From: Comamonadaceae bacterium
GTDB taxonomy: Bacteria; Pseudomonadota; Gammaproteobacteria; Burkholderiales; Burkholderiaceae_C
Reading direction: 5' to 3'
Assembly: GCA_027486755.1 (NCBI GenBank)
Contig: JAIXOM010000041.1
Span: forward strand, 1-64,000
Length of the DNA: 64,000 bases
Of this stretch, positions 1 to 64,000 are shown in pieces. How positions within the stretch are numbered: the first letter of the stretch is position 1; every line of letters starts with the position of its first letter. The notes beneath the pieces were generated by a model that did no database searches, was not told where the DNA came from, and saw only the letters and a list, made by a program, of their open reading frames with translations. Made by a program: the position numbers and the translations under genes.

Positions 1-1357
1 CTGCAACCGCGGATTGCGAAGCTGACTTTTGTGCCGCTTCAATCTTCGCTGCAAACTCAGGGCGGAAATGCTTGAGCATGGCGCGCACGGGCAGTGCGGC
101 GGCATCACCCAAGGCGCAAATCGTGCGGCCCATGATGTTTTCGGCCACGTTATCGAGCTTTTGCAAATCTTCTGGACGGCCTTGGCCGTGTTGGATGCGA
201 TCGACCATGCGCCAGAGCCAGCCGGTGCCCTCGCGGCAGGGGGTGCACTGACCACAGCTCTCGTGCATGTAGAAATACGACAGGCGCAACAGGCTCTTGA
301 CCATACAGCGGCTGTCATCCATCACGATCACCGCGCCCGAGCCCAGCATGGAGCCGGCCTTGGCGATCGAGTCGTAGTCCATGTCGGTGGCCATCATGAT
401 GTCGGCCGGCAGCACCGGCATGGACGAGCCACCCGGAATCACCGCCTTGAGCTGGCGGCCCGAGCGCACGCCGCCGGCCAGCTCGAGCAGCTTGGCAAAG
501 GGTGTGCCCAGTGGAACTTCAAAGTTGCCCGGGTTGTTGACATCGCCGCTGACGGTGAACAGCTTGGTGCCACCGTTATTGGGCTTGCCAATTTCCAAAT
601 AAGCCTGGCCGCTGTTGCGAATGATCCAGGGCACCGCGGCAAAGGTCTCGGTGTTGTTGATGGTCGTTGGCTTGCCGTACAGACCAAAGCTAGCGGGAAA
701 CGGCGGCTTGTAGCGCGGCTGGCCCTTCTTGCCTTCCAGCGACTCCAGCAGCGCGGTTTCCTCGCCGCAAATATAGGCACCAAAGCCATGCGTGGCATGC
801 AACTGGAAGGAAAAATTGCTGCCCAAGATCTTGTCGCCCAGCAGGCCCGCATCGCGCGCCTCCTGCAAGGCTTCTTCGAAGCGCTTGTAGGTCTGGAAGA
901 TCTCGCCATGGATGTAGTTGTAGCCCACCGAGATGCCCATGGCATAGGCAGCAATAGCCATACCCTCGATCACCACATGCGGGTTGTAGGTGAGGATGTC
1001 ACGGTCCTTGGCGGTACCCGGCTCGCCCTCGTCAGAGTTGCAGACCAGATATTTTTGGCCCGGGAACTGGCGGGGCATGAAGCTCCACTTCAGGCCGGTG
1101 GGGAAACCCGCGCCGCCACGGCCGCGCAGCGAGCTGGCTTTGACTTCAGCGATCACCTGATCGGGGGTGAGACCCTCGCCGCCGTCTTGGCCAAGGATTT
1201 TGCGCAGGGCCGCATAACCGCCCCGGGCCTCATAGTCCTTAAGGCGCCAGTTACTGCCATCGAGTCCCGCCATGATCTGCGGGCTGATGTGCCGGCCATG
1301 AAAGGAGCTTTGAACGCCGGTGGCCTTGAATTGCGAGAGGATGCTGGCAGCGTTCAT
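1..1357 (-). CDS. nuoF: NADH-quinone oxidoreductase subunit F, C-terminus cut by window edge
   Basis: NuoF is the NADH-oxidising subunit of complex I; it holds FMN and the N3 [4Fe-4S] cluster on the cytoplasmic arm. The frame starts at the ATG that overlaps the nuoE stop by 4 nt (ATGA) and stays open for 452 codons to the window edge, so the stop is missing; it is absent from the ORF track for that reason. The translation shows the nucleotide-binding [10 protein letters not shown] near residue 75, then NSDEGEPGT, the cluster motif [12 protein letters not shown] and the final cluster Cys in [12 protein letters not shown], ending near HFRPEF. Length already matches the family, so only a few residues should be missing. 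Distal gene of the visible nuoABCDEF run. Confidence 0.96.
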
Positions 1358-1848
1358 GCCTGGCCTTCCGCGGCCTTCAGGCCGTCAATCAACTGATCAA
1401 GCTTGTCATTGCTCATGAAGCTGCACATGTGGATGTCATTGACCAGCATCACCGGCGCGTCGGCGCAGGCGCCCAGGCATTCGGACTGCTGCAAGGTAAA
1501 CAGGCCGTCGGCGGTGGTATCGCCCATGGACACGCCCAGTTTTTCTTCCAGATGGGCCAATGCCTGGGTGCCGCTGCGCAACTGGCAGGGCAAATTGGTG
1601 CAGACGTTGAGCTTGTACTTTCCCAAAGGCTTTTGGTTGTACATGTTGTAGAAGGTGGTGACCTCGTGCACCGCCATCGGCGCCATGCCGAGGTAGTCGG
1701 CCACCGCCTTCTCGCTGGCCGTGCTCACATGGCCCTGCTCTTCCTGCACGATCTGCAAGCAGGCCATGACGGCCGACTGTTTCTGGTCGGCCGGGTATTT
1801 GGCAATCTCGCGGTCAAAGCGAGTGCGGGTCTGGTCGGAAAATATCAT
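1354..1848 (-). CDS. nuoE: NADH-quinone oxidoreductase subunit E
   Basis: NuoE is the thioredoxin-fold [2Fe-2S] (N1a) subunit of the complex I electron-input module and pairs with NuoF. The 164-residue product has the expected four ligands, a CX4C pair in CTNLPC and a CX3C pair in CLGAC. It begins [11 protein letters not shown] and follows nuoD with a 6-nt gap; its stop overlaps the nuoF start. Length and motifs are typical. Confidence 0.97.
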
Positions 1849-1854
1849 GGTGTC

Positions 1855-3108
1855 TCAGCGGTCGATTTCACCAAACACAATGTCCATGGTACCGATCACG
1901 GCCACCGCATCAGCAATCATGTGGCCGCGCGCCATTTCGTCCATGGCCGCCAGGTGGGCAAAGCCGGGCGGACGGATCTTGAGGCGATAAGGCTTGTTGG
2001 CCCCGTCACTGATCAGATAGATACCGAACTCGCCCTTGGGATGCTCCACCGCAGCATAGGCCTGGCCTTCGGGCACATGCATGCCTTCGGTAAAGAGCTT
2101 GAAGTGGTGAATGAGCTCTTCCATGTTCGACTTCATCGCCTCACGGGCAGGCGGCGCCACCTTATGGTCCTCGGTGATGACCGGGCCGGGGTTGGCGCGC
2201 AGCCAATCCACGCACTGACGAATGATGCGGTTGGACTGACGCATCTCCTCGATGCGCACCAGGTAACGGTCGTAACAGTCGCCGGTCTTGCCCACCGGGA
2301 TGTCGAAGTCCAGACGGTCATAGACGTCGTAGGGCTGCTGCTTGCGCAGGTCCCAGGCAATGCCCGAGCCGCGCAGCATTGCGCCGGTAAAGCCCAGGTT
2401 GAGCGCACGCTCGGGCGTGACCACGCCCACACCCACGGTGCGCTGCTTCCAGATGCGGTTGTCGGTGAGCAGAGTCTCGTACTCGTCGACCAGCTTGGGG
2501 AACTTTTGCACAAAGTCGTCGATGAAATCGAGCAGCGAGCCCTGGCGGTTTTCGTTCAAGGCCGCTATCGCCTTGGCATTGCGAACCTTGCTGGCCTTGT
2601 ACTGCGGCATGACCTCGGGCAGGTCACGGTAGACGCCGCCCGGTCGGAAATAGGCAGCATGCATGCGCGCACCCGAGACCGCCTCGTACATGTCGAACAA
2701 ACTCTCGCGCTCGCGAAAGCAGTAGATGAGGATGTTCATCGCACCGCAGTCAAAGCCGTGGCAGCCCAGCCAGAGCAGGTGATTGAGCAGGCGTGTGATC
2801 TCGCAATACATCACCCGGATGTACTGCGCGCGCACCGGCACATCGACACCCACCAGTTTCTCAATGGCCAGGCAATAGGCGTGCTCATTGCACATCATCG
2901 AGACATAGTCCAACCTGTCCATATAGGGCAGGGACTGGATGTAGGTGCGGCTTTCGGCCAGCTTTTCGGTGGCCCGGTGCAGCAATCCGATGTGCGGATC
3001 GGCGCGCTGTATCACCTCGCCGTCAAGCTCGAGCACCAGTCTGAGCACGCCGTGGGCAGCCGGGTGCTGGGGCCCGAAGTTCAGGGTGTAGTTCTTGATT
3101 TCTGCCAT
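1855..3108 (-). CDS. nuoD: NADH-quinone oxidoreductase subunit D
   Basis: This is the 49-kDa-type subunit of complex I, which forms the quinone site together with NuoB at the junction of the peripheral and membrane arms. The 417-residue product starts [20 protein letters not shown] and keeps the conserved [24 protein letters not shown] and C-terminal APGFAHL/VFGEIDR segments. It is a separate protein here, not fused to NuoC as in E. coli, which is the usual form in betaproteobacteria. Located 17 nt after nuoC in the operon. Confidence 0.97.
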
Positions 3109-3125
3109 GGTGTTGCCCTCAGCCC

Positions 3126-3758
3126 TTACGGTCGGCCGGCGTAGCCGTCTTCGCGGAGGATGCGCGGCGTGACCTCGCGCAACTCTATGCTCACCGGCTG
3201 ATAGATCACGCGCTTTTGCTCGGGGTCGTAGCGCATCTCCACATGGCCGGTGGTCGGGAAATCCTTGCGGAAGGGGTGGCCGATAAAGCCGTAGTCCGTC
3301 AGGATCCGGCGCAGGTCGTTGTGGCCTTCAAAAATGATGCCGAACAGGTCGAAGGCCTCGCGCTCGAACCAGTTGGCCGCATTCCACAGCTCGTTGATCG
3401 AAGGCAGCACCGGAAAATCGTCGTCCGGGCAAAACACCTTGAGCCGCACCCGCTGGTTCAGGCTGACGGACAACAGATGCGAGATCACCGCAAAGCGCGG
3501 GCCCTCGTGCACACCGCCTTTGTAGTCACTGAAGTCGACGCCGCACAGGTCGATGAGCTGCTCAAACCGGCACTGCGGATGATCGCGCAGGATGGCCGCC
3601 GCATCCAGGTAATCGGCCGCGGCCACCAGCACCGTCACCTCACCGAGGGCCAGGCTCACCTGCCTGGCCTTGTCGCCCAGGGCGTCGGCCAGCGTCTGGC
3701 GCAGGCCGCCCGGAGCCGGAATCTGCTGAGCGGGGGTCAACACGGCATCAAAAGACAT
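3126..3758 (-). CDS. nuoC: NADH-quinone oxidoreductase subunit C
   Basis: 30-kDa-type subunit of complex I, a structural part of the peripheral arm next to NuoD. The 210-residue product carries the family signature region [18 protein letters not shown] followed by [20 protein letters not shown]. The stop of nuoB lies one base upstream of its start, so translation is probably coupled. Normal length for the stand-alone form. Confidence 0.96.
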
Positions 3759-3759
3759 C

Positions 3760-4239
3760 TCAGGCCCTCGCTATGGTGTTGGTGCGGCGAATCTTTTGCT
3801 GCAACTGGATGATGCCGTAGAGCAGCGCCTCGGCCGTCGGCGGGCAGCCAGGCACATAGACATCCACCGGCACGATGCGGTCACAGCCGCGCACCACCGA
3901 ATAGCTGTAGTGGTAGTAGCCGCCGCCATTGGCGCAGGAGCCCATGGAGATGACCCAGCGCGGCTCAGACATCTGGTCGTAGACCTTGCGCAAAGCAGGG
4001 CCCATCTTGTTGCACAAGGTGCCGGCCACAATCATGAGATCGGACTGGCGGGGACTGGGGCGAAACAGCATACCGAAACGGTCAATGTCGTAGCGCGCCG
4101 CACCGGCATGCATCATCTCCACCGCACAGCAGGCCAGACCAAAGGTCATGGGCCATAGCGATCCGGTCTTGGCCCAGTTGACCACCGAGTCGTAACTGGT
4201 GGTCATGAACCCTTCGTTGAATACACCTTCAAGTGACAT
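3760..4239 (-). CDS. nuoB: NADH-quinone oxidoreductase subunit B
   Basis: PSST-type subunit of complex I that carries the N2 [4Fe-4S] cluster, the last electron carrier before quinone. Ligand segments are visible as [19 protein letters not shown] and [12 protein letters not shown]. The ORF track begins 11 codons earlier, but I place the start at [11 protein letters not shown] because an AAAGGTAGG Shine-Dalgarno sequence lies just upstream and this gives the usual 159 residues. Between nuoA and nuoC in the operon. Confidence 0.96.
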
Positions 4240-4304
4240 AGACCTACCTTTGAGGCGAAAAGTCGCAGACAAGCATCAGCACAAGGCACAGGCAAGCGCG
4301 CCCC

Positions 4305-4664
4305 TCAATCCCAATCGAGGGCGCCTTTTTTCCATTCGTAGATGAAACCCACCACCAAGATGCCGAGAAAGACCATCATGGCCCAAAAGCCGACTAGGCC
4401 GATGTCCTTGAAGGCCACCGCCCAGGGAAAGAGGAAGGCGATCTCCAGATCAAAAATAATGAAGAGGATGGCCACCAGGTAGTAGCGCACATCAAACTTC
4501 ATGCGGGCATCTTCGAAGGCCTCGAAGCCACATTCGTAGGGGGAGTTTTTTTCGCTGTCCGGACGGTTGGGGCCAAGCACCCTGCCCAGGACTTGGGGAA
4601 CGACGCCGACTGCGATCCCCACCAGAATGAACAACAGAACTGGAAGGTACTGGTCGAGATTCAT
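4305..4664 (-). CDS. nuoA: NADH-quinone oxidoreductase subunit A
   Basis: Small membrane subunit of complex I with three predicted transmembrane segments; the loop between the first two contributes to the quinone-site region. The 119-residue product starts [20 protein letters not shown] and has the family loop [20 protein letters not shown] with its conserved Cys. It is the first gene of the nuo operon, about 110 nt after the tRNA-Leu gene. Confidence 0.96.
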
Positions 4665-4773
4665 TGTGCGGTTCCGCCTCGCTCGCGCTCGAACATTGCA
4701 AAACCTCGAGCCTGTCCTTCAGACCTGACCCGAGGCTTGCAAAAGCCCTCTTGATGCGCTACTGCCCATTTTT

Positions 4774-4858
4774 TGGTGCGGACGGCGAGACTCGAACTCG
4801 CACAGCTTTCGCCACTACCCCCTCAAGATAGCGTGTCTACCAATTTCACCACGTCCGC
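4774..4858 (-). tRNA. tRNA-Leu (anticodon GAG)
   Basis: On the minus strand an 85-nt sequence folds as a class II tRNA: acceptor stem GCGGACG paired with CGTCCGC, a D arm with TGGTAGACAC, an anticodon stem CTATC/GGTAG enclosing the loop TTGAGGG (anticodon GAG, reads CUC/CUU), a long variable arm, a T loop with GTTCGAGTC, and an encoded 3' CCA. It lies between secG and nuoA and may be cotranscribed with either. Confidence 0.96.
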
Positions 4859-4881
4859 TTTACTTGTTCTTGCTTTGACCG

Positions 4882-4911
4882 ATACAACCGGGCCTGAGGA
4901 CAGCCCGTCAA
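4882..4911 (-). promoter_or_regulatory. possible promoter for tRNA-Leu
   Basis: Upstream of the tRNA on the minus strand, TTGACG and TTGTAT are separated by 18 nt, placing transcription start about 15-20 nt before the mature 5' end. The -10 match is weak, so this is a suggestion only. The rest of the secG-tRNA gap shows nothing I recognise. Confidence 0.35.
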
Positions 4912-4997
4912 AGCGCCGGTAGTTTACCCCGAAAACCCGTGATTTCCCCGGGATAAGTGGCCAATACGCTGATGCAGACGCGGTGGCTTGGCCCAAT

Positions 4998-5390
4998 TTA
5001 CTTCGAGGGGATTTGCCCCGGGCCGGGAGCAGGTGGCACGGCAGCAGGCGCACTGGCCGCTGCAGCAGCACTGGCCGCGGGCGCAGCCCCCGGAATTTGT
5101 TGCGCTGCAGGCGCCGATGCGCCTTCGAGCACGCTCGAACTGCTGCGCGGCTGAGCGCTGCCAAAATAGGCCAGCCCGAGCGTACAGACGAAGAAAACCG
5201 CAGCCAAAGCCGAGGTCGAGCGCGAAAGAAAGTTAGCACTGCCCGAGGCGCCAAACAAACTGCCCGAGGTGCCGCTACCGAAGGCTGCACCCATATCGGC
5301 ACCTTTGCCGTGCTGAACCAGGATCAGTCCAATCATGGCCAAGGCGGAAAGAATCTGTACAGCCAATAAAACGGTCAAGAGAACATTCAT
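4998..5390 (-). CDS. secG: Preprotein translocase subunit SecG
   Basis: SecG is the small auxiliary membrane subunit of the SecYEG protein-export channel. The 130-residue product has two hydrophobic segments, MNVLLTVLLAVQILSALAM and a second around TSALAAVFFVCTLGLAYF, separated by the conserved cytoplasmic loop LVQHGKGADMGAAFGSG. The C-terminus is an Ala/Pro-rich tail common in Burkholderiales. I use the internal ATG at 5390 rather than the ORF-track start because GGAG lies 7 nt before it. Between tpiA and tRNA-Leu. Confidence 0.93.
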   Translation of the reverse strand: MNVLLTVLLAVQILSALAMIGLILVQHGKGADMGAAFGSGTSGSLFGASGSANFLSRSTSALAAVFFVCTLGLAYFGSAQPRSSSSVLEGASAPAAQQIPGAAPAASAAAAASAPAAVPPAPGPGQIPSK

Positions 5391-5419
5391 ACTCAACTCC
5401 AAATGCGTGTTGGGAAAAA

Positions 5420-6175
5420 TCAGCGCGCAGCGCCGATGATGGCCAGAAAGTCGGCCGCCTTCAGGGAAGCACCACCAATCAGTCCACCGTCAATATCAGC
5501 CTGGGCCAGCAAGCCTGCGGCATTGCCCGCATTCATGCTGCCACCGTAAAGAATCTTGATGCGTTCAGCCTGGGCGCTGGCCGCCTTAAGCTGCTCACGC
5601 AAACGCGCGTGCACCTCCTGGGCCTGCTCAATGGAAGCGGTTTTGCCGGTGCCTATGGCCCAAATCGGCTCGTAGGCCACCACAATCTCGTTGATGCAGT
5701 GCCCGTTGATGTGAATCACCGCAGCGAGTTGGCGCTTGACCACCTCAAAGGTCTGACCCGCCTCCCGCTGCTCCAGGGTTTCACCGAGGCAGACGATGGG
5801 GGTCATTCCGTGGGCCAGCGCCTGCTGAGCCTTCGCCGCCACCACCGCATCGGTCTCGCCGTGATACTGGCGGCGCTCGGAATGGCCGACGATGGCGTAG
5901 CGGCAGCCGAAATCCTTGAGCATGGCCGCGCTCAACTCACCGGTGTAAGCACCCGATGCATGGGCAGACACATCCTGCGCGCCCAAGGCCACTGCTTTAA
6001 GGCCCGGATGCTGCGCAGCGAGCACACGAAACTGTGCCCAATAGGGGGCAGGAATGCACACGGCCACCTGCGCAGGGGTCTGCGGACCCAAGCCGGCAGC
6101 CAGGGCACCGAGCAAGGCCACGTTGGCATCCAGAGTGCCATTCATCTTCCAGTTGCCGGCGATCAGTTGCGTCAT
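5420..6175 (-). CDS. tpiA: Triosephosphate isomerase
   Basis: TpiA interconverts dihydroxyacetone phosphate and glyceraldehyde 3-phosphate in glycolysis and gluconeogenesis. Catalytic features are visible: N/K in IAGNWKMNG at the N-terminus, the His of VGHSERR, the Glu of [13 protein letters not shown] (loop 6), and the phosphate-binding YGGSMN and GGLIGGASL segments. I chose the ATG at 6175 (251 residues). A GTG at 6190 would overlap the upstream qor stop by 4 nt and add five residues; neither site has a convincing ribosome-binding sequence. Confidence 0.95.
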
Positions 6176-6186
6176 GGCTTGCAAGC

Positions 6187-7173
6187 TCACCAGGTCAGAA
6201 CCAACTTGCCGATGTGCTGGTTGGACTCCATCAGCGCATGCGCATGCGCGGCCTGAGCCGCCTCAAAGGTCTTGAAGATGACCGGAACAATGGCGCCGGA
6301 CTCGATCTGCGGCCAGACCTGCTCGCGCAGCTTGTCGGCGATGGCGGTTTTGAAGGCCACCGAGCGGGGACGCAGGGTCGAGCCGTAAACGCTCAAGCGC
6401 CGCCGCAGCACCAAACCGGCATTGATTTCTGCCTTAATGCCGCCCTGCACTGCAATGATGGCCAGCCGGCCGTCATCGGCCAAACACTCGATTTCGCGGG
6501 CAACATAGCTGCCGGCAACCATGTCCAGGATGGCGTTGACGCCTCGACCCTCGGTGATGCGCCGGACCTCGGCCACGAAATCCTCGGTCTTGTAATTGAT
6601 GGCGTGGCTCGCGCCGAGCGCCAAGCAGGCTTTGACCTTGTCCTCGTTACCCACCGTCACGATGACCTGGACGCCAGCGGCCTTGGCCATCTGGATCGCC
6701 GTCACGCCGATGCCGCTGGAGCCGCCCTGAACCAACAAGGTCTCACCCGCTTTAAGCGCGCAACGATCGAAGACATTGCTCCAGACCGTGAAGAAGGTCT
6801 CGGGCAAAGACGCGGCCTGCACATCGCTCAAGCCCTGAGGCACCGGCAGGCACTGGCCCACCGGCGCGGCACACAGCTGGGCATAGCCACCGCCGGCCAC
6901 CAATGCGCACACCCTCTGGCCCAGGCGCAAGCCACGCGAGGCCATGGCCTGAGTGTCGCCGCCAACAATCTCGCCGGCCACTTCCAGCCCTGGAATGTCA
7001 GACGCGCCGGGCGGCATCGGATAGTTTCCGGTGCGCTGCAGCACATCGGGCCTGTTCACCCCACTGGCACCCACACGGATGAGTACTTCCCCAACGCCAG
7101 CCTGAGCATCAGGGCGTTCGATCAGGCGCAGCACTTCAGGCGCGCCGTAGGCAGAGATCTCGACAGCTTTCAT
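6187..7173 (-). CDS. qor: NAD(P)H-quinone oxidoreductase, zinc-free MDR family
   Basis: A member of the PIG3/Qor branch of medium-chain dehydrogenases, expected to reduce quinones with NADPH. The 328-residue product starts [15 protein letters not shown] and has the quinone oxidoreductase segments [15 protein letters not shown] and the nucleotide-binding [18 protein letters not shown]. Zinc-ligand residues of true alcohol dehydrogenases are absent. The ORF-track start is 22 codons too early; the chosen ATG fits the family N-terminus. Its stop overlaps the possible GTG start of tpiA. The gene symbol is a family assignment and the substrate is not known. Confidence 0.85.
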
Positions 7174-7216
7174 GGCAGCACTTTTTGGGCCCCAGCGGCG
7201 AGCCGGGGCCGAGGCA

Positions 7217-9322
7217 TCAATCCTGAGCAGGCCTCTCAATCAGTGCCTTCATCGACAGCTTGACGCGACCCTTCTCGTCCGTCTCGAGCACCTTGACGCG
7301 CACGACTTGGCCTTCGGAGAGGTAGTCGGTGACTTTTTCGACGCGCTCATGGGCGATCTGGCTGATGTGCAGCAGACCGTCCTTACCCGGCAAGAGGTTG
7401 ACCAGGGCACCGAAGTCGAGCAGTTTGGTGATCGGGCCTTCATAGACCTTGCCGATTTCAACCTCAGCGGTGATTTCCTCGATGCGGCGCTTTGCCTCGT
7501 CGGCCTTGGCCGCTTCGGTGGCGGCGATGGTGATGGTGCCGTCTTCCTCGATATTGATCTGGCAGCCGGTCTCCTCGGTCAGCGCACGGATGACAGCACC
7601 GCCTTTGCCGATCACGTCGCGGATCTTGTCCGGGTTGATCTTCATGGTGAACAGCTTGGGCGCGAAGCTAGAGACCTCGGTCTTGGCTTCGCCCATGGCG
7701 TCCTGCATCTTGCCCAGGATGTGCATGCGCGCTTCCTTGGCCTGGGCCAGGGCGACTTGCATAATTTCCTTGGTGATGCCCTGGATCTTGATGTCCATCT
7801 GCAAAGCGGTAATGCCGTTGGTCGTTCCGGCCACCTTGAAGTCCATGTCGCCGAGGTGGTCCTCGTCGCCCAGGATGTCGGTGAGCACCGCAAAGCGGTT
7901 GTCTTCTTTGATCAGGCCCATGGCGATGCCGGCCACATGGGCTTTGAGCGGCACGCCGGCGTCCATCAGCGACAGGCAACCGCCGCAAACCGAAGCCATG
8001 GAAGAGGAGCCATTGGACTCGGTGATCTCAGAGACCACACGCATGGTGTATGGAAACTCTTCCTTGCTGGGCAGCACCGCCACCAGGGCGCGCTTGGCCA
8101 GACGGCCGTGGCCGATTTCGCGGCGCTTGGGGCTGCCCACGCGGCCGGTCTCGCCGGTGGCAAACGGGGGCATGTTGTAGTGCAGCAGGAAGCGGTCTTC
8201 ATAGTCGCCCGACAAAGCGTCGATGCGCTGGGCATCTCGCTCAGTACCCAGCGTAGCCACCACCAGCGCCTGGGTTTCACCACGGGTGAACAGGGCCGAG
8301 CCGTGGGTGCGCGGCAGCACCGAATTGCGAATTTCGATGGGACGCACAGTACGCGTGTCGCGGCCGTCGATGCGCGGCTCGCCAGCCAGGATCTGGCTGC
8401 GCACGATCTTGGCCTCAATTTCAAACAACAAACCTTCGACCTTCACCGCATCGAAAGCCATGCCGGCCGCGGTCAAGCCGTCCTTGGTCTCGGCATAAGC
8501 CACGCGACAGGCCTGGGTGCGGGCCTGCTTGCTCCGGATCTGGTAGGCGGCCTGCAGCTTGCCCTGGGCCAGCTCATTGACCTTGGCGATCAGAGGCTCG
8601 TCCTTGGCCGGAGCTTGCCAGCTCCAGACCGGCTTGCCTGCATCGCGCACCAGTTCATGAATGGCTTCGATCGCTACCTTGCCCTGGTCATGACCGAACA
8701 CCACCGCGCCAAGCATGATGTCTTCGGGCAGTTGCTGGGCCTCAGACTCGACCATCAACACGGCCGCTTCGGTGCCAGCCACCACCAAATCCATCTGGGA
8801 CTGTGCCAGTTGCTCTTTGCTGGGGTTGAGCACGTATTGACCATCGACATAGCCGACCCGGGCGGCGCCAATCGGACCATTAAAAGGAATGCCGGACACA
8901 GCCAGGGCGGCGCTCGAAGCGATCAGGGCCGGAATATCACCCTCGACCTGCGGGTTGAGCGAAAGCACATGGACGACCACCTGCACTTCGTTGAAAAAGC
9001 CATCCGGGAAAAGCGGGCGGATCGGGCGATCAATCAGGCGCGAGGTCAGGGTCTCGAACTCGCTGGGACGGCCTTCACGCTTGAAAAAGCTGCCGGGAAT
9101 CCTGCCAGCGGCATAGGCCTTCTCGAGGTAGTCAACGGTCAGCGGGAAAAAGTCCTGGCCCGGCTTGGCATCGGTGCGTGCCACCACGGTGGCCAGCACC
9201 ACAGTGCCTTCCATATCTACCAGCACTGCACCGGTAGATTGGCGAGCGATCTCGCCGGTTTCCAAGGTGACCTTGTGCTGGCCCCACTGAAACGTTTTGC
9301 TAACTTTATTAAAGATACTCAT
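7217..9322 (-). CDS. pnp: Polyribonucleotide nucleotidyltransferase (PNPase)
   Basis: PNPase degrades RNA 3'-5' by phosphorolysis and can add tails in reverse; it works alone and in the degradosome. The 701-residue product has two RNase PH domains (first from [12 protein letters not shown], second around [14 protein letters not shown], with the active-site motif [12 protein letters not shown]), a KH domain ([20 protein letters not shown]) and a C-terminal S1 domain ([26 protein letters not shown]). The start [14 protein letters not shown] is preceded by GGAGATCGACG; the track start 28 codons earlier is rejected. Downstream of rpsO, the classical arrangement. Confidence 0.97.
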
Positions 9323-9471
9323 CGTCGATCTCCATGGCTTGAAATGAGGGCATGAGGCTGCCCTGAGGGGCCCGGAGCTGGGCTGGAGAACACGATGCCA
9401 TTCCAAAAAAAACCGACCGCAGTTTCTTGTGGAATGACACAGCGCGTGTTCGAGGGGCCTTGCTCCGAAGT

Positions 9472-9507
9472 AAAAAGCGCCTGAGCCAGCGAACCAACTC
9501 AGGCGCT
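9472..9507 (-). terminator. Rho-independent terminator after rpsO
   Basis: On the minus strand a perfect 10-bp stem AGCGCCTGAG/CTCAGGCGCT with a 12-nt loop is followed by TTTTT, 20 nt after the rpsO stop. It should end most rpsO transcripts or limit read-through into pnp. Confidence 0.85.
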
Positions 9508-9526
9508 CTTGTCTGTCATCCGGCGC

Positions 9527-9793
9527 TTACTTGCGCAGGCCCAGCTTGGCGATCAGCGCGGTATAGCGATCAGCGTCCTTGGCCTTGAGGTAGTCCAGCA
9601 ACTTGCGACGGCGGCTGACCATGCGCAGCAGGCCGCGGCGACCATGGTGGTCCTTACCGTGGGTTTTAAAGTGGGGGGTGAGTTCGTTGATGCGGCCGGT
9701 CAGCAGCGCGACCTGAACTTCCGGGCTACCGGTGTCACCAGCGGAGCGGGCGTTGGCCGCAACAATGCCGGCCTTGATGTCTTTGGCGATCAT
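9527..9793 (-). CDS. rpsO: 30S ribosomal protein uS15
   Basis: uS15 binds 16S rRNA early in assembly of the small-subunit platform. The 88-residue product starts [20 protein letters not shown] and shows the family core [49 protein letters not shown]. The ORF track starts 11 codons early; the chosen ATG gives the standard length. Followed by a terminator and pnp. Confidence 0.97.
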
Positions 9794-9891
9794 GAAGTTT
9801 CCTTGACTTGCGAACGCAGCAGTCAAAAGGACCGCCCGCGCCGTGTTGGTTTTAAACCCTTCAGCTGGGCCTAAACCCAGCGAAGCCGACG

Positions 9892-9897
9892 ATTATA
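9892..9897 (-). promoter_or_regulatory. -10 element, probable rpsO promoter
   Basis: A perfect TATAAT on the minus strand overlaps the stop codon of the upstream aminotransferase. Initiation about 7 nt downstream would give a leader of roughly 90 nt before rpsO, which contains a small CTGGG/CCCAG hairpin near 9865-9880. No good -35 hexamer is visible at 16-18 nt. Confidence 0.5.
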
Positions 9898-11062
9898 GCC
9901 CGATCCAGCCGGCCAGCCTATCGGCCCCCTGGCGCAGCCGCTGCAGGTCTGCGCTGGCAAAGCACCAGCGCAACCAGCCCTGCATTTCATCTTGAGAGCT
10001 GTCATGGAAGGCATGACCGGGCGCCAGCCCCAGGCCGGCCTCGCGCACCAGCCGCTGGGCCAGACCCAGGCTGTCGGGGTACTGCGGCATGCATAAAAAA
10101 GCATACATAGCCCCGGGTGCCGGCGCCACTTGCACCCCGGGCAAGGCCTGCAGCAGGGGCAACAGGGTGTCTCGGCATAGGCGCAGGTGGTCGACCACAG
10201 CCGGGGTGATCTGCTCGGCATGGGCCAGCGCCGCCAGGCCCGCCCTTTGCACAAACACGGGCAGGCAGGAGGTATTGAACTCGATCAATTTGGCCAAGGC
10301 TGGCGTCATCGCCGGCGGTACCGTCAGCCAGCCCAGACGCCAACCGGTCATCAGAAAGCTCTTGGAAAAGCTGTTGACCACCACCAAACGGTCATCGGGC
10401 GCGGCTAGATCCAAGAAGCTGGGCGCGCACTCGCCAGGGGCGCCGGCAAAGTAGAGGCGCTCATAGACCTCGTCGGCCACGATCCAGATGCCATGGCGGC
10501 GGCAGTGGGCCAGGATCTGGGCCTGCTCGCCGCGGCTCAATGTCCAGCCGGTCGGGTTGTTGGGCGAATTGAGGACCAAAGCCCGGGTCTGAGGACCCAG
10601 GGCCGCTAGCAATTCATCCATGTCCAGAGACCAGCGGCCCTGGTGCGGGCGCAGACTGAGCGTGCGCACATGCGCCCCCATGACCCTGGGCTGGGCCACC
10701 AGGTTGGGCCAGACCGGCGTCACCACCACCACCGAATCGCCGGGGTCGAGCAGAGCCTGGGCGGTGAGCATCAGGCCGTTGACGCCACCAGCGGTAAGCG
10801 CCATACGCTCCGGACCTATGGCCTGCCCATGCAGCGCGCTGCAGTAGTCAGCCAGGGCCTCGCGCAGCGTGGCCAGGCCCAGGTTGTGGCTGTAGAAGGT
10901 TTCACCAGCAGCCAAGGAGGCGCTGGCCGCATCACGAATCACCGCCGGCGTGGGCTCGTCGCTCTCGCCAAACCAGAACTTGAGCACATCGCTCTGATCC
11001 AGGGCTGCGTTGGCAACCACCCGGATCATGGATTCGCCAAGCTGGGCGACAGTCGCTCTCAT
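9893..11062 (-). CDS. PLP-dependent aminotransferase, class I/II fold
   Basis: Fold-type I aminotransferase of unassigned substrate. The 389-residue product has the substrate/PLP segment VLNSPNNPTGW, the Asp/Tyr pair in IVADEVYERLYF, and the PLP Schiff-base lysine in NSFSKSFLMTGWRLGW. N-terminal YSHNLGLATLREALADY is typical of AspC/AlaT-like enzymes. I start at MRATVAQLGES, 4 nt after the stop of the upstream binding-protein gene; the track's extra 36 residues read that gene out of frame. Lies in a tight run after tsaD and a periplasmic binding protein, which could point to amino-acid metabolism, but no specific reaction can be read from the sequence. Confidence 0.88.
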   Translation of the reverse strand: MRATVAQLGESMIRVVANAALDQSDVLKFWFGESDEPTPAVIRDAASASLAAGETFYSHNLGLATLREALADYCSALHGQAIGPERMALTAGGVNGLMLTAQALLDPGDSVVVVTPVWPNLVAQPRVMGAHVRTLSLRPHQGRWSLDMDELLAALGPQTRALVLNSPNNPTGWTLSRGEQAQILAHCRRHGIWIVADEVYERLYFAGAPGECAPSFLDLAAPDDRLVVVNSFSKSFLMTGWRLGWLTVPPAMTPALAKLIEFNTSCLPVFVQRAGLAALAHAEQITPAVVDHLRLCRDTLLPLLQALPGVQVAPAPGAMYAFLCMPQYPDSLGLAQRLVREAGLGLAPGHAFHDSSQDEMQGWLRWCFASADLQRLRQGADRLAGWIGL

Positions 11063-11066
11063 TGCA

Positions 11067-12347
11067 TTAGCGGCTGGGCCGCACCATCTTGCAGCTGTGG
11101 TCCTGCTGGGCCTGCTCGGCGCTGACCGTCTTGACCACGCGAAAACCGTAGCCCGAGCCCTCGGCATCAAAACGCACAGCAGGGCTGCCCTGCCTGTCCA
11201 TGATCACCACCCGCAAATCCTGCTGGAACTGATGGTCGGCCGCCCGCATACGGCCGCTGTGGCCCGCCATGCTGAGCTCAGCCCGCTCGAGCTGGCCTGC
11301 GATGGCTGCGGCCTCCAGGCCCTGGGCCCTTTCGATGGCCTGGGCCAGCGCCTCCATCATCAGCTGCATGCGCATATGCACGTAATCGTCCTGCGGGCGT
11401 GGAAAGCGCTGGCGAAAGCTTTGGTAGAACTGCAGCGCCGGCTCACCTGGCACATTGGCGAACCACTCGGCCACCGCCACCACCTTGCCCACGCCGGCCT
11501 CACCCAGCACACCGGGCACGCCCAAGGCGTTGCCGTAGAAGGTGTAGAACTTGCCGTCAAACCCAACATCGCGGGCGGCCTTAACCAGCAGCGTCAAGTC
11601 ATTGCCGAAATTGCCAGTGAGCACCGCCTGGGCGCCGCTGAGCTTGATCTTGGTGGCATAGGGAATGAAGTCCTTGACACGGCCCAGGGGGTGCAACTCG
11701 TCGCCGACGATCTGCATGTCCGGACGCAGCGCCGCAAGCTGCCTGCGCCCCTCACGCAGCACCGCCTGGCCAAAACTGTAGTCCTGCCCGATCAGGTAAA
11801 TCTTCTGCACGGCCCTGTCCTCGCGCAGCACCTGCATCAAGGCAGCCATGCGCATATCGGCATGGGCGTCAAAACGAAAGTGCCAGAAGCTGCAGCGCTC
11901 ATTGGTGAGCACCGGGTCGACCGCCGCGTAGTTGAGAAACACCACGCGCTTATCGGGCTCGCGCTCATTGTGCTTGCCAATCGCGTCGATCAGAGCAGCG
12001 GCCACGGCCGAAGAATTGCCCTGCATCACGATGCGTATACCGTCATCAATGGCCGAGCGCAAGGCAGCCAGCGCCTCCTCGCTCTGGCCTTTGCTGTCGT
12101 AGCGCACCATCTGCAGCGGCCTGGCGCCACCGGGCAGCCTGAGGCCACCGCGCGCGTTGACCCGCTCGGTAGCCCAGACCAAGTTGCGAAAGGCCGCCTC
12201 GCCACCGGCGGCCAGCGGCCCCGACAAGGTTTCAATGAGTGCGATGCGCACTGGCGCTTGAGCCCAAACCGAGGTGCCCAAGCAAAAAATCCACAGCAGG
12301 CAGCAGCGTTTGAAGAGCGTCAGCATAGAGGCAGTGCGGTACATCAT
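11067..12347 (-). CDS. ABC-type substrate-binding protein, LivK-like, without transport partners
   Basis: Periplasmic binding protein of the branched-chain amino acid (Peripla_BP_6) type. The 426-residue product has a signal peptide ([21 protein letters not shown]) and then [24 protein letters not shown], the family's first strand-loop-helix, followed by VNARGG and later [14 protein letters not shown]. The start codon overlaps the tsaD stop (ATGA); a second in-frame ATG follows immediately. No permease or ATPase gene is nearby, so it either serves a transporter encoded elsewhere or is a sensor or binding component. Ligand unknown. Confidence 0.8.
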
Positions 12348-13381
12348 CGGGTGGTCAGTTCTTCAAGGCTCCAACGGGGCCTCACATCGAAGGCATAGCT
12401 CACGTCGGGCTCAGCCAAGCTAGCCTGTAGCCGCATGCCGGCAGCCAAGGCGATCATGGCGCCGTTGTCGGTACACCAGTGCAACTCGGGGTAATGCACC
12501 CGCACGCCCAAGTCACGGCAGGCGGCGTCGAGCCGTTGGCGCAGCAGGCGGTTGGCTCCCACACCACCGGCCACCACCAGCCGATCCAGGCCGGTGCGCT
12601 CCAGCGCGGCCACGCTCTTGGCCACCAGCACATCGACGATGGCCGCCTGGGTGGCGGCGGCCAGATCGGCACTGCGAACAGCGACCTGATCGCCCAGACG
12701 CTGCACCTGGGTCAGCACCGCTGTCTTGAGGCCCGCAAACGAAAAATCCAGATCACCACTGTGTAACAAGGGCCGAGGCAGCTTAAATGCCTGTGCATTG
12801 CCCGTTTCCGCAAGTTTGGACAGGTGCGGGCCGCCGGGATAGGGCAAGCCCAGGAGCTTGGCCGACTTGTCGAAGGCCTCACCGGCTGCGTCATCGATGG
12901 TCTCGCCCAGCAATTCATAACGCCCTACCCCACGGACATGCATCAACTGGGTATGCCCGCCCGACACCAGCAGAGCCACAAAGGGAAATTCGGGCGCATC
13001 TGCGCTCAGAAACGGCGACAGCAAATGCCCTTCGAGGTGATGGATGCCCAGCGCTGGCTTGCCCAGGGCAGCGGCCAGCGCACAGGCCAGGCCGGCGCCG
13101 ACCAGCAAAGCGCCTGCCAGACCGGGCCCGCGGGTGTAGGCGACCAGGTCGACATCGGCCAGCCTGTGGCCGGCTTGGTCCAAGACGTGTTGCATCAGCG
13201 GCAGAGCGCGCCGTATGTGGTCGCGGCTGGCCAACTCAGGCACCACACCGCCGTAAGCCTGGTGCAAATCAATCTGGCTGTGCAAGGCATGCGCCAGCAG
13301 CCGTGGCCTGCCCCCGCCCGTGGCATCGACCAGGGCAATACCTGTTTCGTCACAGCTCGATTCGATCCCCAATACATGCAT
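12344..13381 (-). CDS. tsaD: tRNA N6-adenosine threonylcarbamoyltransferase
   Basis: TsaD transfers the threonylcarbamoyl group to A37 of ANN-decoding tRNAs, acting with TsaB and TsaE. The 345-residue product starts [19 protein letters not shown], carries the metal-binding HHLEGH motif near residue 110, the nucleotide-binding [11 protein letters not shown], and [13 protein letters not shown] near the C-terminus. The track start adds 74 residues of unrelated upstream sequence and is rejected. First gene of a run with the binding-protein and aminotransferase genes; divergent from cobA. Confidence 0.96.
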
Positions 13382-13444
13382 GAGCGCCAGTGTAAGGTCG
13401 GCGCCGGCAAAACCGGAAGCAGGCGCAGGCGGCCCGGGGCACAC

Positions 13445-13472
13445 GTACCGGCAAAAGAGTACCGGCAAAAGA
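13445..13472. repeat. Tandem 14-bp duplication between tsaD and cobA
   Basis: Two adjacent perfect copies of GTACCGGCAAAAGA lie in the ~200-bp divergent gap between tsaD and cobA. I see no clear promoter hexamers or riboswitch in this gap. Confidence 0.7.
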
Positions 13473-13579
13473 CCTCGCTTAAGCTCATGACTGCCAGTTA
13501 TCAAAGCCCCCGCAAAATCCTTCAACCGTGCCGTCGCGCCGAACGCGCCCATCTGCCGCAGCCTTTTGAAAGATCCACC

Positions 13580-14362
13580 ATGAAGCTCTCGGAACGCCCG
13601 CAAGGCTCATGTACCCTGGTAGGCGCAGGCCCCGGGGACCCTGAACTGCTGACTGTCAAAGCCCTGCGGGCCATAGAGTCGGCAACGGTGCTGCTGATCG
13701 ACGATCTGGTCAGCGAGCCGATCGCCGCACTGGCCCCGGCAAACGCCCGTGTGATTCAGGTGGGCAAGCGCGGGGGCTGTCCGTCCACGCCCCAGTCCTT
13801 CATTGAAAAGCTGATGATCACCGAGGTGCGCAAGGGTGAGCGGGTGGTCCGGCTCAAAGGCGGCGACCCCTTTGTTTTTGGACGCGGCGGCGAGGAGGTG
13901 GAGAGTTTGCGCGAAGCCGGTATCGCGGTGCAGGTGGTCAATGGCATCACCGCAGGCCTGGCCGCCGTCACCAGCTTGGGCTTGCCGCTGACCCACCGCG
14001 ACCATGCTCACGGGGTGATGTTCCTCACCGGACATGCCCGCAGTGGCGGCGACACCGATTGGCGCGCCCTCTCCTGCCTGGCCCACAGCCAGCGACTGAC
14101 TTTGGTGATCTACATGGGCGTGCGCAGCGCCGGCCAGATCGCCCAGGAACTGCTGCACGGTCTGCCCGCCCAGACTGCGGTGGCGGTGGTGCAGAACGTT
14201 AGCCTGCCTGAGCAACGCCACATCGCCACCACTTTGGAAAACATGGCGCAAGATATGGCGCGCCACCGAATGGGCAGCCCGGCGGTGATCGTTGTCGGCG
14301 AGGTCATGGACAGCCTGGCTTCGGCGCAAGCCCACCCGCACAAGCAGCTGCAGACGGCTTGA
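13580..14362 (+). CDS. cobA: Uroporphyrinogen-III C-methyltransferase
   Basis: SUMT methylates uroporphyrinogen III at C2 and C7 with two S-adenosylmethionines to give precorrin-2, the branch point to siroheme and cobalamin. The 260-residue product shows the family motifs [42 protein letters not shown] and PLTHRDHA. It is the single-domain enzyme, not the CysG fusion. The long upstream extension in the track is the antisense of tsaD; I start at [15 protein letters not shown]. It converges on rnhA with one base between stops. Confidence 0.93.
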
Positions 14363-14363
14363 C

Positions 14364-14825
14364 TCAGGCTGCCGACCTCGCCTGACTGCGCACCAGTTCG
14401 ACCCCTCGGTTGGCCAGCGCATCGGCCTGTTCATTGCCAGCGTGGCCTGCATGACCGCGCACCCAGTGCCAGTCTATGCGGTGGCCGCTGCCCGCCACCA
14501 GTGCATCGAGCTGTTGCCACAGGTCCACATTCTTGACGGGTGCCTTGGTCGACGTGCGCCAGCCTCTGGCCTTCCAAGCTGCGATCCACTCGGTAATGCC
14601 CTTGCGCACATACTCGCTGTCAAGGTAAAGGCTGACATGGCAGGGGCGCTTGAGCGCCGACAGAGCCTGAATCACCGCCATGATCTCCATGCGGTTGTTG
14701 GTGGTGTTCAACTCTCCCCCGAACAACTCCTTGCGGCTGTCTCCGCTTTCAAGCAGGGCGCCCCAGCCGCCAGGCCCAGGGTTGCCTTTGCAGGCTCCGT
14801 CCGTATGTATGGTCACTTGATGCAA
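14364..14825 (-). CDS. rnhA: Ribonuclease HI
   Basis: Cleaves the RNA strand of RNA-DNA hybrids. The 153-residue product has the catalytic acids in order: Asp of [12 protein letters not shown], Glu of [10 protein letters not shown], Asp of [11 protein letters not shown], and Asp of GNEQADALA. Length matches E. coli RNase HI. It directly follows the methyltransferase gene, as rnhA follows yafS in E. coli. Convergent with cobA. Confidence 0.96.
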
Positions 14826-14841
14826 GGCGATGACTCCACGT

Positions 14842-15747
14842 TCAGGAAGGTCTAGGCTCGCTGCCAGAGCCGGCGGCTGGCCAGGCTGAAGCTAGACCGG
14901 TCGAGCTCGAAAGCTGTGCATTGTTGCACGCAGAGCTCTGGGCATTGCCATGGTTTTGCCTTCGGGCGGCGACAGCCACCGCGCGCTGCCGAGCACTATC
15001 GCGCCAGGACGGCTCGATCAGGCGCATGCCGCGCACCCGCTTGACCGCCACCACAAAATAAATCGCACCGAAAATAGGCCACCAACGCGCGCCGACCCGG
15101 TCCATCCAGGCAGAGCGGTCGAGCCAGGCGGCATGGCTAAAAGCCGGTCTGTAAATGCCAAAGCGAGCAGATTCGACCTCAAAGTCCAGCAGCCGCAACC
15201 AATCGCGCAAGCGCCAATAGCCTATGAATTCACCGGGATCGGGCAGGAAGGGCTGGCCCAGCCCCCAGCGACGCAACCAACGACTGCGTCGCTGGCGCAA
15301 ACCCCACAGGCTCACCGGATTGAAGCCGCTGATGACCACCCGCCCGTCGGGCACCAGCACCCGCTCGGCTTCGCGCAAGGCTGCATGCGGATCATCGCTG
15401 AGCTCGAGGGTATGCGGCATAACCAAGAGGTCCAGACACTGATCACCAAAAGGCAGTGCGGCCGAATGGGTGAGCAAGGCTGGCCTCGGCCTTGCGCATG
15501 CAGACTCGCCAAACGGTAAGCCGCCCAGCGCTTCATGGCCTGCCGGCAGATCTCCCCCTATGGCCAGCCACTGATGCGGCATACGGTTGGTGCGCAAAGC
15601 CTGCAGCGGTGGCAGGCCCAATTGCAGGGCGTGATAGCCAAAGATATCGGCCAAGGCTTCGTCGAACTGCTGACCCTCCCACTGCAGGAGGCAGCGTCCC
15701 GGCGGGGTATCCAGCCACTGCGCCAAACCTATCGTTTCTCGATTCAT
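14842..15747 (-). CDS. Class I SAM-dependent methyltransferase, YafS-like position
   Basis: Predicted methyltransferase of unknown substrate. The 301-residue product begins [18 protein letters not shown], and in its middle has [40 protein letters not shown], matching the motif after the SAM site in class I enzymes; the N-terminal glycine-rich SAM loop is poorly conserved, as in YafS-type proteins. It sits next to rnhA and divergent from mltD, the position of yafS in E. coli. The track start 34 codons earlier has no support. Confidence 0.75.
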
Positions 15748-15952
15748 GAAGTTGAAGCCATAAAGTGCAGGCTTTCGAAGGCAGCGGCAGACAGGCCTGC
15801 CAATGCGCCGCCTACTGGCTGCCTTGCCCCAAGCATACGCGGCTGGCACGGAAGCCGAATTTTTATTCTAGACAGAGACTAGCCATCCCGCGTGTCGGCC
15901 CAGAACCTGCACCACATCGTCTATGCTCCTGGCTTCTGCCCAAGCTCTGCGC

Positions 15953-17884
15953 ATGACTACAGCATCCCTTCAAAAAGATCCCCTGTCGCGGTTGGCTCGA
16001 CGCAGCGGCATCGCTGCGCTAGCTGCAGCCAGTCTGCTCCTGAGTGCCTGCGCGGGACTGGTCAGGACTGCAACGCCGGTGAGCGTCCCGGCTGATACGA
16101 GCACCGTGGTGGCCCCTTTGGTGCAGGTCTCCGGCGCCATGCAGCCCGCAAGCGCCAGCACCGTTGGTGCACCAGAGCCGCTACAGGTGGCTCAAGTGGC
16201 TCAAGTGGCTCAAGTGGCTCAAGTGGCTCAAGTGGTGCAAGGGGTGCAAGGGGTGCAAGGGGTGCGGGTGACGCAGATTCAGGCAGCTGACAGCACCGAG
16301 CCCGCCCCAATTACAGCCGCTGCGGCAGCGCCTGTCGTCGAAGGGATCAAGCGCGCCGCAGAGACCATCCAGCAAAAAGCCGAGCCACCGGTGCAGCCAC
16401 CGGTGCAGCCACCGGTGCAGGTACCGGTGCAGCCACTGGTGCAGGTACCGCTGCGCTCGCAAGCGGACATCCCGGCGGTGCAGCCGCAGGCGGCGCTCGA
16501 AGCGGTGACTTCTCTGCCCGCAGGCAGTTCGCAGCCGGTGGCTGCCACCCAAGCCCCCCACGAACTGTGGGATCGGATACGGCGCGGCTATGCGATGCCC
16601 GACCTTCAAAACGATTTGGTCAAACAGCATGAGCGCTTCTACACCAGCCGCCCCGAGTACCTGCAGCGCATGGTCGAGCGCTCGCGCAAGTACCTGTTCC
16701 ACATCGTCGAAGAGCTGGAGCTGCGCAATATGCCGGCCGAACTGGCACTTTTGCCTTTTGTGGAGTCGGCGTTCAACCCGCAGGCCGTCTCCAGCGCCAG
16801 CGCGGCCGGCATGTGGCAGTTCATGCCGGCCACCGGCCGCAGCTTTGACCTGAAGCAAAACATCTTTCGCGATGACCGACGCGATGTTCTGGCATCGACC
16901 CGGGCTGCGCTGGACTACCTGCAAAAGCTCTATGGCATGTTCGGCAACTGGCACCTCGCACTGGCTGCCTACAACTGGGGCGAAGGCAGCGTCGGACGGG
17001 CGATCGCGCGCAATCAGCGCATGGGGCTGGGCACGGGCTACCAGGATCTGAGCATGCCCAATGAAACCCGCAACTATGTGCCCAAGCTGCAGGCCCTGAA
17101 AAACATCGTCGCCTCGCCACAGAGTTTCAATGCGGAACTGCCTGTGATTGACAACCACCCTTACTTCCAGGACGTGCAAATCCGTCGCGACATTGACGTA
17201 GCCCTGGCAGCCAAGCTGGCCGATGTACGGATCGAGGACTTCAAGGCCCTCAATCCCTCGGCCAACAGGCCGATCATCGTGGCCGCGGGCAACGGCAAGA
17301 TCCTGCTGCCCTGGGACAACGCCGAGGTATTCAAGCGCAATCTCGAAGCGCACAGCGCCGGCCACCTGGCCAGTTGGACAGCGTGGCACGTACCCAGCAC
17401 CATGAGCGCCGCCGATGCAGCCCGCCGCGTCGGCATGAGTGAGAGCGAGCTGCGCAGGCTCAACAACATCCCTGCCCGCATGCTGATCAAGGCCGGCTCC
17501 ACCCTGGTGGTATCGCGCTCGCCGCAGATGCAAGACGACGTGTCCAACCACCAGGCTGACAACGGCGCTTTGTCCCTCGCACCCGAAGTGGCGCTGCGCA
17601 AGACCACCGTCAAGGCCCGCAAGGGTGACACGGTGGAATTGATGGCCCGGCGCCACAGGGTCAGCAGCGAGAGCCTGGCCCAATGGAACCGGGTCGCGGT
17701 CAATGCCAGCTTCAAGGCCGGAGAGTCGGTGCTGCTATTCCTGCCGGCCAGAGCCGCCGCAGCCAGTAGCGGCAAGGGCCAGAATCGGCCTGCTGCGGCA
17801 GTTAGCCCCAGGCCAACGCCCCAAAAAGCCACGTCGCAAAAGCGGCCAAGCGGCAACGAGAAAAAGGCCGAGAGCAAACGCTGA
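15953..17884 (+). CDS. mltD: Membrane-bound lytic murein transglycosylase D
   Basis: Outer-membrane lipoprotein that cleaves peptidoglycan glycan strands. The 643-residue product starts MTTASLQKDPLSRLARRS, has a lipoprotein signal with the lipobox LLSAC, then a ~170-residue low-complexity linker with two tandem-repeat blocks, then the SLT domain with catalytic Glu in FVESAFNPQAVSSASAAGMWQFMP and AAYNWGEGSVGRAI. Two LysM-type peptidoglycan-binding repeats follow (around WHVPSTMSAADAARR and ARKGDTVELMARRHRVS), then a basic tail. The linker repeats are unusual. gloB, the E. coli neighbour, is not here. Confidence 0.92.
   Translation: MTTASLQKDPLSRLARRSGIAALAAASLLLSACAGLVRTATPVSVPADTSTVVAPLVQVSGAMQPASASTVGAPEPLQVAQVAQVAQVAQVAQVVQGVQGVQGVRVTQIQAADSTEPAPITAAAAAPVVEGIKRAAETIQQKAEPPVQPPVQPPVQVPVQPLVQVPLRSQADIPAVQPQAALEAVTSLPAGSSQPVAATQAPHELWDRIRRGYAMPDLQNDLVKQHERFYTSRPEYLQRMVERSRKYLFHIVEELELRNMPAELALLPFVESAFNPQAVSSASAAGMWQFMPATGRSFDLKQNIFRDDRRDVLASTRAALDYLQKLYGMFGNWHLALAAYNWGEGSVGRAIARNQRMGLGTGYQDLSMPNETRNYVPKLQALKNIVASPQSFNAELPVIDNHPYFQDVQIRRDIDVALAAKLADVRIEDFKALNPSANRPIIVAAGNGKILLPWDNAEVFKRNLEAHSAGHLASWTAWHVPSTMSAADAARRVGMSESELRRLNNIPARMLIKAGSTLVVSRSPQMQDDVSNHQADNGALSLAPEVALRKTTVKARKGDTVELMARRHRVSSESLAQWNRVAVNASFKAGESVLLFLPARAAAASSGKGQNRPAAAVSPRPTPQKATSQKRPSGNEKKAESKR
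16187..16267 (+). repeat. 9-bp tandem repeat inside mltD
   Basis: Nine consecutive 9-bp units: five exact GTGGCTCAA (Val-Ala-Gln), one GTGGTGCAA, two GGGGTGCAA and one decayed GGGGTGCGG. The frame is kept at any copy number, so slippage would change linker length without breaking the gene. Confidence 0.97.
16385..16444 (+). repeat. 12-bp tandem repeat inside mltD
   Basis: Five consecutive 12-bp units of the form CCACCGGTGCAG, three exact and two variant, encoding Pro-Pro-Val-Gln or close relatives. It is a second in-frame repeat in the same linker, about 120 bp after the 9-bp block. Confidence 0.95.
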
Positions 17885-17908
17885 GCACCGGGCCCGGGCG
17901 CGGCAGGC

Positions 17909-18952
17909 TTAGGCCTTGAACCTGTCCTTGGCCCGACGGGCGAACTCGTTAGTAAAACTGCGGCTGATTGCCGCCGCGTCAAAGCGCATGGACGGGTGCA
18001 AGCCCATCAGACTGCGCTGGGCCGTCTGCGCCGCCTCGGCGGGCATGAGACCATCCGGAGAAATAGACTCCCGCACCTTCATGAAAGAGGCCAGGTACAG
18101 GGCTCGGTCGCCTTGAAAGAAGTGGTCTGGCACGGTCTTGATCAGGTCGGCCGGGCCGGCCGTCTGCAGCCACTTGAGCGCATGGACAATGCCATGGGTC
18201 AGGGCCTGGCAAGTCCCCGGATGCTTTTGAACAAAGTCGATGGGCGCATACAGGCAGGCAGAGGGCATCAGGCCGCCAAATAAATCGAGCGTGCCCTTGA
18301 GGGTACGGGTATCGGCAATGATCCGCACCTCACCCTTTTGTTCCATCATGGTCATGACGGGATCAAAGTGGCCCAAGGCATCGACCACGCCCGAGCGCAA
18401 GGCGGTGACTGCAGAAGGCGAGGTGCCCAACTCCACCAGGCTCACGTCATCGAGACGAATGCCAGCCTGAGCCAGCACTTGCATGGTCACCATGGCGTCG
18501 ACCGTACCGGACTGCGCCAAACCGATGCGCCGACCCTTCAGGTCTGCCAAGCTCTTGAAGCCGGCCAAGGTGCGCATGGACACCCCGAAAGCCACCTGTG
18601 GCGTGCGGGTCTGAACCACAAAAGACTGCTGCGTGCGGCCGGGCCAGATCAGGGTGTGCTCATAGGGGCCGGCACAGGCATCAAAGCCGCCGTCGAGCAT
18701 CAACTGCATCGCACGCGCAGCATGGCCAGCGTCGACGATGGCAACCGACAGGCCTTCCTGGCGGAAAAATCCCAGCTGATCTGCGATGTTCAAAGGCAGA
18801 TGCTGCAGCGCCGTCCTGCCAGCGACCACCATTTGAATGCTGCTCTTTTCCAGCTTCGCCGTCGCCGCCCTGGACGGCGCCATGGCGGCCGAGCAAGCCA
18901 GGGCGGCAGCCAGGGTCAGGGTGTGACGGCGGTTGAAGGATGCTTGGGCCAC
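17909..18952 (-). CDS. ABC-type substrate-binding protein, NMT1/SsuA-like, orphan
   Basis: Periplasmic binding protein of the family that includes nitrate, sulfonate, taurine and thiamine-precursor binders. The 347-residue product has a Tat-like signal (FNRRHTLTLAAALACSAAMA) and the fold's landmarks HLPLNIADQLGFFRQEGLSV, LKGRRIGLAQSGTVDAMV and SPSAVTALRSGVVDAL. No ATPase or permease lies beside it, and the ligand cannot be inferred. Convergent with mltD, 24 bp apart. The 183-bp stretch upstream of its start, before the MAPEG gene, shows only a GCCCC/GGGGC hairpin. Confidence 0.78.
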   Translation of the reverse strand: MAQASFNRRHTLTLAAALACSAAMAPSRAATAKLEKSSIQMVVAGRTALQHLPLNIADQLGFFRQEGLSVAIVDAGHAARAMQLMLDGGFDACAGPYEHTLIWPGRTQQSFVVQTRTPQVAFGVSMRTLAGFKSLADLKGRRIGLAQSGTVDAMVTMQVLAQAGIRLDDVSLVELGTSPSAVTALRSGVVDALGHFDPVMTMMEQKGEVRIIADTRTLKGTLDLFGGLMPSACLYAPIDFVQKHPGTCQALTHGIVHALKWLQTAGPADLIKTVPDHFFQGDRALYLASFMKVRESISPDGLMPAEAAQTAQRSLMGLHPSMRFDAAAISRSFTNEFARRAKDRFKA

Positions 18953-19135
18953 GGCGAACAGCTGGGTCGGGTTTTAAGTCAGGAACGACGGTGGCAGCTG
19001 CCGTTTCTAGCTTCAAGAACAGACCAAGGATAAAAGTGCGCCGGGCGATGCGCATCGGGATGATCCCGTGCGGGTTTTTACCCAATGCCCGGCCCCTGCA
19101 CACGCAACTGCACCGGCCCCGCAAGGGGCAGCGAC

Positions 19136-19549
19136 TCAGCGGTAGCCGAGAAAGAGGATGGCGACGTTGACCAGGAAGGCCAAAGTCCAAACTATGCTGC
19201 GCAGCGAGGCTTTGTCAGCCACATAGCAGTAGATGTAAGCGATGCGCAGCAGCACGAAAGCCGAGGCCAGCAGGTCCAGGCTCAGCGGAGCGGCCTGCAG
19301 ATATTGGGCGCTGAGCACCGCCGCAAAGAAAAACGGCAGCGCCTCGAAACTGTTGCTTTGGGCGTTATCAGCCCGGGCCCGCCAGTCGCTCTGCCGGGCC
19401 ATCCAGGCCCGGGGATCGTGGTTGTCGTAGCCGCCCTGCTGGGGGGGCGTCTTCATGGTGCCCGACTTGGCGATGCCGGCGCAGATGATAGGCAGCAGCG
19501 CTGCAATGAGCAGGCACCAATGGGCCAGGGTGAAAGCAGGTAAGTTCAT
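19136..19549 (-). CDS. MAPEG-family membrane protein
   Basis: Small four-helix membrane protein of the MAPEG superfamily (microsomal glutathione transferase related). The 137-residue product has hydrophobic segments at LAHWCLLIAALLPIICAGIA, ALPFFFAAVLSAQYL, DLLASAFVLLRIAYIYCYV and SIVWTLAFLVNVAILFLGY, plus the family signature RADNAQSNSFEALPFF. Bacterial members are rarely characterised and no activity can be assigned. Last gene after recR in the dnaX operon direction, 24 nt after the recR stop. Confidence 0.85.
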   Translation of the reverse strand: MNLPAFTLAHWCLLIAALLPIICAGIAKSGTMKTPPQQGGYDNHDPRAWMARQSDWRARADNAQSNSFEALPFFFAAVLSAQYLQAAPLSLDLLASAFVLLRIAYIYCYVADKASLRSIVWTLAFLVNVAILFLGYR

Positions 19550-19573
19550 GGGAAAGAGCTAGGCGTGAGGCGA

Positions 19574-20194
19574 TCAGCGCCGATCGGCGAGGGCGTGGGC
19601 AATGGTACCGAGATCCACATACTCGAGCTCGCTGCCCACCGGAACACCCCGCGCCAGCCGGGTCACCTGCACCCCGAGGCTCTTGAGACCCTGTGCAATC
19701 ACATGGGCGGTCGCTTCGCCCTCGGCGGTGAAGTTGGTGGCCAGGATCACCTCCTGCACCTCCCGCTGCGGCTGATCTTTGCCATCGCTCGCACGTGGCG
19801 CAACCCGGTCGAACAGCTGTTGCAGACCGATCTCCTGCGGCCCGATGCCATCGAGTGGGCTGAGCTTGCCCATGAGCACGAAATACATGCCCTGGTAGGC
19901 CTGGGTACGCTCCATGGCCGCCAGATCGGCCGGCGTTTCAATCACGCACAGCTTGCTGCGATCGCGCTGCGGGCTCTGACAAACCGCACAAATGGTCTGC
20001 TCGGTCAGGGTGTTGCACAAGGTGCAATGGTGGATGCGCTCGCTCGCCTGCTCGAGCGCCCGCGCCAACTGCACAGCGCCGGGCCGGTCGTGCTGCAGCA
20101 GGTGAAAAGCCATGCGCGCCGCCGACTTCTGGCCCACACCCGGCAGGCGGCGCAGGGCTTGCAAGAGGGCTTCCAGCGCCGCTCCCTCAGCCAT
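19574..20194 (-). CDS. recR: Recombination mediator protein RecR
   Basis: RecR acts with RecF and RecO to load RecA on gapped DNA. The 206-residue product has an N-terminal helix-hairpin-helix ([20 protein letters not shown]), the C4 zinc finger [16 protein letters not shown], and a Toprim domain starting at [14 protein letters not shown] with [12 protein letters not shown]-type residues ([16 protein letters not shown]). Standard length. Follows ebfC in the dnaX-ebfC-recR order that is common in bacteria. Confidence 0.96.
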
Positions 20195-20236
20195 GGCCAG
20201 GTGCAGCGGACGAGGTGGATGCGGGCTGCTGGGGCA

Positions 20237-20569
20237 TCAAAAGGGCAGCTTCATGCCGCCAGGCAGCCCTGGCATGCCGGCGGAGAGCTTACCCATCTTC
20301 TCCTGGCTGGTGTCTTCAGCCTTGCGCCAGGCTGCATTGAAGGCGGCAGCGACCAGGTCTTCCAGCATGTCCTTGTCGTCGGCCAGCAAGCTAGGGTCGA
20401 TCTGGACCCGACGCACCTCGTGCTTGCAGGTCATGGTGACCTTGACCAGACCGGAGCCTGACTCGCCCATCACCTCAATATGGCCGAGCTCTTCCTGGGC
20501 CTTCTTAAGGTTGTCCTGCATGGCCTGAGCCTGCTTCATCAATCCAGCCAGCTGTCCTTTGTTGAACAT
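20237..20569 (-). CDS. ebfC: YbaB/EbfC family nucleoid-associated protein
   Basis: Small dimeric DNA-binding protein of uncertain cellular role. The 110-residue product begins [28 protein letters not shown], a helical N-terminal arm, followed by the beta core [21 protein letters not shown] and a Gly/Pro/Met-rich C-terminus, all typical. It lies between dnaX and recR, the conserved place for this family. Confidence 0.94.
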
Positions 20570-20640
20570 CTTGAAAATCCTTGCAAATGAGTGAGCGTTC
20601 TAGAGCGCCTACGGCCCCGCCGGGAGCCGTCCAACCTGGA

Positions 20641-22416
20641 TCATACGGTCTTGCCCGAGGCTGCCGACCAGGGCTTGACGCTGCCGGGCACGACGCGCGC
20701 GCCCCATTGGCGAACCATATCCTGCACAAAGGGGTCGCCTTCGATGATCTGCTCGGCCTGGCGCTGGCGCTCGGCCTGAGCCGCGGCCACTCGCAAGGCC
20801 TGCGAGTCGCTGACCGGCCCCAGCGTCAGCAGCAAGCGCTCGGGCGCGCCCTCGCCCAAGCCCCGCAGGGCTTGCAGCAATTGATCGCAGGCACCCGCAT
20901 GCTGCAGAGCCTGCTGCTCGACCCGCAGGGTCCAGGCTGCGCCATCAGCAAGCGCCTCCTGAGATACCAACTGAGACTGTAGGGCCAGCTCACGCACCAG
21001 ACCCGCCACGTGATCGCCGGCCAGCAGGCGCTGCACCCAGCCGCCCCAGATCAAGCCCAGCTCGGGCGGGAGCTCACCTGCCGGCGGGTCGGCCGACGCA
21101 GGCACCGGCGACCTTGAAGGCACCGCCGATGGAGTCTGCACTGACGAGGAAGTCGGGGCTGGGCTGCCCGCACGGGCCTCCAGCGGCTGAAGCCGGACTG
21201 CTGTGGTGGCTGTCGACGAGGTCGCCGGCGCCGGCATCTGCAGCGCTGCAGCTTTTGCCGGCTGCGGCGCCGGCTCAGCTTGCGGCTTTTTTAGGGGCGC
21301 GACGGCACCCCCTTGCGCGGCGGACTGTTTGAAAGGCAGCAGACGCAAAAGCACCATGGTCAGCGCCGCATACTCATCGGGCGCCAGGCCCAACTCGGCC
21401 CTGCCATGCAGGCACAGGCTGTAGAGCAACTGGGTCTCATCGGCCGGCAGGGCCTGCGCCAGAGCCGCCAGCCGAACCAGCTCGGGGTCAGCCTCGTCAT
21501 CCCCGCCCACCACCTGCAGCACCGCCATGCGTTGCAGCACCAAAGTCATCTCCTCCAGGGTCGAAGCCGCACTCAGCCCTTGCAGGCGCAGCGCCTCGCA
21601 CAGTTCGACCACCTGCCGACCGTCGCCGCCGGCCAAGGCCTCGATCAGCGCGTACACATGGCCGTGTTCCACCGTGCCCAGCATCTGCCGCACCAGCGCT
21701 TCCTCAAGACGCCCCGCGCCGTAGGCAATGGCCTGGTCGGTCAGCGACAGCGCGTCACGCATAGAACCGCGGGCGGCCCGCGACAGCAGCCGCAAGGCGC
21801 CGGCATCGGCCTCAATCTGCTCGCGTTGCAGCACCTCGCTGAGGTGCTCCACAATGGTCTGCGGCGCCATCGGCCTGAGGTTGAACTGCAGGCAGCGTGA
21901 GAGCACGGTGGCTGGCACCTTCTGCGGATCGGTGGTGGCCAGCACAAACTTGAGGTAGTCGGGCGGCTCCTCCAAGGTCTTGAGCATGGCATTGAAAGCG
22001 GTGTTGGTGAGCATGTGCACTTCGTCGATCATGAAGACCTTGAAGCGCCCCACCACCGGCTTGTAGACCGCCTGCTCGAGCAACTGCGCTATTTCGTCGA
22101 CCCCGCGGTTGGACGCCGCGTCGAGCTCTGTGTAATCGACAAAGCGACCTGCATCAATATCCCTGCAGGCCTCGCAAAGCCCACAAGGCTCAGCGGTGAT
22201 GCCGCCCTGGCCGTCGCTGCCCAGACAGTTGAGCGATTTGGCCAAAATACGCGAAACCGTGGTCTTTCCCACCCCTCGGGTGCCGGTGAAAAGATAGGCA
22301 TGGTGCAGACGCTGGCTCTGCAGCGCATTGCCCAGGGCCTGCACCACATGGGTCTGCCCGACCATCTGCGAGAAATTGCTGGGGCGGTACTTGCGGGCCA
22401 GGACAAGGTAAGACAT
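20641..22416 (-). CDS. dnaX: DNA polymerase III subunits tau and gamma
   Basis: DnaX is the clamp-loader ATPase; tau also couples polymerase and helicase. The 591-residue product starts MSYLVLARKYRPSNFSQMVGQ, with Walker A FTGTRGVGKTTVSR, zinc-module Cys residues (SLNC, CGLCEAC), Walker B FKVFMIDEVHMLT and sensor-1 LATTDPQKVP. A low-complexity linker precedes tau domain V. An in-frame A-AAA-AAG heptamer near codon 377 is followed by a -1 frame stop after three codons, so a ~380-residue gamma form is predicted (see findings). I use the ATG at 22416, not the GTG one codon before it. Confidence 0.96.
   Translation of the reverse strand: MSYLVLARKYRPSNFSQMVGQTHVVQALGNALQSQRLHHAYLFTGTRGVGKTTVSRILAKSLNCLGSDGQGGITAEPCGLCEACRDIDAGRFVDYTELDAASNRGVDEIAQLLEQAVYKPVVGRFKVFMIDEVHMLTNTAFNAMLKTLEEPPDYLKFVLATTDPQKVPATVLSRCLQFNLRPMAPQTIVEHLSEVLQREQIEADAGALRLLSRAARGSMRDALSLTDQAIAYGAGRLEEALVRQMLGTVEHGHVYALIEALAGGDGRQVVELCEALRLQGLSAASTLEEMTLVLQRMAVLQVVGGDDEADPELVRLAALAQALPADETQLLYSLCLHGRAELGLAPDEYAALTMVLLRLLPFKQSAAQGGAVAPLKKPQAEPAPQPAKAAALQMPAPATSSTATTAVRLQPLEARAGSPAPTSSSVQTPSAVPSRSPVPASADPPAGELPPELGLIWGGWVQRLLAGDHVAGLVRELALQSQLVSQEALADGAAWTLRVEQQALQHAGACDQLLQALRGLGEGAPERLLLTLGPVSDSQALRVAAAQAERQRQAEQIIEGDPFVQDMVRQWGARVVPGSVKPWSAASGKTV
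21275..21312 (-). promoter_or_regulatory. Predicted programmed -1 frameshift signal in dnaX
   Basis: The mRNA has an AAGGGGGT Shine-Dalgarno-like stretch, then 14 nt later the heptamer AAAAAAG read as A-AAA-AAG in the tau frame (21292-21286). A shift to -1 reads GCC GCA AGC then TGA (21277-21275). Just after it a GCCGGC/GCCGGC stem with a 6-nt loop can form. This is the layout of the E. coli dnaX signal that makes gamma. Confidence 0.85.
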
Positions 22417-22502
22417 CACCTGATTCTAAGACCCTGCCCCCGACCGGAACCCAGGAATAAGAATCCCGGCCGCTGCCGGACCTGCGCCCGTCGGTGGCCG
22501 CA

Positions 22503-22508
22503 TACAAT
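22503..22508 (+). promoter_or_regulatory. -10 element of the 4.5S RNA gene
   Basis: TACAAT lies 5 nt before the first base of the closing stem of the 4.5S RNA, the expected spacing for a -10 box. No strong -35 hexamer is visible upstream. Confidence 0.6.
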
Positions 22509-22513
22509 GGCGT

Positions 22514-22610
22514 GTGACGGGCCTTCCCGCATGGCAAAGCAGCCAACCGGGTCAGGTGGGGAACCAAGCAGCCCTAACTGTGGAGTCAGTGCCGGGGTCA
22601 GGCTCGTCAC
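22514..22610 (+). ncRNA. ffs: 4.5S RNA, signal recognition particle RNA
   Basis: The RNA pairs with Ffh to target nascent membrane proteins to the Sec machinery. The SRP domain IV signature is present: GGTCAGGT, a GGAA tetraloop closed by GG/CC, then AAGCAGCC, matching the E. coli form. The ends pair as GTGACGGGCCT with AGGCTCGTCAC (one G-U), closing a ~97-nt hairpin RNA. A run of six T follows at 22613-22618, giving an intrinsic terminator. It is divergent from dnaX. Ends are judged by pairing only. Confidence 0.93.
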
Positions 22611-22618
22611 CCTTTTTT

Positions 22619-22921
22619 CAGTGCTCGGGGGCAACGCTCCCTCAGCGACTTCGAGGCAGTTTCGCGGCCAGGTGATCGTCATTGGAGTGAAAAGAAGGCC
22701 AGGATCAAGCGCGGCAGTATCAGCCAGATTCCTGGGCCAAAAGCGCGCGCAAGGAAATCAAGTCAGGCTCGCCCGTTATGCCCTCAGGCACTCGTCTGAC
22801 CAAACCAGTTGGTGCGAGGCCGACCCGTCGCTGCCGCGCCGGGTCGGTCCTGGGCACCTGGAGCACACCTTCACATACGCCTTAGATTGTGGCGTAGATC
22901 GTGTGCACACCCAGGCTAAGC
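22619..22921. other. Non-coding stretch between ffs and the molybdenum hydroxylase
   Basis: About 300 bp with no ORF I can support. It contains one strong inverted repeat, CCGACCCG/CGGGTCGG at 22820-22847 with a 12-nt loop and no T tract. It might be a transcript-end structure or a relic of insertion; I cannot tell. Confidence 0.5.
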
Positions 22922-25177
22922 CTACGCGCGCACTGGCCCGGCCGCCAGGGCGGTCTTGACCCTATCCGGCGTGAACGGCAAAGAACGCAAGCGCACACCC
23001 GTAGCGTCAAACACCGCATTGGCGATCGCGCCAGGGATGGCGCAAGGCGCTGGCTCACCAGCGCCCCAGGCAGGGGCACCCGGGCGATCGAGCAAAGCAA
23101 TCTCGACTTTGGGCATGTCCGCAAAGCGGGCAATCGGGTAGCTCGCCCAGTCCACGCTGGTCACCTTGGTGCGATCCCATGTCACGGTTTCCATCAGGGT
23201 GCGGCTGACTGTTTGGAGCACGCCGCCTTCGACCTGATTGGCCACGCCGTCCGGGTTCACCATCTCGCCGCAATCGTGAGCCATGCAGATGCGCGTGACC
23301 TTGATCGCGCCGGTCGACTTGGTGACCTCGACTTCAGCAACCGCCGCCACATAGGTGATGGTGTTGTTGTAGCGCATGTAGGCGATACCGCGGCCTTTGA
23401 CCACATCACCTGAACCCGCGTTCGGATTGGGCCCCGGCCGCGCTTGCCAATTAGCGAGCTTGGCGGCGGTCTGAATCGCCTCAATGGCGCGCGGATCTTT
23501 CATATAGCGCACACGGTATTCCAGCGGATCGGCCTTAGCGGCTGCTGCCAACTCATCCATGAAGGATTCATTGGCAAAGCTGTTTTCGATTCGACCCGGA
23601 CTGCGCAAATGGGACGATCGAAAGAAGGACTCTGCCACGTGCTTGGTGTTCACCTTGATATTGGGGAATCCATAGGGTTGCCCAGAGTTCTGGAACAAGA
23701 AGCCTACCCAATTGCCCGGTCGTGGGATCCCGGTCTCGGTCGCGGCCAGCAAAGGGAAGTCGAGCGGCTTGAACGCCGCCACATGGTTGAGCGCAATGTA
23801 GAAATCACCCGACCAAGCGACGACGTTGCCTTGGGCATCGAGGCCAGCTTCCATGTCCATCGCGCGGGGCGGGCTCTTGGGCGAGCGGGCGGTCTCGTCA
23901 GCTCGTGTCCACTGCACCCGCACCGGCTTGCCGATTTCCTGCGAAATCAATGCGGCATCGGCAGCGGCATCCTCGGTGCCATTGCGTCCATAGCAACCGG
24001 CGCCTTCGAGAAACACCAAGCGGATCGCGTCCTTCGGCATCTTGGTGACCACCGATAGCTCATGGACCATCGAGTGTGTGGCTTGCGATGAGGACCAAAC
24101 CGTGAGCTTGCCGCCTTTAAAGTCGGCTACGGCGCACGATGGCCCGATCGTGGCATGCGTCTGCACGGCGAACTCATAAGAGGCCTTGATCCGCGTGGCC
24201 GCACCTTGCAGGGCCGCCTGAACATCACCGGCTGTCTGCGTCACTTCTTCCTTGGCGAGCGGGCGACTGCGCCAGTGATTGAACACCGTGGCCTGATCGG
24301 GCAGACCCGTACCGGCCGACCAGTTGACCTTCAACGCGCGAGCAGCCTTAACCGCCCCCCACTCGCTGCGCGCGACCACAGCAATGAAATCACCCTTGCG
24401 CACCGTTTGAACGAAGCCGCCCACGCGCTTGGCCGCCGAATCGTCAAACGAGACCAGCTTGGCGCCGAGATCGTCGGGCCGCACCACGCGTGCATGCAAC
24501 ATACCCGGCAGGCGCACATCGTGCACATACTCAAACTCACCCGTGACCTTGGCAGGAATATCAACGCGCGGGATCGACTTGCCGATCACCTTGTACTGAG
24601 CCGACTTCCTAAGTTCAATCTTCGGATCGACCTTCATTTGCAGCCCGCTGCCGAGCAACTCGCTATAGGCCACCGCGCGGCGCGGATTGGTTTTAACGCG
24701 AACCACGCCGTCTTCCACAATCAAATCACCCACCGGCGCGCCCAGGCGCTGGGCGGCACGGTCGACCAGCACGCGGCGGGCGCTGGCCGCAGCACGGCGC
24801 AGTTCGGAGCCGCCTTGAAAGATCGTCAGGTTGCCGGCTGTCAGCCATTGATCTGGGGTTGTCGCGGTATCACCCATGACCATCTCGATCTGATCAAAAG
24901 ACACATCGAGTTCTTCAGCAGCCATTTGCGCAAGCGCGGTGCGGGCGCCGGTGCCGAGATCGACTTTGCCTGAGAAGATCGTGATGCGATTATTGGGGCT
25001 GATCACAAGCCATGAATCGATCGCATCGTTGGCCACAGACTTCGGTGGACGCAGGGTTGAGGCCGATTCGATGGCCGCATCCGCGACGCGTGCGCCCAAC
25101 ATCGAGAAGCCCACAGTCAGTGCGCCGGACGCCTTCAAGAAAGCGCGGCGATCAAAACCAGATTGAGTAACATTCAT
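22922..25177 (-). CDS. Molybdopterin-binding large subunit, xanthine dehydrogenase family (IorB-like)
   Basis: Large catalytic subunit of a molybdenum hydroxylase of the isoquinoline 1-oxidoreductase / aldehyde oxidase type, expected to hydroxylate an N-heterocycle or oxidise an aldehyde. The 751-residue product begins MNVTQSGFDRRAFLKASGAL, a Tat signal on the large subunit, so the complex should be exported. It has SWLVISPNNRITIFSGKVDLGTGARTALAQM and FRSSHLRSPGRIENSFANESFMDELAAA segments of the molybdenum domain. GAGGAGG before the ATG at 25177 decides the start. It follows its small subunit by 10 nt. The substrate cannot be read. Codon use seems slightly less GC-biased than neighbours. Confidence 0.88.
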   Translation of the reverse strand: MNVTQSGFDRRAFLKASGALTVGFSMLGARVADAAIESASTLRPPKSVANDAIDSWLVISPNNRITIFSGKVDLGTGARTALAQMAAEELDVSFDQIEMVMGDTATTPDQWLTAGNLTIFQGGSELRRAAASARRVLVDRAAQRLGAPVGDLIVEDGVVRVKTNPRRAVAYSELLGSGLQMKVDPKIELRKSAQYKVIGKSIPRVDIPAKVTGEFEYVHDVRLPGMLHARVVRPDDLGAKLVSFDDSAAKRVGGFVQTVRKGDFIAVVARSEWGAVKAARALKVNWSAGTGLPDQATVFNHWRSRPLAKEEVTQTAGDVQAALQGAATRIKASYEFAVQTHATIGPSCAVADFKGGKLTVWSSSQATHSMVHELSVVTKMPKDAIRLVFLEGAGCYGRNGTEDAAADAALISQEIGKPVRVQWTRADETARSPKSPPRAMDMEAGLDAQGNVVAWSGDFYIALNHVAAFKPLDFPLLAATETGIPRPGNWVGFLFQNSGQPYGFPNIKVNTKHVAESFFRSSHLRSPGRIENSFANESFMDELAAAAKADPLEYRVRYMKDPRAIEAIQTAAKLANWQARPGPNPNAGSGDVVKGRGIAYMRYNNTITYVAAVAEVEVTKSTGAIKVTRICMAHDCGEMVNPDGVANQVEGGVLQTVSRTLMETVTWDRTKVTSVDWASYPIARFADMPKVEIALLDRPGAPAWGAGEPAPCAIPGAIANAVFDATGVRLRSLPFTPDRVKTALAAGPVRA

Positions 25178-25187
25178 CTTCGCCTCC

Positions 25188-25643
25188 TCAGGCCGTTGCT
25201 GCACGCTTGACCGCGGCAACGATGCGTTGATGGGTGCCACAGCGGCAGAGATTGCCGGCGAGCGCGTTGCGAATATCGGTCTCGCTGGGGTTGCGGTTCT
25301 TAGCCAACAGCGCCGCGGAGGTCATGATCATGCCGTTCACACAATAGCCGCACTGCGCGGCTTGCTCGGTGATGAAAGCTTGCTGCAGCTTGCCCGGTGC
25401 TGCGACCGTGCCCAAGCCTTCGAGCGTGGTGACTTCGCCCTTCACGCTGCTGATCGGCAGCAGACAGGAGCGCTGCGCTTCGCCGTTGACGTGGACCGTG
25501 CAAGCACCGCACTGCCCGAGGCCGCAGCCGAAACGCGGACCGCGCAGCGCGAGGTTATCCCGCAGCACATAAAGCAAGGGGGTGTCGGCGTCGGCGTCGA
25601 CCGTACGCGCCTTACCGTTCACCTTCAGGTTAAATCGAGCCAT
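25188..25643 (-). CDS. (2Fe-2S)-binding small subunit of a molybdenum hydroxylase (IorA-like)
   Basis: Electron-transfer subunit with two [2Fe-2S] clusters. The 151-residue product has the plant-ferredoxin-type ligands in GCGLGQCGACTVHV plus the Cys of RSCLLPI, and the second cluster ligands in CGYCVNGM and CRCGTHQ. It starts MARFNLKVNGKARTVD after a GAGGAGACAAC ribosome-binding sequence, and is upstream of the large subunit in a two-gene operon. No FAD subunit or cytochrome partner is encoded beside it. Confidence 0.92.
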   Translation of the reverse strand: MARFNLKVNGKARTVDADADTPLLYVLRDNLALRGPRFGCGLGQCGACTVHVNGEAQRSCLLPISSVKGEVTTLEGLGTVAAPGKLQQAFITEQAAQCGYCVNGMIMTSAALLAKNRNPSETDIRNALAGNLCRCGTHQRIVAAVKRAATA

Positions 25644-25740
25644 GTTGTCTCCTCGTTGGGGTCAACGCCTTGAGCGGCGTCAAAAACATCCTACTATCAA
25701 CCGGCGAGCGGCAACAGAGGTTAACCCTGGACTGGCCCTT

Positions 25741-25912
25741 CTAGGGCTTCGGGATGGCCCCAGCAGGCAAGGGGAGCGCTGGACAGTGCTTGTCGACCAT
25801 CAGTAGGACTTCGCGTCCCTCAAAGATGCCAGATTGAATCGGCCCCGGCTTCAAACCACGAGGCCGCAGCTCCAGGGCAAGTGTTGACCGCCAGGGGTCT
25901 GTCCGAATTGAC
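25741..25912 (-). other. Protein-like reading frame between iorA-like gene and flavoprotein gene, possible remnant
   Basis: The minus-strand frame ending at a TAG at 25741 reads RGLKPGPIQSGIFEGREVLL, then MVDKHCPALPLPAGAIPKP. Its composition is unlike the Arg/Ala-rich antisense frames typical of this window, but it has no own start and runs into the overlapping end of the flavoprotein gene. I do not recognise it. It could be the C-terminal relic of a lost gene. Confidence 0.3.
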
Positions 25913-27241
25913 TCAATGGCCCAGGGCTGTCGTACCGCTGTGCGCGCGCCATTGCGCCAAAGCACTCTGGCCGGCTACCCAGCCGCTGGCCAGGCAGGCG
26001 GTCAGAAGGTAGCCGCCGGTCGGCGCTTCCCAATCCAGCATTTCGCCAGCGCAAAAAACCGTCTGGCGCGCAGGGATGGTGGCGCGCAGGCGCAGCTGCT
26101 CATCGACACCTGCGCCCAGACTCACGCCGCCGGCGCTGCTGATGGCTTCTTCCAGCGGGCGGGCGGCGCGCAAGGTGACCGGCAGAGCCTTGATGGCAGC
26201 GGCCAGCCGAGCGGCGTCTTGCCAGTCCTTCGCTTCCAAAAGCTCGTGCAACAGCGCCGATTTGATGCCCGCCAGGTTCAGCCTGCCCTTGAGGTGCGAG
26301 GCCAGCGAGCGCGAGCCGCGTGGCCGCGCCACCTCGGCCAGCACCTGCTGGGCCGAGCGATCGGGCAACAAGTCCAGATGGAAGGTGGCCTGGCCATGGC
26401 GCGCGATCTCGTCGCGCAAGAGCGCAGAAGCGGCATAAATCAGACTGCCTTCGACGCCTGTCTCGGTGGCCACAAATTCACCCAGGCGGGAAAAACTGCG
26501 CCCTTGCGAATCGGTGAAGGACAGCGCCACCGACTTGAAGGGCTGGCCGGCATGGCGGCTTCGAAAAAACTCGGACCATCCCGCTCCCTGCGCGCCGGCC
26601 ACGTCAAAACCGCAATTGGACGGCATCAGGGGCTGCAAGCTCACGCCGGCCTGCCCCAGGGTGGACTGCCACAGACCGTCCGAACCCAGGCGCGACCAGC
26701 TGCCGCCGCCCAGGGCCAAGACCACCACCGAGGCAGCCACCGACCTGGGGCCGCTGGGCGTATCAAACAGCAGCTCGCCCTGCGGGCTCCAGCCCTGCCA
26801 GCGGTGACGCATAGACAGCTGCAGCCCCGTTCGGCGCAAGCGATGCAGCCAGGCGCGCAGCAAGGGCGCGGCCTTGAAGTCGCTCGGAAAGATGCGCCCG
26901 GAGGAGCCAACAAAGGTCTCCACTCCAAGCTCGCGCGCCCACTGCACCACCTGTGCGGGCCCGAACTCGGCCAGCCAATCGGCCACCACAGCAGATTGTT
27001 CGCCATAGCGGCCGACAAAGCGGTCCAGGGTTTCGCTGTGGCTCAGGTTTAGGCCGCCTCGCCCAGCCAAAAGGAACTTGCGGCCCACCGAGGCCATGCT
27101 GTCAAACACACGCACCGGCACGCCGGCGCCGGTGAGCACCTGCGCTGCCATCAGCCCCGCCGGACCGCCGCCGATCACGGCGACCTCCTGGGAGCCTGGC
27201 GCCTTCGCTTTAGTCTCAGATGTGCTGTCGTCGGCGGACAT
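25913..27241 (-). CDS. NAD(P)/FAD-dependent oxidoreductase, BaiN/YhiN (HI0933-like) family
   Basis: Flavoprotein of unknown reaction. The 442-residue product has the N-terminal FAD dinucleotide-binding VAVIGGGPAGLMAAQVLTGAG, then the family signature GRKFLLAGRGGLNLSHSE, and a C-terminal second FAD segment with FCAGEMLDWEAPTGGYLL, the usual end motif. Length and order fit. Stands alone, downstream of the addA-like gene with a 62-nt gap. Confidence 0.88.
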   Translation of the reverse strand: MSADDSTSETKAKAPGSQEVAVIGGGPAGLMAAQVLTGAGVPVRVFDSMASVGRKFLLAGRGGLNLSHSETLDRFVGRYGEQSAVVADWLAEFGPAQVVQWARELGVETFVGSSGRIFPSDFKAAPLLRAWLHRLRRTGLQLSMRHRWQGWSPQGELLFDTPSGPRSVAASVVVLALGGGSWSRLGSDGLWQSTLGQAGVSLQPLMPSNCGFDVAGAQGAGWSEFFRSRHAGQPFKSVALSFTDSQGRSFSRLGEFVATETGVEGSLIYAASALLRDEIARHGQATFHLDLLPDRSAQQVLAEVARPRGSRSLASHLKGRLNLAGIKSALLHELLEAKDWQDAARLAAAIKALPVTLRAARPLEEAISSAGGVSLGAGVDEQLRLRATIPARQTVFCAGEMLDWEAPTGGYLLTACLASGWVAGQSALAQWRAHSGTTALGH

Positions 27242-27303
27242 GGTGCAAACGCAGCCTAGTGGGAAAAACCGCCATTATGTTCGGCCGTCGGGCCAAGGCT
27301 GGA

Positions 27304-30300
27304 TCAAGCGCTGGCCAAGGCAGCGCCGAGCTCGACCTCGATGCAGCGCCCCTGCGCGGTCAAAAAAGCGGCCTTCACAGGCTGCCCCGGGTGCAGGGCT
27401 GCCACGGCGCGCGCATAGGTCTGCAACTGCAGCAGCAAGTCGGCCTGAGTCTGCGGGCTGGCATGGGACTTGAAGTCGAGCACCCACCAAGTGCCGTCGC
27501 GGCGCTGCACCAGGCGATCGAGCCGCATCAACTGCCCGTCATAGGCGAGTTCGACCTCGCTGCCCTGCCACATCAGGTCCGCACTGCGCCAAACCCAGGC
27601 GCCCTCGCCTTGCAAGATGCGATCAGCCGCCTGGCGGGCGCTTTGCGCTTGCTCTGCGTCCAAGGCAAACTCGCGCGCAGCCATGCGCATGTGTGGCTCC
27701 GCCGTGCTGCCCCACTCCAGCAGACGGTGCATGGCCAAACCGATGCGGGCCGCGTCAGAAGGCGGCTCGAGCGCCGGCCGGCCCTGCGAGGGCTCAGCGC
27801 CTGCTGCCCTCATGTCTGGCAGATCAGGCAGCACAGGCAGTAGCACCGTCGCGCTTGCAGCCTGGGGCAAGGCGGGTGCGGCGGCCTCGACCTCGGCCTG
27901 CCCTGCCTGCTCGAACAAACGCTTCCACCAACTGCGGCCGCTGTCACGGTGCGGCTCGCAGGCGGAAATGACCAGCAGCTGACGCGCCCGGGTCATCGCG
28001 ACATACAGCGCGTTAAGCTCCTCGCGCTCGCGCGCCGCCAGGTCGCTGGCCAGCAGGTCAAGGGCGCAGGCCTGGGGGCGACTTTCGCTGAGTAAAAAGA
28101 CAAAGCGCTCAGGATGCTCATGCTGGCCCGGCCAGTCGACCAGCACGCCCATGCTCTCGGCCGCGCGCGCCGGCGCGTCGGTATCGAGCAGCAGCACCAG
28201 CTCGGCCTCCAGGCCCTTGGCCCCGTGTATGGTCAACAGTCGGACCGCCTCGCTGCGCAGCGCGGGTGGCGCCTCGATCAGGCCGGCCTTGAGCGCACGC
28301 ACCAGCGCATAAGCGGTGAGGTAACGCCCGCCCTCGTGTCCCAAAGCGGCCGCCAGCAAGGCGCGCAGATGGGCCAGCACCGCCTCGCACTGCAGGGCAG
28401 GAGCTGCTGCTGCAAAGCGCGCCAGCAGATCGCCGTCGTCGTAAATGGCCTGCAAGGCATCGTGTGCAGGTAGGGACTCAAGCCAAGCCTGCCAGCGGAC
28501 CAGGCGCTCGCCCAGCGGCCGCAAGGCGGCGCCCTGGGGGTCGTCCAGCTCGGCCACGCTGCCGGCCGGTGCCAACAGGAGGCTGAGCCAGGCGCTGCCG
28601 GTGCGCCGGGCCGCCAGCGCCAGGGGCACCAGGTCGCTGCTGTCCAGCCCGAAAATGGGCGAGCGCAGCACCCTCGCCAAAGACAGGTCATGCAGGGGCG
28701 AGATGAGGACATCCATCAGGGCCACCAGATCCTGGATCTCGCAGTACTCAAACAGGGCAATTTTTTCGCCGATATCGGCCGGCACGCCATGCGCCGCCAG
28801 CGCTTGCTGCATGGGCAGCAGACTCGCCCGCTTGCGCGAGAGCACCATCACATCGCTCGGCTGCAAGCCGCGCGCAGCCAGCTGCGCCACCAGCCAGGCA
28901 GCGGCCTGCCGCGCTTCGATTTCACGCTGGCGCTCATCGGCCTCCCAGCGCGGCTGACTCAGGCTGTCGCGCCAAGACGATGGCGAAGTGGCTTGCGCCT
29001 GCGGCCGGGGCACCATCGGCAGGCGCAGCACCTGACCGCTGTGCCGGGCATCCGTGCTGTGGACCCGAAAGTCCGGATAGCCCTCGCTCAGGGCTGCATC
29101 GCCCATGACCGCATTGACTGCCGTAATCACCTGCGGCGCATTGCGCCGGGTGTGGTCGCAGCTGAGCAAATACCCGCCCAAAGCGACTTGCACAAATTCA
29201 GCAGCCGAGTGAAACACCTGCGGCTCGGCCCGCCGAAAGCGGTAGATGCTTTGCTTGGGATCGCCGACGATGAAAACGCCTATGGCGCGCGCAGCGCCAG
29301 CATAACTTTGCAACCAGGCGCGCAAGGCCTGCCACTGCAGCGGATTGGTGTCCTGGAACTCGTCAATCAGCACATGCTTGATCTGTGCGTCCAGCCGCTC
29401 CTGCATCCAGCCGGCCAGCTCTTCATCACCGAGCAAATGCAAGGCCGCGCTTTCCACATCGTTCATGTCGATCCAGCCGCGCTCGAGCTTGACCGCCTTG
29501 AACTGATCTAGCAGCAAACGCGCCAGCACGATCATGTTGCGCTGGTAGACCCAGGCCTGCTCCTGCCGCTGCATCGCGAGTAACTCCAGGGCCAGGGTCT
29601 GTGCCTGCCGCAGCGCCTCGTGCGAGCCAGACTTGCCAAATTTGCGCGGCTGCCGGTCTTTGTCGTCTGTCGTGAGCAAGGCATCAAAGACGCCATCCAG
29701 GTCTGCGGCCTGCAGCGCAGCCTCGAGCAGCACGCCGCGCATGGCAAAGCTGGGCGCACTCAAGCCCTTGAGCAAGTCGGCCGCCTCTTGCATCAAGGCA
29801 CGCTCGCCGGGGCGTCGAATCAAGTCGGTCCAATGGCTGAGCCCGGCACAGCGCGGAAAAGCCTCAGCCGGCGTCTTCACCGATCCTTCCAACACGCCCG
29901 CAGCTTCGGCCCGCTCAAATTCGATGCGTTTGTCCAGTGCCGCCTGCAAGGCCTTGTCGGTCTGCGAACGTCCGTAGGTGCGCACCAGCGAATCGAAGCA
30001 GTCGCGGGCCCCGGGCTGATCCAGCAGAGCCGTCAAAAAGCGGCGCCAGGCCTGCTTGCGAGCCAGGCTGTCGTCTTCGAGCAGTTCATGGCGCACCGGC
30101 AGTTGCAGGCGCTGCAGCACCGCCACCGGCGCGCTGCGCAGCAGCGTGGCGAACCAGCCGTGAAAAGTTCGGATCTGCACCGAGCGGCCGCTGGCCAGCA
30201 GCCGCGCATGCAGGCCGCGCAGGCGCTCGCAGGCCTGCTGGGCCTGCAGCGGATCGTCCAGCCCTTGCACGCCGCGCTCGCGCAGCGCCTGCAGCAAGGC

Positions 30301-30597
30301 AGCATCATCGGCCTGGGCATATTGCAGCAACCATTGGTGCAGCCGCTCGCGCATCTCGCCAGCCGCCTTGCGGGTAAAGGTGATGGCCAGAATCTCTTGC
30401 GGCTCGCAAGCCCCTTGTTGTGGCCCATCGCGCGCCAGCAGGGCTCTGAGGATGCGTGACACCAGCATCCAGGTCTTACCGGCGCCGGCACAGGCTTGCA
30501 CCACCACGCTGCGCTGTGGATCGCAGGCTATGGCGTAGAAAGCCTGCGCCGAGACGATTTTCTGGTTAACCCTGTAGGCTGCCATGGCGCTGCTCAT
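27304..30597 (-). CDS. UvrD-family helicase/nuclease, AddA-like
   Basis: Superfamily 1 helicase with C-terminal RecB-type nuclease, expected to process double-strand DNA ends for recombination with the adjacent nuclease. The 1097-residue product has Walker A CAGAGKTWMLVSR near residue 35, ILAITFTRKAAGEMRERL (motif Ia), the DExx motif VLIDEFQDTNPLQW, GDPKQSIYRFRRAE (motif III), and EELNALYVAMTRARQLL (motif VI). The PD-(D/E)XK core is WVLDFKSH near the end. The ATG at 30597 overlaps the upstream stop by 4 nt; a second in-frame ATG lies four codons on. Confidence 0.88.
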   Translation of the reverse strand: MSSAMAAYRVNQKIVSAQAFYAIACDPQRSVVVQACAGAGKTWMLVSRILRALLARDGPQQGACEPQEILAITFTRKAAGEMRERLHQWLLQYAQADDAALLQALRERGVQGLDDPLQAQQACERLRGLHARLLASGRSVQIRTFHGWFATLLRSAPVAVLQRLQLPVRHELLEDDSLARKQAWRRFLTALLDQPGARDCFDSLVRTYGRSQTDKALQAALDKRIEFERAEAAGVLEGSVKTPAEAFPRCAGLSHWTDLIRRPGERALMQEAADLLKGLSAPSFAMRGVLLEAALQAADLDGVFDALLTTDDKDRQPRKFGKSGSHEALRQAQTLALELLAMQRQEQAWVYQRNMIVLARLLLDQFKAVKLERGWIDMNDVESAALHLLGDEELAGWMQERLDAQIKHVLIDEFQDTNPLQWQALRAWLQSYAGAARAIGVFIVGDPKQSIYRFRRAEPQVFHSAAEFVQVALGGYLLSCDHTRRNAPQVITAVNAVMGDAALSEGYPDFRVHSTDARHSGQVLRLPMVPRPQAQATSPSSWRDSLSQPRWEADERQREIEARQAAAWLVAQLAARGLQPSDVMVLSRKRASLLPMQQALAAHGVPADIGEKIALFEYCEIQDLVALMDVLISPLHDLSLARVLRSPIFGLDSSDLVPLALAARRTGSAWLSLLLAPAGSVAELDDPQGAALRPLGERLVRWQAWLESLPAHDALQAIYDDGDLLARFAAAAPALQCEAVLAHLRALLAAALGHEGGRYLTAYALVRALKAGLIEAPPALRSEAVRLLTIHGAKGLEAELVLLLDTDAPARAAESMGVLVDWPGQHEHPERFVFLLSESRPQACALDLLASDLAAREREELNALYVAMTRARQLLVISACEPHRDSGRSWWKRLFEQAGQAEVEAAAPALPQAASATVLLPVLPDLPDMRAAGAEPSQGRPALEPPSDAARIGLAMHRLLEWGSTAEPHMRMAAREFALDAEQAQSARQAADRILQGEGAWVWRSADLMWQGSEVELAYDGQLMRLDRLVQRRDGTWWVLDFKSHASPQTQADLLLQLQTYARAVAALHPGQPVKAAFLTAQGRCIEVELGAALASA

Positions 30598-33098
30598 GAG
30601 GCCTGTCTCGCCGGCAAAAAGTCGCGCCGGCACAGGCCCCGCGCCTGGCAATAGTTGCAGGCTTGCCCCTGGCCCAAGGCGCGCAAGGGCTCGGCCGCTG
30701 CCAGCCTGGCCATGTCCTGCTGCACGCCGGCCAGCAATTGCTCGCGCAGCAGTGACATATCGGGCAAGGCATGGGAACGGGTCTGCCCCCGCTCGCCCAG
30801 GTTGAGGTAGGCAGCACCAGCGGCCTGCTCCCCGACCAGGGCCGCATAGAAAGCCAGTTGGGTATCTTCAGCCGCCTGCTTGATGCGGCTACGGGTTTTC
30901 TCCGGCGACTCGGTCTTGTAGTCCATCAGCAGCAACTGCCCTTGGGCATCGCGGTCGATGCGGTCAATCTGGCCCACCAATTTGAGCCCGCCGAGCCAGC
31001 GTTCAAACCACTGTTCGGCCTGCATGAATGCGTGGCCCCGGGCCTCATGATCAGCCAACCATGCCAGGTAGCCATCGCGCAACACAGTCAGGGCGGCAGC
31101 GTGGGGCAAAAATTCGGCGGCGTCCAAGCTAGCCTCGGCCAGCGCACGCTCGGCGGCCGCATCAAACAGCGCGGCGCGTGCTGCAAGCTCAGCCGCCGGG
31201 CTGGCCTGGAGCGCTTCGTGAAAGTAGCGCAAACTCGCATGCAGCCAGTTACCTATGTCGCGGCGGTCCAGCTCGGTATCGAGCTCGTCGTCGGCCCTCA
31301 GGCCAAGCTGTCGCAGCGCAAAGAAGCGATAAGGGCAGGCCCGCAGGTCTTCATAGGCCGAGGCCGACAGTTGCGCCAGCGGCAGGCGGTGCCCCTGGGC
31401 CTGTGCCGGCTCAGCCCCCCTGGGCTCAATGGACCGGCTGGCGCGCATATCGGGTGCCTCTGGCACTGCGCCGCCGAGCATCAGCTCCTGCACCAGAGGA
31501 GAAGGCATGAGCGCCTGCCCCCGCTCACTTTGGCGCCAGAGCAGATCAAGCTGCGCATGCTGCAGGGCATGCAGCCAGGCCCTGCGCTTGCTGGCCATCA
31601 GATCCTGGCGCGAGGGCAGGCCCAGCAACTGCCTCTGCCGAGCGCTCCATGGCCCCGGCGGCGTCGGACTGGCCGGAAAGTTCAGTTCATCGGCGCCCGG
31701 CATCACCACAGCGGCCAGCGAACGCCCGACCAACTGGCCCAGGGGAAGTACCAGCACCTGGGCCTGCGGCGGGTGCTCGGGCGTGAACAGGCCCGACTCC
31801 AGGCACAGACCCACCCAATAGGTGAAGTCGGACAGCGACAGGTTTTTGCGCAGCCCTTGCAGCTCGGCCTGATCATCCTGCTTCAGGCGCAGGGCATCGA
31901 TCACCGCCTGACCGGCAGCGTCGAGCTGCAGCGGCCGCCACAAGCCGCTGTCCTCGAGTGCGCGGCGCAACGCGGCCAGCCACAGGCTCAAAGTACGGGG
32001 CTTGCGCATCGCATCGAGCCAGGGGGCGATCTGCAGACTCAGGGCCAGCGCCTGCGGCTGAGCAGCACTGATCGCCGACCACTGGCGCACGCCGGCGCGG
32101 CGCAACTGCGCCTCGGCCTCGTTCACTTGCTGCGCATCCAGGGTTCGCACCTGCTTGAGCCAGGCCATGACCTCGTCAGTGGAGGCCCTGACAGGCACGG
32201 CCCGCAGCAGACTCATCAGCGTGGCGGCAGCATGGGTGGTCGACAGGGTCCAGCCGGTTTCATCGCGCACGGCGATAGGCTGTGCGGCCAGCAGGGCCCG
32301 GATGCGGCGGGTCAGCGCCCGGTCCTGGGCCACCAAGCCAACCGGCTGCAGGCCGGCGCGCAGGCGCTCGAGCACGCAGGCGGCGGCGCGTTGGGCCTCC
32401 TCTTCGGCATCGACAGCACTCTGCAGATGCAGCTGCCCGGGCGGGCCGGCATCGCCGGCCAGGGGCAGGCACAGCACCCGCGGCTGCCTGCCCTGCAACA
32501 GGGCCTGCGCCAAGGGGTCTGACTGCCAGCCTTGCAAGACCACCAGACATTCAGGCTCCTGCTCAAAAAGAATGTCGGTCAAATAGCTGGAGCTCGCGGC
32601 CCAGGCCAGCGCAATCTGAATCACGCTGGCCTCCAAACGCAGCACCTCAGCCTCAAGCCCGACCGTCAGTTGCGGCAGCAAACGCGCCTGCCAGGCCGCT
32701 CGCTCGGCCGGTGGCACGGCGGCAGCCAGGCGCGCCAGTGAGGCAGCGGCCTCCATCAGGCGAGGGGCGAGGGCCTCGCGCTGCGCGCCCAAGCCCGCAC
32801 GGACCAGCCATTGCTCGGCATTGAGCAGGTCCAGCGCCGGGTCTTCGCGCAGGTCCTCGGCCGCAGCGGCAAAGCCGCCCCGCTCTGCCCAAACACTGCG
32901 GGCCCAGTTTTGGGTGGTCTCAAAGCGTGGCAAATAGGACGCGCCGCCAGCATGCTGCACCCAGGCCTGCCTGGCTTGCACCATCAACTGCGCAAAGGGC
33001 ACCAGCACCACACAGCGCGAAGGGTGACAGCCGCGCTCGCCGAGCAGACGGCTCAGGTCTTGCGCGAGGACTTGCCATCGCCGGTCGTTGAAGTGCAT
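30594..33098 (-). CDS. PD-(D/E)XK nuclease protein, AddB-like
   Basis: Partner subunit of the AddA-like helicase. The 834-residue product ends in a RecB-type nuclease domain with LVGQIDRIDRDAQGQLLLMDYKTE and the C-terminal Cys cluster CNYCQARGLC; a fourth Cys in LRACPYRFFALRQL completes the likely [4Fe-4S] ligand set known in AddB proteins. The N-terminus (MHFNDRRWQVLAQDLSRLL) shows no Walker A glycine loop, so its helicase-like part appears inactive. The ATG at 33098 replaces the track start 37 codons earlier. Divergent from trxA by ~150 bp. Confidence 0.85.
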   Translation of the reverse strand: MHFNDRRWQVLAQDLSRLLGERGCHPSRCVVLVPFAQLMVQARQAWVQHAGGASYLPRFETTQNWARSVWAERGGFAAAAEDLREDPALDLLNAEQWLVRAGLGAQREALAPRLMEAAASLARLAAAVPPAERAAWQARLLPQLTVGLEAEVLRLEASVIQIALAWAASSSYLTDILFEQEPECLVVLQGWQSDPLAQALLQGRQPRVLCLPLAGDAGPPGQLHLQSAVDAEEEAQRAAACVLERLRAGLQPVGLVAQDRALTRRIRALLAAQPIAVRDETGWTLSTTHAAATLMSLLRAVPVRASTDEVMAWLKQVRTLDAQQVNEAEAQLRRAGVRQWSAISAAQPQALALSLQIAPWLDAMRKPRTLSLWLAALRRALEDSGLWRPLQLDAAGQAVIDALRLKQDDQAELQGLRKNLSLSDFTYWVGLCLESGLFTPEHPPQAQVLVLPLGQLVGRSLAAVVMPGADELNFPASPTPPGPWSARQRQLLGLPSRQDLMASKRRAWLHALQHAQLDLLWRQSERGQALMPSPLVQELMLGGAVPEAPDMRASRSIEPRGAEPAQAQGHRLPLAQLSASAYEDLRACPYRFFALRQLGLRADDELDTELDRRDIGNWLHASLRYFHEALQASPAAELAARAALFDAAAERALAEASLDAAEFLPHAAALTVLRDGYLAWLADHEARGHAFMQAEQWFERWLGGLKLVGQIDRIDRDAQGQLLLMDYKTESPEKTRSRIKQAAEDTQLAFYAALVGEQAAGAAYLNLGERGQTRSHALPDMSLLREQLLAGVQQDMARLAAAEPLRALGQGQACNYCQARGLCRRDFLPARQAS

Positions 33099-33197
33099 GC
33101 GGGGGAGCTTGAGGATCGAGCGAAAAACCGAGCTTGGCCAATGGCCTGAGGAGTGTGAATGAACCTTACCAGAGCCCGCGGCCACGCGAGAAGCTCG

Positions 33198-33226
33198 TTT
33201 CTGCCACAATTTATCCAGTTTATACA
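33198..33226 (+). promoter_or_regulatory. possible trxA promoter
   Basis: TTTCTG and TATACA separated by 17 nt lie about 25 nt before the trxA start. The -10 is good and the -35 poor. Confidence 0.35.
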
Positions 33227-33250
33227 GAACCCCGCAAAAGGATGCCCATC

Positions 33251-33583
33251 ATGGCCAGCGATTTGATCAAACACGTCACCGACGCCACTTTTGAAGCCGA
33301 AGTCCTGCAATCGAGCCAGCCGGTGTTGGTCGATTACTGGGCCGAATGGTGCGGCCCCTGCCGCATGATCGCCCCCATCCTCGACGAAGTGGCAGGCGGC
33401 TACGAAGGCAAGCTGCAGATCGCCAAGATGAATGTCGATGAGAACCAGGACATCCCGGCCAAGTTCGGCATTCGCGGCATTCCCACTTTGATGCTGTTTA
33501 AAGGTGGTCAGCTGGCCGCCACTAAGGTGGGCGCACTGAGCAAGGCTCAACTGACCGCCTTCATCGACCAGCAATTGGCCTGA
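33251..33583 (+). CDS. trxA: Thioredoxin 1
   Basis: General disulfide reductase of the cytoplasm. The 110-residue product has the active site [13 protein letters not shown], the cis-Pro segment [11 protein letters not shown] and standard fold length. The AAAAGG before the second ATG (33251, MASDLIKHV) supports it over the ATG three codons earlier. A strong terminator follows before rho, a common neighbour order in betaproteobacteria. Confidence 0.97.
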
Positions 33584-33606
33584 CAGAGCCTGACTGCCAC
33601 CCACCA

Positions 33607-33629
33607 GGGCCGCGCGAGCGGCCTTTTTT
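33607..33629 (+). terminator. Rho-independent terminator after trxA
   Basis: Stem GGCCGC/GCGGCC with a GCGA tetraloop followed by six T, about 25 nt after the trxA stop. Confidence 0.9.
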
Positions 33630-33647
33630 ATGGCCGGCAGGCTGAGG

Positions 33648-33676
33648 TTCATCCCTGAGGATTTGTCTGTCATAAT
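33648..33676 (+). promoter_or_regulatory. possible rho promoter
   Basis: TTCATC and CATAAT with a 17-nt spacer. Initiation near 33683 would give a ~130-nt rho leader that contains the C-rich tract. Confidence 0.45.
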
Positions 33677-33740
33677 CCGCGCACTTAGCGTAGCTGGCGG
33701 TCGTGCCAGCAGGGGTTCAGGGCCCGATCGGCCCAAGCAG

Positions 33741-33770
33741 TTTGCTCCCCCCCACCTCCCCCCTTTTTTT
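33741..33770 (+). promoter_or_regulatory. C-rich pyrimidine tract in the rho leader, candidate rut site
   Basis: A 30-nt stretch that is almost only C and T (GCTCCCCCCCACCTCCCCCC then T7) lies 44 nt before the rho start. Rho binds unstructured C-rich RNA, and E. coli rho is known to attenuate its own leader. Autoregulation here is inferred. Confidence 0.5.
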
Positions 33771-33813
33771 GTGCGCATCCCCCTTGGGGATCAACCCTCA
33801 CGCAGGACCACCC

Positions 33814-35076
<1,263 letters not shown>

Positions 35077-35188
35077 GCCTGATCGGTGCAGCGGCCGCGG
35101 CAGCCGCAAAAAATGAGATAATCGCCGGTTTGGCGGAAAGTGTCCGGGAATTGGCCCGGATGGCTGCCGCAGCTCACAAGGAAAGACC

Positions 35189-35446
35189 ATGAAAGACGGC
35201 ATTCACCCCAACTACCGCGAAGTTTGCTTCCTGGACATGTCCAACAACTTCAAGTTCGTCACCCGTTCCTGCGTGAACGCCAAAGAAATGATCAAGATGG
35301 ACGACGGCCGCGAACTGCCGCTGTTCAAGCTCGACACTTCGAGCGAATCGCACCCCTTCTATACCGGCACCCAGAAGTCGGTGGACAACATGGGCGGTCG
35401 CGTCGAGAAGTTCCGCAACCGTTTCGGCAAGACTGCCGCCAAATAA
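35189..35446 (+). CDS. rpmE2: 50S ribosomal protein bL31, type B
   Basis: bL31 bridges the subunits at the central protuberance. The 85-residue product [20 protein letters not shown] lacks the zinc-binding CXXC of type A and has the longer type B C-terminus ([27 protein letters not shown]). Type B forms are often the zinc-independent paralogue; whether a type A copy exists elsewhere cannot be seen. Own terminator follows. Confidence 0.96.
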
Positions 35447-35466
35447 GCGCGGTGGCGCGGACCAGA

Positions 35467-35495
35467 AGCAGCCTGCCCCCAGGCTGCTTTTTTTT
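35467..35495 (+). terminator. Rho-independent terminator after rpmE2
   Basis: Perfect 9-bp stem AGCAGCCTG/CAGGCTGCT with a CCCC loop, followed by a run of eight T. Confidence 0.93.
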
Positions 35496-35581
35496 CGCCT
35501 GGCCCGTGCCAGACCCTTTGCCACGCCGCAGCCCAATCCTGGTACAGCGGGCACAATGAAAACCCTGCCACCTCCATCGCC

Positions 35582-37294
35582 TTGAATCAGCCCTCCCCCG
35601 CCATCGTCGCCAACGCAGCCGTCAAGCGCCTGCCCCGGGCCGCCTTGTGGTTGACCTGCCTGGCTTATGTACTGGCCGGCTTTCTCGGCCGCTCGCCCTG
35701 GAAGACGGCCGACGCCAACGCCTTTGGCGCCATGCAGGAGATGGTGCTGGGCCTGTCCGACTGGCTTCAGACCCCGGCAGGCGGCTACGACGGCCTGCTG
35801 CCCTTGTGGCTAGGCGCGGGAGCGATCAAGTTTTTGCCGTTTATAGCGGCCGATCATGCCGCTCGGCTGCCCTTCATGCTCCTGCTCGGTCTGGCCCTGG
35901 CCGGCACCTGGTATGCGGTCTACCACCTGGCGCAAAGCCCGCAGGCGCAGCCCGTGGCCTTTGCCTTCGGTGGCGAGGCGCAACCCCGCGACTATGCCCG
36001 CGCGCTGGCCGATGCCGGTCTGCTGGCTCTGTTGGCCTGCCTGGGACTGGCCCAGATATCGCACGAGGCCACCTCTGCCGTAGCGCAACTGGGCTTTACC
36101 GGGCTGCTGCTCTATGCCCTGGCTGCAGCGCCGCAAGCCCCCCGAGCACGCAGCAATGTGCTGGCCGGACTGGCTTTGGCCGGCCTGGCCTTGAGTGGCG
36201 CGCCCGCCATGGCCCTGCTCTTCGGACTCGGTGCCAGCCTGATCGACGGCAGTGGCCGCAAAGACGGCGCTGCGAACTGGCCGCACCGCGGGTGGGCCTG
36301 GACCTTGCTCGCCCTGACCGCGCTCAGCGCCTTGCTGGCTTTGGCGCTGGACCTGTGGAAGTGGCACATTGACGCACAGCAATGGGGGCAAGCGGCACGA
36401 GAAAAGTCCCTTAGCGGCATGCTGCGCCTGTTCGTCTGGTTCATGTGGCCGGCCTGGCCGCTGGCCTTGTGGACGCTGTGGCAGTGGCGGCGCCAACTGA
36501 GCAGCCGCCATGTGGCCCTGCCGCTGTGGTTCATCGCTGTGGTCATGGCCTCGACCCTGCTGACCACCGCCTCCGACCGCGGGCTGCTGTTGGCACTGCC
36601 GGCCCTGGCCGCGCTCGCAGCCTTTGCCCTGCCCACGCTCAAACGCAGTGTGTCAGCGCTGATCGACTGGTTCACGCTGCTTTTTTTCAGCGTCTGCGGC
36701 ATCACCATTTGGGTGATCTGGATTGCCCTGCAAACCGGCGTACCGCGCCAGCCAGCGGCCAATGTCGCGCGCTTGGCGCCGGGCTTCGAACACAGCTTTT
36801 CCCTGCCCGCCCTGTGCATCGCGCTGCTGGCCAGCCTGGCCTGGGCCTGGCTGGTGCGCTGGCGCACCGGCAGGCACCGCAGTGCCTTGTGGAAGTCGCT
36901 GGTACTGCCCGCCGGCGGCGCCACCTTGTGCTGGCTGTTGCTGATGAGCTTGTGGCTGCCCCTGCTCGACCATGCCCGCAGCTACCAGCCCATGGTGCGC
37001 CAGGTGCTGCAAAAAGTCAGCCCTCAGCACTGCATAGAAACGTTGGGACTGTCGGTGGCTCAGCGCGGCGCACTGCGCCACCATGGCGGCCTGGACCTGC
37101 GCGAGGCCCGGCTGCAGGCCCAGTGCCCCGCGCTGCTGGTGGACAGGCTATCGCGAGCGCGCATGGCGCAGGACATCGATGCCAGCGCCTGGACCCTGGT
37201 CGGCGCGGCCCGACGGCCGACTGAAAAGGCCGACGACCTGCTGATCTACCGCCGCAACGCTGAACCAGCGGCCGGCGGCAAAGTCAGTGAGTGA
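35582..37294 (+). CDS. Multi-pass membrane protein, ArnT-like glycosyltransferase (GT-C fold) candidate
   Basis: Predicted inner-membrane protein of about ten hydrophobic segments. The 570-residue product has near its N-terminus FLGRSPWKTADANAFGAMQ, similar to the acidic first periplasmic loop of ArnT-type lipid A or glycan transferases, which use polyprenyl-phosphate sugars. The substrate is unknown. The start is a TTG; no good alternative ATG lies nearby. The stop overlaps the GTG start of the MATE gene by 8 nt, so the two are probably cotranslated. The family call rests on one motif and topology. Confidence 0.55.
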   Translation: MNQPSPAIVANAAVKRLPRAALWLTCLAYVLAGFLGRSPWKTADANAFGAMQEMVLGLSDWLQTPAGGYDGLLPLWLGAGAIKFLPFIAADHAARLPFMLLLGLALAGTWYAVYHLAQSPQAQPVAFAFGGEAQPRDYARALADAGLLALLACLGLAQISHEATSAVAQLGFTGLLLYALAAAPQAPRARSNVLAGLALAGLALSGAPAMALLFGLGASLIDGSGRKDGAANWPHRGWAWTLLALTALSALLALALDLWKWHIDAQQWGQAAREKSLSGMLRLFVWFMWPAWPLALWTLWQWRRQLSSRHVALPLWFIAVVMASTLLTTASDRGLLLALPALAALAAFALPTLKRSVSALIDWFTLLFFSVCGITIWVIWIALQTGVPRQPAANVARLAPGFEHSFSLPALCIALLASLAWAWLVRWRTGRHRSALWKSLVLPAGGATLCWLLLMSLWLPLLDHARSYQPMVRQVLQKVSPQHCIETLGLSVAQRGALRHHGGLDLREARLQAQCPALLVDRLSRARMAQDIDASAWTLVGAARRPTEKADDLLIYRRNAEPAAGGKVSE

Positions 37295-38654
37295 GTGGCG
37301 CGTCCTGGGCCGCCATGCGGCCACCGTGCTGGTCGGCCAGCTGGCCATCATGGCTTTTGGCGTGGCCGACACCATCATTGCAGGGCGGCACAGCGTCGAG
37401 GCCCTGGCCGCGCTATCGGTCGGCTCGGCCATTTTCATCAGCGTCTACGTGGCCCTCATCGGCATCGTGCAGGCCCTGCTGCCGATCTGGGCAGAAATGC
37501 GTGGCGCACGCAGCAATCTGGCCTTGGGGGTGTCGGTTCGGCAGAGCCTGTACCTTTGCGCTGCGGTGGGTGTGATAGGGATCGCCGTCTTGCTGCTGCC
37601 TGGAGCCCTGCTGGAGTGGGCCCAGGTCCCCGAATCCATGCTTGCTGAAGTTGAAGAGTACTTGGCGGTATTGGCCATTGCCTTCATCCCCACCTTGCTG
37701 TTTCGGGTCTACAGCACACTCAACCAGGCCTTGGGCAAGCCACTGCTGGTGACCTGGCTACAGATCGGCGCCCTGGCGGTCAAGATTCCGCTGTCGATCT
37801 GGCTGGTGGGCGGTGGTGCCGGCATGCCGGCCCTGGGCGCGCCCGGTTGTGCCTGGGCCACTTTGGTGGTGAGCTATCTGCAACTGGCACTCGCGCTGCA
37901 CCTGCTGCGCAGCCAGGACATCTACCGGCCCTACCGGCTGTGGGCACCGATGGAGCGGCCAGACTGGGCACAGCTGCGTCAATTTCTGCGGCTGGGGCTG
38001 CCGGGCGGGCTGTCCTACCTGGTGGAGGTGACCTCCTTTACCCTGATGGCGGTGTTCATCGCCCGCCTGGGTGCGGTGGCCGCCGGCAGCCACCAGATTG
38101 CCTCGAGCATGACCGCGGTGCTCTACATGGTGCCACTGTCGCTGGCCCTGGCCACCAGCGCGCGGGTGTCCTATTGGATAGGCCGCGGCGATCCCATGCA
38201 GGCACGGCGACTGGTTTTCATGGGCCTGGGGCTGGGCCTGGCCTGCGTGCTGTGTACCAGCAGCCTGGTGGCCTGGCTGCACCAGGAAATCGCCAGCCTG
38301 TATTCACCCAATCCCGAGGTGGTGCGCCAAGCAGCCGTCTTGCTGCTGTGGGTCACGCTCTACCATCTGGCCGACGCCACGCAGGCCATGTGCATCTTTC
38401 TGCTGCGCTGCTACCGGGTCACCTTGCGGCCGCTGCTGATCTACGGCGTCATGCTGTGGGGAGTGGGCCTGAGCGGGGGCTACTGGCTGGCCTATGTGGG
38501 CGGGCAGATCGGTCCCTGGCAGGTCTCGGCCCAGGACTCGCCCCTGAGCTTCTGGATTGCAGCTACCGCCGCACTGGCGGTGGTGGCGCTGAGCTTTCTA
38601 TGGCTGCTGCAACGAGCCGTCGAGCGCAGCCGGCACGACAATCCGGCGCCCTGA
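37287..38654 (+). CDS. MATE-family multidrug/sodium efflux transporter
   Basis: Cation-coupled drug exporter of the NorM type. The 455-residue product has twelve predicted membrane helices in two related halves; typical segments are LVGQLAIMAFGVADTIIAGR near the start and GLPGGLSYLVEVTSFTLMAVF at the beginning of the second half. The GTG start lies inside the end of the preceding membrane-protein gene. Its stop is followed after one base by the convergent phoR stop. Confidence 0.9.
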   Translation: MSEWRVLGRHAATVLVGQLAIMAFGVADTIIAGRHSVEALAALSVGSAIFISVYVALIGIVQALLPIWAEMRGARSNLALGVSVRQSLYLCAAVGVIGIAVLLLPGALLEWAQVPESMLAEVEEYLAVLAIAFIPTLLFRVYSTLNQALGKPLLVTWLQIGALAVKIPLSIWLVGGGAGMPALGAPGCAWATLVVSYLQLALALHLLRSQDIYRPYRLWAPMERPDWAQLRQFLRLGLPGGLSYLVEVTSFTLMAVFIARLGAVAAGSHQIASSMTAVLYMVPLSLALATSARVSYWIGRGDPMQARRLVFMGLGLGLACVLCTSSLVAWLHQEIASLYSPNPEVVRQAAVLLLWVTLYHLADATQAMCIFLLRCYRVTLRPLLIYGVMLWGVGLSGGYWLAYVGGQIGPWQVSAQDSPLSFWIAATAALAVVALSFLWLLQRAVERSRHDNPAP

Positions 38655-38655
38655 C

Positions 38656-40053
38656 TCAGGACGTCATCATGGCCGGCGCCTCGGCCGGCTGGCTCGAAAC
38701 CGGCAGAACGTTCAGCGGCCTGACCCGGGCCGCGGGCAGCACAACGGCAAAACGCGATCCCTGGCCAATGACGCTGTCGATTTTCAAGCTGGCGCCGTGC
38801 CGCTGCAATACATGCTTGACGATGGCCAGGCCCAAACCGGTGCCGCCGCTGTCGCGCGAGCGGCTGCGGTCGACCCGGTAAAAGCGCTCGGTCAGGCGCG
38901 GCAAATGCTCAGCGGCGATGCCTGGACCGCTGTCTTGCACCGCAAATTCGCCACCGCCGTCAGGCAGCAGCCGCCAAGTCACCTGGATCTGACCGGCTGC
39001 AGGTGTATAGCGCACCGCATTGCTGACCAAGTTGGAAAAAGCACTTTGCAACTCGGAGGCGACGCCGATCAGGTCGGCCGCGCCCTGCAAGTCAAACTCG
39101 AACCGGTGCTGGGCACGCCCCATTTGGGAAGACAAGGCCGACGCGTCGAGCTCGCACTGGGTCATCAGCGCCTGCACGGGGAAAGACTCGCTCAGCCCAG
39201 GCAGGGGACTGCCCTCCAAGCGCGACAGGGTGAGCAGATCGCTGACCAGGGCTTGCATGCGCTGCGACTGTGTGGCCATCAGGTCCAGATAGCGGCGCAC
39301 CTCTTGAGGCGGTAGATCCAGGGTCTGCAGGGTCTCGACAAACCCTGCAAGTACCGTCAAAGGTGTGCGCATCTCATGAGAGACATTGGCCACAAAATCG
39401 CGCCTCATCGCCTCGGCCTGCTCGATCAGGGTGACATCGCGCGACAGCAGCAAACGCCGCCCTTGGCCATAGGGATGCAATTGCAAAGACAACCTGACCG
39501 GCCTGCTGGGCGTGCTGGCGCGTCCGGCCACCAGCACATCGGCGTTGAAATCACCGGCAGCCGCATAGGCGCCGAAAGCGGAATCGCGGATGAGATTGGC
39601 CACGTACTGCCGCAGATCACGCGTCACGTCGAGCCCCAGGTGCTGCGCTGCCGTCTGGTTACACCATTCAATCCGGCCCTCCGGATCCAGCAAGACCACG
39701 CCATTGGGAGAAGCCTGTATCGCTGCGAGCATGTCTTGCAGGCGTTGCTGGCTTTCCTGGCGGGCGCGGCTCTGGGCCTTGACCAAACGCAAGGTTCGAT
39801 CGACCACCTCGTCCACCCAACTCCCCTGCGGCGGCTGGATGGCGCTCAAGTCAGCGTCTGAGAACTTGGGCCCGCCGATCTGCAATTGGCGCAACCAAGC
39901 CAGCAAACGCCGCCGCCGCCAGGCATCATGCAAGCCGACGGCCAGCGCCGCTGAAAAAACGCCAACCAGCGCGCCTGGCCAGGCTGCCGCGCCAGCACCA
40001 AGCAACCCGCCAGCGATCATGGACAAAACCAGAGCTGGCAGGCCTGCCGTCAC
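38656..40053 (-). CDS. phoR: Phosphate regulon sensor histidine kinase PhoR
   Basis: Membrane kinase that phosphorylates PhoB under phosphate limitation. The 465-residue product has two short N-terminal hydrophobic segments (ALVLSMIAGGLLGAGAAAW, ALVGVFSAALAVGL), a PAS domain (MLAAIQASPNGVVLLDPEGRIEWCN), the dimerisation His in FVANVSHEMRTPLTVL, and ATPase boxes LVSNAVRYTP (N), VQDSGPGIAAEHL (G1) and GGTGLGLAIVKHV (G2). The start overlaps the phoB stop (ATGA). Last gene of the pst-pho run. Confidence 0.96.
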   Translation of the reverse strand: MTAGLPALVLSMIAGGLLGAGAAAWPGALVGVFSAALAVGLHDAWRRRRLLAWLRQLQIGGPKFSDADLSAIQPPQGSWVDEVVDRTLRLVKAQSRARQESQQRLQDMLAAIQASPNGVVLLDPEGRIEWCNQTAAQHLGLDVTRDLRQYVANLIRDSAFGAYAAAGDFNADVLVAGRASTPSRPVRLSLQLHPYGQGRRLLLSRDVTLIEQAEAMRRDFVANVSHEMRTPLTVLAGFVETLQTLDLPPQEVRRYLDLMATQSQRMQALVSDLLTLSRLEGSPLPGLSESFPVQALMTQCELDASALSSQMGRAQHRFEFDLQGAADLIGVASELQSAFSNLVSNAVRYTPAAGQIQVTWRLLPDGGGEFAVQDSGPGIAAEHLPRLTERFYRVDRSRSRDSGGTGLGLAIVKHVLQRHGASLKIDSVIGQGSRFAVVLPAARVRPLNVLPVSSQPAEAPAMMTS

Positions 40054-40757
40054 ACCCTGGGTTCCTGCAAGGCACTGCTGCTCAAACGATAGCCTGCGCC
40101 CCGCACGGTCTCGACCATGGCGCCAGCCTCACCCAGGGTCTCGCGCAAGCGCTTGATATGAACATCGACTGTTCTTTCCTCGATGAAGACGTGATCGCCC
40201 CAGATCTTGTCCAGCAGCATGGCCCGGCTGTGCACCCGCTCGGCGTTTTTCATCAGGTAATGCAAGAGCTTGAACTCAGTCGGCCCGGCTTTGAGTTCCC
40301 TGCCACGAAAGGTGACGCGGTAGGTCGACGCATCGAGTGCCAGTTCACCGACCTGCACCGAATCCCCCATCACCTCCGGTGCCCGCCGACGCAGCACCGC
40401 GCGGATTCGAGCGAGCATCTCCTGGGTAGAAAAGGGCTTGGTGATGTAATCATCAGCGCCAGCGTCGAGCCCCTGCACCTTGTCGCCCTCTTCGCTGCGG
40501 GCGGTGATCATGATGATGGGAATGCTCTTGGTACGGGCCTGCTGCCGCCACTGACGTGCCAGCGCTGTACCGCTCTCGCCAGGCAGCATCCAGTCTAGCA
40601 AGATGAGGTCGGGCAAAACCGCCTCCACTTCCCGCCGGGCCGCCGCACCGTCAAACACCACCGTGGGCGCAAAGCCGTTGTGCCTGAGATTGACCGCAAT
40701 CAACTCGGCAATGGAAGACTCATCTTCGACCACCAGCACCCGGGGCAGCTTTCTCAT
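40050..40757 (-). CDS. phoB: Phosphate regulon response regulator PhoB
   Basis: Transcription factor that binds tandem 11-bp Pho-box repeats. The 235-residue product has a receiver domain (VLVVEDESSIAELI, phospho-acceptor Asp in LILLDWMLPG, Lys in YITKPFS) and an OmpR-type winged-helix DNA-binding domain (LDKIWGDHVFIEERTVDVHIKRLRETL). Starts inside the phoU stop (ATGA overlap) and ends in the phoR start. Confidence 0.97.
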   Translation of the reverse strand: MRKLPRVLVVEDESSIAELIAVNLRHNGFAPTVVFDGAAARREVEAVLPDLILLDWMLPGESGTALARQWRQQARTKSIPIIMITARSEEGDKVQGLDAGADDYITKPFSTQEMLARIRAVLRRRAPEVMGDSVQVGELALDASTYRVTFRGRELKAGPTEFKLLHYLMKNAERVHSRAMLLDKIWGDHVFIEERTVDVHIKRLRETLGEAGAMVETVRGAGYRLSSSALQEPRV

Positions 40758-41455
40758 CGGACGACAGACTCCACCTTGTCCATGGGACGGTGACGCACAT
40801 CTTCGCCCTTGACGATGAAGATGATCTGCTCGGCAATATTCTTTGCATGGTCGCCGACCCGCTCGACTGCCTTGGCCAGGAAGAGCAGATCCAGGCTGGG
40901 GGAAATCGTGCGAGGGTCGCCCATCATGTAGGTGATGAGCTTGCGCAGGAATCCGTTGTACTCGTCGTCGAGCGCGTTGTCCTCTCTCATGATGTCCAGC
41001 GCCACATCGGTGTCGAGCCGCGCAAAAGCATCCAGTGATTTGCGCAGCTGAGCAGCGGCCAGATCAGAGGCTACCCGCAATTCCTTGCTGGGCAGACTGC
41101 GCGGCGAGCCGCTTTCAATGATGGACAGCACCATGCGCGCCATCTTGGCGACTTCGTCGCCGGCACGCTCAAGGTCGCGGGTGGTGCTGGAGATGGCCAT
41201 CAGAAAGCGCAGGTCACGCGCAGTGGGCTGGCGTCGGCCTATGGTGGTGATGATCTCGTGGTCGATGTCGACCTCCATCCGGTTCAGTCGCGCCTCGTTG
41301 TCGATCACCTGCCGGGCAGACTCCGGACTCAGATGAATCAGGGCGTAAACCGCCTGATGCAACTGCGACTCGACCAACCCACCCATTTCCAGCACATGGG
41401 TGGAGATGGAATTGAGCTCGGCATCAAACTGACTGGAAATATGTTTATCACCCAT
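40754..41455 (-). CDS. phoU: Phosphate-specific transport regulator PhoU
   Basis: Negative modulator that links the Pst transporter state to PhoR. The 233-residue product is all helical with two PhoU repeats, each with an E/D-rich metal motif (RDLRFLMAISSTTRDLERAGDE; LDLLFLAKAVERVGDHAKNIAE). The start MGDKHISSQFD is preceded by the strong CAGGAGGTCACC site; the track start six codons earlier is not used. Between pstB and phoB. Confidence 0.97.
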   Translation of the reverse strand: MGDKHISSQFDAELNSISTHVLEMGGLVESQLHQAVYALIHLSPESARQVIDNEARLNRMEVDIDHEIITTIGRRQPTARDLRFLMAISSTTRDLERAGDEVAKMARMVLSIIESGSPRSLPSKELRVASDLAAAQLRKSLDAFARLDTDVALDIMREDNALDDEYNGFLRKLITYMMGDPRTISPSLDLLFLAKAVERVGDHAKNIAEQIIFIVKGEDVRHRPMDKVESVVR

Positions 41456-41482
41456 GGTGACCTCCTGAATCAATATCGGCGA

Positions 41483-42283
41483 TCAGCCAAAACGGCCGGT
41501 GATGTAGTCTTCTGTCTCGGTGCGCTTAGGCTTGAAGAAAATTTGCTGCGTTTGACCAAATTCAACCAATTCACCCAGGTACATATAAGCGGTGTAATCG
41601 CTGCAACGCGCCGCCTGCTGCATATTGTGGGTCACGATGGCGATGGTGTAGTCCTTCTTGAGTTCATGCACCAACTCCTCGACCTTGCCGGTGGAAATCG
41701 GGTCGAGCGCCGAAGTGGGCTCATCGAGCAGCAGTACCGAAGGCTTGACCGCCACGCTGCGGGCGATGCACAGGCGCTGCTGCTGACCACCCGACAGGCT
41801 CATGCCGTTTTGTCCGAGCTTGTCCTTGACCTCGTTCCACAGCGCAGCCTTGCTCAAGGCCCATTCCACCCGGTCGTCCATATCGCTCTTGTTCAGGTTC
41901 TCATAGAGCTTGACGCCGAAGGCGATATTGTCATAGATGGTCATTGGAAAGGGCGTAGGCTTTTGGAACACCATGCCGATGCGCGCGCGCAGCAGGTTCA
42001 GGTCCTGCTTGGAATCAAGGATGTTCTGACCATAAAAGAGAATCTCACCCTCAGCGCGCTGACCCGGGTAAAGGCTGTACATCCTGTTGAGCGTGCGCAG
42101 CAAGGTGGACTTGCCGCAGCCCGAGGGGCCAATAAAGGCGGTCACCTTGTTCTCGGCCACGTCCATGCTGACGTTCTTCAAGCCCTGAAATTTGCCATAA
42201 AAGAAGTTGAGGTTTCGCACCTCAAGGGCACTGCGAGTGTTGGCGGCCTCGGCAGCAGCAATGGCGACGGCGGTTTCATTCAT
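41483..42283 (-). CDS. pstB: Phosphate ABC transporter ATP-binding protein PstB
   Basis: Energises high-affinity phosphate uptake. The 266-residue product has Walker [20 protein letters not shown]-loop, signature [16 protein letters not shown], and Walker [15 protein letters not shown] use the ATG at 42283 (MNETAVAIA), which has GGAG 10 nt upstream; the track start is a TTG four codons earlier. Between pstA and phoU. Confidence 0.97.
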
Positions 42284-42310
42284 GAAGGACTCCAAAATTT
42301 CTTGATGGGC

Positions 42311-43168
42311 TCAGCCTGTGGCCTTTTCGCGGAAGAAGACCCGCGCAAGGATGTTGAGCAAGAGCACGGTCAGGGTGATAACCAGGGCACCTGCCCAAGC
42401 CAGACGGATCCAGTTCTCGTAGGGACTCATGGCAAACTGGAAGATCACCACCGGCAAATTGGCCATGGGCTTGCCCATGTCAGTGCTGAAAAACTGGTTG
42501 TTCAGGGCAGTGAACAAAAGCGGTGCAGTCTCGCCGGAGATACGGGCCACGGCCAACAGCAAGCCGGTGATCACCCCGCTTCGAGCAGCGCGCAAGGTCA
42601 CCATGGTGGTGACCTTCCAGCGCGGCGCCCCCAGAGCAAAAGCGGCCTCACGCAAGCTGCCGGGCACCAGGCGCATCATGTTCTCGGTGGTGCGCATGAC
42701 CACAGGGATGGCAATCAGTGACAGGGCCATTGAGCCCGCATAGCCTGAGAAATTGCCGATGGTCGCCACCGCAATCGCATACACAAACAGGCCCAGAACG
42801 ATGGAGGGCGCCGAGAGCATGATGTCGGTAATGAAGCGGGTGAACTCAGCAGTTTTGCTGGTGTCACCGTATTCGGTTAGATAGATGCCAGCCAGAATGC
42901 CGACGGGCGTAGACACCAGCACCGCCAAACCGACGATCATCAGGCTGCCCACCATGGCGTTGCGCAGGCCGCCGCCTTCGGAGCCGGGAGCGGGCGTATC
43001 GTTGACAAAAATCGCCCAGTCCAGCGCCGCCAGGCCATTGCCGAACAAAACGATCAATATCCACAGCAGGGCCGCCAGACCCAGAACCATAGCCAGCATC
43101 GACAAGAACAAGCCGATCTGATTGGTCCGCTTGCGGCTGGCGTAAAGAGCAGAAGAATTCGATGACAT
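42311..43168 (-). CDS. pstA: Phosphate ABC transporter permease PstA
   Basis: Second membrane permease of the Pst system. The 285-residue product has six hydrophobic segments and the ABC permease loop EAAFALGAPRWKVTTMVTLRAA that contacts PstB, and APSIVLGLFVYAIAV typical of PstA. Between pstC and pstB. Confidence 0.96.
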   Translation of the reverse strand: MSSNSSALYASRKRTNQIGLFLSMLAMVLGLAALLWILIVLFGNGLAALDWAIFVNDTPAPGSEGGGLRNAMVGSLMIVGLAVLVSTPVGILAGIYLTEYGDTSKTAEFTRFITDIMLSAPSIVLGLFVYAIAVATIGNFSGYAGSMALSLIAIPVVMRTTENMMRLVPGSLREAAFALGAPRWKVTTMVTLRAARSGVITGLLLAVARISGETAPLLFTALNNQFFSTDMGKPMANLPVVIFQFAMSPYENWIRLAWAGALVITLTVLLLNILARVFFREKATG

Positions 43169-43193
43169 CAGGACTTCCTCGTTTTCAGCGGGC

Positions 43194-44177
43194 TTAGCCG
43201 CCCTTGGAGCGCTCGGCCCGGATGATCATCCACTTGGCCAGGGCCAACACGACGAAGGTAATGATGAACAACAAGAAGCCCAGCGCAAACAGGGTGTTGA
43301 AGTGCAAACCCTCGGCCTCGCCGAATTCGTTGGCCAAGACCGAAGCAATCGATGTTCCAGGAGAAAACAGCGAGGTCGGCATGCGGTTGGCATTACCGAT
43401 CACGAAGGTGACCGCCATCGTCTCCCCCAGCGCCCGCCCCATGCCCAACATGACGCCGCCAATCACACCCTTCTGGGTGTAGGGCAGCACCACCTTGCGC
43501 ACCACCTCCCAGGTGGTACAGCCCAAACCATAGGCGGACTCGCGCAGGATGGGCGGCGTGATTTCAAAAACATCGCGCATGACTGCGGCAATGAAAGGCA
43601 GCACCATGAAGGCCAAGATGATGCCGGCGGCCATGATGCCCAGGCCATTGACCGCGCCGCCGAAAAGCCAGCCGACCAAAGGCATTCCGCCCAGAACCGA
43701 CTGAAGCGGCGCCTGCATGTAAGTTGCGAAGACAGGGGCAAAAACAAACAGACCAAACATGCCATAAATGATGGACGGCACTGCCGCCAGCAACTCAATG
43801 GCCACGCCCAAGGGCCGGCGCAGCCACAGCGGGCAGGTTTCGGTGAGAAAAAGGGCGATGCCAAAGGCCAGCGGCACCGCAATCAGCATGGCTAAACCAG
43901 CACTGATGACCGTACCCACAATGGCAATAGCCGCACCAAACTCGCCCTTGACGATGTCCCACTCCACGTACCACAGGAAGTGGGCGCCAAACTTGGCAAA
44001 GCTCGGCCAAGCGTTGATAAATAAGGAAACGATGATGCCTGCCAGAGCCAGCAGCACCAACAAGGAGAAGGCCTGGGTCAAGCGGTGAAAAATCTGGTCC
44101 TGACGCTCTTGCCGGCGCGCAATGGCAATCATGCTGGCGCTGGGTGATTGCCCTGATGCGGCGGTGTTGGAGTTCAT
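43194..44177 (-). CDS. pstC: Phosphate ABC transporter permease PstC
   Basis: First membrane permease of the Pst system. The 327-residue product has six main hydrophobic segments, the PstC signature AVPSIIYGMFGLFVFAP, and the coupling loop ESAYGLGCTTWEVVRKVVLP. Several in-frame starts exist; I chose the ATG at 44177 because AGGTTGCCACC precedes it. It follows pstS after a 115-nt gap with two hairpins. Confidence 0.95.
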   Translation of the reverse strand: MNSNTAASGQSPSASMIAIARRQERQDQIFHRLTQAFSLLVLLALAGIIVSLFINAWPSFAKFGAHFLWYVEWDIVKGEFGAAIAIVGTVISAGLAMLIAVPLAFGIALFLTETCPLWLRRPLGVAIELLAAVPSIIYGMFGLFVFAPVFATYMQAPLQSVLGGMPLVGWLFGGAVNGLGIMAAGIILAFMVLPFIAAVMRDVFEITPPILRESAYGLGCTTWEVVRKVVLPYTQKGVIGGVMLGMGRALGETMAVTFVIGNANRMPTSLFSPGTSIASVLANEFGEAEGLHFNTLFALGFLLFIITFVVLALAKWMIIRAERSKGG

Positions 44178-44230
44178 GGTGGCAACCTGCATATGCAATA
44201 CCCGCTATCGTAGTTGCTTTTAAAACACAA

Positions 44231-44264
44231 AGACCAGCGATCAGCTTGGGGTGACCGCTGGTCT
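44231..44264 (-). terminator. Hairpin between pstS and pstC, partial terminator or mRNA stabiliser
   Basis: In the transcript a perfect 9-bp stem AGACCAGCG/CGCTGGTCT with a 16-nt loop is followed by a weak U stretch (TTGTGTTTT). A second GCCCGG/CCGGGC hairpin (44266-44285) lies just before it, next to the pstS stop. Such structures commonly raise PstS level above PstCAB. Confidence 0.65.
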
Positions 44265-44292
44265 GGCCCGGCCTCAAGACCGGGCGATCCTG

Positions 44293-45327
44293 TTACTTGG
44301 TGTTGATCTGCGACCAGACACGCTGGCGGATCTGTGCCGTCAAAGCATCGGGCAGCGGAACGTAGTCCAGCTCGGCGGCCATTTCCTTACCGTTCCTGAA
44401 GGCCCAATCAAAGAACTTGAGCACCTCGGCCGATTCGGCCTTGTTGCCTGGCTGCTTGTACATCAGGATGAAGGAGGCGGTCGTCACCGGATAGGACTTG
44501 GCACCCGGCTGATTGACGATGGACAAGCCCATGCCCGGCACGCTGAACCAATCAGCGCCAGCGGCGGCCGCAGCAAAGGTATCGTCGTCAGGCATCACAA
44601 ACTGGCCATCACGGTTTTGCAGAGCCATCGCCGGGATCTTGTTGCGCTTGGCATAGGCGAACTCCACATAGCCCAAGGCGCCCTTGGTGCGGCTGACGTT
44701 GGCCGCCACGCCCTCATTGCCCTTGCCACCGACAGAGGTAGGCGCCGGCCATTTGACGGCTGCGCCTTTGCCCACGGTGTCGGCCCAGTCTTTGCTGACC
44801 ACCGACAGATAGTCGGTCCAGTTAAAGGTGGTACCCGAACCATCGGCGCGGTGCACCACCGTGATGGCCATGTCAGGCAGCTTCTTGCCTGGGTTGAGGG
44901 CCGCCAGCTTGGGGTCGTTCCACTTGGCGATCTTGCCCATGAACATCTCAGCCAGCACCGGACCGGTCACCCGCAGGTCACCGTTGGCAAAGCCGTCGAG
45001 GTTGAACACCGGCACCGTACCGCCGATGATGGCCGGGAACTGAACCATGGCGTCTTTGTCCAACTCAGCACCCGACAAGGGCGCGTCTGTAGCCCCGAAG
45101 GCCACTGTTTTGGCGCGGATCTGGCGGATGCCACCGGAGGAGCCGATGGACTGGTAATTCAAACCCACGCCGGTCTGCTTTTTGTAGGCCTCGGCCCACT
45201 TGGCGTAGATCGGAAAGGGGAAGGTGGCGCCGGCGCCGGTGATGTCAGACGCCAGGACCGAAGCGGTGGCCATAGAGCCGACTGCAGCCAGAACGAGCGT
45301 CTTAAGAAAACCACGTTTAGAACTCAT
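44293..45327 (-). CDS. pstS: Phosphate ABC transporter substrate-binding protein PstS
   Basis: Periplasmic phosphate receptor for PstCAB. The 344-residue product starts MSSKRGFLKTLVLAAVGSMATASVLA, an export signal, then ITGAGATFPFPIYAKWAEAY and the phosphate-contact segments IGSSGGIRQI and HRADGSGTTFNWTDYLS. First gene of the operon, with a PhoB box and -10 element upstream. Confidence 0.97.
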   Translation of the reverse strand: MSSKRGFLKTLVLAAVGSMATASVLASDITGAGATFPFPIYAKWAEAYKKQTGVGLNYQSIGSSGGIRQIRAKTVAFGATDAPLSGAELDKDAMVQFPAIIGGTVPVFNLDGFANGDLRVTGPVLAEMFMGKIAKWNDPKLAALNPGKKLPDMAITVVHRADGSGTTFNWTDYLSVVSKDWADTVGKGAAVKWPAPTSVGGKGNEGVAANVSRTKGALGYVEFAYAKRNKIPAMALQNRDGQFVMPDDDTFAAAAAGADWFSVPGMGLSIVNQPGAKSYPVTTASFILMYKQPGNKAESAEVLKFFDWAFRNGKEMAAELDYVPLPDALTAQIRQRVWSQINTK

Positions 45328-45368
45328 GTCAAATCCTTAAAGGTAGGGGCAGGAAAGCTGATTGAACG

Positions 45369-45402
45369 AATTTAGGCGGGTTATGTGACAAGCTTGTGAC
45401 AA
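45369..45402 (-). promoter_or_regulatory. PhoB box and -10 of pstS
   Basis: On the minus strand TTGTCAC-AAGC-TTGTCAC forms two direct repeats with exact 11-bp phase (45402-45385). After 10 nt comes TAAATT (45374-45369) as the -10. This is the standard arrangement in which PhoB replaces the -35 contact. Confidence 0.85.
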
Positions 45403-45455
45403 AAATGCTCCGAAGCCGTACCAGTCGACCGGTCGACCAGGGTCGGTGCCAGCCG

Positions 45456-45499
45456 ATGTCATTCTTACGTCATATACACGTCATATGATCGTCACCCAT
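45456..45499 (+). promoter_or_regulatory. Four 11-bp PhoB-type repeats and -10 in front of ppx
   Basis: On the plus strand GTCA occurs at 45458, 45469, 45480 and 45491, always 11 bp apart; units read ATGTCATTCTT, ACGTCATATAC, ACGTCATATGA, TCGTCACCCAT. TATGAT at 45484-45489 lies 10 nt after the second unit's GTCAT, the same spacing as at pstS, and is a plausible -10. Confidence 0.65.
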
Positions 45500-45544
45500 C
45501 AGTTGCATCAAAAACCCACCCGCCTCCTCGACTCAAGCCTCCCC

Positions 45545-47029
45545 ATGCAAGATGGAACCCGCCTGGCCGCCGTAGACCTCGGCTCCAACAGCTTCAGGCT
45601 GGAAATCGGTCAGATCGATCACGGCCTCATCCGTCGTACCGACTACCTCAAAGAAACGGTGCGCCAGGGCGGCGAACTCGACGCCGAGCGCAACCTGACC
45701 GAGCAGGCCATGCAACGCGGCTGGGACTGCCTGGCGCGGTTTGCCGAACGCCTGTCGGGCTTCAAGCGCCAGCAAGTGCGAGCGGTGGCCACACAAACGC
45801 TGCGTGAGGCGCGTAACCGCGAAGAATTTCTGCAGCGGGCCCGCAAGATCCTGGGCTTTCCCATTGATGTGATTCCAGGCCGTGAGGAGGCCAGGCTGAT
45901 TTACCTGGGGGTGGCACAGCTGCTGCCCCACAGCGAGGAACGCCGCCTGGTGATTGATATTGGCGGACGCTCGACCGAGATGATCCTGGGCCAGCACCTG
46001 CAGGCCAATACGCTAGAGTCCTGGCGGGTCGGCAGCGTCAGCTGGTCAAGCAAGTATTTCCCCGAGGGTCAGTTCACTGCGCAGGCCTTTGAACGGGCCG
46101 AGGTAGCAGCAAAAGCCGTGCTCGAAGAGGCCCTGCCCGCCTTTGCCCGCCAGCACTGGGATGCCGCCTATGGCTCATCGGGCACCGTCAATGCCGTGGC
46201 CGACGCCTTGCAAGCCAGCGGCTGGACAGAAGGCGTGATCAGCCTGGAGGCTCTGGACTGGCTACACGACAAGCTGCTGCGCGCCCAAAGCACCGATCGT
46301 CTCAAAATCGAAGGGCTCAAGGATGACAGGCGCGCGGTGATCGGTGGCGGCGTTAGTGTGCTCAGAGCGATTTTCTCCCTGCTAGACATCACCGAAATGA
46401 AGCCCGCCGAAGGCGCGCTGCGGCACGGCGTCCTCTATGACCTGCTCGACCGCCAGGACGACCAGACCGATCTGCGGGTACGCACCGTCGAATACCTCAA
46501 GCGCAAGTACCGGGTCGATGCACGTCAGGCAGCCCGTGTCAGCCAAACAGCGCTGGCCCTGCTGGCACAGGCCCCGCCACCGCAGTCCGACCTGCCGCGC
46601 CTGCAACGCAAACTCGATTGGGCCGCGCAGCTGCATGAAATCGGCAGCCATGTTTCTCACCAGGAATACCACAAGCACGGTGCCTATCTGCTTGACCATG
46701 TCGATGCGCCTGGTTTTGCGCTGGAGGAGTTGCACCGCTTGAGCCAGTTGGTGCTCGGACACCGGGGCAAGCTGCGCAAGATGGAGCAGTGGTTTGCCGA
46801 CCCGGTGTTCATGCGCCAGCTGCTAGCTCTTCGCCTGGCCATCATCCTGTGCCATGCACACCGCGACCCTGAGCTAGAGAGCATTCACCTCAGCCAGGAT
46901 GACCATGCATTGCAGCTGTCCGTGTCGGCTCAATGGGCTGAACGCTTTCCGCAGTCCATGTACCTGTTGAGCGAGGAATGTCTGGCCTGGGACAAGACAC
47001 CCTGGCCCTGGGTACTGAGCCCCCGCTGA
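45545..47029 (+). CDS. ppx: Exopolyphosphatase
   Basis: Ppx hydrolyses terminal phosphates from polyphosphate, and family members may also act on pppGpp. The 494-residue product starts MQDGTRLAAVDLGSNSFRLEIG, the phosphate-binding loop of the ASKHA fold, then VIDIGGRSTEMILG and GSSGTVNAVAD, with a C-terminal HD-like helical half. The track start at 45446 and the ATG at 45485 are unlikely because the -10 box overlaps the latter. Divergent from pstS with Pho-box repeats in between, which suggests phosphate control. Confidence 0.93.
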   Translation: MQDGTRLAAVDLGSNSFRLEIGQIDHGLIRRTDYLKETVRQGGELDAERNLTEQAMQRGWDCLARFAERLSGFKRQQVRAVATQTLREARNREEFLQRARKILGFPIDVIPGREEARLIYLGVAQLLPHSEERRLVIDIGGRSTEMILGQHLQANTLESWRVGSVSWSSKYFPEGQFTAQAFERAEVAAKAVLEEALPAFARQHWDAAYGSSGTVNAVADALQASGWTEGVISLEALDWLHDKLLRAQSTDRLKIEGLKDDRRAVIGGGVSVLRAIFSLLDITEMKPAEGALRHGVLYDLLDRQDDQTDLRVRTVEYLKRKYRVDARQAARVSQTALALLAQAPPPQSDLPRLQRKLDWAAQLHEIGSHVSHQEYHKHGAYLLDHVDAPGFALEELHRLSQLVLGHRGKLRKMEQWFADPVFMRQLLALRLAIILCHAHRDPELESIHLSQDDHALQLSVSAQWAERFPQSMYLLSEECLAWDKTPWPWVLSPR

Positions 47030-47063
47030 GAACTTAGCTGGACTGCTATTGCCCGTTCGCAAG

Positions 47064-47090
47064 AAACGGTATAAACTGTTTATACCGTTT
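47064..47090. promoter_or_regulatory. 27-bp perfect palindrome, candidate operator
   Basis: Arms AAACGGTATAAAC and GTTTATACCGTTT are perfect reverse complements around a single T. The left arm includes TATAAA, a good -10 for the following gene, whose ribosome-binding site AAAAGGAG starts 2 nt after the palindrome. A repressor here would block transcription; autoregulation by the RHH-like product is plausible. Confidence 0.8.
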
Positions 47091-47105
47091 TAAAAGGAGC
47101 TCGCC

Positions 47106-47543
47106 ATGGCAACATCAACACGCGCAAAGACTGTCCCTAACACCGCTAGCGCCGCCAAGAAGGCCACATCCACTGCCCGCCCCACCGCCCGGCCCGCTGC
47201 TCGCCGCAAGCCCTCGGCGGTCGCCAAAAAACAAGCAAGCCCTGCCGCCAGCGCTGCAGCGCCTGCTGCTGCAAGCCCAGCGCCTGCGGCGTCAGCACAG
47301 GCGCCCGCCAAGGTCGATAAGGTCAAGAAACCCAAGCTGGTACGCGACAGCTTCACCATCCCCAAAGCTGAATACGGTGCCATTGACGCCCTCAAGCAAC
47401 GCAGCGTCCAAATGGGCTTGTCACCCAAGAAAAGTGAGTTGCTGCGTGCAGGTCTCATGCTGCTGGCCTCGCTCGATGACGCCGGTCTGAACAAAGCCTT
47501 GACGGCTGTGCCTGCGATCAAGACCGGACGCCCTAAGGCCTGA
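47106..47543 (+). CDS. Small protein with Ala/Lys/Pro-rich tail and ribbon-helix-helix-like C-terminal domain
   Basis: The 145-residue product has a ~75-residue N-terminal tail made mainly of Ala, Lys, Pro, Ser and Thr (KKATSTARPTARPAARRKPS and similar), resembling histone H1-like bacterial tails. The C-terminal part, KLVRDSFTIPKAEYGAIDAL then KQRSVQMGLSPKKSELLRAGL, has the pattern of a ribbon-helix-helix DNA-binding domain: a strand, helix, turn and helix. It ends in IKTGRPKA. I do not know a characterised homologue. It has a strong ribosome-binding site and lies between ppx and sixA-ppk1, so a role in polyphosphate or nucleoid organisation is possible. Confidence 0.85.
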   Translation: MATSTRAKTVPNTASAAKKATSTARPTARPAARRKPSAVAKKQASPAASAAAPAAASPAPAASAQAPAKVDKVKKPKLVRDSFTIPKAEYGAIDALKQRSVQMGLSPKKSELLRAGLMLLASLDDAGLNKALTAVPAIKTGRPKA

Positions 47544-47561
47544 GCGCCGGCAGCGCAAGGC

Positions 47562-48044
47562 TTAAAGCAAATCGGGCGACTGCACCGCCAACAGCACGGT
47601 CTGCCAGCGGCCCTCTCGCTCACGCGAGCGCAACCACCAGACCCCGCCCTTGCGCACCGACAGGTCGACCTGCGGCAAACCCAGCAGGCGGGCGGCGGTC
47701 TGACCGAGCGTGGGCTGGTGGCCCACTACCAGCACCGGGGTCTTGCTGTCAGGCCACTGGGCCGCCTCCAACAGGTCCTCAACGCTGTGGTCTGGGCCCA
47801 GCAACTCAGAGGTCTTGAACTTGCGCCCCAGGTTGAGCGCGGTTTGCTCGCAGCGCAGAGCCGGACTGACCAGGATACGAGTTGTTTCGCCCATCTGCTG
47901 GTCCAACCAAGCAGCCATGCGGGCAGCATGTTTTTGCCCGCGTCCCGTCAGGCTGCGCAGCAAATCGCGACGCATCATCTCGTGCCTGTCGTCAACGGGC
48001 TCCGCCTCCTGGGCATCGGCATGGCGCCACAAGATCAAATCCAT
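47562..48044 (-). CDS. sixA: Phosphohistidine phosphatase SixA family
   Basis: Histidine phosphatase that removes phosphate from phosphohistidine; in E. coli it acts on PTS-type proteins. The 160-residue product starts MDLILWRHADAQ with the RHG-type motif (RHA), has SPALRCEQTA with the second Arg, and the second catalytic His in VLVVGHQPTLGQ. A GTG at 48059 that overlaps the ppk1 stop (GTGA) is an alternative start. Directly downstream of ppk1, a common partnership in betaproteobacteria. Confidence 0.88.
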   Translation of the reverse strand: MDLILWRHADAQEAEPVDDRHEMMRRDLLRSLTGRGQKHAARMAAWLDQQMGETTRILVSPALRCEQTALNLGRKFKTSELLGPDHSVEDLLEAAQWPDSKTPVLVVGHQPTLGQTAARLLGLPQVDLSVRKGGVWWLRSREREGRWQTVLLAVQSPDLL

Positions 48045-48055
48045 GCCGGCCCCGC

Positions 48056-50167
48056 TCACACGTTCTTTTGCCCCGCGAGCGCATAGCGCGCCATCAGGGC
48101 AGACTGCGCGCTTTGCCGACGCTGGCGCGCCGCCGGCTTGGCATTCTGATAACTGCCATCGGCTTGCAACTGCCAGGCATCACGGCTGTCGTGAAGGTAG
48201 GCCACCAGACATTCGTCAATCAGGCGCTGAGCCATCACAGGGTCGGTGACCGGCCAGGCCAATTCGATGCGGCCAAACATATTGCGGTTCATCCAGTCGG
48301 CACTGGCCAGATACAGGGCCTGCTGCTCGCCGTCACTGAAGTAAAACACACGCGAATGTTCCAGGAAGCGACCAATCACCGATCGCACCCGAATGTTGTC
48401 AGTTTGCCCTGCTACCTGGGCTGGCAGCATGCAGGCACCCCGCACAATCAGATCAATCTGCACGCCATGCCGACCTGCATCGATCAAAGCCCGGATCAGC
48501 TTCTCATCGGTCAGCGCGTTCATCTTGGCCACAATCCGCGCGCTCTTGCCCTGGGAGGCGGACACGGCCAGAGCCGCAATTTTCTCCATCAGACTGGCAT
48601 GCAGGTCGTGCGGTGCCACCAACAAGCGCTTGAGCTTGGGCAGTCGACTCTGGCTGGCCAGGTGATAGAACACATGCTCCACATCCTGGGTCAGTACCGG
48701 GTCGGCTGACAGAAAGCTCACATCAGTGTAAAGCCTTGCGGTGCGGGGGTTGTAGTTGCCCGTGGACAGGTGCACATAGCGCTTGATAGACCGCCCTTCC
48801 CTGCGGGTCACCAGCAGCATCTTGGCATGGGTCTTCAAACCCAAAACCCCGTAAACCACCTGAGCGCCTATGGATTCGAGCATCTCGGCCCAGTTGATAT
48901 TGGCCTCTTCGTCAAAGCGGGCCTTGAGCTCGACCACCACCATGACTTCCTTGCCGCGCCGCACCGCCTCACGCAGCAGCTTCATCATTTCCGAATCGGC
49001 GCCCGTGCGGTAGATGGTCTGACGGATGGCGAGAACCTGCGGATCGTCAACCGCCTGGCGCAAGAAGTCGAGTACCCCATCAAAACTTTCGAAGGGCTGG
49101 TGTATGCAAACCTCACCCTGCTGAAGGCGCTCAAAAATATCCTGACCGGCCACCAACTGACGGGGGTAGCAGGCCTTGTAGGCCGGCCACAATAGACCGG
49201 GGTCGTCGACCAGGTCGATCAATTGCGTCAGGCGGTTGAGATTCACCGGGCCTTGCACCTGATACAAGGCCTGCGCTGGCAGCTCGAACTGCTGCAACAG
49301 AAAGTCAGACAAAAACTGTGAGCAGCCCGAGGACACCTCCAGCCGTACCGCCTCGCCGAAATGCCGATGTTCCAGCCCCGCCCTCAAGGCCGAACGCAAA
49401 TCGGCCACATCAGCTTCCTGCACCGCCAAGTCCGAATTTCGGGTGACCCGAAACTGCGAAAAATGCAAGACCTCCCGACCCGGAAACAACTCATGCAAAT
49501 GGGCCCGGATCACGCTTGAGAGCGAGACGAACAACCGGCCCTTGCGGTTGAGCTTTTCTGGCATGGCGATGATGCGGGGCAAAACGCGGGGCACCTTGAC
49601 GATGGCCACCTCATTGTGGCGCCCGAAGGCGTCCTTACCCTGCAGGCGCACAATGAAGTTGAGCGACTTGTTGGCCACCATCGGAAAGGGATGGGACGGG
49701 TCCAGGCTGACGGGCACCAGCAAGGGACGCACCTCGCGGCGGAAATAGGCTTGCACCCAACGCCGCTGCTCAGTGCTGCGATCGCCATGCGCCACAATGG
49801 AAAAGCCGGCATCCTGGAACTGGGGGGTCAGCACGTCGTTGTAGATGGCATATTGCCGCTCGACCAGGGCATGGGCTGTCGCCGATAGCTGCTCGAAGAC
49901 CCGGCCGTTGCTGGGGGCACCGCGCGCCGCATGCAGGTGCGGCGCCATCCGAACCTCGAAGAACTCATCGAGATTGGACGAGACGATGCACAAATAGCGC
50001 AGCCGCTCAAGCAGAGGCACATCCTCGCGGGTGACCATGGCCAACACCCGCTCATTGAAAGCCAATAGACTGCGGTCGCGGTCAAGCAGGGCCAAGGGAG
50101 CCTGCTCAGAATCTTGAGCCGGCTCAAGCACTACTGGGGAATCGTTGGGCGAGGATGCTGAGTTCAT
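48056..50167 (-). CDS. ppk1: Polyphosphate kinase 1
   Basis: Ppk1 polymerises the gamma-phosphate of ATP into polyphosphate and can run in reverse. The 703-residue product has the N-domain LAFNERVLAMVTRE, head domain, and the two HKD-like C-domains with the autophosphorylated His in GLKTHAKMLLVTRR and LSTGNYNPRTARLYTD. The ATG at 50167 (MNSASSPND), preceded by AAGGGACTT, is used; the track start eight codons earlier lacks a site. Operon with sixA. Confidence 0.96.
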   Translation of the reverse strand: MNSASSPNDSPVVLEPAQDSEQAPLALLDRDRSLLAFNERVLAMVTREDVPLLERLRYLCIVSSNLDEFFEVRMAPHLHAARGAPSNGRVFEQLSATAHALVERQYAIYNDVLTPQFQDAGFSIVAHGDRSTEQRRWVQAYFRREVRPLLVPVSLDPSHPFPMVANKSLNFIVRLQGKDAFGRHNEVAIVKVPRVLPRIIAMPEKLNRKGRLFVSLSSVIRAHLHELFPGREVLHFSQFRVTRNSDLAVQEADVADLRSALRAGLEHRHFGEAVRLEVSSGCSQFLSDFLLQQFELPAQALYQVQGPVNLNRLTQLIDLVDDPGLLWPAYKACYPRQLVAGQDIFERLQQGEVCIHQPFESFDGVLDFLRQAVDDPQVLAIRQTIYRTGADSEMMKLLREAVRRGKEVMVVVELKARFDEEANINWAEMLESIGAQVVYGVLGLKTHAKMLLVTRREGRSIKRYVHLSTGNYNPRTARLYTDVSFLSADPVLTQDVEHVFYHLASQSRLPKLKRLLVAPHDLHASLMEKIAALAVSASQGKSARIVAKMNALTDEKLIRALIDAGRHGVQIDLIVRGACMLPAQVAGQTDNIRVRSVIGRFLEHSRVFYFSDGEQQALYLASADWMNRNMFGRIELAWPVTDPVMAQRLIDECLVAYLHDSRDAWQLQADGSYQNAKPAARQRRQSAQSALMARYALAGQKNV

Positions 50168-50229
50168 AAGTCCCTTAAAAATTTGTAACATTGATAAGCA
50201 AAAGAACCTGACTGCCTAGTATGACTGCT

Positions 50230-51072
50230 TCATGATGCTGCCGCGGCAAAATGACGACGGTAGCGTGAAGGCAGGTCCTGAGTGCGCATCATCATAGGCA
50301 GGTCGGCGGCATTGAAATCCGGGTCCCAGGCCGGCGCGCCCAGCACCTTGGCCCCCAGCCGCAGATAGCCCCTGATCAGCGCCGGCGGCTCCACATCCTG
50401 GCTGTCGTCAAAACGGTGCACCGGTAGCGGCAAGCGCGGCAGCACCTGGCAGTCCAAGGGCGCCAGGGATGTGGCCCGAAGCTGCCGCCAGATGCTGGCT
50501 GCAGCCTGGCCTGCGGCCAGGCCCTGATGCTGCATCGGTATGCTGGCGCAACCTATCATCACATCGAGCTGATTGCGCAGCATAAACTGGGTCAGAGCGC
50601 CCCACAAGGCCAGAATCACCCCGCCATGCCTGTGCTCGGCATGCACGCAGCTGCGGCCCAGTTCCACCATGCGGCTGCGCAGATCGCGCAGCCGGGTCAG
50701 GTCAAACTCCAGGTCGGCGTAAAAGCTGCCCACCCGCGCGGCCTGCGCTGGAGTGAGCACCCGGTAAGTACCGATGACTGCGTCGCTGTCGCCGTCGCGC
50801 ACCAGCAGATGCTCGCAATAGTCATCGAACAGATCGATGTCATGGCCGGCCAGCGGGCCGCTCAGACGTGCGCCCATTTCATCGGCAAAAACCTGGTAGC
50901 GCAGACGCTGGGCCTGCCTAACCTCATCCAGATGGCGCGCCCAGCTGACCCTGATGCCGTGCGCAGCCAGCGGTACCAGGGCACCCTGCGCAAGGGCTGG
51001 GCGGTGCGCGGCCTGACTGGGGACGTGAATAGGAGACAGGGTTGAGGCGGGACTGAGCATTTCTTCCATCAT
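50230..51072 (-). CDS. GNAT-fold acyltransferase, OlsB/hemolysin-like family
   Basis: Predicted N-acyltransferase related to OlsB, which transfers acyl chains from acyl-ACP to ornithine in ornithine-lipid synthesis. The 280-residue product has LRYQVFADEMGARLSGPLAGHDIDLFDDYCEHLLV, AVIGTYRVLTP and ELGRSCVHAEHRHGGVILALWGAL, the core of that family (Acetyltransf_5). No olsA-like partner is beside it; the true substrate is uncertain. Its start overlaps the stop of a small upstream ORF by 4 nt. Confidence 0.75.
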   Translation of the reverse strand: MMEEMLSPASTLSPIHVPSQAAHRPALAQGALVPLAAHGIRVSWARHLDEVRQAQRLRYQVFADEMGARLSGPLAGHDIDLFDDYCEHLLVRDGDSDAVIGTYRVLTPAQAARVGSFYADLEFDLTRLRDLRSRMVELGRSCVHAEHRHGGVILALWGALTQFMLRNQLDVMIGCASIPMQHQGLAAGQAAASIWRQLRATSLAPLDCQVLPRLPLPVHRFDDSQDVEPPALIRGYLRLGAKVLGAPAWDPDFNAADLPMMMRTQDLPSRYRRHFAAAAS

Positions 51073-51323
51073 CGAGTTTGTAGAGAGGTGATGTTCGGTG
51101 GGGGCAAGGTCCCGCCGGTCAGCGCTTGCAAAGCCTTGAGCCCTTCACGCGAACTGCCGACGATGCGCAAGCCGCCTGGGGTGCTGGCCAGGTAAGTCGC
51201 GGTGCGCTGCAGGATCACCAGGCTGGCCTGTTTGAGGGAGCAAAGGGGTGCAGCTGCACCGATGCGCTCGCTCGCAGGCGACTCACTCGAGGCAGTCAAG
51301 AGTGGAGGTTGTTGTACATCCAT
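51069..51323 (-). CDS. Hypothetical small protein coupled to the acyltransferase gene
   Basis: An 84-codon ORF ends in the ATGA overlap with the acyltransferase start, which suggests translational coupling. N-terminus is Ser/Ala-rich; the middle ASLVILQRTATYLASTPGGL could form a helix. AGGCGG lies just before the ATG. I recognise no family, and chance is possible. Confidence 0.35.
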   Translation of the reverse strand: MDVQQPPLLTASSESPASERIGAAAPLCSLKQASLVILQRTATYLASTPGGLRIVGSSREGLKALQALTGGTLPPPNITSLQTR

Positions 51324-51458
51324 CCGCCTATTGTTCGATTCAGCAGCGACAGATGCATGTCAATTTAAAGGCATTTTTATGACAGGACCTTCCTCTATGC
51401 TCGGAGATCTAGCTGCACTGCTACGCTGAGTTTGTTCGTCTCCGCCCCTGACTCCTGC

Positions 51459-52670
51459 ATGCACACCTCCCCCCACCGCAACGTTATCCTGCTGGGACTG
51501 GCCCAGTTGCTGGCCTGGGGCTCGACCTACTACCTGCCGGCCATGCTGGCCCTGCCGATGGCGCGCGATCTCGGCTTAAGCAACGGCATGGTCTTCGCCG
51601 CTTTTTCCTGGGCTCTGATCGTATCGGCCCTGCTCGGCCCGGCTGCCGGCTGGGCATCGGACAAGTTCGGCGGGCGGGCGGTGCTGATGTTCGCCAGCGG
51701 CTTGCTGGCCGCGGCGCTGGCGCTGCTGTCGCAGGCGCAGGGCGCGCTGCAGCTGTTTGCCGCCTGGAGCCTGATCGGCGCTGGCATGGCCGCCGGCCTT
51801 TATGAGGGCGCGTTCGCGACTGCGGTGCAGTTTTATGGGCGCGATGCACGCGGGCCGATCACCGGCATCACGCTGCTTGGTGGTCTGGCCAGCACGGTGG
51901 CCTGGCCGGCATCGGCCTGGCTTGAGATCAATATGGGCTGGCGCGAGGCCTGTCTTGCATGGGCGGCGGTGCACCTGCTGATCAACCTGCCGCTGTACGG
52001 TTTTTTGCGTAAGCCTCAAGCACCGCAGACAGCCCCTGAATCAGTGGCACAGGAATCGGCAAGCGCGGCTCACAGCCCCGAGCGGTTCATCGAGCTGAAG
52101 CCGGAACTCAGCGCCGCTCAACAACAGCGGGCTGCCCTGCTGCTGGCCCTCATCTTTGCGCTGACCTGGTTCATCAGCACCGCCATGGCCGCTCATCTGC
52201 CCCGCTTGCTGCAGGTACAGGGCATAGACCTGGCCACAGCACTGCTGCTGGGCAGCCTGATAGGACCTGCCCAAGTGGCCGGCCGCCTGCTGGAGTACAC
52301 CGTGTTGCGGCATCAGCACCCGCTGCTATCGGCCCGACTGGCCGGTGCGATGCATCCCCTGGGCGCTGCATTGTTCATGCTCGCCGGCGCGCCGGCCGGC
52401 GCATTGTTCGCGCTGCTGCATGGCGTCGGCAACGGCGTGCTGACCATTGCCAAAGGGGTGTTGCCCCTGGTCCTTTTTGGCCCTCAGGGCTATGCCTTGC
52501 GCCAAGGCCTGTTGATGGTTCCGGCCCGGTTTGCGCAGGCGCTGGCACCGCTGGCTTTTGCCGTGGCCTTGGACCACTGGGGCGGCCAGGCCTTGTGGCT
52601 GAGTACGGCCCTGGGGCTGATCTGCCTAGGCGCTTTGCTGGCGCTGCCTGAACCCAGACCCAAAAGATGA
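51459..52670 (+). CDS. MFS transporter
   Basis: Major facilitator with about twelve hydrophobic segments and a central hydrophilic loop (residues ~190-220). The 403-residue product starts MHTSPHRNVILLGLAQLLAWGSTYYLPAML and has the MFS loop 2-3 motif GWASDKFGGRAVLM. No substrate can be assigned. I use the ATG at 51459; the track begins at a TTG nine codons earlier. Divergent from the acyltransferase pair. Confidence 0.85.
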   Translation: MHTSPHRNVILLGLAQLLAWGSTYYLPAMLALPMARDLGLSNGMVFAAFSWALIVSALLGPAAGWASDKFGGRAVLMFASGLLAAALALLSQAQGALQLFAAWSLIGAGMAAGLYEGAFATAVQFYGRDARGPITGITLLGGLASTVAWPASAWLEINMGWREACLAWAAVHLLINLPLYGFLRKPQAPQTAPESVAQESASAAHSPERFIELKPELSAAQQQRAALLLALIFALTWFISTAMAAHLPRLLQVQGIDLATALLLGSLIGPAQVAGRLLEYTVLRHQHPLLSARLAGAMHPLGAALFMLAGAPAGALFALLHGVGNGVLTIAKGVLPLVLFGPQGYALRQGLLMVPARFAQALAPLAFAVALDHWGGQALWLSTALGLICLGALLALPEPRPKR

Positions 52671-52759
52671 GCCTTCAGTCGAACGGAGTGCGCCCTCGGA
52701 CGAAAAACAGTCTGATTAGAAGGCCAAGCTCAGCACAGTGGATCCAGGCCAACAGCGGA

Positions 52760-53806
52760 TCAAGCGAGGACCGCCGCTTGCATGGCGGCCCGCGCCAGCT
52801 GCGACACCCGCCGCGGCGCTTCACCCTTGAGCCTGTGATCGCTCCAGACCTGTCGCCACCTGCGCGAGCCGGTCTGACCGTGGCGCAGGCCCAGCATGTG
52901 GCGGGCCACCATGGACCAGGGCACCCCATTTAGGGCCTGACGCTCCATGTACTCGACCATGGTGTCTTCAACTTCATCGCGGTTCAGGCCGGGGTCGGCA
53001 AGGCCAAAAAATTCAGCATCCCAAGACGCCAGCCACCAGGGCTGGTGGTAGGCCTGACGCCCGATCATCACCCCGTCCACCGACTGCAGCTGTGTGTGCA
53101 CCTGCTCGGCGCTGGTGAGCCCACCATTGATGGCGATGATCAGCGCCGGGAAATCATGCTTGAGCCTGTGCACCAGCTCGTGGCGCAGCGGCGGGATTTG
53201 ACGGTTCTCTTTGGGGCTCAGACCTTGCAACCAGGCATTGCGCGCGTGCACGATAAAGGTCTGACAGCCAGCCTCACTGACCTGCCCGACAAAGTCGCGC
53301 ACGAACGCATAACTCTCCACCCGGTCTATGCCAATGCGGTGCTTGACCGTCACCGGCAGACTCACCGCATCACGCATGGCCTTGACCCCATCGGCCACGG
53401 TGGCGGGCTCGGCCATCAGACAAGCCCCAAAAGCGCCGCGCTGCACCCGCTCGCTCGGGCAGCCGCAGTTCAGGTTGATCTCGTCATAGCCCCACTGCTC
53501 GCCCAGGCGGGCCGAACGCGCCAAATCGGCAGGTTCGCTCCCCCCCAACTGTAAGGCCAGCGGATGTTCCACCTCGTTGAAGTCCAGATGCCGGGGCACA
53601 TCGCCATGCAGCAGCACGCCGGTGGTCACCATTTCGGTGTAGAGCCGCGCACGCTTGGACAACAAGCGGTGCAGGTAGCGGCAATGCCGATCGGTCCAGT
53701 CCATCATGGGCGCCACGGACAGACGCCAGGGACTCGGGGGCTGAACAGTAGAAGATGAAGGCTGCACGGGGGATTGTTGAACTCTTAAGCTCCAATTGTC
53801 GGTCAT
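52760..53806 (-). CDS. dusA: tRNA-dihydrouridine(20/20a) synthase DusA
   Basis: FMN enzyme that reduces U20 and U20a in the tRNA D loop. The 348-residue product has SVAPMMDWTDRHCRY (FMN site), the active-site Cys in INLNCGCPSERVQ, VKHRIGID, and NGGLTSAEQVHT with phosphate-binding GVMIGRQAYHQPW. The N-terminal ~25 residues are a Ser/Gln/Pro extension before the conserved core, so a later start is possible. Follows arsJ in the same direction after 76 bp. Confidence 0.94.
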   Translation of the reverse strand: MTDNWSLRVQQSPVQPSSSTVQPPSPWRLSVAPMMDWTDRHCRYLHRLLSKRARLYTEMVTTGVLLHGDVPRHLDFNEVEHPLALQLGGSEPADLARSARLGEQWGYDEINLNCGCPSERVQRGAFGACLMAEPATVADGVKAMRDAVSLPVTVKHRIGIDRVESYAFVRDFVGQVSEAGCQTFIVHARNAWLQGLSPKENRQIPPLRHELVHRLKHDFPALIIAINGGLTSAEQVHTQLQSVDGVMIGRQAYHQPWWLASWDAEFFGLADPGLNRDEVEDTMVEYMERQALNGVPWSMVARHMLGLRHGQTGSRRWRQVWSDHRLKGEAPRRVSQLARAAMQAAVLA

Positions 53807-53882
53807 GCGGGATGCTGCGCCGCAGCGTCCTAGGCCTTAGGCTAAGACGCAGCCTGCTTGAACTGCGCATACGAAGCCCCTT

Positions 53883-55106
53883 TCAGGAACTTCGCTTGAC
53901 GGGCAGCAGCCAGGTCAGCCAGGCGCAGACAGCGAGCATGAGCGCCGAGCCGATGAGGGCGTAGAGCAGACCGCCCCACTGGTAGAGCAAGCCCGACAGC
54001 AAAGTGCCTGAAAAACGGCCCAGCGCATTGGCCGCGTAATAAAAGCCCACATCCTCAGCGGCCTTCTCACTACCGGCATAGGCCAAGATGAGGTAGGAAT
54101 GCACCGAAGAATTGACCGCAAAAGCAAAACCAAACAAGACCAGGCCGCCCACCACCACGGCGGTGGCTGGGCCCCAGTGCAGGCTCAGGGCCAAGGCCAT
54201 GGCCGCTGGCACCACCGCCAGCGCCGCAGACCAGGCCCTGGCAGCCGGCACCTCGGTGCTCAGGCCGTCGGCGCTGCGTTTGACCCAGCGCGGCGCCAAA
54301 GCTTGCACCAGGCCATAGCCTATGGTCCAGGCGGCCAGGAAGGAGCCCACCATGGTGAAGGTCCAGCCGGCGGCATACAAAAAGACGGGCAGGCTCACCA
54401 CAAACCACACATCGCGCGCGCCGAAGAGCACAACCCGAGCGGCAGCCAGGGTGTTGATGCCCGGGTCTTTGGCAAACAGTTCACGCGCCGAGCGCGAGGC
54501 ACGGGCCTTGCCCATCAGGCGCGGCAGGCTCAGCAACACGCCCGCCAGCACCAGCGAGAGCAATGCCGCCATGGCCCACAGCGCGCCCTGAAATCCCAAG
54601 GTCTGCAAAAGCAGACCGCCCAGGAAAAAACCCAGACCCTTCATGGCGTTCTTGCTGCCGGTGAACCAAGCCACCCATTTGAAAAGCTGGCCACTGCCCT
54701 GCTCCTGAGCGGCCGCCTGGGTGAGCTTGATGGCCGACTTGCTGGCGGTTTTGGTCAGGTCTTTGGCAACGCCGCATACGCCCTGGGCCAGCACCACCCA
54801 AGCCACTGACATGGCCGCGCTCCATTCAGGCTGCAAAGCCGAGAGCACCATAAAGCCGACGATCTGTGTGCTCAGACCCACCACCAGCATGCGGGTCACG
54901 CCATGGCGGGCGGCGAGCCAGCCGCCCAGCAGATTGGCCACAATGCCGGCCGCCTCATAGAGCAAGAACAAAAACGCCAGCGTGATGGCCGAATATCCCA
55001 GCTTATAAAAGTGCAGCAGCACCAGCATGCGCAAGGCGCCATCGGTCAGGGTAAAGCCCCAGTAGGCCGATGTGACGATGGCGTAATGACGAACTGCAGA
55101 CTGCAT
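53883..55106 (-). CDS. arsJ: Organoarsenical efflux MFS transporter ArsJ
   Basis: ArsJ is known to export 1-arseno-3-phosphoglycerate, which then falls apart to arsenate outside. The 407-residue product has the family N-terminus HYAIVTSAYWGFTLTDGALR followed by MLVLLHFYKLGYSAITLAFLFLLYEAAGI, and about eleven membrane segments. The partner GAPDH gene lies 46 nt upstream, as in known arsJ operons. I start at MQSAVRHY; the track start runs 42 codons into the GAPDH gene. Confidence 0.88.
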   Translation of the reverse strand: MQSAVRHYAIVTSAYWGFTLTDGALRMLVLLHFYKLGYSAITLAFLFLLYEAAGIVANLLGGWLAARHGVTRMLVVGLSTQIVGFMVLSALQPEWSAAMSVAWVVLAQGVCGVAKDLTKTASKSAIKLTQAAAQEQGSGQLFKWVAWFTGSKNAMKGLGFFLGGLLLQTLGFQGALWAMAALLSLVLAGVLLSLPRLMGKARASRSARELFAKDPGINTLAAARVVLFGARDVWFVVSLPVFLYAAGWTFTMVGSFLAAWTIGYGLVQALAPRWVKRSADGLSTEVPAARAWSAALAVVPAAMALALSLHWGPATAVVVGGLVLFGFAFAVNSSVHSYLILAYAGSEKAAEDVGFYYAANALGRFSGTLLSGLLYQWGGLLYALIGSALMLAVCAWLTWLLPVKRSS

Positions 55107-55152
55107 CAAAAGGGATCGCGCAAGGAGCTTGCGAGCTCGCGCTGAGCTTGCA

Positions 55153-56196
55153 TCAAAGGCCGGCCCGCTCCAGGTGGCAGGCCAGATCGACCATGCGACA
55201 GGCATAGCCCATCTCATTGTCGTACCAAGCATAGACCTTGAGCAGCGTGCCGTCGGTCACCAAGGTCGAGGGCGCGTCGACGATGGCGCTGCGCGTATCG
55301 CGTGCATAGTCGGCGCTGACCAGGGGCCGCTCCTCAAACCCAAGAATGCCGGCCAAGGCACCGGCGGCGGCCTGCTTGAACAGGGCATTGACCTCCTCGG
55401 CGGTGGTCGGGCGCTGCAGCTCAAACACGCAATCGGTCAGCGAGGCGTTGAGCACGGGCGCGCGAACCGCGTGACCGTTGAGCTTGCCTTTGAGCTCGGG
55501 GTAGATCAGCGCAATCGCGGTGGCGCTACCCGTGGTGGTGGGCGCCAGACTCATCATGGCGCTGCGAGCGCGGCGCAGGTCCTTGTGTGGCGCGTCGACC
55601 ACCACATTGGTATTGGTGGGATCATGGATGGTGGTGATCTGGCCATGCCGTATGCCCAGGTTTTCATGGACCACCTTGACCACCGGGGCCAGGCAGTTGG
55701 TGGTGCAGGAGGCGGCAGTGACGATACGGTCTTTAAGGGGGTCGTACTGGTGCTCATTGACGCCCATCACCACATTGAGCACGCCACCGGTCTTGACCGG
55801 CGCTGCCACGATGACACGTTTCGCCCCACGCTCCAAGTGGCCTGCGACGGTCTCGGGGCTCAGGAACTTGCCGGTGCATTCGAGCACCACATCCACCCCG
55901 AGTGCCGCCCAGTCGATCTCTGCGGGCTGCGCATGGCTGCTGAAGGACAGTTGGCGGTCGTCGATACGCACCATCGCATCGCCAACGGCGGCAATATCGG
56001 CGCGCCAGCGGCCCTGTACGCTGTCAAAGGCCAGCAGGTGGGCGCAGGCTGCCGCGCCACCCTTGATCTCGTTGAGGTGCACCACCTCCAGACGGTTGCC
56101 GGCGCGCGGATCGTCGGCCTGCCGCTCGGCCGCACCCAGGGCTGCGCGCAAGGCAAGGCGACCAATGCGGCCCATGCCGTTAATGCCCACTTTCAT
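55153..56196 (-). CDS. Glyceraldehyde-3-phosphate dehydrogenase, ArsJ-associated
   Basis: GAPDH that, in arsJ operons, uses arsenate in place of phosphate to make 1-arseno-3-phosphoglycerate for export. The 347-residue product has the Rossmann start [17 protein letters not shown], catalytic Cys in [14 protein letters not shown], and C-terminal [15 protein letters not shown]. Ribosome-binding GGAAAG precedes the ATG. Its fusion of context with arsJ, rather than sequence alone, suggests the arsenate role; it could also serve carbon metabolism. Confidence 0.9.
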
Positions 56197-56312
56197 GGCT
56201 CACACTTTCCAAACTGTTTTAAAACCCCTGAAGTGTCGGTGGATTTCACGACAGTGGCGTGAAGCCTCCCTGCGCGCCGATGCGGAGGGCCAACAAACCA
56301 GGATCAGGCCGC

Positions 56313-56483
56313 TTAGTAGGCGGGCTCAGCCTGGAAGCGCGGGTGCAAGGCTCTAGCAGATTTTCCGCCCGCGGCTCGCCGGCTCAAGCTGCGCGACGGC
56401 CCCAAGGGCCGCGGAGTCCGACTTGGCCCATCCAGCGCATCCTGCTTGGGAAGTACCTGTTGTTTGCCTGGAAAGTTGAGCAT
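56313..56483 (-). CDS. 56-codon ORF with strong ribosome-binding site
   Basis: Lies in the 434-bp gap between gapdh and arsS, same strand. It starts MLNFPGKQQVLPKQDALDG, has AGGAG 7 nt before the ATG and stops at TAA; the rest is Arg/Pro/Ser-rich. It is too short for the ORF track. I know no family. The remainder of the gap shows nothing else I recognise. Confidence 0.4.
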   Translation of the reverse strand: MLNFPGKQQVLPKQDALDGPSRTPRPLGPSRSLSRRAAGGKSARALHPRFQAEPAY

Positions 56484-56630
56484 GATGGATCTCCTGTTGA
56501 GGGGATCATCAGCCTGTAGCCTTGTTCAGACCGTCGGACGACAGGCCCGCAGGGCGTCAGCCCACACCGACAGACCAGCCCTATCAGGCTCCAGGTAGCT
56601 GACTGCGCAACAAGTCGCAGCGCCCGAATC

Positions 56631-57593
56631 TCAGACCAAAGCGCCGCCGCATGAAGAACCCTGCCCTGCGGTACAGCCATAGCAGTGGTCGGCCACGGCG
56701 ATGGGCTGATGATCCAGACTGGCTGCGAGCAGCTCGCGCAAATGCACGCGCCCTTTACCCTGAGCATCCAAGCCCAGGCCCAGCATCTGGTTGAAGTCGC
56801 AGTCGTACAGATACCCTTGCCAATCCACAGAAACGGTCGAGCGGCACATCACCCCGGCCAGATTTTCAGGCCGGTGGGCGCTGCGCAGCAGCGCCATGTA
56901 ATCCGCAAACTGCCCCTTGGAGACCAAGGTACTGCCAAAGCGCTGGATAGGCATATTGGCCAGTGTGAACAGCTGATTGAAACGCACCCCAAAGTTGGTC
57001 ATGAGCAAACGCTGGTAATCGGCCTGAAGGGCTGCTTGCGGCGGCGGCAACACCGGGCTTTGCGGGTTGTAAACCAGATTGAGCACCAGACCAGAGTCGG
57101 GCAGGCCGTAGCCCAGCGCATTGAGGGCCTGCAGGGCGCGTATGCTTTTCTCAAACACACCCTGGCCGCGCTGCTGGTCCACGTTGTCCTGTGAATAACA
57201 GGGCAAGGAAGCGACCACTTCGACCCCGTGCTCGGCCAAAAAGCGCGCCAGACCTTCCTGGCCGGGCTCGAACAAGACCGACAGATTGCAGCGATCGATG
57301 ACGCGCACGCCACTGGAGCGCGCAGCGGCCACCAAATAGCGAAAATGCGCATTGAGCTCGGGCGCCCCACCCGTTAGATCCAGCGTGCCTACGCCGCTGG
57401 AGGCCATGGCCTGCAACACCAGATCGGCGGTGGCGCGATCCATCTGCTCGGTGCGATTGGGGCCGGCATTGACATGGCAATGCACACAGCTTTGGTTGCA
57501 CAAGTAGCCCAGGTTGACCTGCAGGGTCTCAAGCCGCAGCCGTCGCAGCGCAGGAAAATCGGTTTTTTTAAGCAGGTGCAAGGTGGCGTGCAT
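56631..57593 (-). CDS. arsS: Arsenosugar biosynthesis radical SAM protein ArsS
   Basis: ArsS is a radical SAM enzyme that attaches the 5'-deoxyadenosyl group to dimethylated arsenic, an early step of arsenosugar synthesis. The 320-residue product has the cluster motif CNQSCVHC (CX3CX2C) near residue 35, the SAM motif DLTGGAPELN, a CDFNQML segment and the C-terminal Cys-rich end CYGCTAGQGSSCGG. All are Cys codons, so it is not the selenoprotein form. AAAGGAG precedes the ATG. It faces the divergent phosphorylase gene. Confidence 0.88.
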   Translation of the reverse strand: MHATLHLLKKTDFPALRRLRLETLQVNLGYLCNQSCVHCHVNAGPNRTEQMDRATADLVLQAMASSGVGTLDLTGGAPELNAHFRYLVAAARSSGVRVIDRCNLSVLFEPGQEGLARFLAEHGVEVVASLPCYSQDNVDQQRGQGVFEKSIRALQALNALGYGLPDSGLVLNLVYNPQSPVLPPPQAALQADYQRLLMTNFGVRFNQLFTLANMPIQRFGSTLVSKGQFADYMALLRSAHRPENLAGVMCRSTVSVDWQGYLYDCDFNQMLGLGLDAQGKGRVHLRELLAASLDHQPIAVADHCYGCTAGQGSSCGGALV

Positions 57594-57677
57594 GGGGGTG
57601 CTCCTTTAGCGGCACTGCAAAGCATAATCGAGCGCGTCCGGTCTTTCGCCTACCCTTCTGAGAATGTGGCAGATCGC

Positions 57678-57703
57678 ATCATGGAGCCTCATCATGGAGC
57701 CTA
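57678..57703 (+). repeat. Tandem 12-13-bp duplication at the phosphorylase start codon
   Basis: Two adjacent copies of ATCATGGAGCCTC/A span the start site. The ATG of the second copy is the gene start, and GGAG of the first copy sits 7 nt before it as ribosome-binding site. Confidence 0.9.
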
Positions 57704-58587
57704 TTGAGATCGCCGTCATTGGCGGCAGTGGCCTGTACAGCATGCAAGGTTTGCAGCAAGTGCAGGAGGTGCGCGTGGACACGCCCTACGGCGCCACTTC
57801 CGATGCGATCGCCGTCGGCCGGCTCGGTGATGTTCCGGTGGCCTTTTTGGCCCGCCATGCCCGCGGGCACAAGCTGCTGCCCAGCGAGATCCCCTTCTTG
57901 GCCAATATCTGGGCGCTCAAATCCCTGGGTGTGCGCTACCTGCTGTCGGTCTCGGCGGTCGGCTCGCTCATCGAAGAGGCTGCGCCACTGGACCTCGTGC
58001 TTCCCGATCAATTCATCGACCACACCCGGGGACGGCCGCGCAGCTTTTTTGGCGCCGGCGTGGTGGCCCATGTTTCGCTGGCCGAACCCATCTGCCCGGC
58101 CTTGCATGGCCTGGCGGCCCGGGTAGCCCAATCGCACGGCTTCGGTCGCGGCCAGGTGCACCAAGGCGGCACCTACGTCTGCATCGACGGGCCGCAGTTC
58201 TCGACGCGGGCGGAAAGCCTGATGTACAAGCAATGGGGCGCGACGGTGATCGGCATGACCAACCTGCCCGAAGCACGCCTGGCCCGCGAGGCCGAGATGG
58301 CCTATGCCACTCTGGCCCTGGTGACCGACTACGACTGCTGGCGCGAGCGCACCGAGGCGGTGAGCGCTGACATGGCCATGGCCAACCTGATGGAAAACGC
58401 CGCCCAGGCCCAAGCCCTGGTCACCCGGGTGATAGAGCGGCTTGACCAGGAGCGACCCGACAGCGCCGCCCACACCGCCTTGAGCAGCGCGCTCATCACG
58501 CCCTTGCGCGACATGGATACAGCGCAGCGCCAACGCTTGGCCCCCTTGCTGGGGCGCCTGGCAGCGGGGCAAGATACAAACGCATAG
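57694..58587 (+). CDS. mtnP: S-methyl-5'-thioadenosine phosphorylase family protein
   Basis: Phosphorylase that splits methylthioadenosine into adenine and methylthioribose 1-phosphate. The 297-residue product begins MEPIEIAVIGGSGLYSM, with phosphate-binding ARHARGHKLLPSEIPF, GGTYVCIDGPQFSTRAES, the purine site IGMTNLPEARLAREAEM and TDYDCW. It may act in MTA salvage. Its place next to arsS raises the idea that it removes adenine from an arseno-adenosine. The dehydrogenase gene follows in the same direction. Confidence 0.88.
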   Translation: MEPIEIAVIGGSGLYSMQGLQQVQEVRVDTPYGATSDAIAVGRLGDVPVAFLARHARGHKLLPSEIPFLANIWALKSLGVRYLLSVSAVGSLIEEAAPLDLVLPDQFIDHTRGRPRSFFGAGVVAHVSLAEPICPALHGLAARVAQSHGFGRGQVHQGGTYVCIDGPQFSTRAESLMYKQWGATVIGMTNLPEARLAREAEMAYATLALVTDYDCWRERTEAVSADMAMANLMENAAQAQALVTRVIERLDQERPDSAAHTALSSALITPLRDMDTAQRQRLAPLLGRLAAGQDTNA

Positions 58588-58628
58588 CCGGAGCGCTCAA
58601 GCGCCAACAACATCAAGGGAGACCAAAA

Positions 58629-59681
58629 ATGAGCATCTGGGCAGTCGTCGAACACGGCCAAGCGCTACAAGCCATCGAGCGGGCGAGCCGCGAACCTCTA
58701 GGCAGCGAGGTGCTGCTCGACGTCACCCATGCGGGCGTCTGTCACTCAGACCTGCATTTTTGGAAAGGCTATTACGACATGGGCGGCGGCAAGTTGATGA
58801 AACTGGCTGAGCGCGGCGTCGTCTTGCCCAGAGCGCCCGGGCACGAGGTGGTCGGCCGCATCAGCAAGCTCGGGCCGCAGGCCCAAGGCCTGGAGCTCGG
58901 GCAGTTGTGCATCGTCTACCCCTGGCTGGGCTGTGGCCAGTGCGATGTCTGCCGCAGCGGCCAAGACAATTTGTGCATGAAGCCCAATGCCATCGGCGTC
59001 TTGCAAGACGGCGGCTTCGGCCAGCAGGTGAGCGTGCCACACCCCCGGTTTTTAGTCGATGTGGGCGCCATAGACCCGGCCTTTGCCGCCACCCTGGCTT
59101 GTTCAGGCATCACGGTTTACTCGGCGATCAAGAAAGTGATGCCCCTGCGGCCGGATGAACCGGTGGTGCTCTTTGGCGCCGGCGGCCTGGGCCTGGCCGC
59201 CATCTCCATGCTCAAGGCCATGGACCATCGGCAGATGGTCAGCGTCGACGCCAACCCCGCCAAGGCCGAGGCGGCCTTGCAGCTGGGGGCCAGCCATTTT
59301 GTCGACAGCTCCCAGCCCGATCTCATCGGCCGGATACAGGCGCTGACCCAGGGCCCGGTCAAAGCGGTCGTCGACTTTGTCAATCACAGCTCGACCGCTG
59401 CGGTCGGTCTGGAACTGCTGCAAAAAAATGGCAAATTGGTTTTGGTGGGTGTGGGCGGTGGCGAGATCGTCCTGTCCCTGGCCAGCATGATCTTTAGGCC
59501 ACGCACGGTCCAGGGATCGGTCACTGGCGCTCCGTCCGATCTGCGGGACGTGGTGGCGCTGGCCCAAAGCGGAAAGCTCAGGCCCATCCCGATTACCCGC
59601 ATGCCCAAGGCGCAGGCCAACCAGGCCCTGCACCTGATCGAGGAAGGCCGTGTCAGCGGTCGCATCGTGCTGGAGTCCTAA
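58629..59681 (+). CDS. Zinc-dependent alcohol dehydrogenase, MDR family
   Basis: Oxidoreductase with two zinc sites. The 350-residue product has catalytic ligands in [12 protein letters not shown] and [10 protein letters not shown], the structural-zinc Cys set [15 protein letters not shown], and the dinucleotide loop [15 protein letters not shown]. Substrate is unknown. It starts after AAGGGAGACC, 41 nt downstream of the phosphorylase gene; probably one operon. A shared terminator lies after its stop. Confidence 0.88.
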
Positions 59682-59696
59682 AAGCAGCCCGCCCAC

Positions 59697-59725
59697 AAAA
59701 AAAGCCGCCCGAAGGCGGCTTTTTT
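59697..59725. terminator. Bidirectional intrinsic terminator
   Basis: GCCGCC/GGCGGC stem with a CGAA loop, flanked by seven A on the left and six T on the right, so it can serve both the dehydrogenase and the convergent phaB. Confidence 0.93.
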
Positions 59726-59743
59726 AACGGGTGCGATAGCGCA

Positions 59744-60481
59744 TCAGCCCATGTGCAGGCCGCCGTTGACCGAGAAGTCCGCACCGGTGGCGTAACCGCC
59801 CTCTTCGCTGGCCAGCCAGGCCACGATGGAGGCGATTTCGCTGGGCTCGCCCAGGCGCTTGACTGGCACGGTGGCCACGATCTTGTCGAGCACGTCGGGC
59901 CGTATCGACTTGACCATATCGGTGCCGATATAGCCCGGGCTGACGGTGTTGACCGTCACGCCTTTGGTGGCCATCTCCTGCGCCAGCGCCATGGAAAAGC
60001 CGTGCATGCCAGCCTTGGCTGCCGAGTAGTTGGTTTGGCCAGCCTGGCCTTTTTCGCCGTTGACCGAGGAGATCTGGATGATGCGTCCCCAGCCCCGCTC
60101 GACCATATCGGGCACCACCTGTTTGGTCACGTTGAACATGGAGTTCAGGTTGGTGTCGATCACCGCATCCCAATCGTCGCGGGTCATCTTGACGAACATG
60201 CGGTCACGGGTGATGCCGGCGTTATTGACCAGGACATCAATCGGTCCGAACTCGGCCTTGGCCTTGCTGAAGGCATCGACCGTCGACTGCCAGTCGGCCA
60301 CGTTGCCCACCGAAGCGTGAAAGGAGTAGCCCAGGGCCTTTTGCTCGTCCAGCCACTTGTTGAAGTCGCGGGTCGGGCCGCAACCAGCGATCACCCTGAA
60401 GCCGTCCTTGGCCAGCCGCTGGCAGATCGCGGTACCTATGCCACCCATACCACCGGTCACGTAAGCTACTTTTTGCGTCAT
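59744..60481 (-). CDS. phaB: Acetoacetyl-CoA reductase
   Basis: PhaB reduces acetoacetyl-CoA to (R)-3-hydroxybutyryl-CoA with NADPH for polyhydroxybutyrate synthesis. The 245-residue short-chain dehydrogenase starts [19 protein letters not shown], with catalytic Ser/Tyr/Lys in [20 protein letters not shown] and [14 protein letters not shown] sits 6 nt before the ATG at 60481 and touches the ATG at 60487, so the former is the start. Last gene of phaC-phaA-phaB. Confidence 0.95.
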
Positions 60482-60549
60482 ATTCATCTCCTTGATACAA
60501 AAAAACCGAAACCCATGGGCGCCGACGAATGCGCCCACGGGAAGACAAA

Positions 60550-61728
60550 TCAGCGCTCGAGCGCCAGCGACACGCCCATGCCGCCGCCTATGCACAATGC
60601 AGCCAGGCCCTTGCGCGCATCACGGCGCTGCATTTCGTGCAGCAAGGTCACCAGCACACGGCAGCCAGAGGCGCCGATGGGATGGCCGATGGCGATCGCG
60701 CCACCGTTGACATTGACCTTGGCCGGATCCAGGCCCAGGGCCTGATTGACTGCGCAGGCCTGCGCGGCGAACGCTTCGTTAAGCTCAAACAGGTCGACAT
60801 CGGCAGCCTGCCAGCCGGCGCGGGCCAGTGCCTTTTGGGAAGCAGGCACCGGGCCCATGCCCATGGTGGCCGGGTCCAGGCCCGAGGTGCCAAACGATGC
60901 GATGCGTGCCAGGGGCGTCAGACCCAGGCTGGCAGCCTTCTTGGCGCTCATGACCATCACCGCCGCTGCACCGTCGTTGATGCCCGAGGCATTGCCCGCG
61001 GTCACCGTACCGGCCTTGTCGAAGGCCGGGCGCAAACCGGCCAGGGCCAGGGCATCGGTCTTCTTGTTGATGTATTCGTCATCGGCGAAGACGATGGGGT
61101 CGCCCTTCTTCTGCGCGATCGAGAACGGCACGATCTCGTCCTTGAAGCGGCCAGCCAACTGAGCCGCAGCGGCCTTTTGCTGGCTGCCCAGCGCCAGCGC
61201 ATCTTGCATCTCGCGGGTGATGCCGTGGGCCTTGGCCACGTTTTCAGCGGTGATGCCCATGTGGTATTGGTTGTAGACGTCCCACAGCCCGTCAACGATC
61301 ATGGTGTCGACCATCTTCCAGTCGCCCATGCGCTGACCATCGCGCGACGCCGGCAGCAGATGGGGCGAAGCACTCATACTCTCTTGACCACCTGCAATCA
61401 CAATTTCACTGTCGCCCCAGGCCACCGCCTGCGCGGCCAGCATCACCGCCTTCAAACCCGAGCCGCAGACCGCGTTGATGGTCAGGCCGGGGACCTCCTT
61501 GGGCAGGCCGGCCTTCATCAGGGCCTGGCGAGCCGGGTTTTGGCCGCAGCCGGCAGCCAGCACCTGACCCATGATCACCTCGCCGACCTGCTCCGGCGCC
61601 ACGCCCGAGCGCGCCAGCAGCGCAGAAATCACGGCGGCGCCCAACTCAGTGGCTGGGGTCTTGGCCAAGGTGCCGCCGAAACGGCCAACGGCAGTACGGG
61701 CTGCCGCAACGATAACGATGTCTTGCAT
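60550..61728 (-). CDS. phaA: Acetyl-CoA C-acetyltransferase
   Basis: Beta-ketothiolase that condenses two acetyl-CoA to acetoacetyl-CoA. The 392-residue product starts [19 protein letters not shown] and has the nucleophilic Cys in [12 protein letters not shown], the His in [15 protein letters not shown], and the second Cys in [17 protein letters not shown]. Between phaC and phaB in the usual order. Confidence 0.96.
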
Positions 61729-61813
61729 GGATGTCCTCAGTAGCTTGGGTAAGAAACAATTTTGCTTGCAATGCCGTCAGTGCGGCTGGGTGGAGAACAC
61801 GGCCTCAGCCCGA

Positions 61814-63544
61814 TCAGGCCTTGGCCTTGACATAACGGCCCGGGGCTGCTTCTATGACCTTGTACTTGCGGCTGCCGTAGCTCTTGGGCGCGGCAATCAG
61901 CTTGCCGGCCTGACCCTTGAGCCATGCGCTCCAGTCGGTCCACCAGGATCCTGGATGCTCCTGGGCCGACTTGAGCCAATCGTCCATGGAAGTGGGCAAC
62001 TTGTCGTTGGTCCAATAGCAACGCTTGTTTTTGGCCGGCGGATTGATCACGCCGGCAATGTGGCCCGAGGCACCCATCACAAAACGCTTCTTGCCGCTGA
62101 GCAACTGGGTGCTGGCATAAGCGCCACCCACGGGCACGATATGGTCCTCGCGCGAGCCATAAATGTAGGCCGGAATGTCGATCTTGCGCAAATCGATCTT
62201 CTGGCCGCAGACGGTCACCTTGCCCGGCTTGGCCAGATTGTTCTCGTGATAGGTGTTGCGCAGGTACCAGGCATAAAACGGCCCCGGCAGATTGGTCGAG
62301 TCGCTGTTCCAGTACAACAGGTCAAAGGCCGGCGGCTTCTCACCCTTGAGGTAGTTCTCGACCACATAGTTCCAGACCAAGTCATTGGGCCTGAGGAAGC
62401 TGAAGGTCGAGGCCAAGTCCTGACCGCGCAGCATGCCATGCTGGCCCATCTGCGTCTCGCGCAGGCGCACGGCGTTCTCGTCGATGAACACATCGAGCAC
62501 GCCGGTGTCCCGGAAGTCGAGCAAGGCGGTCAGGAAGGTGACGCTGCTGACTGCTTTGTCGCCACGACCGGCCAGCACGGCCAGGGCGGTGCCCAAAATA
62601 GTGCCACCAACGCAAAAGCCCAGGGTATTGATGGTGGGCGCACCCGAAATCTCCCGCACCACATGGATGGCCTGGATCGCCGCCTGCTCAATGTAGTCGT
62701 CCCAGGTTTTGTCGTGCATGGACTCATCCGGGTTGCGCCAACTCACCACAAAAGTGCGATGGCCCTGCGCGACCAGGTAACGGATGAGCGAGTTATCGGG
62801 CTGAAGGTCCAGGATGTAGTATTTGTTGATGCACGGCGGCACCAGCAGGAAGGGCTTTTCATAGACCTTGGCCGTCAGCGGCTTGTACTCGAGCAATTGG
62901 AAAAATTCATTCTCGAACACCACCGCGCCCTCGGTGGTGGCCACATTGCGACCGACCTCAAACACGCTCTCGTCGGTCATCGACAGGTGGCCCTGCTTGA
63001 TGTCGCCCATCAGGTTGTGCAGGCCCTGGGTCAGACTCTGGCCCTGGGTGTCGAGTGCCCTTTTCTGGGCGTCGGCGTTGAGCGCCAGGAAGTTGCTCGG
63101 CGCCGACGCCGCCAGCCATTGCTCGACCGCAAAGCGGACCCGGGCGCGGGTCTTGTCATCGCCTTCAACAGCCTGGGCCAGGGCCGACAGTGCCTTGGCA
63201 TTGAGCAGATAGGTGGCAGCCGCGAAATGCGACAAGGGATTGGCGTTCCAGGCCTCCGATGCGAAGCGGCGGTCAGTCACCGGCGCGGCCTTGGCACCCA
63301 GGGTGAGCGTGGCGTTCCAGAGCGCACTGGCCTCATGCACATAGTCCTGCTGAATTTCCAGCAGCTTGGCCGGATCGATATGGACCCCAGCCATGGCCTG
63401 CGCGTTGGGCACGGTCTGCGCGAGCAAGCTGGGGGCCACCGGCACCTGACCGGGCAAAAAAGCCGCCATGGCTTTTTCGAAACTGCCTTGCAGGTTTTTT
63501 TGGAGCTGCTGGGCCGCTTGCATCCAGCCTGGGTCTGCATTCAT
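61814..63544 (-). CDS. phaC: Class I polyhydroxyalkanoate synthase
   Basis: PhaC polymerises hydroxyacyl-CoA at the granule surface. The 576-residue product has the lipase-like box with catalytic Cys GFCVGGTILGTAL, the Asp in YGSREDHIVPV and the His in GASGHIAGVINPP. N-terminal ~200 residues form the less conserved domain (MNADPGWMQAAQQLQKNLQG). GAGGAG precedes the ATG. First gene of the operon; divergent from a small membrane-protein gene. Confidence 0.96.
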   Translation of the reverse strand: MNADPGWMQAAQQLQKNLQGSFEKAMAAFLPGQVPVAPSLLAQTVPNAQAMAGVHIDPAKLLEIQQDYVHEASALWNATLTLGAKAAPVTDRRFASEAWNANPLSHFAAATYLLNAKALSALAQAVEGDDKTRARVRFAVEQWLAASAPSNFLALNADAQKRALDTQGQSLTQGLHNLMGDIKQGHLSMTDESVFEVGRNVATTEGAVVFENEFFQLLEYKPLTAKVYEKPFLLVPPCINKYYILDLQPDNSLIRYLVAQGHRTFVVSWRNPDESMHDKTWDDYIEQAAIQAIHVVREISGAPTINTLGFCVGGTILGTALAVLAGRGDKAVSSVTFLTALLDFRDTGVLDVFIDENAVRLRETQMGQHGMLRGQDLASTFSFLRPNDLVWNYVVENYLKGEKPPAFDLLYWNSDSTNLPGPFYAWYLRNTYHENNLAKPGKVTVCGQKIDLRKIDIPAYIYGSREDHIVPVGGAYASTQLLSGKKRFVMGASGHIAGVINPPAKNKRCYWTNDKLPTSMDDWLKSAQEHPGSWWTDWSAWLKGQAGKLIAAPKSYGSRKYKVIEAAPGRYVKAKA

Positions 63545-63698
63545 GAGTCTTGACTCCTCAAGGGAAATTCTAGGTACGGGCTTTATCGCCAGCGCAGCTC
63601 AGCCGCATAAAAGCTGCGAAGATTATCAACGTGCGCCATTGCGACATCCTGACTGAATTTGGGCAGTTGCCCCTAATTTGCCGCGGAGCCATCTCCCC

Positions 63699-64000
63699 AT
63701 GTATCTGACTGTTATTGCTTGGCTTTATGTGGTACTGATGATGAGCGCCGCCGAAGCAGCAAGCCCGCAAGGCACCGTGCTCGGCGCCATCACCACCTTC
63801 ATCCTGTACGGCCTGCTGCCCCTGAGCATCCTCATCTACATCATGGGCACACCCGCTCGCAGGCGCGCGCGCAAGGCCGAGGAGGCCCGGCAAGCGCAGC
63901 TGGCCCAGGCCGAAGGCTCAGACCAGCCAGATGCAGGCGGCCATGCGTCCGCCGGTCTCACCGGGCAGGGCACCGGGCCGGGCACTGCTGCGACGGTGCG
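63699..64000 (+). CDS. Small membrane protein, C-terminus cut by window edge
   Basis: An open frame of 100 codons from ATG to the window end, so absent from the ORF track. It has two hydrophobic segments (MYLTVIAWLYVVLMMSAAEA; ITTFILYGLLPLSILIYIMG), a basic stop-transfer stretch ARRRARKAEEAR, and then a Gln/Gly/Ala-rich tail. Proteins like this are frequent beside phaC in this family of bacteria but are uncharacterised. Confidence 0.65.
   Translation, partial: MYLTVIAWLYVVLMMSAAEAASPQGTVLGAITTFILYGLLPLSILIYIMGTPARRRARKAEEARQAQLAQAEGSDQPDAGGHASAGLTGQGTGPGTAATV

Follow-up and report, generated by a model that had tools for sequence, protein, structure and literature searches.

Ribosomal slippage in dnaX is already known from E. 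coli, where tau and gamma are both made in a ratio of about 1:1, and a transcriptional alternative is known from Thermus. In E. coli an A_AAA_AAG heptamer follows an upstream SD and precedes a -1 frame stop by a few codons, so that the short product, gamma, ends before the domains found only in tau (PMC5009743). In Thermus thermophilus gamma is likewise derived from the tau reading frame by slippage on an A run, but it is RNA polymerase that slips, and the marks of that system are a run of nine As and stops in both shifted frames (PMC1088944, PMC5009743). In published surveys dnaX frameshifting is recorded for enterics, Vibrio and Neisseria (PMC3711429), and a 2012 review states that, enterics and Thermus aside, most bacteria have not kept frameshift signatures in dnaX (PMC3290774). 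In a search of the main text of openly accessible papers we found no relevant report of dnaX frameshifting in Comamonadaceae, Polaromonas, Rhodoferax or Delftia.

We have examined a dnaX gene within a window of 64,000 nucleotides, from a genome belonging to a Comamonadaceae genus whose named relatives are Polaromonas. The tau reading frame is intact, with Pfam matches to the AAA ATPase, the lid, domain III (residues 238-363) and tau domain V, and is followed by ybaB/ebfC and then recR; upstream, in divergent orientation, is a gene for the bacterial small SRP RNA, the only match in an Rfam scan, which returned no frameshift family within dnaX. The original prediction for this gene was a complete -1 frameshift signal giving a gamma of about 380 residues, and its central parts are all present on the minus strand: the in-frame heptamer, the -1 reading GCC GCA AGC TGA, and a predicted product that comes to exactly 380 residues (Table 1). 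The SD-like sequence AAGGGGGT that it described also exists, slightly outside the range it gave, and ends 14 nt upstream of the heptamer. When the synonymous codons of the window dnaX were permuted, an in-frame A_AAA_AAG arose by chance in 0.46% of 20,000 trials, and one accompanied by a -1 stop within six codons in 0.04%; conservation among relatives, described below, argues against chance much more strongly.

Table 1. Coordinates of dnaX, the elements of the candidate frameshift signal and the neighboring RNA gene within the window.
Feature	Position	Strand	Evidence or remark
dnaX, tau subunit, 591 aa, ATG start	22416..20641	minus	ORF list and Pfam PF13177, PF22608, PF12169, PF12170
Predicted gamma: 377 shared codons, -1 shift, Ala-Ala-Ser, TGA; 380 aa	21275..22416	minus	Shifted translation and Pfam boundaries
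SD-like AAGGGGGT	21314..21307	minus	Duplex energy with 16S tail -14.1 kcal/mol
Spacer GCCGTCGCGCCCCT	21293..21306	minus	First part conserved at the nucleotide level in relatives (GCCGYCGAGCC)
Slippery heptamer A_AAA_AAG, in frame, Lys376-Lys377	21292..21286	minus	48/48 distinct genes
-1 frame stop TGA, after GCC GCA AGC	21277..21275	minus	-1 stop kept in A6 relatives
Possible downstream stem GCCGGC-GCCGCA-GCCGGC, 11 nt past heptamer	21274..21257	minus	-12.7 kcal/mol folded alone
Bacterial small SRP RNA gene	22516..22611	plus	Rfam RF00169, 62.8 bits

The window gene thus resembles E. coli dnaX in its heptamer, its nearby -1 stop, its upstream SD and a predicted product that ends before the tau-only domains. 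It differs in that the shift falls at codon 377, 14 residues past the Pfam end of domain III, rather than at about codon 429, and in its place among the betaproteobacteria, where most genera sister to its lineage do not have this form of the signal. From the Thermus arrangement it differs in having six As rather than nine, a near stop in the -1 frame only, and an SD.

The constraints acting on the element are evident in a set of 48 distinct Polaromonas-type dnaX genes, window included, which are mutually related, so that the counts that follow are not independent events. The lysine pair is encoded AAA AAG in every one, while elsewhere in the same genes AAA makes up 34% of lysine codons. The codon preceding the heptamer ends in A in all 48, although the residue specified may be Pro, Gly, Ala, Glu or Leu, and in these genes most of these amino acids seldom use such xxA codons (11% of Pro codons, 4% of Gly codons). 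The length of the linker varies among the relatives; the element itself is fixed. A -1 stop occurs within six codons, usually at three, in 100% of the A6 relatives against 20.6% expected, whereas +1 stops occur at the level of chance (10% against 9% expected), a contrast which points to shifting in the -1 direction only. The conservation of the heptamer and -1 stop beyond codon need, by which the prediction could be judged, is therefore borne out within the Polaromonas-type genes, where the protein does not explain the constraint; it does not extend to Comamonadaceae generally, since most other genera carry a run of nine As.

The SD is similarly constrained. The codon at this site is GGG, CGG or AGG in 46 of the 48 genes, with the GG kept across Gly/Arg changes, and the region is predicted to pair with the 16S tail at a mean of -9.3 kcal/mol in the relatives, compared with -7.4 in E. 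coli and -4.1 at random places in the same genes; pairing of -6 kcal/mol or stronger is found in 100% of the A6/7G genes but in only 23% of background positions. The aligned spacing to the slip site is nearly constant among relatives at about 15-16 nt, which exceeds the 10 nt that separate AGGGAG from the slip site in E. coli K-12 but falls inside the range of 6-17 nt upstream reported to be stimulatory (PMC4066793). The intervening spacer is itself near-fixed as GCCGYCGAGCC at the nucleotide level in the Polaromonas-type genes, a feature that sets them apart from E. coli, with GCC at codon -5 in 48/48 and nearly fixed third bases at codons -4 and -3. Because of the codon-level invariance, the SD purines, and the -1 stops that are kept while +1 stops are at chance, the nucleotide signal itself is under selection as an E. 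coli-type -1 element; what weighs most is that -1 stops exceed expectation where +1 stops do not, and that amino acids vary over fixed bases.

The anatomy and the selection on its nucleotides are shown by these genes, and from them we infer the slippage itself, its efficiency and a function for gamma. In the most probable interpretation, to which we assign a probability of roughly 0.87, the element is a programmed -1 ribosomal frameshift signal giving a short gamma beside tau. The SD-like sequence would pair with the 16S tail while tRNA-Lys occupies AAA-AAG, and some ribosomes would re-pair one base back, read GCC GCA AGC and terminate at TGA to release the 380-residue gamma; those that do not shift would make tau. 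Such a gamma would retain domains I-III, and with them the entire clamp-loader ATPase, but would lack the helicase- and polymerase-binding regions.

Frameshifting could be real and yet serve to lower tau output or to limit translation rather than to supply a working gamma, a role favored by the many bacteria that are thought to lack the signal and to live on tau alone (PMC3290774). We consider this unlikely, as the shift always lies directly past domain III, which leaves the clamp-loader ATPase whole in the product, and sister genera appear to reach the same end with a different signal. It is less likely still that gamma arises, as in Thermus, from slippage by RNA polymerase on the A run, with mRNAs that have gained or lost an A being translated normally. 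The A9 runs with stops in both shifted frames at the corresponding site in sister genera, and the A7G found in a few Polaromonas-type genes, lend some weight to this idea; against it, transcriptional slippage typically involves eight to nine As (PMC3711429, PMC1088944) and there are only six in the window and most of its relatives, the +1 stops are not kept (that of the window is 77 codons away), and a conserved SD would be meaningless for RNA polymerase. That the sequence is kept solely for a protein linker motif, G-S-A-A-E-P-x-K-K-P, with no recoding at all, is barely credible, for while Lys-Lys and Ala-x-Glu-Pro are conserved as amino acids too, third bases are fixed over varying amino acids, including the rare xxA codons before the heptamer, and -1 stops occur at five times expectation.

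One observation that speaks against ribosomal frameshifting concerns the lysine tRNAs, in that at least 12 Polaromonas-type genomes also carry tRNA-Lys(CUU), whose presence is expected to make slippage on AAG less efficient. According to a 2016 review, the possession of two lysine tRNAs may be the reason why Thermus relies on RNA polymerase slippage (PMC5009743), since tRNA-Lys(CUU) would hold AAG firmly, and the Comamonadaceae constitute a natural test of this suggestion. In a census of genomes at least 90% complete, nearly all contain tRNA-Lys(UUU), and tRNA-Lys(CUU) occurs in 12 of 21 A6G genomes, 55 of 75 A9 genomes and 19 of 21 that are free of either signal; the difference between A6G and A9 genomes is not significant (Fisher p 0.18, with kinship uncorrected), making the two-tRNA rule at best a loose one. 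The content of tRNA-Lys(CUU) is not supported as a clean predictor of mechanism. The SD is of similar strength in A6G genomes with and without tRNA-Lys(CUU). In the window's genome a search allowing three mismatches found no tRNA-Lys(CUU), only the CTTTTAA (UUU) form, so that a single tRNA-Lys would read both AAA and AAG as in the E. coli type, a situation that is not general in the genus.

The last part of the predicted signal, a GCCGGC/GCCGGC stem, fared less well: its letters are present and contribute to the predicted fold of the window, but conservation of the stem could not be demonstrated, and in this too the Polaromonas-type genes differ from E. coli. Most members have stable predicted hairpins downstream, averaging -14.5 kcal/mol over 40 nt, in a stretch that is 74% G+C, but they are not above GC background and their form is not conserved among relatives. 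Folding of shuffled sequences gives a mean z of -0.48 at the site against -0.19 in nearby windows; because the proven E. coli stem itself scores near zero (+0.27), and is thus missed as well, this test lacks power.

The wider distribution of these signals was examined by reading dnaX at about 380 loci, some of them duplicates. All readable sampled Polaromonas-type genes have A6G or A7G with an SD, and two genomes of another genus in the same family carry an A6G-type element with an almost identical SD and spacer. Neither dnaX (p 0.62) nor rpoB (p 0.46) rejects a single clade of all A6G-type genes, so two separate origins of this form need not be invoked. Nearly all other Comamonadaceae genera sampled, including Rhodoferax, Hydrogenophaga, Ramlibacter, Acidovorax, Limnohabitans, Curvibacter, Delftia, Xylophilus, Extensimonas and unnamed ones, have an A9 run in another phase (127 distinct genes). 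These A9 genes bear the marks of Thermus dnaX: near stops are present in both shifted frames in 81% of them against 10.4% expected, and their SD pairing is not above background (23% at -6 kcal/mol or stronger, as at background positions). By analogy we would expect them to slip at transcription, as Thermus does; alternatively, ribosomes may slip on A_AAA_AAA. Neither signal was found in more than 70 further loci from genera farther out in the same GTDB family, nor in most other Burkholderiales loci.

Judging from these sequence patterns, it is rather probable that one family uses two different machines to make the same short product at the same point of one gene, with slippage by the ribosome in Polaromonas and one further genus (A6G and SD) and by RNA polymerase in most other genera (A9), the level of decoding having been exchanged at least once. 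FastTree places the A6G genes inside the A9 genes; the better-modelled mixture-model trees do not resolve the deep branches, and we claim no order for the two forms. If the two-machine reading is true, the exchange of decoding level with retention of the product would imply lasting selection for gamma. The occurrence of both forms side by side in one family is unreported as far as we have found and is the most interesting part of these observations. A large betaproteobacterial group thus keeps dnaX slippage signatures, in two forms, in contrast to the picture that the 2012 review gives for bacteria other than enterics and Thermus (PMC3290774). This is relevant to the question of how generally gamma is of use, and close relatives are available for comparing ribosomal and transcriptional slippage on one gene.

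Several individual loci depart from these patterns. In the Comamonadaceae metagenome-assembled genome LJ-3-4m_bin-0927 an A10G run is closely followed by an in-frame stop, such that tau itself would need recoding; this resembles the Chlorobium-type two-ORF layout (PMC3711429), in which an A run is also used and in which tau, rather than gamma as here, is the recoded product, but it may be an assembly indel. At another locus (L248) dnaX is broken at the A run by an N and an early stop, likely a homopolymer assembly error at an A9 site. A genome from another family of the class (G447) has GGGGGG, A_AAA_AAG and a -1 TGA one codon on, apparently an independent E. coli-like element. Finally, A9 or A10 runs lie near the border of dnaX domain III and the tau region at eight loci from families elsewhere in the order or class, a shifted-frame stop often being close by, and dnaX seems to acquire slippage sites repeatedly.
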